Positions 1-51,339 of a DNA stretch of 51,339 bases are shown in pieces. Both the position numbers and the translations under genes were made by a program. The notes under the pieces were generated by a model. It did not search any database. It was not told the DNA's origin and saw only the letters and a program-made list of their open reading frames with translations. Each line of letters starts with the position of its first letter. The stretch's first letter is position 1. The stretch comes from an uncultured Caryophanales bacterium (GTDB lineage: Bacteria > Bacillota_I > Bacilli_A > RFN20 > CAG-826): assembly GCA_947164155.1 (NCBI GenBank), contig CAMUVS010000006.1, forward strand, positions 1 through 51,339, read 5' to 3'.

Positions 1-53
1 ATTATCTTATTAGAATTATAGTTAATTATCAAGACAAAAATGACCAACAAAAA

Positions 54-72
54 ACCAGGATTAAATCCTGGT
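54..72 (-). terminator. Rho-independent terminator downstream of the preA-like gene
   Basis: ACCAGGAT-TAA-ATCCTGGT hairpin followed on the minus strand by a T-run (A-run on + at ~49-54). Confidence 0.8.
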
Positions 73-92
73 AGTTTGTTTTGCTAATGATA

Positions 93-1340
93 TTAGAGTC
101 TAACGTCTTGGACTTTTCTTCCTGGTTTTGCGGTCTTTTTAAAGACAACTTCACCTTTAGAAATTGCTCCAACTGGACAGACATGTCCACATAAGAGACA
201 TCCAACACATTTATCATGGTTACAACTTGGTCTTCTAGACTCTTCATCCCACTCCATAGCTTGGTGAGCGCCATCATAACAAGAGATATAGCAACGGCCA
301 CAGCCAACACATTTTTCACGATCAATTTCTGGATAGACAATATAGTCTCTATCGAGTTCTTCAGCAGGAATAATGTTCTTATTAGCTTTACCCACTAATT
401 GCTCTAAGTGATCAACATGTTGTTCTTCCATGTAATGCATTAAGCCGTTACATAAATCTTCAACGATTCTATAACCATATTGCATAATCGCGGTGGTAAC
501 TTGAATAGTTTTAGAACCCACTAAAATGAATTCAGCAGCGTCTTCCCAAGTTTCACATCCACCGATACCAGAGACTTCTAGATTAGGAATCGCAGTTCTC
601 ATTTGTTGAATAAATCTTAAGGCTACTGGTTTAACAGCTTTTCCGGAATATCCAGAGATCGCGGATTTACCGTTAACGATTGGCATACCAATTTTCTTAT
701 CTAAATCAATATTGCATATTGACTTGATGGTGTTAATCGCGGCAATACCGTCCGCTCCACCTTCTAAACAAGCTTTAGCAACTGGCACCATATCAGTAAT
801 ATTTGGTGTCATTTTTGCCATCATTGGGAGTTTAGATCCTCTTTTAACAGCTTGACAGTATCTCTTACAAAGTTCGGCATTCGTGCCTACGTCACTTCCC
901 ATCGCGTGAGACGTCATTTGAGGACATGATAAGTTCATTTCAATCATATCCGCGCCTGCTTCGGTAACTTTACGAGCGAGGTCTTCCCAAGTCTCTTCAC
1001 TATTACCCATAATCGAGGCAATTAATACTTTATCAGGATATTCTTTCTTTAATCTTGCTAAGTCAGCAAGGTTTTCTTCTAATGAATGTTCAGCGATTTG
1101 TTCCATGTTTTTGAAACCGACAAATGGTTCAGCTTCTTTAGTTAAGGTATCAAATCTAGGAGACACTTCATTAATAACGTAGGATTTTGGACCAATTGTC
1201 TTAAAGACAATTCCACCCCATCCACAGTCATAGGCCTTTTTACACATGTCATAATCATTTCCTACTGGAGAAGATGATAGACAAAACGGGTTAGGGAATT
1301 TAACACCTAAGAAGGTAATACTTAAATCTTTCTTTACCAT
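93..1340 (-). CDS. preA: NAD-dependent dihydropyrimidine dehydrogenase PreA-like subunit (dihydroorotate dehydrogenase-like barrel plus two C-terminal 4Fe-4S clusters)
   Basis: ORF 415 aa; DHOD-like barrel motifs and C-terminal [11 protein letters not shown] and [12 protein letters not shown] ferredoxin motifs. Confidence 0.85.
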
Positions 1341-1342
1341 AA

Positions 1343-2551
1343 TTATTTACCTCCTAAATATTTTTTAACTTTATAGGCAACTTCTTTAGCAGATCTCACC
1401 GCATAAACAACGGTCTTTTCTCCGCCTTTATAGATATCACCACAAGTGAATAAGTTGCCTTCAACTTTTTCTACTTCTTGAAGTTTATTAACTTCTAAAC
1501 CAAATGCACCTGCTTCGGTAGCTTGACCAACAGCGAGAATGATTAAATCAGCTTTAACTTTGACTTCGCTTGGTACAAATCTATGAGTGAATCTCACAGT
1601 CTTTCCTTTTAATGAAACAGGAACAAAGCCGTCCATAATAGAAACACCTTGCTCTTGAGCGCCCATAAGTTCTTTCTTAGAGGCCCTAAATTCTTCAAAT
1701 GTTTCATAAACGACATCAGTGACTTGTTTAACGCCTAATAATTTAAGAGTAGTAACAACGTCCATAGCGACGTCTCCTCCACCGATAACTAACACGTTAT
1801 CAGGGACTTTAACATTACCTTTCTTTTTCTTGCAGTCATGTAAGAAGTCAACCGCGGTCTTGACAAATCTATGACCTTCAAACATTGGAAGCATCTTGCC
1901 TTTAGAGTGACCGACCGCTAAAACGACTGCGTCATATTCTTTTTGAAGTTTCTTTAAATCTTCTACTTTAGTAGAGGTTCTAATTTCTACTCCTAATTTT
2001 TGAATACGTTTAATTTCTTTATCAACAACGCTAGATGGTAAACGATATTCAGGCATGCCATATCTCATATAACCACCAGCTTTAGCGTCTTTTTCAAAAA
2101 CCACGACAGAGCAGCCATCTAAAGCTAATAAACCAGCAATAGATAATCCAGCAGGACCACTACCAACAACTGCCACTTTCTTACCGTTAGATGGTTTCTT
2201 CTCTAAGATATCCATCTTTAATAAGTCTTCATAGTCAGTGACATATCTTTGAATTCTTCCGATATCAATTGGCTTATCAATACCACTTCTAGAACAACCA
2301 AGTTGACAATATCTTTCGGTTGGACAGACTCTTGCGCAAATTGCGCCTAAAATATTATTGATACGAACAGTTTCTGCTGCGCCTTTAAAGTTTCTAAATC
2401 GCACAGAACGAATAAATTTTGCTGGATCCGTTCCAGCAGGACAGGCTTTAGAACATGGAGCGTCGTGACAAAGTAAACAACGTGATGCTTCTTCCATCAC
2501 GAGTTTAGGTGTATACCCGGCTTCATATTCTTTTAAGTACTTTTCGGACAT
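1343..2551 (-). CDS. preT: PreT-like / glutamate synthase small-subunit-type FAD-NAD(P) oxidoreductase
   Basis: ORF 402 aa; N-terminal [14 protein letters not shown] Fe-S motif, [14 protein letters not shown] and GGGDVAMD nucleotide-binding motifs; adjacent to preA. Confidence 0.8.
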
Positions 2552-2618
2552 AAAAATCCTCCTAATTAAGTCTAAAAAAGAAAAATCCTTGTATTTATTT
2601 TAACAAATAAAAAAAGAA

Positions 2619-2638
2619 TATGCATTATCAATTGCATA
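2619..2638 (-). terminator. Terminator hairpin downstream of the zinc-ribbon gene
   Basis: TATGCA..TGCATA inverted repeat followed on the minus strand by TTCTTTTTTT. Confidence 0.6.
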
Positions 2639-2651
2639 CTCTTAATTTTGC

Positions 2652-3188
2652 TTATCTATTACTTTCGTATTCTTCAATTATTCTTTCACGATTAGAAATC
2701 TTTTTAGAAAATACCGCGCCTGAAAGGATGAGGAAGACAATTCCGGCATCTGCGACTAATTCAAATAGCACTCCTAAGAATACGTACATTACATATTGAC
2801 TAACAACTCCATACCCCGGATCAGCGACATCAACTGTTCTAACGCCTAGAGCAATAAATAAAATACAAAGCGCTAATCCAACTGGTAAAAAGATCAATCC
2901 TAAAGTTAAAAATGTTGTTCTTTTAGATTTTAAAGAAACGATTTCTCTTTTATATCTTTCTATGGTCGCATCATCAACTTTATTATTAGATGAACTTTGA
3001 TCAATAAAGCTCGCCGCTACTCTAGTAGATGAAATAGCTTTTCCGCAATAAGAACAATAAACTGCATCTTCATCAACGCTTGCTCCACAATGTGGACAAG
3101 TCGCGTACTTCACCAATTTACTGCCGCATTTATCACAATACGTTGCCCCATCTCCAAATTCAGCATTACATGTTGGACATTTTTTCAT
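2652..3188 (-). CDS. Zinc-ribbon membrane protein
   Basis: 178 aa; four CxxC motifs forming two zinc ribbons (CPTC..CDKC, CPHC..CSYC) and two hydrophobic segments. Confidence 0.75.
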   Translation of the reverse strand: MKKCPTCNAEFGDGATYCDKCGSKLVKYATCPHCGASVDEDAVYCSYCGKAISSTRVAASFIDQSSSNNKVDDATIERYKREIVSLKSKRTTFLTLGLIFLPVGLALCILFIALGVRTVDVADPGYGVVSQYVMYVFLGVLFELVADAGIVFLILSGAVFSKKISNRERIIEEYESNR

Positions 3189-3190
3189 AA

Positions 3191-5143
3191 TTAATCACCA
3201 TCCTTTTGAGGATTTAATTCTTTATAAATACCTACTAATTGTTTAGCCCATTTATCACTAGAATAATTTAGCATCGTCTTTTTAGCGTTTTTAATGATTG
3301 GTTTAATATCACCAAATAAGGCTTTTTCTAGTTTAGAAACCCATTCATCATAGTTATGATAAATTAAAGCGTTTTCCTCGTCGATAAATACTCCATCTAA
3401 AGCGGTATCCGCTTTCGCTAATATTGGAGTGCCACACACTGCAGCCTCAAAATAAGTTAAGCCTTGAGTTTCAAAGTTACTCGCGGTGACAAAAACATCG
3501 AATAAAGAATAATAATATTTGAGTTTGGAGTTTTCTATTTCACCCACAAATATCACGTTTTCTTCTAAATCTAACTTTTTCACAGTCTTTTTAAGCATTG
3601 GAATCGCATCTCCGATTCCTACAATAATAAAGGCTAGATTAGGGATTTCGTGCTTAATTTTTGCAATATATTCTAAAGTCTCAACAATGTTCTTTTCTAG
3701 GGAAACTCTTCCTACATAACCAATAACTTTTTTATGTTTAAGTCCATATGAATCTCTTAAGTTATTAATTAATTCATTATCCATCTTAGAGATTTCAAAG
3801 CGAGCGACATTAACTGGAGAAGGGATAATACGAATATCTTTTTCTCCAACATCCTTTTTTAAGATCTCATAGCTTTTTTGAGAAGGAACAGTAATGATTT
3901 TACAGTCATTATAAATACGTTGAAAAATTAAGCTTTTCGCAGTTTTATAGATAATATTACCTAAATCTAAACCAAACTTCTTTTCATAATATAAATTCCA
4001 TAAGGTGTGATATGTATATAAAATATTAACTCCTGTTAACTTCGCTAATTTAAGAGCGATTACCCCGACAGAATATTCGGTATGTAAATGAATATAGTCA
4101 AAACCAAATAAAGCAAGCATCTTCGCTGATTTAGTAAACTGGAATGTTTTTAACATATGTAGTTCTTTATTTCCTCTAAGTAAAGAGGCATAAGTTGCAG
4201 GAATTGGAATATAGCTATCTTTAGGTAATTCTTTATAAGATGAATTCTCATTCCAAAGCGCTCCAATATAGACCTCGTAACCGAGTTTTTCTAGCTCTAA
4301 CTGTAATAAGTCAATGACCACTGCCACTCCGTTAACAAATAAAGGACAAACATCAGTTAATAACGCAATTCTAGGTTTATTAGGAATATCATCTAGTTCA
4401 TTAAATAAATGAGTAAAGAATGTCTCATTTAATATGGCTTCTTCTGGAAGAGCAGAAGCTATGTATTTAGATTTTTTACCCACTAATGGGTTATAGTGAT
4501 GTTTCTTATAATATTCTTCAAGTCGAATAGATAATATATCCTTATAATATAAATAATGCCCACATACTGGATAAGAAGAGAATTTCACTAAAGGATTTAA
4601 ATGTCCTTTTTCATAAATCTTAAATCGATTATCAAGTGACACCACTTCATCGTTTTGTCCAAAGTGGATATAAGTAGGAACTGTAAAATTAACGATTTCA
4701 TCACTCAATTCATATTCAGCTTTATAAGAGTTAACTGGAGAAATTAGAATCATCTTTTCGATATTTAAATCTTGGTTCTTATGTGCTTTAGAGGCTAAAT
4801 ACGCCCCTACTCCAAATCCTAATAAAGTTAGTGTTTGATCTTTTCTAATAACTTTACTAGAGAATAATTCAAAAATAATTCTTTCAAAAACATCAAAGTA
4901 ATATTCTAAATATAAAACATGGTCATGTTTTGTAATAAAGTTAATGACAATAACTTGCTCCCCGCGATTAATAATAGGAGCAAGCAAATCATAAAATTGT
5001 CTTTCTCCTTCAAAATGAAATAAAGGAAAGATAATAATATTTTTTAAGTTATTCTTACTATTATAAAAACTAACCTGATATGGGTTATGATCTAAAACAA
5101 TTTCAATCTTTTTGCCTTTAAAGGCTGGTCTAGATTTCGCCAT
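3191..5143 (-). CDS. Fusion protein: N-terminal alpha/beta-hydrolase-like domain plus C-terminal GT4-type glycosyltransferase
   Basis: 650 aa; N-terminal GFGVG elbow, GQNDEVV and CGHYLYY; C-terminal GYVGRVSLEKNIVETLEYIA and FETQGLTYFEAAVCGTP typical of GT4. Confidence 0.8.
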   Translation of the reverse strand: MAKSRPAFKGKKIEIVLDHNPYQVSFYNSKNNLKNIIIFPLFHFEGERQFYDLLAPIINRGEQVIVINFITKHDHVLYLEYYFDVFERIIFELFSSKVIRKDQTLTLLGFGVGAYLASKAHKNQDLNIEKMILISPVNSYKAEYELSDEIVNFTVPTYIHFGQNDEVVSLDNRFKIYEKGHLNPLVKFSSYPVCGHYLYYKDILSIRLEEYYKKHHYNPLVGKKSKYIASALPEEAILNETFFTHLFNELDDIPNKPRIALLTDVCPLFVNGVAVVIDLLQLELEKLGYEVYIGALWNENSSYKELPKDSYIPIPATYASLLRGNKELHMLKTFQFTKSAKMLALFGFDYIHLHTEYSVGVIALKLAKLTGVNILYTYHTLWNLYYEKKFGLDLGNIIYKTAKSLIFQRIYNDCKIITVPSQKSYEILKKDVGEKDIRIIPSPVNVARFEISKMDNELINNLRDSYGLKHKKVIGYVGRVSLEKNIVETLEYIAKIKHEIPNLAFIIVGIGDAIPMLKKTVKKLDLEENVIFVGEIENSKLKYYYSLFDVFVTASNFETQGLTYFEAAVCGTPILAKADTALDGVFIDEENALIYHNYDEWVSKLEKALFGDIKPIIKNAKKTMLNYSSDKWAKQLVGIYKELNPQKDGD

Positions 5144-5184
5144 AAAGTTATTTTAAACCAAACCTATTTCTTTGTATATAAAAA

Positions 5185-5207
5185 CCCCATCTAATAAATA
5201 GATGAGG
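5185..5207 (-). terminator. Terminator of the ribosomal superoperon (after rplQ)
   Basis: CCTCATCTA-TTTAT-TAGATGGGG then TTTTT on the minus strand. Confidence 0.85.
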
Positions 5208-5228
5208 TCTTAAATAATTTAGTGTAGA

Positions 5229-5630
5229 TTATTCAACCCAAGTCACTAAGACAACTGGGGCGTCATCACCACGACGGTTTTCAAGCTTTAATCTTCTTGT
5301 ATAACCACCATTACGGCTCTTAAATTTAGGACCGATGACGGAGAATAATTTATCTAAAGCGGAGACTCCTTCACTAGCTTCGATATTTCTCACGAATCTA
5401 GCGGCTTCTCTTTTAGCGTTCATAACGTCGGCTTTCTTAGTTAAAGTAACTAATCTATCAGCTTCTTTAACGACATCACGAGCGACAGCTTCAGTAACTT
5501 TGACGGATTCATGAATAATTAAATCAGTGACCACATTACGAAGCATATTTTCATATTTGCTTTTGGTGTACGCGGCTTTAAATCTCACGCCGGTTTTACC
5601 ATGTACATTTTTACGACCTTGTGCTGGCAT
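5229..5630 (-). CDS. rplQ: 50S ribosomal protein L17
   Basis: Sequence and operon position. Confidence 0.95.
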   Translation of the reverse strand: MPAQGRKNVHGKTGVRFKAAYTKSKYENMLRNVVTDLIIHESVKVTEAVARDVVKEADRLVTLTKKADVMNAKREAARFVRNIEASEGVSALDKLFSVIGPKFKSRNGGYTRRLKLENRRGDDAPVVLVTWVE

Positions 5631-5648
5631 AATTTATTTCCTTTCTAA

Positions 5649-6614
5649 TTATTCAAAATCTCTGAATGATAAGCCAATGGATTGAAGTTTCTCTTTAATT
5701 TCTTTAAGAGACTTCTTACCAAGATTTTTGACTTTCATCATTTCTTCTTCACTCTTCTCAGTTAATTCTAAGACAGTGCCGATATTCGCTCTTTTTAAGC
5801 AGTTATAGCTTCTGACAGATAAATCGAGATCTTCAATAGTGATGTTCTCATATTTATTTTCTTCAACAGTAACGACTTCTTTTTCGATATTAATATCTTG
5901 AGTGATTTCCGCTAAGCCTAAGAATTTGTTGAGGTGTTCGATTAATAATCTAGCAGCCCAAACAACAGCTTCTTGAGGAAGAATACTTCCATTAGTCCAA
6001 ACTTCTAATGTAAGTTTATCAAATTTGGAATCGTGACCAACACGAGTGTTATCAACGATGTAATTTGCTTTTCTTACTGGAGAATAGTTACTATCTGTAG
6101 CGATAACTCCAACTGGGAAATTTGGATGTAATACTTTATTTTGTTCACCAGTGAAATATCCTCTACCGTTTCTAGCGTGAAGCACCATATGTAATTTGCC
6201 GCCTTCCGCTACGTGAGCGATGACGACATCTTTATTAATAACTTCAACGCCAGTTGGGCAAACGATATCAGCACCAGTAACGACTTTGGCTTCTTCAACA
6301 TTAATTTCAAGTCTCTTATTAGCGTCATCGGTTTCATCAATCTTTAAGACTAAATCTTTAAGATTAAGGACGATAGAAGTAACATCTTCTTCAACGCCTT
6401 CTAAAGAGGAGAATTCGTGTTGTGCACCTTCTACTTCAACAGCATAGATGCTAGCGCCTGGAAGAGCGGATAATAAGACTCTTCTTAAAGCGTTTCCAAG
6501 GGTTAATCCGAATCCTCTTTCAAGAGGTTCGATGACGAAACGACCATAATTTTCATTACCGTCGTAGTCAGCTTGGGTAATACCAAATCTTTCAAATGGA
6601 TTTGCAATTTTCAT
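5649..6614 (-). CDS. rpoA: DNA-directed RNA polymerase subunit alpha
   Basis: RpoA N- and C-terminal domain sequence; operon position. Confidence 0.97.
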   Translation of the reverse strand: MKIANPFERFGITQADYDGNENYGRFVIEPLERGFGLTLGNALRRVLLSALPGASIYAVEVEGAQHEFSSLEGVEEDVTSIVLNLKDLVLKIDETDDANKRLEINVEEAKVVTGADIVCPTGVEVINKDVVIAHVAEGGKLHMVLHARNGRGYFTGEQNKVLHPNFPVGVIATDSNYSPVRKANYIVDNTRVGHDSKFDKLTLEVWTNGSILPQEAVVWAARLLIEHLNKFLGLAEITQDINIEKEVVTVEENKYENITIEDLDLSVRSYNCLKRANIGTVLELTEKSEEEMMKVKNLGKKSLKEIKEKLQSIGLSFRDFE

Positions 6615-6631
6615 TGTTATATCCTCCTAAA

Positions 6632-7015
6632 TTAACCACGTGGACGTTTTGGTGGACGGCAGCCATTATGTGGGATTGGGGTTGTGTCAACAATAGACAT
6701 AACTTGTAAGCCCGCAACCGCTAAAGAACGGATAGCGCCTTCTCTACCTGGGCCTGGACCTTTGACATCAACATCAACTTGTCTAATGCCTTGTTCATAA
6801 GCACTCTTTGCTGCAGCTTCACTAGCTTGTTGAGCAGCAAATGGAGTGGATTTTTTCGCTCCTTTAAAACCTAATGCACCGGCGCTACTCCAAGCGATGG
6901 CATTGCCGTCGGCATCAGTAATAGTAACGATGGTGTTATTGAATGTGGAGTGGATGTGCGCCACGCCTTTAGTATAGGAACGTTTAACTTTCTTTTTACG
7001 TACAACTTTAGCCAT
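6632..7015 (-). CDS. rpsK: 30S ribosomal protein S11
   Basis: Sequence and operon position. Confidence 0.97.
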
Positions 7016-7033
7016 GATACATCTCTCCTTTCA

Positions 7034-7408
7034 TTATTTAGGTGCGACTTTCTTATTCGCAATGGTTTTACGTGGACCTTTACGGGTACGCGCATTTGTT
7101 TTGGTTTTTTGACCGCGGACTGGTAAACCTTTTTTATGTCTAATTCCACGATAACAACCAATTTCAGTTAATCTTTTGATATTTAAGGCGACTTCTCTTC
7201 TTAAATCACCTTCGACTTTTAATTTGCTAACTTCTGCTCTGATTGCATTCATTTGAGCGTCGGATAAATCCTTAACTCTAATTTGTGGATCAACTTTTGC
7301 AGTTTCACAAATCTTTCTAGCAGTAGTTCTTCCAATACCGTAAATATAGGTAAGGGAGAAGGCTACTTGTTTGTCGTTTGGAATATCAACACCAACAATA
7401 CGTGCCAT
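7034..7408 (-). CDS. rpsM: 30S ribosomal protein S13
   Basis: Sequence and operon position. Confidence 0.97.
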
Positions 7409-7427
7409 ATTCTAATTTCCTCCTATA

Positions 7428-7541
7428 TTAACCTTGTCTTTGCTTGTGCTTTGGATCGCTACAAATGACCATGATTTTACCATGTCTTTTGATGACTCTG
7501 CACTTTGAGCAAATAGGTTTGACTGAAGGTCTGACTTTCAT
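7428..7541 (-). CDS. rpmJ: 50S ribosomal protein L36 (not in supplied ORF track)
   Basis: Manual translation [37 protein letters not shown]; between infA and rpsM. Confidence 0.97.
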
Positions 7542-7573
7542 AATTTCTTTCCTCCTTAATAGTTTTGTTAGGA

Positions 7574-7792
7574 CTATTTAAACCTGAATGTTATTCGGCC
7601 CCGTGTTAAATCATAAGGCGAGATTTCTACGGTAACTTTATCACCTGGAAGAATGCGAATGTAATTCATTCGGATTTTACCAGAAACGGTAGCCAAGATT
7701 ACCATGTCGTTTTCAAGTTTGACTCTAAACATTGCGTTTGGAAGAGTCTCAGTAACGACCGCCTGAACTTCGATGACATCTGCTTTAGACAT
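7574..7792 (-). CDS. infA: Translation initiation factor IF-1
   Basis: 72 aa S1-like OB fold, [26 protein letters not shown]. Confidence 0.96.
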
Positions 7793-7796
7793 TTAT

Positions 7797-8558
7797 TTAC
7801 TCTTCTCCTTCATACATTGTAATGATTTCAATTCCCTCACTAGTGACTATCACTGTGTTTTCATAGTGGGCAGTTAATTTGTGGTCTTTAGAAACCGCTG
7901 TCCAGCCATCAGGTAGGACCCTGATGTCTTTTTTACCTTCTAGAACCATAGGCTCTATACATAGTGACATACCTTCTTCAATCTTCATTCCTGTTCCCGC
8001 TTTTCCATAATTTGGAATCGTTGGATCTTCATGCATATGAGTTCCAATTGAATGACCAGTATAATCACGAGTGACGTTATAACCATGATTTTCAACATAG
8101 GACTGTATCGCGTGGGATATATCTCCAATATAGTTACCGACCTTAACTTGTTTTAAGCCTTCAAAGAATGCATCTTTTGTGACTTTCACAAGTTTTTCGG
8201 CTCTATCGGAGAGCTTGCCAACCGCGAAGGTACGGCAAGCATCTGCCATATAGCCCTGATAAGACGCCACTAAATCTACAGAAACAATATCGCCTTCTTT
8301 TAAGATTTTCTTATTAGAAGGGATGCCATGCACTAACTCTTCATTAACGGATACGCAGGCATTAGCGGGATATCCATAATATCCTTTTTCCGCACTGATA
8401 CATCCGTGTTTGATGAATGTGTTAATGACAATTTGATCAATATCCATGGTGGTCATACCTGGCTTAATGACTTCTTTAATAGTTTTGAAGGCATCAGCGA
8501 CAGCTTGACCCGCCACTTTCATTAATGCAATTTCTCTTTTAGATTTAATGTACACCAT
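7797..8558 (-). CDS. map: Methionine aminopeptidase type I
   Basis: M24 metallopeptidase motifs GYTGHSIGTHMHEDPTIPNYG. Confidence 0.96.
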   Translation of the reverse strand: MVYIKSKREIALMKVAGQAVADAFKTIKEVIKPGMTTMDIDQIVINTFIKHGCISAEKGYYGYPANACVSVNEELVHGIPSNKKILKEGDIVSVDLVASYQGYMADACRTFAVGKLSDRAEKLVKVTKDAFFEGLKQVKVGNYIGDISHAIQSYVENHGYNVTRDYTGHSIGTHMHEDPTIPNYGKAGTGMKIEEGMSLCIEPMVLEGKKDIRVLPDGWTAVSKDHKLTAHYENTVIVTSEGIEIITMYEGEE

Positions 8559-8560
8559 AG

Positions 8561-9211
8561 TTATTTTTTTAAGTATGAAGAAACTTCATCGAATAGTTCT
8601 TCTTTACCAACTAAAGAGTTGAATGACTCTAATAGCCCAAGCTTCTTATAGAAATCAAGAAGTGGTTTGGTTTCAGAAACATAATGTTCCAATCTCACTT
8701 TGAGAGCTTCTTCGTTATCGTCTTTTCTTTGGAATAATGGTCCTCCACATAAATCACAGACACCTTCCACTTTTGGTTTCATGGTGACAACGTGATATGG
8801 AGCGCCACAATCTTTACAAACTCTACGACCGGAGATTCTTCTCACAAGTTCTTCGTTATCACAGTCTAAATTGATAACTGCTTCGATTGGTCGAGAGATA
8901 GACTTAGCGATTTCATCTAACGCTTCAGCTTGCGCTAAAGTGCGAGGAAAACCGTCAAGTAAGAACCCAGCTTCACAGTCTTTTTGACTGAGTCTCTCTT
9001 TGACTAAGCCAATAGTCACATCATCAGGGACTAAATCGCCTTTATTAATGTAACTAGCAGCAAGTACGCCGAGTTCTGTTTGTGCTTTAATTGCTTCTCT
9101 AAACATATCTCCAGTAGAAATATGAACGAGATTTAAAGCTTCTTTTAATTGCTTTGCAAGTGTACCCTTGCCAGCTCCTGGGGGACCCATCAAGATAATG
9201 TTCTTTTTCAT
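8561..9211 (-). CDS. adk: Adenylate kinase
   Basis: GPPGAGKGT P-loop, DGFPRT, zinc-type lid CKDCGAPYH..CDLCG. Confidence 0.97.
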   Translation of the reverse strand: MKKNIILMGPPGAGKGTLAKQLKEALNLVHISTGDMFREAIKAQTELGVLAASYINKGDLVPDDVTIGLVKERLSQKDCEAGFLLDGFPRTLAQAEALDEIAKSISRPIEAVINLDCDNEELVRRISGRRVCKDCGAPYHVVTMKPKVEGVCDLCGGPLFQRKDDNEEALKVRLEHYVSETKPLLDFYKKLGLLESFNSLVGKEELFDEVSSYLKK

Positions 9212-9216
9212 AAATA

Positions 9217-10593
9217 TTAATGACCTCCTGAAGCCACAACTTCATCGAATGATTTACCAGCAAGTAAGCCATCGATTTGGTTATTTAATTCTAAGCAAAC
9301 ACCGACAACAATGATCATTCCGGTACCGCCCATGACTAAGCTTGCATCGCCTCCGAATATACCACTCATTGTTAACACTGGTGGTAAAGCGGCAATTAAT
9401 ACAAGAGCCATAGCGCCGATAAAGGTCACTCTATTTAAGACACGACGGATATATCTTTCAGTTTCAATACCTGGTTTAACTCCAGGGATATAGCTTCCAT
9501 TCTTTTGGAAGTTTTCCGCCATTTGTTGTGGATCGATTTGTAAGTTCGCATAGAAGAATGTAAATGCTACTACAAGGACAATATAGATAATTAATCCCCA
9601 AGGCATTTTCCAACTTCCCATGTCGTATAATTCGCTGGTAGAGAAGATCTTTAACCAACCAGCGTTAGCCCCATCATTAGAGACAAATGCCGCAATGACA
9701 CTTGGCGCCATTAATAAGGAGCTAGCGAAGATGACAGGAATAACTCCAGCACTATTAATCTTAATTGGTAAGAAGCTCGCTCTAGCCATTGATTGAGTTT
9801 GTCCTCCACCTTTACCCGAATGTTGAATTGGGATTTTACGTTGAGATAACTCAATGAATGTCACGAATGCGATAATGACGAGGTAAGCAACAACATAGAG
9901 TATAAACTTGAATACTCCAGCGATCACTAGACTATCAGGAGCACCACCAGTGCTACTAATATAGGTAGTGAAGGCGTGGGCGAATTGATTTGGTAATGAA
10001 CAGACAATACCCGCAAAGATGATCATGGAGATACCATTACCGATACCTTTAACGGAGATTTGATCACCAAGCCACATCACAAGCATAGAGCCTGCAAGCA
10101 TAACTATGATGATATATAAATATCCCATCCATGCGTTTCCGTTCGCGGAAAGCTGATTCATTAATTCAAATGTCACGCCACTATCAGAAGAGTTTTCAAT
10201 AGTTTTGATAATACCGTATGCTTGGACCGCACCTAATAATAAAGTTAGGTAACGGGTCGCATATTCCATTTTCCTTCTTCCGTATTGACCTTGACGTCTA
10301 AGCTCAGATAGAGCAGGTAATACATCAGTACTTAACAGTTGCACAATAATTTGTGCGGTGATGTATGGAGAGACGCCGAGGGCGAAGATGGAGAACGTTT
10401 GTAACGTACCTCCACCAAGTAGGTTCATAAGAGATAGAGCAGACCCGGAATTGAGATAATCGTCAAATCCTGAGACTTTTACTCCCGGGACTGTAATCTG
10501 TGCTCCGATACGGAAGATAAAGAGAATGAGGACCGTAAACAAAATACGGTTCATGATTTCTTTATTTTTAAGAATCGAAGCAATCTTTTTCAT
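9217..10593 (-). CDS. secY: Preprotein translocase subunit SecY
   Basis: Multi-TM SecY sequence; operon position. Confidence 0.96.
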   Translation of the reverse strand: MKKIASILKNKEIMNRILFTVLILFIFRIGAQITVPGVKVSGFDDYLNSGSALSLMNLLGGGTLQTFSIFALGVSPYITAQIIVQLLSTDVLPALSELRRQGQYGRRKMEYATRYLTLLLGAVQAYGIIKTIENSSDSGVTFELMNQLSANGNAWMGYLYIIIVMLAGSMLVMWLGDQISVKGIGNGISMIIFAGIVCSLPNQFAHAFTTYISSTGGAPDSLVIAGVFKFILYVVAYLVIIAFVTFIELSQRKIPIQHSGKGGGQTQSMARASFLPIKINSAGVIPVIFASSLLMAPSVIAAFVSNDGANAGWLKIFSTSELYDMGSWKMPWGLIIYIVLVVAFTFFYANLQIDPQQMAENFQKNGSYIPGVKPGIETERYIRRVLNRVTFIGAMALVLIAALPPVLTMSGIFGGDASLVMGGTGMIIVVGVCLELNNQIDGLLAGKSFDEVVASGGH

Positions 10594-10595
10594 AA

Positions 10596-11036
10596 TTAGA
10601 TTACCTCAGCGGTTCCACCTGCGGCTTTAATGGCTTCAAGAGCACTCTTAGAGAATTTAGAAGCTTGAACAGTTAATGCTTTTTCAAGCTTGCCTTTTCC
10701 TAAGACTTTGACACCGCAATATTCTTTGCCGATTAAACCGGCATCTTTGAGAGTAGCAGCATTGACCACTTTGCCAGCTTCGAATTTATTTAAATCTTCG
10801 ACGTTAACAACAGCGTATGCGACGCGATTGACATTCTTAAAACCTCTTTTTGGAAGTCTTCTCCATAAAGGCATTTGTCCACCTTCAAAGCCTAAAGCGA
10901 CTCCACCACCACTACGGGCGTTTTGTCCTTTATGACCTTTACCAGCGGTCTTGCCGTTTCCGGAGCCGATGCCTCTACCTCTACGGTAGTGAGCGCTTCT
11001 ACTGCCTTCTACTGCTTGTAATTCATGTAATTTCAT
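10596..11036 (-). CDS. rplO: 50S ribosomal protein L15
   Basis: Sequence and operon position. Confidence 0.96.
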
Positions 11037-11050
11037 GTGACTAAGCCTCC

Positions 11051-11683
11051 TTATTCTTTGCTACGAAGAGCTTGCATTTCTTTGTAGCTCTTGAGGTTGT
11101 CTAAGCCTTGGTTAGTCGCTCTAATGATATTGATTGGAGCGCGGCTACCATAGACTTTAGAGCACACGTTTTGTACGCCAGCAAGTTCAAGAATTGCTCT
11201 AACAGGACCACCAGCGATAATACCAGTACCTTCAGGAGCAGGTTTTAAATAAACATTGCAAGCGCCATATTTGCCAACCACTTCGTGGGAAATAGTGTTT
11301 CCTTTAACTAAATGGATGGAATATAACTTTTTACGAGCTTGTTCACTAGCCTTTTTGATGGCATCTGGGACTTCAGCAGCTTTACTTAAAGCAAAGCCAT
11401 AATGTCCTTTATGATCACCAACAACAACAAGGGCGGTGAATTTCATACGACGTCCACCTTTAACGGTTTTAGAAACACGGTTGATGTAAACGACTCTTTC
11501 TTCAAAATCGTCTTTTACTTCTTTACGTTCTCTTCTATCGTCTTTTTTGCCAGGTCTAGCGCCTTTACGGTCACCATGAGGACGTCTATCTCCGCGTGGA
11601 GCTCTTTCTTCTTTAGGAGCTTCGGTGGCTGGAGCTTCTGCTTTTGCTTCTTCTGGAGCAGCAACAACTTTTTCTTCTTCCAT
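11051..11683 (-). CDS. rpsE: 30S ribosomal protein S5 with long N-terminal low-complexity extension
   Basis: S5 core from [18 protein letters not shown]; preceded by ~60 charged/Ala-rich residues. Confidence 0.95.
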
Positions 11684-11697
11684 GATTAATCTCCTTA

Positions 11698-12054
11698 TTA
11701 GAATTCTAAGCCAGCTTCACGAGCGGCTTCAGCAAGGGCTTTGACTCTTCCGTGATAAATATAACCACTTCTATCAAAGACCACTTTCTTAATTTTCTTA
11801 GCTTTAGCTTTTTCAGCTAAATCCGCACCAACTTTACTAGCAGCTTCAATATTGGAGCCATTTTCAAGTTTTAAGCTCATTGAACTAGATGCGACTAAAG
11901 TGACCTTTTTCACATCATCAATAATTTGAGCTTCGATGTTTTTGTTAGAACGATAGACACATAATCTTGGGCAACTACTTGTTCCAGAGACTTTAGCTCT
12001 AACACGGGCATGTCTTCTTTTTCTAGAGACATTTTTGCTTTCTTTAGAAACCAT
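11698..12054 (-). CDS. rplR: 50S ribosomal protein L18
   Basis: Sequence and operon position. Confidence 0.96.
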
Positions 12055-12075
12055 TTTATATACCTACCTTTCTAA

Positions 12076-12621
12076 TTATTTCTTACCACCAGCACGTTTA
12101 CCTTCTTTAGTGACAACGTGTTCGTCTTTATAACGAATACCTTTTCCTAAATATGGTTCTGGTGGTCTCACTTCACGGATTCTAGCAGCGGTTTGTCCAA
12201 CTGCTTGCTTGTCAATACCTTCAATGTCGATTTCAGTTGGAGAGACAAGAGTCACTTTGACACCTTCATTTGGTTTGATGGTGATGGTGTGGCTATATCC
12301 AGCCCATAAGACAATGTTATTGCCTTGCATTTGCGCTTTATAACCAATACCTCTCATTTCTAAGGATTTCTTATATCCTTCAGAAACTCCAACAACGGCG
12401 TTATGGATATTAGCACGGGTAGTTCCGTGATTTTGTTTTGTTTGTTTTAAGTCGTTTGCTCTTTTGCACACCACTGATGTTCCTTCGACTTCCACGGAGA
12501 TACCGTGATTCGTAGGAACAACTAAGCTACCTTTAGGACCGCTAACTTTGACGTTAGTGCCTTCAACAGTAACGGTGACTCCAGCAGGAAGAGTAATGTG
12601 TTTGTTACCAATACGTGACAT
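12076..12621 (-). CDS. rplF: 50S ribosomal protein L6
   Basis: Sequence and operon position. Confidence 0.96.
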   Translation of the reverse strand: MSRIGNKHITLPAGVTVTVEGTNVKVSGPKGSLVVPTNHGISVEVEGTSVVCKRANDLKQTKQNHGTTRANIHNAVVGVSEGYKKSLEMRGIGYKAQMQGNNIVLWAGYSHTITIKPNEGVKVTLVSPTEIDIEGIDKQAVGQTAARIREVRPPEPYLGKGIRYKDEHVVTKEGKRAGGKK

Positions 12622-12632
12622 AACTTTCCTCC

Positions 12633-13025
12633 TTACCAGACATAAGCAACGACTTCTCCGCCGATTCCTAAGGTACGAGCTTTCGCATCAGTCATCACAC
12701 CTTGGGAAGTAGAGATAATCGCAATTCCTAAGCCTTTTAAAACTCTTGGGAGTTTATCGCAGCCCACGTTCACACGTAAGCCTGGTTTAGAAATTTTCTT
12801 TAAGCCGGAGATGACTCTAGTGCCATCGCTAGCGTATTTTAAGGAAATTGATAATTCTTTTTTAGTGGTTCCTTTGACTTTATAGTCAACAATGAATCCT
12901 TCTTCTTTTAAGATCTTAGCAATTTCCACCTTCATCTTGCTAGAAGGCATTTTTACAGTTTCATATTTTAATGCATTTGCATTTCTAATGCGGGTAAGCA
13001 TATCCGCAATTGGATCTGTCATCAT
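12633..13025 (-). CDS. rpsH: 30S ribosomal protein S8
   Basis: Sequence and operon position. Confidence 0.96.
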
Positions 13026-13045
13026 AATCGAACTTTACCTCCTTA

Positions 13046-13231
13046 TTACCAAGATGATTTCTTTAAGCCTGGGATTTCTCCCTTGTATGCGAGTTCACGG
13101 ATACAAATACGGCATAAATGGAATTTTGAATAGACAGCATGAGGACGTCCACAACGTTCACAACGTGTGTATTCTCTAACTTTGAATTTCTTTGGTCTCG
13201 CACAGCGGACTTTAGCACTTGTTTTCGCCAT
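13046..13231 (-). CDS. rpsN: 30S ribosomal protein S14, zinc-binding type
   Basis: 61 aa with [20 protein letters not shown]. Confidence 0.96.
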
Positions 13232-13246
13232 TAGTACATCCTCCTA

Positions 13247-13945
13247 TTATCTTGAGAAAGGCATACCTAATAATTCTAATAAGGTATACGCTTCTTTATC
13301 AGTTTTAGCGGTAGTAACGACAACAACGTCCATACCTCTAACTTTTGAAACTTTATCGTAGTCAATTTCTGGGAAAATTAATTGTTCTTTGACACCTAAG
13401 GTGTAATTACCACGACCGTCAAAGGCGTTTTTAGATACACCACGGAAGTCACGAACACGAGGGAGAGCGATTGACACTAATTTGTCAAAGAAGTCCCACA
13501 TTCTAATTCCTCTAAGAGTGACTTTACAGCCAATGGCTTGGCCTTCTCTTAATTTGAAGCTAGCGATGGATTTCTTAGCTTTAGTGATCACAGGTTTTTG
13601 ACCAGTGATTTGAGTAAGTTCAGCGACAGCTTCTTCAAGTCGTTTGGCATCTTGAGTGGCATCACCAACACCGATGTTCACAACGATTTTATCTAAACCA
13701 GGAATTTCCATGACACTGGAGTATTTATATTGCTCCATAAGAGCTTTTTTCACTTCAGTTTCATATCTAACTTGTAATCTATTGACTACAGCGGCCTTTT
13801 TATTTCCGGTTTTAGCCTTTGGGGCTTTAGGAGCAGCTTTAGGTGCTTCTACTTTTGCTTCTGCAGGTTTTTCCGCTTTTGGTGCAGCAGGTTTTTTTGC
13901 TGTACTTGCTGGCTTTTTGGCTGCAGGTTTATTAGCTTCTGCCAT
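13247..13945 (-). CDS. rplE: 50S ribosomal protein L5 with Lys/Ala/Pro-rich N-terminal extension
   Basis: L5 core from [11 protein letters not shown]; preceded by ~54 aa K/A/P-rich sequence. Confidence 0.95.
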
Positions 13946-13959
13946 ATTTAGCTACCTCC

Positions 13960-14265
13960 TTATAATTCAGTGCCGCTAGCTTTAGCGACTCTGACTTTCT
14001 TTCCTTTAACAACCTTATGGCCAACTCTAGTTGGTTTTTTGGTTTTTGGATCAACAAGCATGACGTTAGAAGCATCAATTGGAGCGTAAATCTCGACGAT
14101 ACTTCCTTCTGGAGTTTGTTGAGTTGGTTTTTTGTGTTTCTTACGGAGATTGACACCTTCGACAACCACACGGTTAGTTTTTGGATCAACCTTTTGGATT
14201 GTTCCAGTCTTTCCCTTGTCTTTGCCAGAGATGACAATGACTTTATCACCTTTTAATAATTTCAT
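13960..14265 (-). CDS. rplX: 50S ribosomal protein L24
   Basis: KOW motif [18 protein letters not shown]; operon position. Confidence 0.96.
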
Positions 14266-14278
14266 TGTTTACTCCTCC

Positions 14279-14656
14279 TTATAACACTTCTGGAGCAAGG
14301 GAGAGGATTTTCATAAATCCATCAATACCCTTCTCTCTTAACTCACGGGCCACAGGTCCAAAGACACGTGTTCCGACTGGGGCATTATCATCGTTAATGA
14401 TAACAACTGCGTTATCATCAAAGGCGATGGTGCTGCCGTCAGCTCTTTGAGTTGGTTTTTTACATCTCACGATGACGCATCTGACAATGTCACCTTTTTT
14501 CACTTTTCCATTTGGAATAGCTTCTTTAACGGAACATTGGATGATATCACCGATATAAGATGTTTTTCTTTTACTTCCTCCGTAGAGGGTGAAAGCGCGA
14601 ACTTTACGAGCGCCACTATTATCAGCGACAACAAGATTTGTTTCCTTCTGGATCAT
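14279..14656 (-). CDS. rplN: 50S ribosomal protein L14
   Basis: Sequence and operon position. Confidence 0.96.
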
Positions 14657-14658
14657 AA

Positions 14659-15054
14659 TTATTCGGCCTCCTTTTCTTCTTTAGCTGGTTCTGCTTCTTC
14701 AACTTTCTCTGCTGCAGGTTTCTCTTCGACTTCTTCAGCAGGAATTTCACCAGTAAGAATTTCTTCTTTTAATTCTTTTTCTGCCTCTTTAACAGACATT
14801 TCGGCAGTCTTATCGATTGAGACTAATCTCCATCTTTTGGTAGCGGAGAGTTTTCTAGTTTCCATGATGGTCACGACATCTCCAACTTTAGCCTCATTCT
14901 TTTCATCGTGCGCGTAATACTTCTTTCTATATTTAACGCGCTTGCCATACTTAGCGTGTTTTTTGTGAGTTTCAACAAGGACACCGATGGTCTTGTCGTT
15001 TTTATCACTAACAACTACGCCTTGAATGGAACGTCTTAAGTTTCTTTCTTCCAT
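14659..15054 (-). CDS. rpsQ: 30S ribosomal protein S17 with acidic C-terminal extension
   Basis: S17 core then [43 protein letters not shown]. Confidence 0.95.
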
Positions 15055-15068
15055 TTTTAACGATCTCC

Positions 15069-15269
15069 TTATTTAGATTCATTTAATTCTCTTTCACGTA
15101 ACACCATGTTTACGCGGGCGATATCTTTTCTCACGCCAATGACTTCTTCTCCTCTTTCAAGAGTTCCGACAGCTTTTTTACGTCTTAACTCGAAGAGTTG
15201 TTCTTTTAATGAGTAGAGCTTTTCTTTAAGTTCACTCGTAGACATTTCACGGACTTCACTAATTTTCAT
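15069..15269 (-). CDS. rpmC: 50S ribosomal protein L29
   Basis: Sequence and operon position. Confidence 0.95.
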
Positions 15270-15274
15270 TGCTA

Positions 15275-15685
15275 CTACTCTCCTTTTCCGACAACTTTAC
15301 ATTTGATTGGGAGTTTATAAGCAGCAAGTCTAAGAGCTTCTCTTGCGACTTCGGCTTCAACGCCACCAATTTCAAACATTACTTGTCCTTGTTTAACTAC
15401 TGCGACCCAGTCTTCTGGAGATCCTTTACCAGATCCCATACGAACTTCGGCAGGTTTCTTTGTTTTTGCTAAGTGAGGGAAAATTCTAATCCAAATTTGT
15501 CCTCCACGTTTGGTATATCTAGATAATACAATACGGGCAGCTTCGATTTGTCTTGTGGTAATCCAAGCACCTTCAAGGGCTTGTAAACCAAATTCACCAA
15601 AGCTGATTTCTGTACCGCCTTTTGCGTGTCCTTCATATTTAATAATATGTGGACGACGATATTTCACTCTGTTTGGTTGTAACAT
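15275..15685 (-). CDS. rplP: 50S ribosomal protein L16
   Basis: Sequence and operon position. Confidence 0.96.
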
Positions 15686-15688
15686 CTC

Positions 15689-16360
15689 TTACTCTCCCTT
15701 CTCGCTTTTCTTAAGTTCTGGGCGGATTTCTCCTCTACAGATCCAGACCTTAACACCTAAGCGGCCATATTGAGTAGCTGCTTCACTGACTGCGTAATCG
15801 ATATCACTTCTAAGGGTGTGTAGAGGAATAACTCCTTCTTTATAGCCTTCGCTTCTAGCGATATCAGCACCACCAAGTCTACCAGAGACCATGGTTCTAC
15901 ATCCTTTAGCGCCAGCTTTTCTCACTCTTTGAATAGCTTTCTTTTGCACAGTTCTGAAGCTTGCTCTTTCTTCTAATTGTTTTGCAATTGTTTGGGCAAC
16001 GATTGTCGCATCTAAGTCAGGATTCTTGACTTCCACTACGTCCACGCGCACGCTCTTATTTTTAATTAATTTAGCGAGTGCTTCTTTTAAGGCTAAGATG
16101 TTTTTACCATCTTGACCAATAACAACACCTGGACGAGCAACGAATGTTTTGACGACAACACTAGTGCCTTTATCTGTTTTGGTTCTTTCGATTTCAACAT
16201 GAGATAATAATGCTTCTTTTAAAGAACTTGCGAGATATTTACGAATTTTAACGTCTTCATTTAAGTAGACAGGGTATTCTTTGTCTTCGGCGAACCAACG
16301 AGAATTCCAATCCTTGTTGACACCGATACGCATACCTACTGGATTAACTTTTTGACCCAT
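15689..16360 (-). CDS. rpsC: 30S ribosomal protein S3
   Basis: KH domain; MGQKVNPVGMRIGV start; operon position. Confidence 0.97.
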   Translation of the reverse strand: MGQKVNPVGMRIGVNKDWNSRWFAEDKEYPVYLNEDVKIRKYLASSLKEALLSHVEIERTKTDKGTSVVVKTFVARPGVVIGQDGKNILALKEALAKLIKNKSVRVDVVEVKNPDLDATIVAQTIAKQLEERASFRTVQKKAIQRVRKAGAKGCRTMVSGRLGGADIARSEGYKEGVIPLHTLRSDIDYAVSEAATQYGRLGVKVWICRGEIRPELKKSEKGE

Positions 16361-16373
16361 TGTATCTATCTCC

Positions 16374-16856
16374 TTATCTCATTTTGACCACCACAGTAAT
16401 GTGGCAGCATCTTTTCACTAAACCAGAAGCGGAACCTTTTGCTCTTGGTAAGTATCTTCTCATTTTTAAGCCATCATTAGCATAGATTTCTTTGACATAT
16501 AATTTGTCTTCATCCATACCGAAGTTATTGATAGCATTTGCCGCAGCGGACTTAATTACTTTAGTAACTGGTTCACATGCTGCACGGTTGATGTTTCTTA
16601 ATAAACCTAAGGCAACTTTGACATCCTTACCTCTCACTTGGTCGATGACTAAGCGAGCTTTTCTAGGAGTTAAGCGAACGTTTGTCGCGGTCGCTCTTGC
16701 TTCTGTTGGCATTGGCTTTTTAGGAGCTTCAACCTTCTTATCTTCTTTTTTAGCCTTTTTGGCTTTAGGAGCTTCTTCTACTGGAGCAACTTCTTTGACT
16801 TCTGCTTCGGCTTTTTTGCTTGCCTTCTTAGCAGGGGCTTTCTTTGTTTCTGCCAT
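16374..16856 (-). CDS. rplV: 50S ribosomal protein L22 with N-terminal low-complexity extension
   Basis: L22 core from EARATATNVRLTPRKARLV; preceded by ~50 aa K/A/E/P-rich. Confidence 0.95.
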   Translation of the reverse strand: MAETKKAPAKKASKKAEAEVKEVAPVEEAPKAKKAKKEDKKVEAPKKPMPTEARATATNVRLTPRKARLVIDQVRGKDVKVALGLLRNINRAACEPVTKVIKSAAANAINNFGMDEDKLYVKEIYANDGLKMRRYLPRAKGSASGLVKRCCHITVVVKMR

Positions 16857-16871
16857 TATTAGAACCTCCTA

Positions 16872-17165
16872 TTATTTACCAGCCGCAGCTGCTTTATCTT
16901 CAGCAGTGTGGCCTGTATGACCGGTGTATTTTCTGGTTGGAGAGAATTCACCGAGTTTATGTCCTACCATATCATCTGTGACGTAAACGGAGATGTGTTC
17001 TTTTCCGTTATAGACCGCGAAGGTGTGTCCGACGAATGATGGGTAGATTGTAGAACGGCGGGACCATGTCTTAATGACTTCTTTTTTGCCAGCAGCATTT
17101 AAAGCTTCGACTTTTTTCATTAAGTGTTCATCACAGAATGCGCCTTTTTTCAAACTTCTTGCCAT
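16872..17165 (-). CDS. rpsS: 30S ribosomal protein S19
   Basis: Sequence and operon position. Confidence 0.96.
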
Positions 17166-17178
17166 TTGCGTTTACCTC

Positions 17179-18012
17179 CTATTTCGCGTTACGTCTACGA
17201 ATAATTAATTTAGTAGACTTTTTCTTATTATTTCTGGTCTTAACACCCATTGCACGTTTACCCCAAGGAGTTCTTGGTGCATCACGTCCAACTGGACATT
17301 TACCTTCACCACCACCATGTGGGTGATCGTTAGGGTTCATAACGGAACCTCTAACTGTTGGTCTAGTACCGTACCATCTGGTTTTACCAGCTTTACCAAG
17401 ATTGATTAAGTTCCAATCTTCGTTACCAACGGTACCAACTGTCGCTCTACAAGTTGCGAGAACTTTTCTCATTTCTCCACTTGCGAGTCTAAGCATGACA
17501 TATTTGCCTTCGCTACCGAGGACTTGAGCAGCCGCTCCAGCAGCACGACATAATTGTCCGCCTTTTCCTGGAACTAATTCGACGTTATGGACGAATGTAC
17601 CTTCAGGAATGTTCTTTAATGTAAGGGCATTACCGGTTTTAATATCAGCGGTTTCCCCAGATATGATTTTATCCCCGACTTTGAGATCTTTAGGTGCTAA
17701 GATGTATCTCTTTTCACCATCTAAGTAAGCGACTAAGCAGATGTTAGCGTTACGGTTTGGATCGTACTCAACAGTCTTTACAACAGCAGGGATATTGTCC
17801 TTATTACGTTTGAAGTCAATTACACGATATTTACGTTTGTGACCTCCACCAATGTGACGGCAGGTAATAACGCCTTGGTTATTTCTTCCGCCAGATTTGG
17901 ATAAGCTGACTAATAAACTTTTTTCAGGAGTGCTTGTTGTAATTTCTTCGAATGTCGAGTTTGTCATGTTTCGTCTACTTGCAGAAGTAGGCTTGTAAGT
18001 TCTAATTGACAT
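17179..18012 (-). CDS. rplB: 50S ribosomal protein L2
   Basis: Sequence incl. [23 protein letters not shown]. Confidence 0.97.
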
Positions 18013-18049
18013 TACTTTTTCCTCCTATAGTTTGAGAATATGAACTTGA

Positions 18050-18391
18050 TTATTCTCTGAATAAGTCGATTGCTTCACCACTTGCGATAGTGACAATCGC
18101 TTTCTTATAGCCTTGGATGTATCCGTGATAACGGGTACCTCTTGTTGTGGCTTTAGCGTGGACGTTAACGATTCTGACATCAACAACTTTCACTTGGAAG
18201 ATTCTTTCAAATGCAAGTTTGACTTCAGTCTTGTTAGCATCTTTTGCGACTTTAACAGTGACTTTGTTGCTGTTTTGCATACCTGCCATACTCTTTTCAG
18301 TGATGACTGGCTTTAAGATTACAGCAAAGTCTCTTTCTGTTGGTTTTTGGAAGCTACTTTTTGGAGCTTCAACTTTCTTCTTGGCTGCCAT
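18050..18391 (-). CDS. rplW: 50S ribosomal protein L23
   Basis: L23 core with ~20 aa N-terminal extension; operon position. Confidence 0.95.
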   Translation of the reverse strand: MAAKKKVEAPKSSFQKPTERDFAVILKPVITEKSMAGMQNSNKVTVKVAKDANKTEVKLAFERIFQVKVVDVRIVNVHAKATTRGTRYHGYIQGYKKAIVTIASGEAIDLFRE

Positions 18392-19029
18392 TATTTAAGT
18401 GCCTCCTCAACTTCTTTAACTGCGGCTTCACTCATAACTAATTTCTCAGCATTTAATAAGTCAAATACAGAGACGTTATCAGTGGTAACCACTTTGGCGT
18501 AATTTACGTTACGCACGCTGGCGAATAAATTCTCATCAATTTCGCTCACAACCACGAGAGTCTTAACTTCGGATTTAAGAGCAGCAAGCATCTTGACGAA
18601 TTCTTTAGTCTTTTTACCTTCGAATTTGATTTCGTTAACAACAACGAGATCTTTTGGGGTCTTAAGAGATAAAGCGCTTCTTAAGGCTAATTGATGTTCT
18701 TTTCTGTTTTGGGATAATGTGAAGTTTTGGTTACCAACTGGTCCAAATACTGTTCCACCACCAACCCAGATTGGGGATCTAGAGCTACCAGCACGGGCTC
18801 TACCTGTTCCCTTTTGTCTCCATGGTTTCTTACCACCACCAGAGACTTCGTGTCTAACTTTGGTCTTAGCAGTTGCTTGACGTTGGTTAGCTTGCTCGAC
18901 TTGGACGGCGTTGAACATTGCTTGTTTGTGTGGTTCGACAGCGAACACAGCACCATTTAAGCTTAATTTGCCAACTTCTTCGCCGGCCATGTTAAGAACT
19001 TTAACACTGACGGTTTTCTTTTCTGACAT
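18391..19029 (-). CDS. rplD: 50S ribosomal protein L4
   Basis: Sequence incl. KPWRQKGTGRARAGSSRSPIWVGGGTVFGP. Confidence 0.96.
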   Translation of the reverse strand: MSEKKTVSVKVLNMAGEEVGKLSLNGAVFAVEPHKQAMFNAVQVEQANQRQATAKTKVRHEVSGGGKKPWRQKGTGRARAGSSRSPIWVGGGTVFGPVGNQNFTLSQNRKEHQLALRSALSLKTPKDLVVVNEIKFEGKKTKEFVKMLAALKSEVKTLVVVSEIDENLFASVRNVNYAKVVTTDNVSVFDLLNAEKLVMSEAAVKEVEEALK

Positions 19030-19046
19030 AATGTTCTCCTTTCGTC

Positions 19047-19790
19047 CTATTCAGCTTTTGCTTCTTCAGCAACAGGAGCTTCTACTGGAGCTTCTTCTGC
19101 TTTAGGAGCTTCAACCTTTTTAACTCTTTGAATTAAAGGTTTAACACTTTCTTTGTTTTTGACTGTCTTAATTGCGGAACGGATTGTCACAATGCTCTTC
19201 TTGGAGCCTGGTAAACCGCCTTTAATTAAGATATAGCCTTTTTCGGCATCAACCTTGACCACTAATAAGTTTAATAAAGTGGCAGATTTGTTACCGTGAT
19301 GTCCAGACATGTGTTTGCCTGGCATAACACCGTGGTTATAACGACCGTTATTAGCGAAGGAACCTTGTCCTCTGTGATAACCTGAACCATGTCCTTTTGG
19401 ACCGATGTGCATATGCCATCTTTTAATAGTTCCAGTATAACCATGACCTTTACTAGTTCCGATAACATCAACGACGTCACCAGCTTGGAACATATCGGCT
19501 TTAATGAGATCACCTAATTGGTAAGAACCCATTTCATCGCCTCTTAATTCCGCGGACACGTAATGTGGAACGGTATTGGCTTTCTTTGCAATGCCTTTTT
19601 CTGCTTTGTTAGCACGAGATTCTTTCTTTTCTTCGTAACCAACTTGGACAGCGACATAGCCATCTTTCTCTAAGGTTTTAACTTGTGTAACAACGTTTGG
19701 TAAGACTTCAACGACTGTCACTGGGTATAAGGTACCATCTTCAGCGAAGACAGAAGTCATGCCCATTTTACGACCTAAAATTGCTTTCAT
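19047..19790 (-). CDS. rplC: 50S ribosomal protein L3 with acidic/Ala-rich C-terminal tail
   Basis: L3 core; C-terminal VEAPKAEEAPVEAPVAEEAKAE. Confidence 0.96.
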   Translation of the reverse strand: MKAILGRKMGMTSVFAEDGTLYPVTVVEVLPNVVTQVKTLEKDGYVAVQVGYEEKKESRANKAEKGIAKKANTVPHYVSAELRGDEMGSYQLGDLIKADMFQAGDVVDVIGTSKGHGYTGTIKRWHMHIGPKGHGSGYHRGQGSFANNGRYNHGVMPGKHMSGHHGNKSATLLNLLVVKVDAEKGYILIKGGLPGSKKSIVTIRSAIKTVKNKESVKPLIQRVKKVEAPKAEEAPVEAPVAEEAKAE

Positions 19791-19804
19791 TTCGTCTTAC
19801 CTCC

Positions 19805-20116
19805 TTAAAGTTTAATTTCGATATCTACTCCTGAAGGTAAGTCTAAGTTCTTGAGAGCTTCAAGAGTTTCCTTCTTTGGATTTGTAATATCGATAATTCT
19901 TTTGTGTGTTCTAATTTCGAATTGTTCACGAGAATCTTTGTACTTGTGAACCGCTCTTAAAATGGTAAACACTTGTTTTTCCGTTGGTAGTGGGATAGGG
20001 CCAACAACGGTCGCCCCAGAGTTCTTCGCTACTTGAACGATTCTCTCAGCAGATAAATCAAGGTTAACGTGATCATAAGCTTTGAGACGAACTCTAATCT
20101 TAGTAGTTTTTGCCAT
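19805..20116 (-). CDS. rpsJ: 30S ribosomal protein S10 (start corrected from the 140-aa ORF)
   Basis: [16 protein letters not shown] start preceded by TAGGAGGAAATTTC Shine-Dalgarno; 103 aa. Confidence 0.96.
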
Positions 20117-20247
20117 GAAATTTCCTCCTATATCACTTTCAGGCTTTGACCTCACTCTCTCAGTACGAATTCCCAGATACACCTTCATGACAACGCCTGT
20201 GGGTGTGTCCGCAACCTCGCACGTCAACGCGAGCAGTCAACGTTCAA

Positions 20248-20277
20248 ATACTACTCTTATGCGTATGTATGTGTCAA
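20248..20277 (-). promoter_or_regulatory. Sigma-A type promoter of the S10 operon
   Basis: Minus strand TTGACA-N18-TAGTAT, ~130 nt upstream of rpsJ. Confidence 0.7.
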
Positions 20278-20335
20278 TAATTTATTTATAAATATTTTTA
20301 ATAGATAAAAGTACGTCTGAAAAAAGTACAAAAAA

Positions 20336-20385
20336 ATATCAAATTTTTACGCCAACTATGATTTTAGATGGCTTATTTTTGATAT
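20336..20385 (-). terminator. Terminator downstream of queH
   Basis: Imperfect hairpin ATATCAAA..GCCA / TGGC..TTTGATAT followed on the minus strand by T-run. Confidence 0.65.
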
Positions 20386-20399
20386 TTTGACTCTTAATT

Positions 20400-21041
20400 T
20401 TAGTTACTTTTTGACTTTAGCTTCTTTTGGTATGCTTCATAAGAGTATTTGCAGCCGCAATACTCCTGAAAATACATCTCATGTTCTTTAATAATTATCA
20501 GAGATTTTTCATAGCCATCATTTTTCTTAAAATCAGCATATAACCATTTAGTTGTAGGGTAGTCTAATTGTAATTTTTTACCTATTTTATTAATATCTTG
20601 AGCATTTTTGTATCTCGAGATTGTCATCACTGTTCCATAGTAATCAAAATGATGTTTACTAGCGTATTCAAAACCTTCTTTTAAGCGCTTATTAAAGCAG
20701 ATTCGACATCTTTCATGACCTTCTTTATCATCTTTATGAGGTTCTAAATCTAAATTATATGTTTCATTATCATATTTGGTCTCAATAACTTTAATATTTG
20801 CTCCAATTTCTTTGATATAGTGCTTAAGTTCTTCTAGTCTACGATCATGTTCTTGCTTAGGATAGATGTTAGAGTTGTTATATAGGATTGTGATATCAAA
20901 ATAATCCTTGAGTAATTCATAAGGAATAGTGAAACAAGGACCACAGCAAGCATGTAACAAAAGAGTGGCCTTTTTACCACTATTTTTTATATTTTCTACT
21001 TCAATTTCGAACTTTTTTTGATAATTTATTCTATTTTCCAT
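20400..21041 (-). CDS. queH: Epoxyqueuosine reductase QueH
   Basis: [48 protein letters not shown] cysteine motifs; adjacent to queA/tgt. Confidence 0.9.
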
Positions 21042-22061
21042 AAATGATCATCGAGTCGCCAAAGGAGAAAAATCTATATCTTTCATCCACAGCATGCTTA
21101 TAAACTTCAAGTGTATATTCTCTTCCTAAAAATGCAGAAACAAGCATAATCAAAGTCGATTTTGGAAGATGAAAATTCGTTATAATACAATCGACCGCTT
21201 TAAATTCATAACCAGGTTTAATAAAGATATTAGTTTCCTTTTTAATCGGAGTAAATTTGCCAAATTCTTGCATATTTGCTTCTAAAGTTCTAACCGAAGT
21301 TGTCCCAATGGCTATAATTCTTCTTTTTTCTTCTTTAGCCTTGTTTAAAATTTCACAAGCTTCACTAGAAATTTCATATAGTTCGCTGTGCATGACATGA
21401 TTATCAGTATCTTCGACTTTTATTGGCCTAAAAGTACCAAGTCCAATATGTAGTGTAATGTCTACAACAGTTATTCCCTTAGCTTTTATCTTATCAAATA
21501 GCTCTTCTGTAAAGTGAAATCCAGCAGTAGGGGCTGCTGCACTACCTTCATATTTTGCATAGACTGTTTGATATCTATCATTAGTGCATAATTGTTCTTT
21601 AATATATGGAGGAAGAGGCATCTTACCTAAAGAATCGAGTACCTCTAGGAATATTCCTTTATAGTGGAACTTCACTAAACGTAGTCCTTCTTCTTTTTCT
21701 TTGACTACTTCACCAATTAATTTACCTTCTCCAAAATTAATTTTTGCACCAACCTTTAATGATTTAGCGGGTTTGGTGAGACATTCCCAGATATCATCCT
21801 CAACTTGTTTAAGTAAAAGAAGTTCACAGTGGGCTCCTGTAATTTCTTTAATTCCAATAAGTCTAGCAGGGATAACTTTAGTATTGTTTCTAACTAAAAC
21901 ATCTCCTGGTCTTAAATATTCAAGGATGTCATAAAAATGTCTATCTTCATAAGTTTTAGTGTCTTTATTAATTGCTAATAAACGAGAATGATCCCTTTTA
22001 TCACTTGGTTTTTGGGCAATTAGTTCTTCAGGCAAATAAAAATCAAATAGATTAATATCCA

Positions 22062-22062
<1 letters not shown>
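21031..22062 (-). CDS. queA: S-adenosylmethionine:tRNA ribosyltransferase-isomerase
   Basis: [33 protein letters not shown]. Confidence 0.96.
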
Positions 22063-23195
<1,133 letters not shown>

Positions 23196-24095
23196 TTATA
23201 ATTTAATAATTTTAGAAATATCTAAAACAGTAATATTTTTTGATAATCTTTTTTCAATTGAATTAGTAAACACTAAATCTTTAATATGTGATTCTAAAAG
23301 TTTATCAATGCTCTTATTAGATAAAACAGCATGACTTGCGCCAACTAAAACGCCTTTAGCGCCATGCTCTAAAAGCAGATTAGAAGCCGAAATAATTGTT
23401 CCGCCTGTATCGATAATATCATCCAGAATTATACAGATTTTGTCTTTAACATCATCTTCAAAAGCTAAATGCTCAGCATAATTTGGAGCAGTTCTTATTT
23501 TATTTAAAATAACTTTTCTAGTTCCTGGTAACTCTTTAACTAAAGCATCTGCCCTAGTATTTGCCCCGTGATCTGGAGAAACAACCACTACATCTTTAAT
23601 ATCAATTCGTTCTTTTTTTAAGTAATCTTTGTAATACTTTGCAAATAAACTAGTAGTTGGTAAAGATGTGAATTTGGTTTTAAAGAATTTTTCAATATCA
23701 GGATGATGTAAATCGAAGGTTAATATTTCATCGACTTCAGCTGTGTCTAAAATCTTTGCCACCACTTCACATGAGATTGGTTCATTAATCCAAGACACTC
23801 TTTCTTGTCTAGAGTATCCAAAATAAGGAATATAGAGTTTGATACTCCTAGGTCCTGTTCTTTTAATAGAGTCAATCAATAGCAAAAGTTCAAATAATCT
23901 TTCGTGCGCTTTAATCGCTGTACTTTCAAAGATGACAACGTCTTTATCTTTGCAATTAGTAAGCGTCTTAACAAGAACTTCTCCATCCTTAAAATGATCA
24001 ATTGAAATTTCCCCTAACTCAGCGCCATATTTTGTAGCAATTCGCTTTGCAAGTTTTCTATTAGACAACAATGAAAATATCACAAGATTGCTCAT
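23196..24095 (-). CDS. prs: Ribose-phosphate pyrophosphokinase-like protein (short, divergent)
   Basis: IPYFGYSRQERV, FDLHHPDIEKFF, VSPDHGANTRADAL, CIILDDIIDTGGTI PRPP-loop. Confidence 0.85.
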   Translation of the reverse strand: MSNLVIFSLLSNRKLAKRIATKYGAELGEISIDHFKDGEVLVKTLTNCKDKDVVIFESTAIKAHERLFELLLLIDSIKRTGPRSIKLYIPYFGYSRQERVSWINEPISCEVVAKILDTAEVDEILTFDLHHPDIEKFFKTKFTSLPTTSLFAKYYKDYLKKERIDIKDVVVVSPDHGANTRADALVKELPGTRKVILNKIRTAPNYAEHLAFEDDVKDKICIILDDIIDTGGTIISASNLLLEHGAKGVLVGASHAVLSNKSIDKLLESHIKDLVFTNSIEKRLSKNITVLDISKIIKL

Positions 24096-24096
24096 A

Positions 24097-24666
24097 TTAA
24101 AGATAGTATTTACAGGTCATTAAGACCATCTCCTTATTCACAGAAAATTCATTTTTTATGCGCTTTTTGTCAAAAATAATGCCTTTTTGTTTATAAAAAT
24201 CAGCTAATTCACTAGTAAAAAACCATTCTCTCATCTTAAATTTGGTAAAGTCATTTTTAGGATCGTATTTTTCACAGTAATCACTAACATAATATAGAGT
24301 GTCATTTACTAACATCCACTTGTCTAAAGAGAAGTCTAAATTAAGTCCAGCGGCTCTGGCCATATAAGAATTTTTAAAGATTTGTTTATAGATATTTTCG
24401 TTGAAGTCATTATCCAAAATATAGTCGCTAATAAGCACTCCATCTAGCCACTGAAAAGCCACATAACCACTCTTTTTATCGAATAATTTAATTTTAGGAG
24501 TACAAACATTGGATTTACGAAGTTTTTTAATCATATCAAGACTAATTGATCCTGGTTCATATTTCTTAACAAAATATGTCTCGTTTTTGAATTCAGCTTT
24601 AAAAGTATCTTTAGATAAGATCTCAACTACTTCAAATTCTTTACGCTTAATTTTCAAATTTTCCAT
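24097..24666 (-). CDS. Hypothetical protein, possibly divergent protein-kinase-like fold
   Basis: 189 aa; KNETYFVKKY (possible VAIK-type lysine), GLNLDFSLDKWMLVNDTLYYVSDY resembles a degenerate catalytic loop; weak. Confidence 0.45.
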   Translation of the reverse strand: MENLKIKRKEFEVVEILSKDTFKAEFKNETYFVKKYEPGSISLDMIKKLRKSNVCTPKIKLFDKKSGYVAFQWLDGVLISDYILDNDFNENIYKQIFKNSYMARAAGLNLDFSLDKWMLVNDTLYYVSDYCEKYDPKNDFTKFKMREWFFTSELADFYKQKGIIFDKKRIKNEFSVNKEMVLMTCKYYL

Positions 24667-24830
24667 CTGTGTTATTATACATTATTTATTAAAATAAATA
24701 TAGATAGCAAAATTATACGCATTATTTTTATGTATAAGTAGGTTATTCCAATATTTTATTATTTTTTGTTATTATTGGGGATTATTTATAATCTTTGTTA
24801 TAATAGGAAAATGACAAAAAAGGTGAGATT

Positions 24831-26024
24831 ATGACTAGTTTAGAAAGATTTATTAGATATGTAAAAATTGACACTCAAGCGAGTGACAAAACAGGAACTA
24901 CTCCTAGTACCGAAAAACAAAAAAATCTTGGAGCGCTTTTAGTAAAAGAACTATTAGAACTCGGTTTAGAAGATGCTCATATGGATGAATTTGGTGTCGT
25001 TTACGGACATCTACCAGGAAAAGGAACAAGAATTGGCTTAAATGCCCATATGGATACCGCACTAGAAGTCACTGATGAAAATGTTAAGCCTCATCTCATT
25101 AAAGAATACAAAGGTGGCACGATTAAACTAGCAAATGGATTAGAAATGTCACCAACGCAATTCCCTGTTTTAAGAAAACATGTTGGTCATGATTTAGTTG
25201 TGACTGATGGAAATACCCTTTTAGGCGCTGATGACAAGGCTGGAATCGCTATTATCATGTCCGCACTACAATATTTCAAAGATAATCCAAAAGTTAAACA
25301 TAACACCATTTGTGTAGCGTTTACAGTCGATGAAGAGATTGGCGAAGGACCAAAACATTTTAATTACAAAGAATTTAATGCTAAATATGCTTATACAATT
25401 GATGGAAGCGATATAAATGTTGTAGAGGCTGAAAACTTTAACGCATACGCTGCAAATGTTGATATCGTGGGCGTATCCATACACCCAGGAGAGGCAAAAG
25501 GAAAATTAATCAACGCTTTGCTTTTGGCAAAAGAATTAATTGCTTCTCTTCCAGAAAAAGAAACTCCATATGATAGCGAAGGAAAACAAGGTTATTGGCA
25601 TATCAATGAAATTGTAGGAGATTCTGAACACGCAACAATGCACTTTATATTAAGAGATTTTGATGATGACGGAATTCAAAGTCGAATCGAAACAGTTAAA
25701 AAAGCCGTTAAAACATTACAAGATAAATATCCAACCGCTAAAATTGAAGTTAACTTTAAAGAGCAATATCGCAACATGAAAAAATATGTCGCTAAAAAGC
25801 CAATTGCCCTAAAAAGAGTTAGATCAATAATGCGTAAAAATGGCATCGAACCAATCAGTGGAGCAATTAGAGGCGGAACAGATGGAGCAACCTTCTCTAG
25901 AAACGGATTAATTACCCCAAATTTAGGCACAGGAAGCTACAATCATCATGGGCGATACGAATTCCTTGATTTATATGAATTTAACAAGATGATATCAGTA
26001 GTTATCGGCTTAATGAAAAAATAG
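24831..26024 (+). CDS. pepT: Peptidase T (tripeptide aminopeptidase)
   Basis: M20 family motifs GLNAHMDTA, LLGADDKAGIAIIM, DEEIGEG, RGGTDGA. Confidence 0.95.
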   Translation: MTSLERFIRYVKIDTQASDKTGTTPSTEKQKNLGALLVKELLELGLEDAHMDEFGVVYGHLPGKGTRIGLNAHMDTALEVTDENVKPHLIKEYKGGTIKLANGLEMSPTQFPVLRKHVGHDLVVTDGNTLLGADDKAGIAIIMSALQYFKDNPKVKHNTICVAFTVDEEIGEGPKHFNYKEFNAKYAYTIDGSDINVVEAENFNAYAANVDIVGVSIHPGEAKGKLINALLLAKELIASLPEKETPYDSEGKQGYWHINEIVGDSEHATMHFILRDFDDDGIQSRIETVKKAVKTLQDKYPTAKIEVNFKEQYRNMKKYVAKKPIALKRVRSIMRKNGIEPISGAIRGGTDGATFSRNGLITPNLGTGSYNHHGRYEFLDLYEFNKMISVVIGLMKK

Positions 26025-26069
26025 ATTATTTAAATTTATTTAAACTACAAGTCTTTAATGGACAAAAAT

Positions 26070-26128
26070 AAAGCACAAAAACGTTAATTTTAGACAGTGT
26101 CCCAATTTTAACAAAAATGTGCTTTTTT
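26070..26128 (+). terminator. Large nested palindrome with 3' T-run between pepT and nrdD; likely terminator
   Basis: AAAGCACA..GTTAA..GACAGTGTC..TTAAC..TGTGCTTTTTTT. Confidence 0.55.
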
Positions 26129-26203
26129 TAGTTGCTAATATTTCATAGTTTGATATTCTTTTCTCAAGCGCTAAAAATCAATTAGTGGGAAAGAGGAAAA
26201 CAC

Positions 26204-28564
26204 ATGTTAAGTATCCGAAAAAGGGATGGTTCTTTACAAGACTTCAACCTTGAAAAGATTTCCAAAGCAATCGAAAAAGCCTTTATGGCCGATCACAAAT
26301 TCTATAACGATGACATTATCAATATGTTATCTCTTAGAGTAGTTGCGCAAATGAACTCCAAAATCAATAACGATGTCATTGATATTGAAGATGTTCAAGA
26401 CGCAGTCGAAGTTACTTTAATTCAAGCAGGTTACGTCGATGTCGCACGTAGTTATATTTTATATAGAAAGGCGCGCGCGAATTTAAGAGAGCAAAAACAA
26501 ACCGATTTAGACTATAAGAAAACTGTTGATAACTATTTAAAGATTAATGACTGGAGAGTTAAAGAAAACTCCACAGTTACCTATTCTGTTGGTGGATTAA
26601 TCTTATCTAACTCTGGTGCAGTTACTGCTAATTACTGGTTAAGTGAAGTATACGATCAAGAAATTGGTCAAGCTCATAAAAACGCTGATATTCACATTCA
26701 TGATTTAAGCATGCTAACTGGTTATTGTGCTGGTTGGTCACTTAAACAATTAATTCAAGAAGGCTTAGGTGGAGTCGTTGGAAAAATAACATCTGCTCCA
26801 GCAAATCACTTATCAACATTATGTAACCAAATGGTCAACTTCTTAGGCATTATGCAAAACGAATGGGCTGGTGCTCAAGCCTTCTCATCTTTTGATACAT
26901 ATTTAGCCCCATTTGTGAAAAAGGATCACTTAACATATAAAGAAGTCAAACAATGTATTCAATCTTTCATCTATGGCGTTAATACCCCATCTAGATGGGG
27001 TACACAAGCTCCATTCACCAACATTACTCTTGACTGGGTTGTACCAAATGATATGGCAGAACTTAACGCTATCGTAGGTGGTAAGGAAATGGACTTCAAA
27101 TATAAAGACTGTGTTGAAGAAATGGCAATGGTCAATAAAGCCTTCATCGAAGTAATGATTGAAGGTGACGCCAATGGAAGAGGATTCCAATATCCAATCC
27201 CAACTTATTCAATTACTCGTACATTTGACTGGTCAGAAACCGAAAATAACAAATTGTTATTCGAAATGACCGCTAAATACGGCACTCCATATTTCTCAAA
27301 CTACATCAATAGTGATATGGAACCAAGCGACGTAAGAAGTATGTGCTGCCGTTTAAGACTCGACTTAAGAGAATTAAGAAAGAAATCTGGTGGATTCTTC
27401 GGTTCAGGTGAATCTACTGGTTCAGTCGGTGTTGTCACTATCAATATGCCTAGACTTGCTTATTTAGCAGTTGATAAAGCTGATTTCTATGATCGTTTAG
27501 ATAAAATCATGGATATCGCCGCAAGATCATTAAAGGTCAAAAGAAACACTATTACTAAATTATTAGATGCTGGATTATATCCATATACCAAAAGATATCT
27601 TGGTACATTCAATAACCACTTCTCCACCATTGGTTTAGTTGGTATGAATGAATGCTGCTTAAATGCGAGATGGATCAGACAAGATTTAACTCATAAAGAA
27701 GCTCAAGAATTCACAAAAGAAGTTCTTAACCACATGAGAGAAAAATTATCTGACTATCAAGAATTATATGGTGACTTATATAACTTAGAAGCCACTCCAG
27801 CAGAATCTACTGCCTATCGATTAGCTAAACACGATAAAGAAAAATATCCAGATATTATTACTGCAAGTGAAGAAGGAAGAACTCCATATTACACTAACTC
27901 CTCTCACTTACCAGTGGGCTTCACCGATGATATTTTCACCGCTTTAGATATCCAAGATGAATTACAAACCTTATATACATCTGGTACTGTTTTCCACGCT
28001 TTCTTAGGTGAAAAACTTCCAACTTGGAAATCTTGTATGAATTTAGTAAGAAAGATTGCTGAAAATTATCACTTACCTTATTACACAATGTCTCCAACAT
28101 ATTCAGTTTGTAAAGAACATGGCTATTTAGTTGGTGAACAATATGTCTGTCCAAAATGTGGTTCTAGAACTGAAGTCTATTCCCGTATTACTGGTTACTA
28201 TCGACCAATTCAAAACTGGAATGATGGTAAGAGCGAAGAATTCTTAAATAGAAAAACATATAACATCAAAACCAGTAAACTCACTCACGGAATTAAAGAT
28301 GAAGTTTGTGAAGAAGAAAAGCCACAAACCCTACAGGAAACCCTCTTATTTGGAACAAAAACATGTCCAAACTGTAAGATGGCAAAGATGCTTTTAGAAA
28401 AAGCTGGCGTGAAATATAAATGGGTTGACGCTGAAGAAAATGTCGAATTAACCACCAAGATGGGAGTTAAAAAAGCACCTACCTTATTAGTTCCTGAAGA
28501 CGGCGAAGTTAGAGTATTCGAAAATGCTTCTAACATCAAAGGTTATATCGAAAGCAAAAAATAA
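26204..28564 (+). CDS. nrdD: Anaerobic ribonucleoside-triphosphate reductase NrdD with N-terminal ATP-cone and C-terminal glutaredoxin/thioredoxin-like domain
   Basis: ATP-cone MLSIRKRDGSLQDFNLEKI; glycyl radical motif SRITGYYRP; C-terminal LLFGTKTCPNCKMAKMLLEKAGVKYKWVDAEEN redoxin with CPNC. Confidence 0.95.
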   Translation: MLSIRKRDGSLQDFNLEKISKAIEKAFMADHKFYNDDIINMLSLRVVAQMNSKINNDVIDIEDVQDAVEVTLIQAGYVDVARSYILYRKARANLREQKQTDLDYKKTVDNYLKINDWRVKENSTVTYSVGGLILSNSGAVTANYWLSEVYDQEIGQAHKNADIHIHDLSMLTGYCAGWSLKQLIQEGLGGVVGKITSAPANHLSTLCNQMVNFLGIMQNEWAGAQAFSSFDTYLAPFVKKDHLTYKEVKQCIQSFIYGVNTPSRWGTQAPFTNITLDWVVPNDMAELNAIVGGKEMDFKYKDCVEEMAMVNKAFIEVMIEGDANGRGFQYPIPTYSITRTFDWSETENNKLLFEMTAKYGTPYFSNYINSDMEPSDVRSMCCRLRLDLRELRKKSGGFFGSGESTGSVGVVTINMPRLAYLAVDKADFYDRLDKIMDIAARSLKVKRNTITKLLDAGLYPYTKRYLGTFNNHFSTIGLVGMNECCLNARWIRQDLTHKEAQEFTKEVLNHMREKLSDYQELYGDLYNLEATPAESTAYRLAKHDKEKYPDIITASEEGRTPYYTNSSHLPVGFTDDIFTALDIQDELQTLYTSGTVFHAFLGEKLPTWKSCMNLVRKIAENYHLPYYTMSPTYSVCKEHGYLVGEQYVCPKCGSRTEVYSRITGYYRPIQNWNDGKSEEFLNRKTYNIKTSKLTHGIKDEVCEEEKPQTLQETLLFGTKTCPNCKMAKMLLEKAGVKYKWVDAEENVELTTKMGVKKAPTLLVPEDGEVRVFENASNIKGYIESKK

Positions 28565-28566
28565 TT

Positions 28567-29475
28567 ATGCATGACATTATTGTTATAGGCGGTGGCCCAG
28601 CAGGAATGACTGCTGCCTTATATGCTTTAAGAAATAATAAGTCTGTTCTCATTTTAGAAAAAGAAGCATTTGGAGGACAAATCGCTACTTCTCCTAGACT
28701 AGAAAACTATCCAACTATTGAATCTATTTCTGGCAGTGAATGGGCGGATAGATTATTCGAGCAAATCACTAACTTAGGAGCCGAATTTGAACTAGAAGAC
28801 GTCGAATCTGTCGAGAAAATCGATAATATCTTCCATGTTAAGACCAATTATGGAGAACATGAAGCTTTAGCGGTTATTGTCGCTAACGGAGTAAAGCCAA
28901 GAAAGATGGGTTTACCTAATGAAGACGATCTAGTCGGTAAAGGTGTTAGCTATTGTGCTGTTTGTGATGGACCATTCTATAAAGGAAAAGAAATCTACTT
29001 AATTGGAGATGCAAATACCGCACTTCAATATGCCTTATTATTAAGTGGATATTGTCCAAAAGTTCATATGCTCACTTTGTTTGATAAGTTATTTGGTGAT
29101 CAAATCCTTATTGATAGAGTTCTTCAAACCGAGAATATCGATATTAGACATAACTTATTACTCAAAAAGCTTGTCGAAAAAGATGGTGAATTAGCCGCTA
29201 TCGAATTAGAAGACACTATTTCTAAAGAAAAAGTAAAATTCGAAACTAATAACTGCTTCATTGCTATTGGCCAAGTTCCTCAAAACGAATTCTTAGAAAG
29301 CTTAATTAAGTTAAATAAAGGATTTATTGAAACTGACGAAGCTATGAGAACTTCTATTCCAGGATTATTCGCTGCAGGAGACACAAGAGTAAAAGAAAAT
29401 AAGCAAGTTATTACTGCATGTAGTGACGGGGCAACTGCCGCAATGAGTGCAGTTAAATATATCAATACCCTCTAA
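28567..29475 (+). CDS. trxB: Thioredoxin reductase-like FAD/NAD(P) oxidoreductase
   Basis: GGGPAGMTAALYA, SYCAVCDGPFYKGK (CxxC), IPGLFAAGDTR. Confidence 0.88.
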   Translation: MHDIIVIGGGPAGMTAALYALRNNKSVLILEKEAFGGQIATSPRLENYPTIESISGSEWADRLFEQITNLGAEFELEDVESVEKIDNIFHVKTNYGEHEALAVIVANGVKPRKMGLPNEDDLVGKGVSYCAVCDGPFYKGKEIYLIGDANTALQYALLLSGYCPKVHMLTLFDKLFGDQILIDRVLQTENIDIRHNLLLKKLVEKDGELAAIELEDTISKEKVKFETNNCFIAIGQVPQNEFLESLIKLNKGFIETDEAMRTSIPGLFAAGDTRVKENKQVITACSDGATAAMSAVKYINTL

Positions 29476-30151
29476 GTTCTACTGTTTCAATACTTTGAGA
29501 TAAAATCTCAACAAATTTATTAGCAAGACCTTCATCAATCGCGTGGAGGTCTTTATTTATTACTCCATCAGAGACTTTAAATTGCTGTAAATATAATCTT
29601 TTACTGCCTTTTAAAATATCTTTAACTTTATTAATAACTTCTAAAGAATGATATTCATCAATTAAAGTCATTCTAAATTCATAGTCCACTATTCCGGATT
29701 TTAATAATTCGATAGATTCTTTAACATTTTCTATTAAAGCATCATTATTAGTAAATCTATGATAATCATCAAATGAAGACTTGATGTCCATCGCGATATA
29801 ATCAATTAATCCTTTAGACACTAAATCTTTAATTACTTCAGGATGTGAACCATTCGTATCTAATTTAATAGAGTATCCAAGTTCTTTTATCGCTCTAATT
29901 TTTTCTTCTAAATTAGGCATTAAAGTTGGTTCTCCACCAGAGATGACCACTCCATCTAAAATGCCCACTCTTTTCTTTAAAAAAGAAAGGATATCATTAA
30001 AAACAAGATCTTCATTATCACTAGCAGCAATTAAAGTATTCCAGTTATGACAGTATTCGCATCTAAAATTACATTTATCGATATATAAAATAGCTGCAAT
30101 CTTACCTGGATAATCTAATAAAGATAACTTGTTGATACCTTGAAATTCCAT
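29462..30151 (-). CDS. nrdG: Anaerobic ribonucleotide reductase activating radical SAM protein
   Basis: CNFRCEYCHNW CxxxCxxC motif, VISGGEPTL. Confidence 0.9.
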   Translation of the reverse strand: MEFQGINKLSLLDYPGKIAAILYIDKCNFRCEYCHNWNTLIAASDNEDLVFNDILSFLKKRVGILDGVVISGGEPTLMPNLEEKIRAIKELGYSIKLDTNGSHPEVIKDLVSKGLIDYIAMDIKSSFDDYHRFTNNDALIENVKESIELLKSGIVDYEFRMTLIDEYHSLEVINKVKDILKGSKRLYLQQFKVSDGVINKDLHAIDEGLANKFVEILSQSIETVELRGY

Positions 30152-30157
30152 GAGGAT

Positions 30158-30163
30158 AGTATA
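30158..30163 (-). promoter_or_regulatory. -10 element (TATACT) 6 nt upstream of nrdG ATG
   Basis: Minus strand TATACT-ATCCTC-ATG. Confidence 0.5.
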
Positions 30164-30244
30164 TCACTTTTTATACATTTATTTATGTTTTCTATGAAAT
30201 AATAAATAACTTTGGTAAAATATACTGCGAACGAGGTCTATATT

Positions 30245-30721
30245 ATGAAAAAATACGACAATATATCTTGGGATGAATATTTTATGGGTATGGCGGTCTT
30301 ATCTTCTTTAAGAAGTAAAGATCCAAGTACTAAAGTAGGTGCTGTTATTGTTTCTCCAGAAAATAAAGTTATTTCTATTGGCTATAACGGAATGCCTTCT
30401 AAGTTAGATGAAGAACAATTAACTTGGAATAAAGGTGAAGGCTTAGATAGTAAATATTTATATGTCTGTCACGCTGAATTTAACGCTATTTTAAATACTC
30501 AAGTCGGCGGTTCTTTAAAAGATGCTAGAGTCTATGTCACTTTATTCCCATGCAACGAATGTACTAAGGCTATTATTCAAACCGGTATTAGAGAAATTAT
30601 TTATTTAAGTGATAAGTACGCTGACACCACTATGATTAAGGCTAGTAAAAAGATGTTAGATCTTGCAGGAATCCCATATCGTCAATTCTCAGTAGATAAC
30701 CTCGAAATTAGGAAAAAATAA
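30245..30721 (+). CDS. Deoxycytidylate (dCMP) deaminase
   Basis: CHAEFNAIL and PCNECTKAI zinc motifs; ATG at 30245 preceded by a GAGG Shine-Dalgarno is preferred over the 169-aa ORF start. Confidence 0.92.
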   Translation: MKKYDNISWDEYFMGMAVLSSLRSKDPSTKVGAVIVSPENKVISIGYNGMPSKLDEEQLTWNKGEGLDSKYLYVCHAEFNAILNTQVGGSLKDARVYVTLFPCNECTKAIIQTGIREIIYLSDKYADTTMIKASKKMLDLAGIPYRQFSVDNLEIRKK

Positions 30722-31512
30722 TGACTATTAAAGAATATATTAAAGCAAGAAAAGAAGAGATTAAAAATGAGGTTTCAAAACTCGAAAAGAAACCATTTTT
30801 AGTCGTCATTCAAGTCAACGAAGATGCCGGAAGTAATGCCTATGTAAAAGGCAAATTAAAGGACTGTGATGAACTTGGAATTAAAGCCGAACTCATCAAG
30901 CTTCCAATCGACACAAGTGAAGAAAATTTGTTAAAAATAATTGAAAATTGCAATAAAAAACCTGAAATTACAGGGTTTATTGTCCAAATGCCTCTTCCAA
31001 AACATATCAATGAAGAAACGGTAAAATTAGCGATTTCTCCAGAAAAAGATGTTGATGGATTTCACCCACTTTCTAAACTCAATCCATGTACCCCACAAGG
31101 AATAATTGACTACTTAAAATCAGAAGGGACAAATTTCGTTGGAAAAAACGCTTTAGTTATCGGAAGAAGTAATATTGTTGGTAAGCCAATGGCAAAGCTC
31201 TTACTTGCAGAACACTGTAATGTCACTATCACACATTCTAGAACTAGATTTGAAGACATGAATTGGTTTATTAATCACGCGGATATTATTGTTATCGCAA
31301 TTGGTAAACAACATTATTTAGATAATAAATATAATTACAAGCCAGATTCCATTGTTGTGGATGTCGGAATTTCTAGAGATGAGAATGGTTTACATGGAGA
31401 TGCTCTTCCTGGATTACCAGTAAAACTACAGACACCGGTTCCAGGTGGAGTTGGTTTATTAACTAGATTATCTCTAATTGAGAATTTACTTAAAATATAT
31501 AAAGCAAAATAA
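30721..31512 (+). CDS. folD: Bifunctional methylenetetrahydrofolate dehydrogenase/cyclohydrolase
   Basis: GFIVQMPLPKHI, PEKDVDGFHP, VIGRSNIVGKPMA, TPVPGGVGLLT. Confidence 0.96.
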   Translation: MTIKEYIKARKEEIKNEVSKLEKKPFLVVIQVNEDAGSNAYVKGKLKDCDELGIKAELIKLPIDTSEENLLKIIENCNKKPEITGFIVQMPLPKHINEETVKLAISPEKDVDGFHPLSKLNPCTPQGIIDYLKSEGTNFVGKNALVIGRSNIVGKPMAKLLLAEHCNVTITHSRTRFEDMNWFINHADIIVIAIGKQHYLDNKYNYKPDSIVVDVGISRDENGLHGDALPGLPVKLQTPVPGGVGLLTRLSLIENLLKIYKAK

Positions 31513-31515
31513 AAA

Positions 31516-31528
31516 GATGTCTAACATC
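31516..31528. terminator. Small bidirectional terminator hairpin between folD and convergent HTH gene
   Basis: AAAAAGATGT-CTA-ACATCCTTTT. Confidence 0.5.
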
Positions 31529-31531
31529 CTT

Positions 31532-31807
31532 TTATAATTGTGAGACTGAAAGGGTTAGTCCTAATGGTTTCATGATTTTAATTATTGTTTCAACATTAGG
31601 TTTAACAACGCAAGCTTCAATTCTAGCTACAGACGAATGTGGAATGCCACATTTATCTGCTAAATCTCTTTGCGAGATGCCCAATTCTTTTCTTCTATCG
31701 ATTATTGCACTAATGATTGAAGCTAACTCTTCCATTTCCTCAATATCTTGCTTAGTTAATGAATTTGCTTTTTTAGCTTCTTTTTTAAAGTCTTCCCATG
31801 TCCTCAT
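31532..31807 (-). CDS. XRE-family HTH protein (HigA-like antitoxin family)
   Basis: HTH SQRDLADKCGIPHSSVARIEACVVKPNVETIIKIMKPLG; start taken at MRTWEDF. Confidence 0.8.
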   Translation of the reverse strand: MRTWEDFKKEAKKANSLTKQDIEEMEELASIISAIIDRRKELGISQRDLADKCGIPHSSVARIEACVVKPNVETIIKIMKPLGLTLSVSQL

Positions 31808-31899
31808 ACTGAATACCACTATTATTGATAGCATAAATGCGTTCAAAACTGCAACTATTTTTAATTAATATATAAGAATTATTTTGTGATATCATTTTT

Positions 31900-32820
31900 A
31901 TGATGAATAAACAAAAAATCATAATCGACTGCGATCCAGGGCACGACGATGCAATCGGTCTTTTAGTTGCCTATTATTCAGACGAATTAGATTTAATCGG
32001 AGTCTCTACTTGTGCAGGTAATCAAACTATCGATAAAACAAGTAGAAACGCTAATAACTTATTAAGATTCTTTAATAGTGACATCAAAGTCGCTAAAGGG
32101 GAAACTGACCCAATTAAAAGAAAAGTTAAAACATGCCCAGAAATACATGGAGAATCTGGATTAGACGGATATGATTTTCCTAAATATAAAGAAGAATACG
32201 ATTCTAGACCGGCATATCAATTTATTATTGATACTGTATTAGCAAATAAAGATATTATCGTAGTCACCACTGGGCCAATGACTAATCTTGCTTTAGCGAT
32301 ATCTAAATGCCCTGACATAACCAAAAACATCAAAGAAATAGTCTTAATGGGTGGCTCCACTACTGAAGGCAATATCACTCCTGAAGCAGAATTTAATATC
32401 ATTGTGGATCCAGAAGCTGCGGATATTTGTTTTAAATCAGGGGTTCCATTAAGAATGTTAGGATTAAATGTCACTAGAAAAATCTTAGTGAATAATAAAG
32501 TTCTAACAGAGGCCAGTAAAATAAACACTAGAGGCAGCGACTTATTTGTAAAATTAATGAAAGTCTTTAATGAAAATCAAAGAACATTCTTTGGTTTAGA
32601 ATTTGGTCCACTACATGACCCTGCTACTGTTGTTTCATTGATTAATCCTAAAGCTTTTGAATTTACTCCAATGCATGTAGAAATAGATGTAACTGAGACA
32701 AAATATTTAGGAAAAACAAGATGTAGCAAATCTAAACCATTTAATTGTATGGTGGCTACAAAAGTAAACTTAGAAGAATATTGGTCCACTATATTTGAAA
32801 ATTTAAGGAGATGTAAATAA
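31900..32820 (+). CDS. Inosine/uridine-preferring nucleoside hydrolase
   Basis: IIDCDPGHDDAIGLL motif; EFNIIVDPEAA. Confidence 0.94.
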   Translation: MMNKQKIIIDCDPGHDDAIGLLVAYYSDELDLIGVSTCAGNQTIDKTSRNANNLLRFFNSDIKVAKGETDPIKRKVKTCPEIHGESGLDGYDFPKYKEEYDSRPAYQFIIDTVLANKDIIVVTTGPMTNLALAISKCPDITKNIKEIVLMGGSTTEGNITPEAEFNIIVDPEAADICFKSGVPLRMLGLNVTRKILVNNKVLTEASKINTRGSDLFVKLMKVFNENQRTFFGLEFGPLHDPATVVSLINPKAFEFTPMHVEIDVTETKYLGKTRCSKSKPFNCMVATKVNLEEYWSTIFENLRRCK

Positions 32821-33701
32821 TGAAAAAGAAGATATTAGTTATTGGAAGTATATCAATAGATAACACTATTTTTACTAAACAGCTCCCAAGTGCTGGCACC
32901 ACTACTGTTGCGGATTCTTATTTTCAAAATATAGGTGGAAAAGGCGCTAATCAAGCATGTGCCTCACTCTTTTTAGGAGGAGATGTCTCTTTTATCGGAG
33001 CCATTGGAAAAGACCATAATGGTGACATGGTTGAAAAATTTCTAAAGGAGCAAGGCCTACATGCTAGATTAAAAAGAAGTGAAAAGCCTACAGGGATCGC
33101 TTTTATCATTTTAGAAGAAGAGACTGCAGAAAATAGAATATTAATCATTCAAGGAGCAAATACTGATTTACAAATTGAAGATATAGACAAAAATCTCGAC
33201 TTATTTACCGAAGGAGACATTTTATTAACTCAATTTGAAAATGATATGGAAACAGTTAGCTATGTTATTAAAAAAGCATATGAAAAACATATGTTAGTGG
33301 TTGTTAATCCTGCTCCAATAAAAGAATTAAAAGAAGAATATTATCAATATATTGATTATTTAGTGCCAAATGAGCACGAATTAGAAGCGTTAAGTCATAA
33401 AACAGATATTTTATTAGCAGCAAAGGAATTGCTCTCTAGAGGGGCTAAAAACGTGATTGTCACTTTAGGAGAAAAAGGATCAGTTTTAATTAATAAAGAT
33501 GAATATATAAAAGTCGAACCACATAAAGTAGACGCTGTTGATACGACTGCTGCAGGAGATTCTTATTTAGGAGCGTTAGTGACTAGACTTTCTGAAGGTA
33601 AGTCAATTAAAGAGGCTATGGAATTTGCCTCACTTTGTAGTAGTAAAACAGTCACTAAAAAAGGAGCGATTGTTTCGCTCCCTCATCTAGAGGATTTGTA
33701 G
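32820..33701 (+). CDS. rbsK: Ribokinase (PfkB family)
   Basis: GGKGANQA, DTTAAGDSYLGAL; directly downstream of nucleoside hydrolase. Confidence 0.9.
   Translation: MKKKILVIGSISIDNTIFTKQLPSAGTTTVADSYFQNIGGKGANQACASLFLGGDVSFIGAIGKDHNGDMVEKFLKEQGLHARLKRSEKPTGIAFIILEEETAENRILIIQGANTDLQIEDIDKNLDLFTEGDILLTQFENDMETVSYVIKKAYEKHMLVVVNPAPIKELKEEYYQYIDYLVPNEHELEALSHKTDILLAAKELLSRGAKNVIVTLGEKGSVLINKDEYIKVEPHKVDAVDTTAAGDSYLGALVTRLSEGKSIKEAMEFASLCSSKTVTKKGAIVSLPHLEDL
33657..33681 (-). terminator. Terminator of the DUF4160/HTH operon, embedded in the 3' end of rbsK
   Basis: Minus strand GGAGCGA-AACAA-TCGCTCC-TTTTTT. Confidence 0.8.
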
Positions 33702-33703
33702 AA

Positions 33704-34168
33704 TTACTTGAACAATATTTCTACTTTAGTTCCTAATCCTTTAGCAATACGATTGATTAACTTGATTGAAGGGTTTGATAATCCTTTTTCAATTTTTGAT
33801 AAATCTGACTGGTCAATTCCAGTCTTTTTAGCCAAATCTTCCTGAGACATAAATAAACCTAATCTAATATCCTTTATTTTATATCCAAGAATAGCAAGAG
33901 ATATTTCATCATAATCATATTCATTAGTGACGTCTATGCCGTCTTCATATACGGTATCTGCACTAACGTCTAGTTCATCGTTCCAGATAACACCACCCCA
34001 TCCAGGGATGTGTCCCTTTTCAAATAATGATCTATCTTTTAATTGGTTTAATTGAGGAAATTTATCGGCTAAAGATAATATATCGTATCTTTTAACTACA
34101 CCATCAAGAAAGATAACATCAAATAATGTCTTCTCCCTTAACACTAATTTAACAGCTTCTTTCATCAT
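33704..34168 (-). CDS. DUF2442-like plus XRE HTH protein (putative antitoxin)
   Basis: N-terminal DUF2442-like region (FDVIFLDGVVKRYDILSL..), C-terminal HTH MSQEDLAKKTGIDQSDLSKIEKGLSNPSIK. Confidence 0.75.
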   Translation of the reverse strand: MMKEAVKLVLREKTLFDVIFLDGVVKRYDILSLADKFPQLNQLKDRSLFEKGHIPGWGGVIWNDELDVSADTVYEDGIDVTNEYDYDEISLAILGYKIKDIRLGLFMSQEDLAKKTGIDQSDLSKIEKGLSNPSIKLINRIAKGLGTKVEILFK

Positions 34169-34173
34169 ATAGT

Positions 34174-34428
34174 TTATTCCAAAGGCGGTAACTTGTAATA
34201 TCGCTCAGTATCCCACATATCCATTAGTTCTTTTTGATATTTCAATATAAACTCTTTAACCATTGCAATTCCTTTTTTAGGAAATTTGCCATTAATAAGT
34301 GAACCGTCTGATATAAGGAATACAGCTTCTAAATTTCCATAAAACGCATGAATATGCGGTGGACGGTGATCCTTACTGGTTAAATACATGTATATCAAAA
34401 TTCCATAGAACATTGATATAGCAGGCAC
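34174..34428 (-). CDS. DUF4160-like small protein (putative toxin partner)
   Basis: 84 aa; MPAISMFYGILIYMY..DHRPPHIHAFYG..; GTG start with AAAGGAGG Shine-Dalgarno. Confidence 0.75.
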   Translation of the reverse strand: MPAISMFYGILIYMYLTSKDHRPPHIHAFYGNLEAVFLISDGSLINGKFPKKGIAMVKEFILKYQKELMDMWDTERYYKLPPLE

Positions 34429-34495
34429 TTCGTATACCTCCTTTCAATATAATTTTATGGTATATATCCCCTATTTACAAGATAAAAAAATAAAA

Positions 34496-34729
34496 CTATT
34501 CAATAAGCATTAAATCATCAGTGCGACTTAATACAAAGACATCAATAATATTAAGTAAAAGCGCCCAACCTAGTAAGACGAATATCGCCAGTCCAGCGAT
34601 ATTCTTTTTACTATGCAAACGAATAACCGCAAAAACTCTTACTCCTATTTCCACTAAGTAGCCGATAAAAGGAATAACGATTAATATTGCTTGGGATAAG
34701 AAATCTAATTTAGAGAACCACTTTTCCAT
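34496..34729 (-). CDS. Small membrane protein
   Basis: Hydrophobic segments; ATG at 34729 with TATAAT close upstream. Confidence 0.55.
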   Translation of the reverse strand: MEKWFSKLDFLSQAILIVIPFIGYLVEIGVRVFAVIRLHSKKNIAGLAIFVLLGWALLLNIIDVFVLSRTDDLMLIE

Positions 34730-34741
34730 AAGACAGTTTGT

Positions 34742-34770
34742 ATTATACAAAAATATAAAGATACAGTTAA
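34742..34770 (-). promoter_or_regulatory. Promoter of the small membrane protein
   Basis: Minus strand TTAACT-N17-TATAAT, 12 nt before ATG. Confidence 0.5.
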
Positions 34771-34780
34771 TGAAAAATGT

Positions 34781-34786
34781 TATAAT
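34781..34786 (+). promoter_or_regulatory. -10 element (TATAAT) 11 nt upstream of endonuclease ATG
   Basis: TATAAT-GCTACTTGTCT-ATG. Confidence 0.5.
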
Positions 34787-34797
34787 GCTACTTGTCT

Positions 34798-37002
34798 ATG
34801 AAAAAGATAATAGTTCCAATTTTATTGTCGACATTATTATTTTCAACATTTGTTTTATCTAACTCTGATAAAGAAGTAACAATCACTGAAGCCGTTGCTC
34901 CTAGTAACTATTACAGCTCCATCACCTCTAATATGAAGGGCGATACTTTAAAAGTCGCACTTTATAACATTATTAAAGGTCACACAAGAATTCCTTATGA
35001 TAGTTTAGAGCCTGCAATGAAAATCACCGATAGAGATTATAATCTCTCTCCTTTAGGCACTGACGATGATAATCCATATATTGTTACTCTATATGCTGAT
35101 TATAATGGAGATAAATCAACAGCAATAAGATACGGAGATTCATGTGGTGGTTATAACACAAGCGGAAATCAAATTTGGAACAAAGAACATATTTGGGCTA
35201 AATCAAATGGATTCGCCACAGAAAGCAAACCAGCTCATAGTGATCTTCACCATTTGAGAGCAAGCGATGAAAGATGTAATAATTTACGCGGAAATCTTCC
35301 ATTTAACACAGTCAGTCAACATACAAGTTCTAATGCAGTAGAAAACCACTACAAGCAAAAAACAGACAACTATAGAATTACCAATTCTTATTTTGAACCA
35401 CGGGATTCTGATAAAGGTGATGTTGCTAGAGCCTTATTCTATATGGCAACGCGATATTATAACGGTGATGGATCTAATAGCGCTTTATCTTTAACTAATG
35501 GTACTGATTCTTCAGGAGGCAAATGGGGTTATTTAGATACTTTACTTGCGTGGCATGAAGCTGACCCAGTTGATGAATTTGAAGCACATAGAAATGATTT
35601 AATTTATGAACAATTTCAACATAATAGAAATCCATATATTGACCATCCAGAATACGCTCGAGCGGTATTTAAAAATGAAGCAATCGTTGATCCAGATACT
35701 TTAACAAAACTGACATATACTGGTAGTCCAACTAAAACTTCTTATAGAGAAGGTGAATCATTTAGCCCTAATGGCTTAACTGTTACCGCTACATTTGAAA
35801 AGGAAGACACTACAACATATACCTCTAACGTAACTGAATTTATTTCTTGGTCTCCTAATCCATTAACTAAAAACACCACTTCCGTTACTGGTTCATATAC
35901 ATTTGGAGATGTCACAAAATCAATAACCATTACTGGATTAACTGTTTCATCATTAGATTCTATTAAAATATCTGGCAACCCTAATAAAACAGTTTACGAT
36001 GAAGGAGATACTTTTGTATCTACTGGTTTAACTGTATACGCAAAATATGGACAAGAAGAGGTTGATGTCACAAGTAATGTAACTTGGACAAACACTCCTT
36101 TAGTTAAAGGTCAAACAAGTGTTACTGCTACTTATGGAACTTTTAATGCTACATACATCGGAATACTTGTTAAAGAAAAGACATTATCATCTTCAACAAT
36201 CGAATTTAAAGATTATGGATCTGCTACTGGTGAGTTAACTAAAGAAACAATTCAAAATGATTTAGTTAAAGGAAAAGATATTGCCACTGTTAGCGCAGTT
36301 TCAAAAGCTTTTAAAGGATCTGGTGGTGTTAGATTTGGTTCGGGTTCTGCAGGTGGCTCTATCACATTAACAATAGCATCTACTCAAGTAACAAAATTAA
36401 TAATAAATGCAAAAGTTTATGGTAGCGATTCATCAACAGTTACTGTCAAAACAAACAATAGTTCATCTGGTACTTTTAAGCCCATTTCATCATTTGCAAA
36501 TTACGAATTTAGTGTTAACAAAACCGTCACATCAATTATAGTTAGCAGTTCTTCTTCAAATAATAGATTCTATCTCAAATCAATTGATATAGTTTCTGGT
36601 TCAGGAAGTGGAGCTGATTCAATCACCGAATGGGGAGTTAGTTATTTACATATTGGTGATTCATCTTTTGATGGACAAGGTACTGGGTTATGTAAATCAA
36701 ATGAATTATATAAATACGCAAAAGTTGCTTTATTCAATCTAAACTCTGCTGAGAGTGGTACAATCAGCAAGCTTCAAAATGATTCTAAATATTCAAATGA
36801 ATACGCTAGATATTTAGCCTGGTCAAAAGCGTGTGAAGATGACTCTCCATTTATTAATACTTTTGAATTTGTTTCTAATAGAGTAAATAGTTCCATAAAT
36901 ATTGAATCTAATTCTACTATGATTATCATCATTTCTATAAGTTCAATAAGCGTTTTAGCGTTTTCAGTTTTATTAATCATCAAAAAACGTAAACATCAAT
37001 GA
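34798..37002 (+). CDS. Secreted/membrane-anchored endonuclease I-family nuclease with Ig-like domains and C-terminal TM anchor
   Basis: WNKEHIWAKSNG..AHSDLHHLRASDERCNNLRGNLPF (endonuclease I), two Ig-like repeats, C-terminal hydrophobic helix plus KKRKHQ. Confidence 0.85.
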   Translation: MKKIIVPILLSTLLFSTFVLSNSDKEVTITEAVAPSNYYSSITSNMKGDTLKVALYNIIKGHTRIPYDSLEPAMKITDRDYNLSPLGTDDDNPYIVTLYADYNGDKSTAIRYGDSCGGYNTSGNQIWNKEHIWAKSNGFATESKPAHSDLHHLRASDERCNNLRGNLPFNTVSQHTSSNAVENHYKQKTDNYRITNSYFEPRDSDKGDVARALFYMATRYYNGDGSNSALSLTNGTDSSGGKWGYLDTLLAWHEADPVDEFEAHRNDLIYEQFQHNRNPYIDHPEYARAVFKNEAIVDPDTLTKLTYTGSPTKTSYREGESFSPNGLTVTATFEKEDTTTYTSNVTEFISWSPNPLTKNTTSVTGSYTFGDVTKSITITGLTVSSLDSIKISGNPNKTVYDEGDTFVSTGLTVYAKYGQEEVDVTSNVTWTNTPLVKGQTSVTATYGTFNATYIGILVKEKTLSSSTIEFKDYGSATGELTKETIQNDLVKGKDIATVSAVSKAFKGSGGVRFGSGSAGGSITLTIASTQVTKLIINAKVYGSDSSTVTVKTNNSSSGTFKPISSFANYEFSVNKTVTSIIVSSSSSNNRFYLKSIDIVSGSGSGADSITEWGVSYLHIGDSSFDGQGTGLCKSNELYKYAKVALFNLNSAESGTISKLQNDSKYSNEYARYLAWSKACEDDSPFINTFEFVSNRVNSSINIESNSTMIIIISISSISVLAFSVLLIIKKRKHQ

Positions 37003-38009
37003 AAAAAGAATTTGTGATATTAATCCCATCTTATGAACCAGATGAGCAACTAATAAAAGTTGTAGATTCTTTAATTAATGAAGAACTACCTGTTTTAGTG
37101 GTTAATGATGGATCTAGTGAACAATATGATGCAGTCTTTAATCAAATTAAAGATAAGATTCAATATATTAGGTTAGACCATAACCAAGGTAAAGGTGCAG
37201 CCTTAAAAGAAGGATATAGAAATATCCATGCTTTATTTCCCGAGGCCAAATACGTTATAACCGCGGATGGAGACGGACAACATTCCACTAAAGATATTGT
37301 TAAGATGTCTAAGTTATTATTAGAAAAAGATGAATGCGTATTAGGTATAAGACCATTTGATAAATCAGTTCCTTTTAGAAGTAGATTTGGAAATTATTTT
37401 TCTCAAACCACTAGAGGATTAGCAACTAAGACATATCTAAAGGACGATCAATGTGGATTAAGAGGGTTCCCTATTAGATACTTAGAGGAATTATCAAAAA
37501 TTAAGGGAAACAGATATGATTATGAAATTAATCAATTAACTTCATTTCAGTTAAGAGACTATCCAATCATTCCTATGGAAATAGAGTTAATCTATCCTAA
37601 AGATAACAACAAAAAAACTCACTTTAGAAACGTTAAAGATACTTGGAATATCCAGTGTATTATCGCTTTCCAAGGATTACCTTCTTTAATATCTTTATCC
37701 TTATTAATTGCAGGTTTATTAGTTTTATATCATTTTGGATATTCCTTCCATCACTTAATAATCTTCCCTGCTTATCTAATTAGTGCATGCTTAACTTTAT
37801 TAATGTGGACTATATTAGAGCCATCTCAAAAGCCTTTAAATAGAGTATTAAAAGAATTATTATTCACCATAATAAAAATGACATCCGTTTTCGCAATCAT
37901 GTATTTATTTACAGATGCCTTTAAGATGTCATTTTTTATCGCGGTCCCGTTATTAGTGATTTTGGCGTGTTTCTATAACTTGCTATTATCTAGAATTTTC
38001 GTTAATTAA
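36999..38009 (+). CDS. GT2 family glycosyltransferase with C-terminal membrane helices
   Basis: LVVNDGSSE, DGDGQHSTKDI, CGLRGFP; C-terminal hydrophobic helices. Confidence 0.88.
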   Translation: MKKEFVILIPSYEPDEQLIKVVDSLINEELPVLVVNDGSSEQYDAVFNQIKDKIQYIRLDHNQGKGAALKEGYRNIHALFPEAKYVITADGDGQHSTKDIVKMSKLLLEKDECVLGIRPFDKSVPFRSRFGNYFSQTTRGLATKTYLKDDQCGLRGFPIRYLEELSKIKGNRYDYEINQLTSFQLRDYPIIPMEIELIYPKDNNKKTHFRNVKDTWNIQCIIAFQGLPSLISLSLLIAGLLVLYHFGYSFHHLIIFPAYLISACLTLLMWTILEPSQKPLNRVLKELLFTIIKMTSVFAIMYLFTDAFKMSFFIAVPLLVILACFYNLLLSRIFVN

Positions 38010-38461
38010 TATATTTTTATCCCTTCTACTAAAACATTTTCGACAAATGCAGCACTCCCTACAAGTTGTTCAACCGTTTGAAGATCAACTTCTTTGCCTA
38101 ATGCATTAGTTAATTCATCCGCCATTCCAAAAAATGAAAGACCCATCTTGTGACAAACAACGATGATATCTACATCACTCTCTGGTTTGGCCTCTTTTCT
38201 AGCATAGCTACCATATAAATAAGCGCATCTAACTTCAGGATAGTTTTTAAAAATTTGAGCGCATCTAAATTTGATAAATTGTAGACCAAGAATTCTATTC
38301 TTTTCAGCGTTATCAAGGATCTCTAAAACTTTTCTTCTCATTTCTTCATATTCATCGTTTTCTTCATAATATTGAAAAGAACGTCGAGACACTCCACATA
38401 TTTGAGCAGCCTCAACTTGGGTTAGTCCTAGTTCTTTTCTTTTTTGCTTTAGCTCATTCAT
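38006..38461 (-). CDS. HTH plus nucleotidyltransferase (MNT-like) domain protein
   Basis: N-terminal HTH LTQVEAAQICGVSRRSFQYYE; NTase motif GSYARKEAKPESDVDIIV. Confidence 0.82.
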   Translation of the reverse strand: MNELKQKRKELGLTQVEAAQICGVSRRSFQYYEENDEYEEMRRKVLEILDNAEKNRILGLQFIKFRCAQIFKNYPEVRCAYLYGSYARKEAKPESDVDIIVVCHKMGLSFFGMADELTNALGKEVDLQTVEQLVGSAAFVENVLVEGIKIY

Positions 38462-39417
38462 AAAATAATATCTCCTATTTTTTCTTTATATAGTTTTAAG
38501 TCCTTGATTTCTAATATTGTTGTTATTCTATTACCACTGTCTTTAGAGGAATGGCCGCAATGATATATTTTTTCGGTATTATACCCTATATCTATAAAGA
38601 TATAACGATCATGAAATCTTCCTTCATTCGGTTTTAGTTTAATTGATATGCCAGTGTCTAATTCAAAATCATTAAGCATAATATCATCAACATGATCTTT
38701 GAATTTGTTATCACTAATAATGGTTATGTCAACATCTTTATTTACAGTTTTTAGCAAGGATAGTGTTTTGATATTGATATAGTCATCTATGATCACTAAT
38801 GAATGTTTAGCGAAAGAATATATTTGCTTATAAGCGATATCTGATTCAATTCTTTCTCCGTTCATAATCAAGAAGTGTTTAAACTTAGATGGATCTATAA
38901 AATTATCCATCACTATTCCTAATTTAGACTCGATATTTTCAAACCTTTTATCGTGCTCTGCAAATCTAGACTCAATATATGTATTAGTGTTTGTTAATAG
39001 ATGTCCGCTTTCTTCAATATAGTCTTTCATGGTTTTGAAGAGCTTGATAAGCGCGATACTTTGTTTAATAGCAAGATCACCTTTTAAAACAGTCATAAGC
39101 ATATAAATGCCTTGTTCAGTAAAAGCATAAGGCAAAGATGTTCGGCCTCCGCTATTTCCAACAGTCCATATTCGCGCGGTCACAATTTGTGACCTCGCCA
39201 AATAATTTGATTCCTCCTTAGTAATTTGAAACATAAAACCATCAGGAAAGCGCTCTATATTACGATTAATTTGCTGGTTGAATGCTTTTGTTGAATATCC
39301 ATAGATTTCCGCTAAATCAAAATCTAACATCACTCTTTGGCCGAGTATTAAATAAATCTTGTCTTTAATATTATTTTCATCAACAATCATAATTTCTTTG
39401 TTTGCTACATTTGACAT
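38458..39417 (-). CDS. ORF6N-domain protein with PLD-like C-terminal domain
   Basis: ORF6N: GQRVMLDFDLAEIYGYSTKAFNQQINRNIERFPDGFMFQIT..YAFTEQG; C-terminal FHDRYIFID..HCGHSSKD resembles a PLD-like region; start at ATG 39417 after AGAGGTG. Confidence 0.8.
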   Translation of the reverse strand: MSNVANKEIMIVDENNIKDKIYLILGQRVMLDFDLAEIYGYSTKAFNQQINRNIERFPDGFMFQITKEESNYLARSQIVTARIWTVGNSGGRTSLPYAFTEQGIYMLMTVLKGDLAIKQSIALIKLFKTMKDYIEESGHLLTNTNTYIESRFAEHDKRFENIESKLGIVMDNFIDPSKFKHFLIMNGERIESDIAYKQIYSFAKHSLVIIDDYINIKTLSLLKTVNKDVDITIISDNKFKDHVDDIMLNDFELDTGISIKLKPNEGRFHDRYIFIDIGYNTEKIYHCGHSSKDSGNRITTILEIKDLKLYKEKIGDIIL

Positions 39418-39420
39418 ACT

Positions 39421-39659
39421 GCGCACCTCTTAAAAAACATAAGCGTAAAGATACCATGCTCAGTAAATGCATAAAGAAGTTTTTTAACACCTCCCCAACT
39501 TGATGTGAAATTTTTGCACTTCAAGAACGCACTCCACTCTTTTTCAGTTAATTGAAACATAAATCCAGCATCACTCTTTGGTCGCATATTAAATAAAACT
39601 TGTCTTTAATACTATTTTCATCAACAATTACAATTTCTTTATTCGTTACATTCGACATA
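39421..39659 (-). pseudogene. Degenerate second copy of the ORF6N gene (internal deletion and frameshift)
   Basis: MSNVTNKEIVIVDENSIKDKFYLI..DQRVMLD near-identical to intact gene start, then frame change into DAGFMFQLTEKEW..YAFTEHGIFTLM. Confidence 0.85.
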
Positions 39660-39688
39660 ATACATATCTCTAAATATTAGATATCTAT

Positions 39689-39717
39689 ATTATATATGCG
39701 CATTATTTTTTGCGCAA
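39689..39717 (-). promoter_or_regulatory. Promoter upstream of the ORF6N remnant with overlapping inverted repeats
   Basis: Minus strand TTGCGC-N17-TATAAT; TGCGCA repeated at 39696 and 39711 positions. Confidence 0.55.
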
Positions 39718-39723
39718 ACAAAA

Positions 39724-39755
39724 AGAGCCTTGCTTGTATATAAATTTTAGGCTCT
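39724..39755 (-). terminator. Terminator of fructokinase gene
   Basis: AGAGCCT..AGGCTCT followed on minus strand by TTTT. Confidence 0.75.
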
Positions 39756-39762
39756 AATTTGT

Positions 39763-40689
39763 TTACTTAATAGAAGCTAAGAATTGATCAATTTCTTCTT
39801 CGCTAGGAGCGACATTGATTGCTCCTTTTTTAAGAGTGGCAAGTCCTCCAACTACATTTGCTCTAGTAAGATAATGAATAATTTCTTTATCACAATTAAT
39901 AAATTCAGGGTGATTAACTAAAGACGCTAAGAAATATGAATAAAAAGCATCTCCCGCTCCAGTTGTATCAACTGGTTTAACTTTATAAGTAGGAACTTCT
40001 ACTACATGACCATTATGATAATAAATTGAGCCTTTAGAACCTAATGTTATGACTGCAATTTGATTTTCATTTAATAAAGTTTTTAAACCTTTAACTAAAT
40101 CTTTTTCTTTGGTTAATAATTCAACTTCTTCAATAGAAAACTTTAAAATATCTGCCTCTTTTAATGCTTTAATAAATATTTCCTTAGCCTCGGCTTCACT
40201 GTTAAAGATGTCGTCACGATAATTAATATCAAAAGATATTTTAGCGTTAGTTTCTTTTTTAATTCTCTTTACTAGTTCAAAGAAGAATTCTCTACCTTCT
40301 TTTTCTGATAGCATTAATGAACCGATATGAATAATGTCGTCATCTTTAATATCCTTAAAGTTAATTGAATTAATATCAAAGATATAATCCGCTCCAAAAG
40401 AGCGATCAAATTTAAATGATCTTTCTCCATTATCTAGACTAACAATCGCTTTAGAAGTATATCGGTCAGTTAAAACTTTAATATCTAAATATTTAAAAGG
40501 TTTACCTTTCGCGGTATTTAATAACAAATCTCCATCTTCGTCTTTACCAACAGTGCCAATAAAGCCAACGTCTTTGGTATATAAAAGAGCATTACACGCA
40601 ACATTAAAAGGCGCTCCACCAGGTAAAGTGGTTTTAGACTCACCATCTTTAAAGATGTCCACTAAGATTTCACCAATTGAAATAAGCAT
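39763..40689 (-). CDS. scrK: Fructokinase (PfkB family)
   Basis: PGGAPFNVACNAL, DTTGAGDAFYSYF; adjacent to GH32 genes. Confidence 0.85.
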   Translation of the reverse strand: MLISIGEILVDIFKDGESKTTLPGGAPFNVACNALLYTKDVGFIGTVGKDEDGDLLLNTAKGKPFKYLDIKVLTDRYTSKAIVSLDNGERSFKFDRSFGADYIFDINSINFKDIKDDDIIHIGSLMLSEKEGREFFFELVKRIKKETNAKISFDINYRDDIFNSEAEAKEIFIKALKEADILKFSIEEVELLTKEKDLVKGLKTLLNENQIAVITLGSKGSIYYHNGHVVEVPTYKVKPVDTTGAGDAFYSYFLASLVNHPEFINCDKEIIHYLTRANVVGGLATLKKGAINVAPSEEEIDQFLASIK

Positions 40690-40707
40690 ATTTATATTCC
40701 TTTTAAA

Positions 40708-40729
40708 AAGCCGAGAACTTGCTCGGCTT
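40708..40729 (-). terminator. Terminator downstream of the 745-aa surface protein gene
   Basis: AAGCCGAG-CAAGTT-CTCGGCTT then TTTT on the minus strand. Confidence 0.8.
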
Positions 40730-40745
40730 ATAAGTTTAGTTGTTA

Positions 40746-42980
40746 TTATTTTTGTTTTTTCTTCTTAAGGACGAAGAACAACATTAAGGTAAGAGTCACA
40801 GCAGCACCTACGATAATAATAATGTAGAGGTTGCTACCAGCAGCGCTGTCAAATAGAAGCACTGCTAAGCTATTACTATAAGCATTGACAGAAATGTGAT
40901 TAAGTTCACCTAAATATTGAATGGTGTGTCCTAAGTTATAATGTGAATTACCATCAAAGATAGTTGGGTCAATGTTATACCATTCACCAGAACCAATTCT
41001 TTGGAAGTCGTCAGAGTAACATACGATTTGTTGGGCACCTTCAGATAAAGCGTTATATGCGTTTAAGAAAGCCTTAACTTCGTCAGATGTAAGAACGTCA
41101 CAAACGTTGCTTCCAAGTTCTCCGCCTCTAACACTTTCAATATATTGTTTCCAAACAGTGTGTGCAGCATAGGAATCGGATTCATCAACGTGATCAAGGA
41201 TTCTGTGTTCACCATCGGTATTAACGGAGTTACCTGCGTTATAAATAACACCATATTGGTTACCATCACTCTTACAAGTGGAGTTGATATAAATATCAGG
41301 ATAAGTGATATAGTATGTGCCGTTTGTGTTGGTTTGAACTGCAACATCAACGTGATATTCAGGTCTAGCAGCGTAATTCACGGTTAATTCATCAAAGTAA
41401 CAAGCAGACCAATCGGAATAATCATAGTCACAAATCGCTAATTGAATAGTTCTTCCTAAATAAGCTTCTAAGTTGATAACGTGATAGACCATAGCTGTGG
41501 TATTAAATCCACTATCAGCCATATTCCATGTATTTCCAGACATATTGAATGCTTTATTATCAATCCAAGCTAAGTCAGCGGATTGGGTATCGGTGTTCTT
41601 TTGCGTTGCATCAATAACGTGTAAGGAAGCTTTACCAGCCATCTTAATGCTGATAATGCCTGTACCACTTAAAACAAATGGACGAGAAATGAAACGATAT
41701 CTTAAACCATCAGAGGCAACAAAACCACCTTCGCCTAAACCTTGGTACCATCCTCTGAAGAATCCGCCTTCATTATTGAATGGCATTTCTCCATCACCAG
41801 GACGAACTGAGAATGTAGAGATTGCTTGATCGAAATGTTTTTCTGGTCCATAGTCACCATTAAAGAAGTTATGATCGAAATACCAGTGATTTACAAAACT
41901 TTCATTTGTACTGAATGAATCGCTAATGTCACTAACGGTAGCAAAGAACACTTCTTTTTGAGATTCATTTTCAAAATATGTGTTTTGAATTTCTCTTCTT
42001 TTATTAACTTCCCATTCACGAGAATCAGTTGATAAATGATTTAAGAAATATCTCATTGCATCGCTTGTGGAGCTAAGGGTTTGGTTAACGTGAAGATAAC
42101 CAAAGTTAGCGAAGCCGTAGTCCTCAGTTGCAGGATCTACAACTTCAACATACATATCAAAATCGTCAGCTTCAGCAGTTAATTCTGCAAATTTATCATC
42201 AGGGACTTTGAAATAACGTAAAGTCATTGGGTTTTCAACAAATGTGTTGTTATAGAAATCAGCGGAATATGGTCCATAATGGAAAACAAGATGCGTGTGG
42301 CCATTTGGATGTTTATCACCAAAATCTTTAGCAGCACCTAATTGGAAGTAAACATATTGAGTACTTTGTTTCCATGTTCTAGAAGTTAATGTTCCAGTCC
42401 AGCCTTCACCGGTTTCACCGCGATAGAAAGGACTTAATGCTTCAAAGTAATAGTTATCACCCCAGAATCTTGCATCTACACTAGCGATAGAACCAGCAGC
42501 ATCTGTCCAGTTAGTGAAGAATGATGCTCTCATAGGAATATATGTGTCATATCCTGCGGCATAGGAATACCAGCCATCATTATGGACGTAAACTTTTCCG
42601 TTATATCTTTCAACATTAGTCCAAGAATTGATAGGCTCTTGTTGGCTTATCCAGGTTTCACCATCAAGAAGTTGGAATTGCATTACACCAACGCCGTCAT
42701 ATAAATCGGTATATGTACAACTATATAAGTCGTATCCACCATATGATTGTTGCAATTTTGTCATAGTTGATGACTGCCAATTTTCAGCATCACCTTGTAG
42801 CTTGACATTCAACTTAACTGTGTAAGAGCCGACAACTTCAGATGGAACCGCATAATAGACAGTTGTTTCAGTTGCGGCTTCAGTTACTTTAGCTTTTTCT
42901 TGATGTGCGCTAACGGCGACACCAACTCCTAAAACAGCAGTAGCTAAACCCGCGAATAAAATATTTTTAAGTTTTTTCAT
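40746..42980 (-). CDS. Secreted, C-terminally membrane-anchored surface protein with carbohydrate-binding-like modules
   Basis: Signal peptide MKKLKNILFAGLATAVLGVGVAVSA; C-terminal LYIIIIVGAAVTLTLMLFFVLKKKKQK; ATG at 42980 preceded by AGGAGGG. Confidence 0.75.
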   Translation of the reverse strand: MKKLKNILFAGLATAVLGVGVAVSAHQEKAKVTEAATETTVYYAVPSEVVGSYTVKLNVKLQGDAENWQSSTMTKLQQSYGGYDLYSCTYTDLYDGVGVMQFQLLDGETWISQQEPINSWTNVERYNGKVYVHNDGWYSYAAGYDTYIPMRASFFTNWTDAAGSIASVDARFWGDNYYFEALSPFYRGETGEGWTGTLTSRTWKQSTQYVYFQLGAAKDFGDKHPNGHTHLVFHYGPYSADFYNNTFVENPMTLRYFKVPDDKFAELTAEADDFDMYVEVVDPATEDYGFANFGYLHVNQTLSSTSDAMRYFLNHLSTDSREWEVNKRREIQNTYFENESQKEVFFATVSDISDSFSTNESFVNHWYFDHNFFNGDYGPEKHFDQAISTFSVRPGDGEMPFNNEGGFFRGWYQGLGEGGFVASDGLRYRFISRPFVLSGTGIISIKMAGKASLHVIDATQKNTDTQSADLAWIDNKAFNMSGNTWNMADSGFNTTAMVYHVINLEAYLGRTIQLAICDYDYSDWSACYFDELTVNYAARPEYHVDVAVQTNTNGTYYITYPDIYINSTCKSDGNQYGVIYNAGNSVNTDGEHRILDHVDESDSYAAHTVWKQYIESVRGGELGSNVCDVLTSDEVKAFLNAYNALSEGAQQIVCYSDDFQRIGSGEWYNIDPTIFDGNSHYNLGHTIQYLGELNHISVNAYSNSLAVLLFDSAAGSNLYIIIIVGAAVTLTLMLFFVLKKKKQK

Positions 42981-42995
42981 GAGTTTCCCTCCTTG

Positions 42996-43009
42996 TGGAA
43001 ACGTTTCCA
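42996..43009. promoter_or_regulatory. Perfect 14-bp palindrome TGGAAACGTTTCCA: LacI/CcpA-type operator upstream of the surface protein
   Basis: Palindrome with central CG, just upstream of the Shine-Dalgarno sequence. Confidence 0.75.
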
Positions 43010-43059
43010 TAGATATTGTACATATAATGTACTATACTTTTTGCTTAAAAACAAAGCAT

Positions 43060-44394
43060 TTATTTGTAAAGGCTGAGCCTATTACAACCAGATTCAGTTT
43101 TTAGAGTGAATTTATCACTCTTTTCGCTTGGATAAATTGTATTACTCATTGATAGTCCATTAACAAACACTTCAATTGAGTATTTATCTAAAACAATATA
43201 GATTTTTGTGTGTTCTAACTTTCTATAAGGCATAATTCTTATGCCTTTTTTAGAATATTCGTCGACTTCCGCTCCAGTGATGGTTTCGCCCGATTCACTC
43301 CTATCGAAGTAGATTTTGTCATCTTTTAAATATAATTTAGTGGACTCTTTTGTCCCTTTCCTAAATTCGAAAGAAAAAGTTTTTAAATTTTCGATATCTA
43401 ATTCAATAGTGCCTACGCTTAACTCGCCTTCATATTCTTTTTTAAATGATTCTTCTAATACTTTTTGTCCATAAATGATTGGAGTCTGAAGCATTAAATT
43501 ATCTTCTACATAGACTTTTCTAGGAACAGTTAACATACCAGCAAAACCATATTTAGAACTTGGAATATTTCGATCCCACATATTAAGCCAGGCAATTAAT
43601 ATATGTTCCTTATCCATAATTTGAGGCGCATAAAAATCAAAACCATAGTCTATTAAGGTTTTTTTAGAACTTGGAATAAATTTATAGTCTTTATTAAACG
43701 CCCCTAATTCATATTCACAAGAATGAATATTTAAGCAGTGATTATTATCACTAGGGAAATTTTGTTCACAGTATATTAATAATCCTAAATCTTCATGATA
43801 GTCTGCGCATTCAATCATCTCACCTTCAGATTTATGAGTTAAGACATCACTTACAAATTTCCACTTCTTTAAATCTTGAGATTTATATAGAACAATTGCC
43901 CCTCCATTATTCACTCTTCTAGTGGCCACTAATAAATAGTAAAAGCCATCTTTATAAAAGAGTTTAGGATCTCTAAAATCACAAGGCTTATATTCTTTTG
44001 GCAAATCTTTGCCAGTAATAATTGCTCCGTGTTTAGTGAAATGAACTCCATCTTTAGAAGAGGCTAAACATTGGATTTGTTGTATTTTTTCTGGATCTTC
44101 GTTATTGATAAATCCTGTGTAGACAATATATAAAGTATCGCCCACTACGAGGCTAGTCCCGGAAAAACAGCCATCTTTATCAAATTCATCTCCTGGAGTT
44201 AAAGCATAAGGCAAATACTTCCAGTGTATTAAATCATCACTAACAACATGCCCCCAATGCATTGGTCCCCACTCACAAGAATATGGATGGTGTTGGAAAA
44301 AGACATGGTATTGTCCTAAAAATTTAACAACACCATTAGGGTCATTAATCCAGCCCTTTTCTCCAGTAATATGAAATATCGGTTTATTATTCAT
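43060..44394 (-). CDS. GH32 beta-fructofuranosidase / sucrose-6-phosphate hydrolase (no signal peptide)
   Basis: GWINDPNG, FRDPKLF, EMIECADYHEDLG; GH32 catalytic motifs. Confidence 0.92.
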   Translation of the reverse strand: MNNKPIFHITGEKGWINDPNGVVKFLGQYHVFFQHHPYSCEWGPMHWGHVVSDDLIHWKYLPYALTPGDEFDKDGCFSGTSLVVGDTLYIVYTGFINNEDPEKIQQIQCLASSKDGVHFTKHGAIITGKDLPKEYKPCDFRDPKLFYKDGFYYLLVATRRVNNGGAIVLYKSQDLKKWKFVSDVLTHKSEGEMIECADYHEDLGLLIYCEQNFPSDNNHCLNIHSCEYELGAFNKDYKFIPSSKKTLIDYGFDFYAPQIMDKEHILIAWLNMWDRNIPSSKYGFAGMLTVPRKVYVEDNLMLQTPIIYGQKVLEESFKKEYEGELSVGTIELDIENLKTFSFEFRKGTKESTKLYLKDDKIYFDRSESGETITGAEVDEYSKKGIRIMPYRKLEHTKIYIVLDKYSIEVFVNGLSMSNTIYPSEKSDKFTLKTESGCNRLSLYK

Positions 44395-46873
44395 TTGTGA
44401 CCTTTTCTGCTAAAACGTAATTAGATGGGATATCACTACTAGATTCATAGTAAGTAATAAAATCATCAGCGAATAATAATCCCCAATCATTAGTCGCATT
44501 ATCGACAATTCTAATTTGAATGTGACGACCAATAAATTCGCTTAAATCAACTTTATATTCCGCCATATTAGCCGCGTAGAAGCCGTCTAAAGCTAAATCT
44601 TTTGGATAGCCTTGATAATAATAAGATTTAGTGATTTCTTTAAATCTTTGATTATAAGTAGTCGCTAAAACATCGCCTGTATCCGCATCAACAAATTCGA
44701 TGTGACATACTTCTTTATTTTTACCTCCACCTAAGCGATAAGTGACAAATCCACTTCCGCCTAAAGTAAATGAACTAGAAGTTAATGTACCAACACTTTC
44801 TTCTCCAGTAACCCATCCGTTTAAGAAGTAAGAGCCTTGTTTATTATATAAGAAGCATTCGTGCCACCAAGTATAATCTCTAGAAATCCCTAAAATAGGA
44901 TCTCCGTCTATTACCCAGCCACTCATATCACCAGTTTCAAAGGTGCCATTAGTGACTTGATATTCGGAAACGCTTTCTTTATATGCTAAAGCGTTTGGAT
45001 TTAATAAAGCTGATGAATCAATCGCGCTCATGCTCTCATAATAAGTAATAAAGCTATCAACACACACTAATCCCCAATTACTAGTAGCCTTATCTACGAC
45101 TTGAATTTTCACATCTTTACCTAATAAAGAAGTTAAATCTGCTTTATAGAAGATCATATTCATTAAGTTTTCTCCATGTCCCACTCTTTCGGTTTCATCG
45201 TCAAGATCATTGAACATAAAGTTTGTAAATCTTAATAATTCTTCATTAGTTATAGCGTCAATAATAGAAACATAAACGCTTAATGGGTCTCTTGCGCCTG
45301 ACATTCTAAATGTCATATAGCCCACTCCACCAACTTTAAAGCTACTTGAAGTTAATGTACCTGTACCGGCTTCATTATTTTCTCCAGAGAAGAAATAAGT
45401 ACCACGTTTATTAAATGTTAATCTAGGATTATTCCACCAATAGGATTTAGAAGAAATTACACCGATATCAGTCTCATTAGTGGACTCCAAAGTCCAACCA
45501 GATAAATCACCAGTTTCAAAAGTTCCGTTCACTGGTTGATATTCGTTAATTGGTTCTCTTTCATAAGTCGAAGCAATATCAATCTTGTAATATTCTTTAT
45601 CTTCCCAATATGGTGTATCTAAATAGAATGTTTCAAAACTATCAAAAGTCATACATCCTAATTCATCTAGGCTTGTGTTATTATCAACGATTTCGATATA
45701 TAAACTTTCTCCAACATATTCACCTAAATCAATATAATATTGGACCATATTTAATAGGTGCATCTTCATTGGAATAAATGGGAATTGTTCATTTTTATAT
45801 TGAACGTTAGAAACTTTAGCGACTTCAATAGGCTCTCCCCCATTAACCGCCATAAAGCGGATATAAGTTAAAGCTTGTTCCTGGCAGCCTCCTAACTTAA
45901 AGGAAATAAATCCTTTCCCACCTAATTCAAATATCGATGAGCGGAGAACACCTGTCGCACTTGGTTTATAGTGACCGTAATGATATTTACCGTCTTTATT
46001 ATAGGTAATATATTCGTTCCACCAGCCATTTTCGACGTTTACTCCTTCGTTAGAGAAAGCTTCTCCTTCAACAACTGTCCAGCCACCTAAAGAGCCAATT
46101 TCGAAATCAGGGTTCTTGATATGATATTTATCAATTGCTTCTACATCATCTATATATTCACGCGATTTTGTGTAGTAAGCACCTTCAGTTTGTGCACCTA
46201 CATAACCAACACGAATATCATCAACACTTAAATAGCCATAATAAACATCTTTATCGTTATCAACAATACGAACATAGACTTCTTGATTAGCGTATTCCTC
46301 TAAATCAATCGTATATTCATAGAAATTATCGGTGTTGTAATAGTTATTGTTATATTTACTTGCTTCAACATATTCTGTATGTTGCTTAAAGAATTTATTT
46401 GTTTGTTTAGCAATCATTTGATCGCTAGAGGCTAAATAAACTCCAAAATAACAAATTTCTTGTTCGTTTTTAAGTGGAGAATCATCATATTTATCTTTTC
46501 TAGTGGCCCCACCAGCTAGTTTCACTGTAATTAAACCATCATTATCTAAATAGAAATTATTACTTCTAATAGAGCCCACTCTAGCGTGAGAGTACGCTAA
46601 ATCATAACCTTGACCAGATAAATACCAGTTTCCAGTCTTTTTAATATCGAGTCTATTGTGTTCAGTATCATCATCAAAGGTAAAATAGGTTCTAGAAGAC
46701 ACTGAATCATCAGTGTAGGCATCACCATATTCCACAGTCCATCCACTTAAATCAGAGGTTTCAAATCCTCCGTTTAATACAGAATGGTTAATAACTTTAG
46801 AACTAGACGAGCCACATCCAACTAAAGGAATAGCAAATAAGCTAATAAATAAAGATTTAATATATTTATTCAT
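44387..46873 (-). CDS. Lipoprotein with four tandem carbohydrate-binding-like modules
   Basis: Lipobox LVGC; four repeats starting (N/G)GxFETxDLSGW.. and ending VDLxEFIGxxIxIRIVDNxTxxWGLxxxDxFxTYY. Confidence 0.85.
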   Translation of the reverse strand: MNKYIKSLFISLFAIPLVGCGSSSSKVINHSVLNGGFETSDLSGWTVEYGDAYTDDSVSSRTYFTFDDDTEHNRLDIKKTGNWYLSGQGYDLAYSHARVGSIRSNNFYLDNDGLITVKLAGGATRKDKYDDSPLKNEQEICYFGVYLASSDQMIAKQTNKFFKQHTEYVEASKYNNNYYNTDNFYEYTIDLEEYANQEVYVRIVDNDKDVYYGYLSVDDIRVGYVGAQTEGAYYTKSREYIDDVEAIDKYHIKNPDFEIGSLGGWTVVEGEAFSNEGVNVENGWWNEYITYNKDGKYHYGHYKPSATGVLRSSIFELGGKGFISFKLGGCQEQALTYIRFMAVNGGEPIEVAKVSNVQYKNEQFPFIPMKMHLLNMVQYYIDLGEYVGESLYIEIVDNNTSLDELGCMTFDSFETFYLDTPYWEDKEYYKIDIASTYEREPINEYQPVNGTFETGDLSGWTLESTNETDIGVISSKSYWWNNPRLTFNKRGTYFFSGENNEAGTGTLTSSSFKVGGVGYMTFRMSGARDPLSVYVSIIDAITNEELLRFTNFMFNDLDDETERVGHGENLMNMIFYKADLTSLLGKDVKIQVVDKATSNWGLVCVDSFITYYESMSAIDSSALLNPNALAYKESVSEYQVTNGTFETGDMSGWVIDGDPILGISRDYTWWHECFLYNKQGSYFLNGWVTGEESVGTLTSSSFTLGGSGFVTYRLGGGKNKEVCHIEFVDADTGDVLATTYNQRFKEITKSYYYQGYPKDLALDGFYAANMAEYKVDLSEFIGRHIQIRIVDNATNDWGLLFADDFITYYESSSDIPSNYVLAEKVTNE
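44390..46780 (-). repeat. Four tandem ~190-215 aa protein repeats (approx. 46780-46131, 46130-45544, 45543-44964, 44963-44390)
   Basis: Aligned by eye: GGFETSDLSGW / NPDFEIGSLGGW / NGTFETGDLSGW / NGTFETGDMSGW. Confidence 0.85.
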
Positions 46874-46885
46874 ACTCATAGCCTC

Positions 46886-49426
46886 CTAGTTATAATCCGC
46901 TAAATTGCCAACGTTACCGTAATAAGCAGGTTCTACTTCATCTTTAAAGCAGCCTTTCATTTGGGTAACCTTGAATTTAGTAATAGACATATTGCCACCA
47001 TTATCGAATAAGGAAATATAATCACTATCTCCATATTTTGGATAAATACGAGTGGTAATGGTCTCAATATCATTAATGTAAATTTCTAACATTGAACGAT
47101 CGACTAAAATACGAACGTTAAATTCTTTTGTGTCTACTGGTAAATGCCATGTATCAGATGTATCGATATAGTCAATGGTTGTCGATAATAAACGGTCGAC
47201 AAAGACTTTGTCAGTGTTATCTGTATAGGCAGTCTTTTCAAATTTAATGGCCGTTCTTTCTGTACCCATATAGTTATCATTTGGATTATATCTCACGTAA
47301 ATTCCACTAATATAGTTATCTGTTGGATTTAAGGAGAAAGTCGCTTCAATTTGATACATATCGCTTCTCACATTTTTAAGTTCTTCAGCAAGTTCAGAAG
47401 CAGATTTACCACTACCTTCATATTCAAATAAGGTTTCTTTATATAAACTATCAATAGCCTTTACTGGTCTTCTAATAACATCTCTTCCATTTGGGGCTAA
47501 GAAGATTTCTACTGGCATCGCGAAATTATGCGCCCAGCCCGCAATCTTATTTTGATTTGTACCAGCGGATTTTCCTTGGGCAATCGCATAAATCACTGTG
47601 TGCCCATCTTCATAATTTGAGATACCCGCTGCTCTTTCTTCATCAGTTAAATAAGTAAATCCAGTTTGACCAGTCCAAATGCCCTTGCCATGGTCAAATA
47701 ATCTTGGTTTAGGATCATCAGGAATAAATCTACATGTATCTTTATTAAATGTACCAATCCAGTAATATGTATCAACAACATATCCAGAAACTGTATATTG
47801 AGGAGAATCCATAAAGATATATTTAGTCACACTCTTATCTTCAGTAGAAATAGGAAGCATGACGCAACATTCCCAGTGCTTTCCTTGCTCTGGATAATCT
47901 TGATAGCTCACTTCAAAAGTGAAACCTTTATATTCCCAGTTTCTCATATCAGTAGATCTATACATATTAGTAGATCCACCGTGAGATTGATCCCAGTCAG
48001 CAGCAACAGAAGTTGACACCATCATGTAATAATACGGAGCATCATACCAAATAAATGGATCTCTAAATTCTTCTATCTTTCCTTGAGACCAGTCACTTGG
48101 TTGCACCAAAGTATTAACATCTTCAACATACCAATCGGTTAAATATGGATCGGTTGGATCTACAGGATGAACATAACACACTGATTGATGTGAGAATGTT
48201 GATGTTTCTTCATAATCTGCATAGTTAGTTCCAGCAGTGATTGTTAACCAAGGGACCCCGTCTGGTCCAATAACTGAACCACCCGTCCATGCTCCTTCTG
48301 GGCAAGCTGGCTTAGTAGGAGCAACAGCGTCTTTAACATAACGCCAGTGAATCATATCTGGAGAACAAATATGCGCCCATCTAATTTGAGACCAATAAGG
48401 TCCAATTGGGTTATGTTGATAAAAGACGTGATACATACCCTTATAATAAATTGGGGCGTGAGGTTCATTCATCCACACTGCAGGAGGGATCGCATGATAT
48501 TGTGGTCTAAATCTATCTCCATCATAGACACTACTATCAAGTTGAACTTCGCTAAATGGTAAAGTAGGAACTTTGCCGTTAATAGAGTAACGCGAAAATA
48601 AATAATTCATTTGTTTTGGGGTCATAGACTCATGATATATTTCTGCTTCATCCACTAATGCAGAAGGCATTTGTCTAGGAACACCAAATTCGTAAATGGT
48701 AGAACAATAATAACCAAAATATAAAGGTTTCGCACTAGCAACAATCTCTGTATTTTCTAAATCAGGAATTAAAGATTCATAAGCGACTTGACCGTTAAAA
48801 GTTAAACAAATATAACCTTTGTCTCCATCAAAAGTTGCAGAAATATGACTCCATTCATATAAAGGTAAAGCGTTAAGTGGGTCATAATATCCAACGAATA
48901 CTTTTTGACCAGTAGTCTTATTTCTTAAATTCATTTGTAAACCCCATAAACCGAGTCTACCATAGCCAAATAAGAATCCTTCTTCAGCTTCCATATGACC
49001 CCAGTTAAATAGGGAAGTCATTCTTGGATGACCCCGAGCAATAGTCTCGTTACCGTATCTATTTAAATTTTCAAAGCCGCGTGGAGCAACCCAAGTAGAG
49101 AATGTAATTTTATTAGTAGGACCAGTATAATCACTCATTTCAATGCGAGTAGAAAAACCGTCCATATATAACGATTTACCAGAGACACCTTGTTTTTGAA
49201 GTGGATCATTAGGTTTTTTAAATAATGATTCCTCGTTTTCTTTAGCGAAAACATAATCGATATAACGATCTTTTTTCGCTCCTGAGTCTCTTGTGTAACT
49301 ATCTTTAGTGCTTTCAAAAGAGAAACTCACCACCGCAGTAGTTTCTTTATCTACTGCACTAGAACAGCCTCCGAGAGTTAATGAACAAATATAAGCAAAT
49401 AAAGGTAACAAATTTCTTTTTCTCAT
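46886..49426 (-). CDS. GH32 lipoprotein (extracellular levanase/inulinase-like) with N-terminal LamG-like domain
   Basis: Lipobox LTLGGC; LamG-like N-terminus; GH32 WMNEPHAP, FRDPFIW, HWECCVM. Confidence 0.88.
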   Translation of the reverse strand: MRKRNLLPLFAYICSLTLGGCSSAVDKETTAVVSFSFESTKDSYTRDSGAKKDRYIDYVFAKENEESLFKKPNDPLQKQGVSGKSLYMDGFSTRIEMSDYTGPTNKITFSTWVAPRGFENLNRYGNETIARGHPRMTSLFNWGHMEAEEGFLFGYGRLGLWGLQMNLRNKTTGQKVFVGYYDPLNALPLYEWSHISATFDGDKGYICLTFNGQVAYESLIPDLENTEIVASAKPLYFGYYCSTIYEFGVPRQMPSALVDEAEIYHESMTPKQMNYLFSRYSINGKVPTLPFSEVQLDSSVYDGDRFRPQYHAIPPAVWMNEPHAPIYYKGMYHVFYQHNPIGPYWSQIRWAHICSPDMIHWRYVKDAVAPTKPACPEGAWTGGSVIGPDGVPWLTITAGTNYADYEETSTFSHQSVCYVHPVDPTDPYLTDWYVEDVNTLVQPSDWSQGKIEEFRDPFIWYDAPYYYMMVSTSVAADWDQSHGGSTNMYRSTDMRNWEYKGFTFEVSYQDYPEQGKHWECCVMLPISTEDKSVTKYIFMDSPQYTVSGYVVDTYYWIGTFNKDTCRFIPDDPKPRLFDHGKGIWTGQTGFTYLTDEERAAGISNYEDGHTVIYAIAQGKSAGTNQNKIAGWAHNFAMPVEIFLAPNGRDVIRRPVKAIDSLYKETLFEYEGSGKSASELAEELKNVRSDMYQIEATFSLNPTDNYISGIYVRYNPNDNYMGTERTAIKFEKTAYTDNTDKVFVDRLLSTTIDYIDTSDTWHLPVDTKEFNVRILVDRSMLEIYINDIETITTRIYPKYGDSDYISLFDNGGNMSITKFKVTQMKGCFKDEVEPAYYGNVGNLADYN

Positions 49427-49441
49427 ATTTAATTGTCCTTT

Positions 49442-50365
49442 CTACATCTTAAGTCCAGCAGTGCCAAATCCTTTGACGATATATTTCTGCGCTGCGACAT
49501 ATAATATAAATATTGGTAAAGTTGTAATCACTAACGCTGCCATAACTTGACCAGTGGTAATCCCGTCAGAGCTAGTAATAATATTGACCGCGTATTGAAT
49601 TGGATATAACGGCCAACCCGAGGTTCCTCTATTATCCACAACTAAGCTTGGCCACACATAATCGTTCCACACACCAATAAAGGTGAAAACTGCAGTAGTC
49701 GCCACAATTGGTTTAGATAATGGAAGAATTAAATTAAAGAACATTCTTACTCTACCCGCTCCATCAATATGCATTGCTTCTTCATATTCTTTAGGAATCG
49801 AAGAGAAGAACTGGGTATATAAGAAGATATTAAAGACGGAAATAATACTTGGTATCACTATCGCGATTATCGAGAAGAATCCTTTATTTAGATGTAATAA
49901 ATCCTGAACGATAGATAAAAGCGGAATAATACTTGTTTCTACTGGGACAACCATTAAGAAAATAATGATAAAACTAAAGAATCCTTTAGCAGGGAAATGG
50001 AATTTTGCTAATACATATCCCGCTAATCCATTAACTAAGGTATTTAAAACAATAACAACTAAACAATAAATTAAACTATTAATCGCATAAGTCCAAATGT
50101 GGTATCTTTCGCCAAACACCACCGCATAGTTATCGAAAAATACACTTAGATTAGTGAAATCAGGGATAAACATTAAGAAGGTTCCATTAGAGGTTGCAAC
50201 CGCAGCTTCACTCTTAGTGGAAGCGGCAAGCATATATAAAAGAGGAAGAATGAATAATAAAGATAAAGCTGTACCAGTTAGATAATAAATAACTGAATAA
50301 ACAATCTTTTTCTTCGATTTTTTAGAGCGAACAAAATTAGGATCATTAAGATATCTCTTTTTCAT
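49442..50365 (-). CDS. Carbohydrate ABC transporter permease (MalG-like)
   Basis: EEAMHIDGAGRVRMFFNLILPLSKP EAA loop; ATG at 50365 overlapping upstream stop. Confidence 0.9.
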   Translation of the reverse strand: MKKRYLNDPNFVRSKKSKKKIVYSVIYYLTGTALSLLFILPLLYMLAASTKSEAAVATSNGTFLMFIPDFTNLSVFFDNYAVVFGERYHIWTYAINSLIYCLVVIVLNTLVNGLAGYVLAKFHFPAKGFFSFIIIFLMVVPVETSIIPLLSIVQDLLHLNKGFFSIIAIVIPSIISVFNIFLYTQFFSSIPKEYEEAMHIDGAGRVRMFFNLILPLSKPIVATTAVFTFIGVWNDYVWPSLVVDNRGTSGWPLYPIQYAVNIITSSDGITTGQVMAALVITTLPIFILYVAAQKYIVKGFGTAGLKM

Positions 50366-51339
50366 TATTTCTTCTTCTCCTTTAGAAGTTGCCTTTGTAA
50401 GAAGGTAATAGAGCCTATGACAATAGTCATAAGTAACGCCACCGCACACGATAATCCCACATTACCGTATTTTTGGCCTTGGTTATACATATATAAACTT
50501 AAAGTGACACTACCAGGATAAACGCCTTGATCTAATAACATTGGTTGAATTAAAACACGACACGCTCCAATAAAAACAGTAATCAAAACAAATAACATTG
50601 TTGGTCTAAGTCCTGGAATAGTGACTGTTTTAAATCTTTGGAATGCATTAGCCCCATCCACTCTAGCGGCCTCATATAAATCTTTTCTAATATTTCCTAA
50701 AGCAGAAAGGAATATTAACATTTGATAGCCACATCCTTGCCAGGCAGAAATGGCAATCATCCAGCCTAAAATCTTATCGGTTCCTAAGAAATCTTGATTA
50801 GGGATTCCAAAATTAGCGAGGATAGAATTCATAATGCCATCCGGTCGATTAGCTAATACTTCCCTCCAGAAGAAAGCAGTAACTGATAAAGAAACCGCAA
50901 CTGGAGCAAAGAAACATACTTTAAAGATTGTTGTTCCTCTTCTTTTATTATTCACAAATAAAGCTAAACCTAAGGCTAAACCAATTTGAATTGGGACGAC
51001 AAAGACCACGAAGATTGCGGTATTTTTTATCGCATGATAGAAATCACCTTTAATTTGGAATTCACTTATTAAATCTCTAAAGTTACCAAATCCATCTCCA
51101 CCAGCAAGGCTAATGTTATTTGGATCACCAAGCGTGTAATTTGTAAAAGAAAAACCTAAAGAAGTAATAATCGGTAATAGCACTAAAAAGAACGCTAATA
51201 CCACACTAGGAGCAAGTAAAATGAAGGCCATAATTACTTCACCCTTATGGTATTTATAATGCGACTTTCTATTCTTTATAAAGTCTTTGATGAAAATAGC
51301 CAAGAAAATGACTATAAATGCAGCAAAAACATAAAGAGC
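50365..51339 (-). CDS. Carbohydrate ABC transporter permease (MalF-like), 5' end open at the window edge
   Basis: YEAARVDGANAFQRFKTVTIPGLRP EAA loop; reading frame remains open to the last base. Confidence 0.88.
   Translation of the reverse strand, partial: ALYVFAAFIVIFLAIFIKDFIKNRKSHYKYHKGEVIMAFILLAPSVVLAFFLVLLPIITSLGFSFTNYTLGDPNNISLAGGDGFGNFRDLISEFQIKGDFYHAIKNTAIFVVFVVPIQIGLALGLALFVNNKRRGTTIFKVCFFAPVAVSLSVTAFFWREVLANRPDGIMNSILANFGIPNQDFLGTDKILGWMIAISAWQGCGYQMLIFLSALGNIRKDLYEAARVDGANAFQRFKTVTIPGLRPTMLFVLITVFIGACRVLIQPMLLDQGVYPGSVTLSLYMYNQGQKYGNVGLSCAVALLMTIVIGSITFLQRQLLKEKKK

Follow-up and report, generated by a model that had tools for sequence, protein, structure and literature searches.

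The gene at positions 46886-49426 (minus strand) of the window, i.e., the whole 51,339-nt stretch of DNA analyzed here, probably encodes a catalytically competent, surface-anchored, retaining GH32 endo-fructanase in which Glu321 would serve as the nucleophile, and the substrate is probably of the inulin (beta-2,1) type. Sequence comparison, structure prediction and gene order are the basis of this reading. The Glu is shared by a conserved bacterial-archaeal clade, and several of the active-site positions that have changed along with it are also changed in the fungal endo-inulinase INU2 of Aspergillus ficuum.

The 846-aa translation product begins with a signal peptide that ends in a lipobox (...SLTLGGC, Cys21; 49364-49426, minus strand, as are all features given below), read directly from the sequence, and with an LGGC lipobox at its N-terminus the protein is a predicted surface lipoprotein. 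A LamG/concanavalin-like domain covers residues 95-272 (48611-49144; Pfam PF13385, E 7.7e-6), with a score slightly below the curated cut-off, whereas the LamG domains of homologues score well above it. Membership in GH32 is seen from sequence matches to both parts of the fold, the N-terminal catalytic five-bladed propeller (47468-48496; PF00251, E 2.5e-45) and the C-terminal beta-sandwich (46964-47395; PF08244, E 8e-21). NCBIfam matches to sucrose-6-phosphate hydrolase and beta-fructosidase are all sub-threshold. An AlphaFold2 model of the full-length protein is poor (pLDDT 54.7), but that of the GH32 part alone has a pLDDT of 81 and a pTM of 0.85. A Foldseek search with the GH32 model returned GH32 structures throughout, with E values down to 5e-31, including INU2 (3sc7) and levan fructotransferase; the ranks of these structures are too close together to separate specificities.

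The peptide AVWMNEPHAP is the translation of positions 48452-48481, and the codon at 48464-48466, TTC on the plus strand, reads GAA on the coding strand. The first-pass annotation had placed a Glu, residue 321 of the ORF, where GH32 enzymes have their nucleophile Asp, and this is what the alignments show: in PDB phmmer alignments WMNEPHAP pairs with WMNDPNGP of chicory 1-FEH and of Arabidopsis invertase, and Glu321 aligns with INU2 Glu43. A nucleophile elsewhere in the protein was considered and rejected, as Glu321 falls on the nucleophile Asp of characterized GH32 enzymes in the PDB alignments. The next residue but one is His323 (48458-48460), giving NEPH and not NDPN, and it is constant in the Glu clade. 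The acid/base region and the FRDP motif, which the same annotation listed as retained, are both present. Asp456 of the RDP motif (48059-48061), the transition-state stabilizer, aligns with INU2 Asp176, and Glu519 of HWEC (47870-47872), the acid/base catalyst, aligns with INU2 Glu233. The acidic triad of GH32 (W-x-N-D/E-P, RDP and EC) is thus complete as Glu321, Asp456 and Glu519, and WMNEPHAP contains the Glu within WMNEP that is the motif of endo-inulinases (EC 3.2.1.7).

Glu at this position is not new chemistry, as it already occupies the nucleophile position in INU2 and in a bacterial endo-inulinase. In INU2 it is Glu43 within YWMNEPNG (PMC5245892), the PDB entry 3rwk reads WMNEPNG, and Glu is present in 60 of 61 fungal endo-inulinase models (PMC6042768). 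In the endo-inulinase EnIA of Arthrobacter sp. S37 the replacements E323A and E519A lower kcat and leave Km unchanged, and D460A is inactive (reviewed in PMC5984348, where the motif string is garbled, WMNDEPNGL, so that the residues after Glu-Pro are uncertain). EnIA (GH32, about 812 aa) is an endo enzyme with a long extension ahead of the GH32 domain, as in the window protein, and its triad Glu323/Asp460/Glu519 is numbered almost identically; this likeness in architecture and residue numbering is a lead and no proof of homology. Altered chemistry, as had been suggested for the substitution, is therefore not needed: fungal endo-inulinases have Glu there as a rule, and in a bacterial one it has been mutagenized. 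It had also been proposed that the idea of an unusual motif would fall if WMNEPHAP were the norm in a well-characterized hydrolase subfamily; that holds largely for WMNE but not for the exact string, and a literature search for MNEPH returned insect names only.

Two other kinds of enzyme combine the GH32 fold with non-exo action, but with Asp where the window protein has Glu321: endo-levanase BT1760 (Asp41) and levan fructotransferase (Asp54, as inferred from the D54N mutants in the titles of PDB 4ffh and 4ffi). Levan fructotransferase, a group that the first-pass annotation wanted included in a phylogenetic placement, is a poor match, and this identity was rejected on the Asp at the nucleophile position. 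Inulin is favored over levan as substrate because the known Glu enzymes, INU2 and EnIA, are endo-inulinases and BT1760 and levan fructotransferase use Asp, a preference for which these four characterized enzymes are a small basis.

The Glu is kept in all 20 orthologs fetched, which come from MAGs of ruminant-gut Bacilli and Clostridia, and the triad is kept in every one of them whose sequence extends that far. Among 97 aligned GH32 domains the nucleophile column has Glu in 36 rows, Asp in 60 and one truncation, with no third residue; it should be noted that the queries used to retrieve relatives were the window protein and its profile, which makes Glu rows over-represented, and the counts carry no information on the frequency of Glu across GH32 at large. 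The positions of Asp456 and Glu519 are invariant in all rows, including the 36 Glu-type domains. Sequencing error as a source of Glu321 was rejected, since two near-identical MAGs (L004 and L007, 98%) and all 20 orthologs have Glu. Pseudogene decay was likewise rejected, with Glu found in all 36 clade members recovered and Asp456 and Glu519 intact. In some Glu-type rows the RDP motif has become RDC or RDA (EFRDCH and EFRDAN in L028 and L031/L032), with the Asp kept.

In a maximum-likelihood tree of the 97 domains all Glu rows lie on one side of a single branch (support 100/98), which bears out the divergent GH32 subgroup that had been proposed. Clade members are from Bacilli (including the family of the window), Clostridia, Catenovulum, haloarchaeal plasmids (Haloterrigena, Natrinema) and large Paenibacillus-like genomes, the last so called by resemblance only. 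A His follows Glu-Pro (or Glu-Ala/Ser) in 36/36 Glu rows and in 0/60 Asp rows, and the third residue past the acid/base Glu is Val, Cys or Ile in Glu rows vs Asp, Asn, Glu, Gly or Ser in Asp rows. Both companion changes mark the bacterial-archaeal clade and not Glu as such, because INU2 has neither. When 392 genomes of the phylum were scanned for WMNEP, with only the codons written in the pattern counted, nine had it, all of the window's own family. No relatives of the Glu-type GH32 were found in the viral contigs searched. The plasmid proteins of Haloterrigena turkmenica and Natrinema resemble the window protein in LamG-GH32 architecture and in NEPHAP, with about 31% of residues identical across 94% of the protein, and have ABC transporter and sugar kinase genes nearby, as in the window, although the host is archaeal. 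On H. turkmenica plasmid pHTUR01 (L064) positions 13419-17633 encode a single 1421-aa chain with two GH32 domains, one Glu-type (NEPHGP) and one Asp-type (NDPNG); a further, separate Glu-type enzyme and a sugar kinase are encoded nearby.

To compare the clade with INU2, the letters of PDB chain 3rwk_X were used as the INU2 row (located with a fungal query sequence, 338/339 residues identical), and a second tree was built from the bacterial-archaeal set, INU2 and four other solved GH32 enzymes. The bacterial-archaeal Glu clade holds together in this tree (100/99), and INU2 is placed outside it, among Asp-type enzymes. A single Glu clade that includes INU2 is rejected when forced (AU p = 1.3e-4). 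INU2 is a fairly long and compositionally unusual row, and its placement is good but not final. By these trees, INU2 and the window clade would be similar in function at most and would belong to different Glu lineages, a conclusion that is likewise good but not final.

Signature columns were defined as those conserved in >=85% of Asp-type rows, a threshold set after the alignment had been seen. The Glu clade departs from the Asp-type residue at six of these columns: 321 (D to E), 323 (N to H), 520 (C to L/M), 585 (Y to T), 586 (A to G) and 615 (W to I). INU2 differs from the Asp-type residue at five of the six (321, 520, 585, 586 and 615) vs 4/31 of the other columns (Fisher p 0.0016), and six Asp-type controls depart at 0/6. 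At other thresholds the association gives p 0.006 (0.80) and p 0.0015 to 0.0016 (0.85 and 0.90). In the window protein itself position 520, which is among the five changed in parallel, is still Cys; this counts against the reading, as does the fact that endo action is possible without Glu, BT1760 using Asp41. Endo action is proposed for the clade mainly because INU2 and the clade have changed in parallel at the same positions. A Trp at 619, aligned with exo-inulinase Trp335 (numbered from the PDB chain), is also replaced. Trp residues including Trp335 narrow the exo-inulinase pocket, and a wider pocket has been linked to endo action (PMC6560043); loss of Trp at both 615 and 619 would fit such a pocket.

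The endo-specific residues reported for INU2, T100, G196, V234 and D298 (PMC6042768), correspond to T381, V474, C520 and T585 of the window protein. There is one match (Thr), and at 585 the Tyr of exo enzymes has turned into a different residue. INU2 (3rwk, 3sc7) and the window protein have in common the GH32 fold, the Glu, the departures at 585, 586 and 615 and the Thr at 381. They differ in NEPN and EVPD of INU2 vs NEPH and ECCV here, and the 42 residues ahead of the INU2 Glu leave no room for a LamG domain. The chances seem about even that Asp to Glu arose at least twice in GH32, in fungal endo-inulinases and in the bacterial-archaeal clade, and that on both occasions the same four other active-site positions changed with it. 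If so, the clade would be a so far unrecognized subfamily of GH32, and its endo signature would be predictable.

The surrounding genes are those of a fructan locus. Two ABC sugar transporter permeases, of the MalF/UgpA type (50365-51303) and the MalG/UgpE type (49442-50449), precede the Glu-type gene. It is followed by a lipoprotein of four FETGDLSGW modules (44387-46879; BLASTP and repeat count), a cytosolic Asp-type, ScrB-like GH32 (43060-44394; Pfam, with NCBIfam scrB_fam below cut-off), which has the canonical WINDPNG described in the first-pass annotation, a secreted protein of 754 aa with a C-terminal membrane anchor (40746-43010; weak Gram_pos_anchor match and locus position) and a PfkB-family sugar kinase, probably a fructokinase (39763-40689; PF00294, E 1.9e-40). 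The 754-aa protein, whose gene lies between those of the cytosolic GH32 and kinase, has no Pfam family above threshold and is possibly a further fructan-binding protein. The presence of lipobox, importer, binding repeats, cytosolic GH32 and kinase in one locus argues for the endo-fructanase reading.

The window contig stops inside this locus, the remainder of which lies at the end of contig C17. In the close relative G168 the order is an Asp-type GH32 (1204 aa), a LacI regulator, a solute-binding protein, two permeases and the Glu-type GH32, then the four-module lipoprotein, the ScrB-like GH32, the anchored protein and the PfkB kinase. The third GH32 of the window's genome (G000:C17:1998-5609; L002, L114) is 1204 aa long, reads WTNDPNAL and ECIG, and lies on this separate contig; contigs C6 and C17 probably adjoin, because its G168 counterpart lies just upstream of the same operon. 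A similar gene order is found in Clostridia (L018). A complete fructan locus of surface endo enzyme, binding protein and importer may thus be shared among some uncultured Bacilli and Clostridia of the rumen.

The four-module lipoprotein is similar to the N-terminal modules of the Glu-type GH32 in genome G613 (BLASTP 5e-82, 34-39% identity), and the FETGDLSGW motif also occurs in G459 and G695. In the cycloinulooligosaccharide fructanotransferase (CFTase) of Paenibacillus macerans, residues 32-389 are a CBM38, a module that consists of two sandwiches and binds both inulin and levan (PMC10076258). Since the modules hold the same position in Glu-type GH32 proteins as CBM38 does in this CFTase, the window's neighbor may be a CBM38-like fructan-binding lipoprotein. 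CFTase, known here by description, has CBM38 fused to GH32, and modules of the neighbor's type are likewise fused to Glu-type GH32 domains in the Paenibacillus-like genomes; in the window they form a separate protein.

The most likely mechanism is the retaining double displacement of other GH32 enzymes, in which Glu321 would attack fructose C2, Asp456 would stabilize the transition state and Glu519 would act as acid/base. Fructan chains would be cut internally at the cell surface, with the chain held by the neighboring repeat lipoprotein; the oligosaccharides would enter through the ABC importer, and their breakdown would be completed by the cytosolic Asp-type GH32 and the PfkB kinase.

Transfer in place of hydrolysis had been suggested by the first-pass annotation, and there is a small chance that the protein is an endo-acting fructan transferase, for example a CFTase, which makes cyclic or transferred oligosaccharides in place of hydrolysis. 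The CBM38 of the P. macerans enzyme and the secreted homologues of the same clade with modules like those of the window's neighbor (1493 aa in G459, 2097 aa in G613 and 2119 aa in G695) are in keeping with this; however these large, putatively CFTase-like homologues read NEAH or NESH and not NEPH and are on a branch separate from the window protein, whose own chain begins with LamG, the modules being encoded in the next gene and not at the N-terminus of the same chain as in CFTase. Forage grasses contain levan-type fructans, and grass fructan is a likely substrate in the ruminant gut. The origin of the orthologs in ruminant-gut MAGs, together with the binding of levan by CBM38 (PMC10076258), would therefore suit an endo-levanase that uses Glu by the same mechanism on beta-2,6 linkages, but this is improbable given that the levan-active non-exo enzymes with a known nucleophile use Asp and the known Glu enzymes are inulinases. 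Very improbable is a degenerate GH32 of low activity kept as a fructan-binding protein, as had been proposed earlier: in its favor are the substitution of the nucleophile and two altered motif residues by the acid/base (ECPD to ECCV), but across phyla there is no variation in the triad or in most of the pocket, and EnIA and INU2 are catalytically active with Glu.

If the protein is an endo-fructanase, an apparent active-site defect becomes a usable marker. General sequence annotation does not separate endo-acting from Asp-type exo GH32 enzymes, and a group of the former may be recognizable among the many of the latter by Glu together with small residues at 585, 586 and 615. The kind of enzyme is already known; what is new and useful is that the changes run in parallel, which provides a testable endo signature.

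The large secreted Glu-type proteins of G695, G613 and G459 (L094, L107 and L108) have CBM38-like modules, and two of the three also carry SLH anchors. All three have the Pro after Glu replaced (NEAH or NESH). Their 760-aa neighbors read NEPHAP and have no obvious signal peptide, and each pair is possibly a CFTase with an intracellular opener of its cyclic products. An adjacent ORF in G613 (L110:1-1026) has NAWVGDVIPYY in a GH32-like context, which resembles GFVGDPMP of the endo-levanase BT1760.
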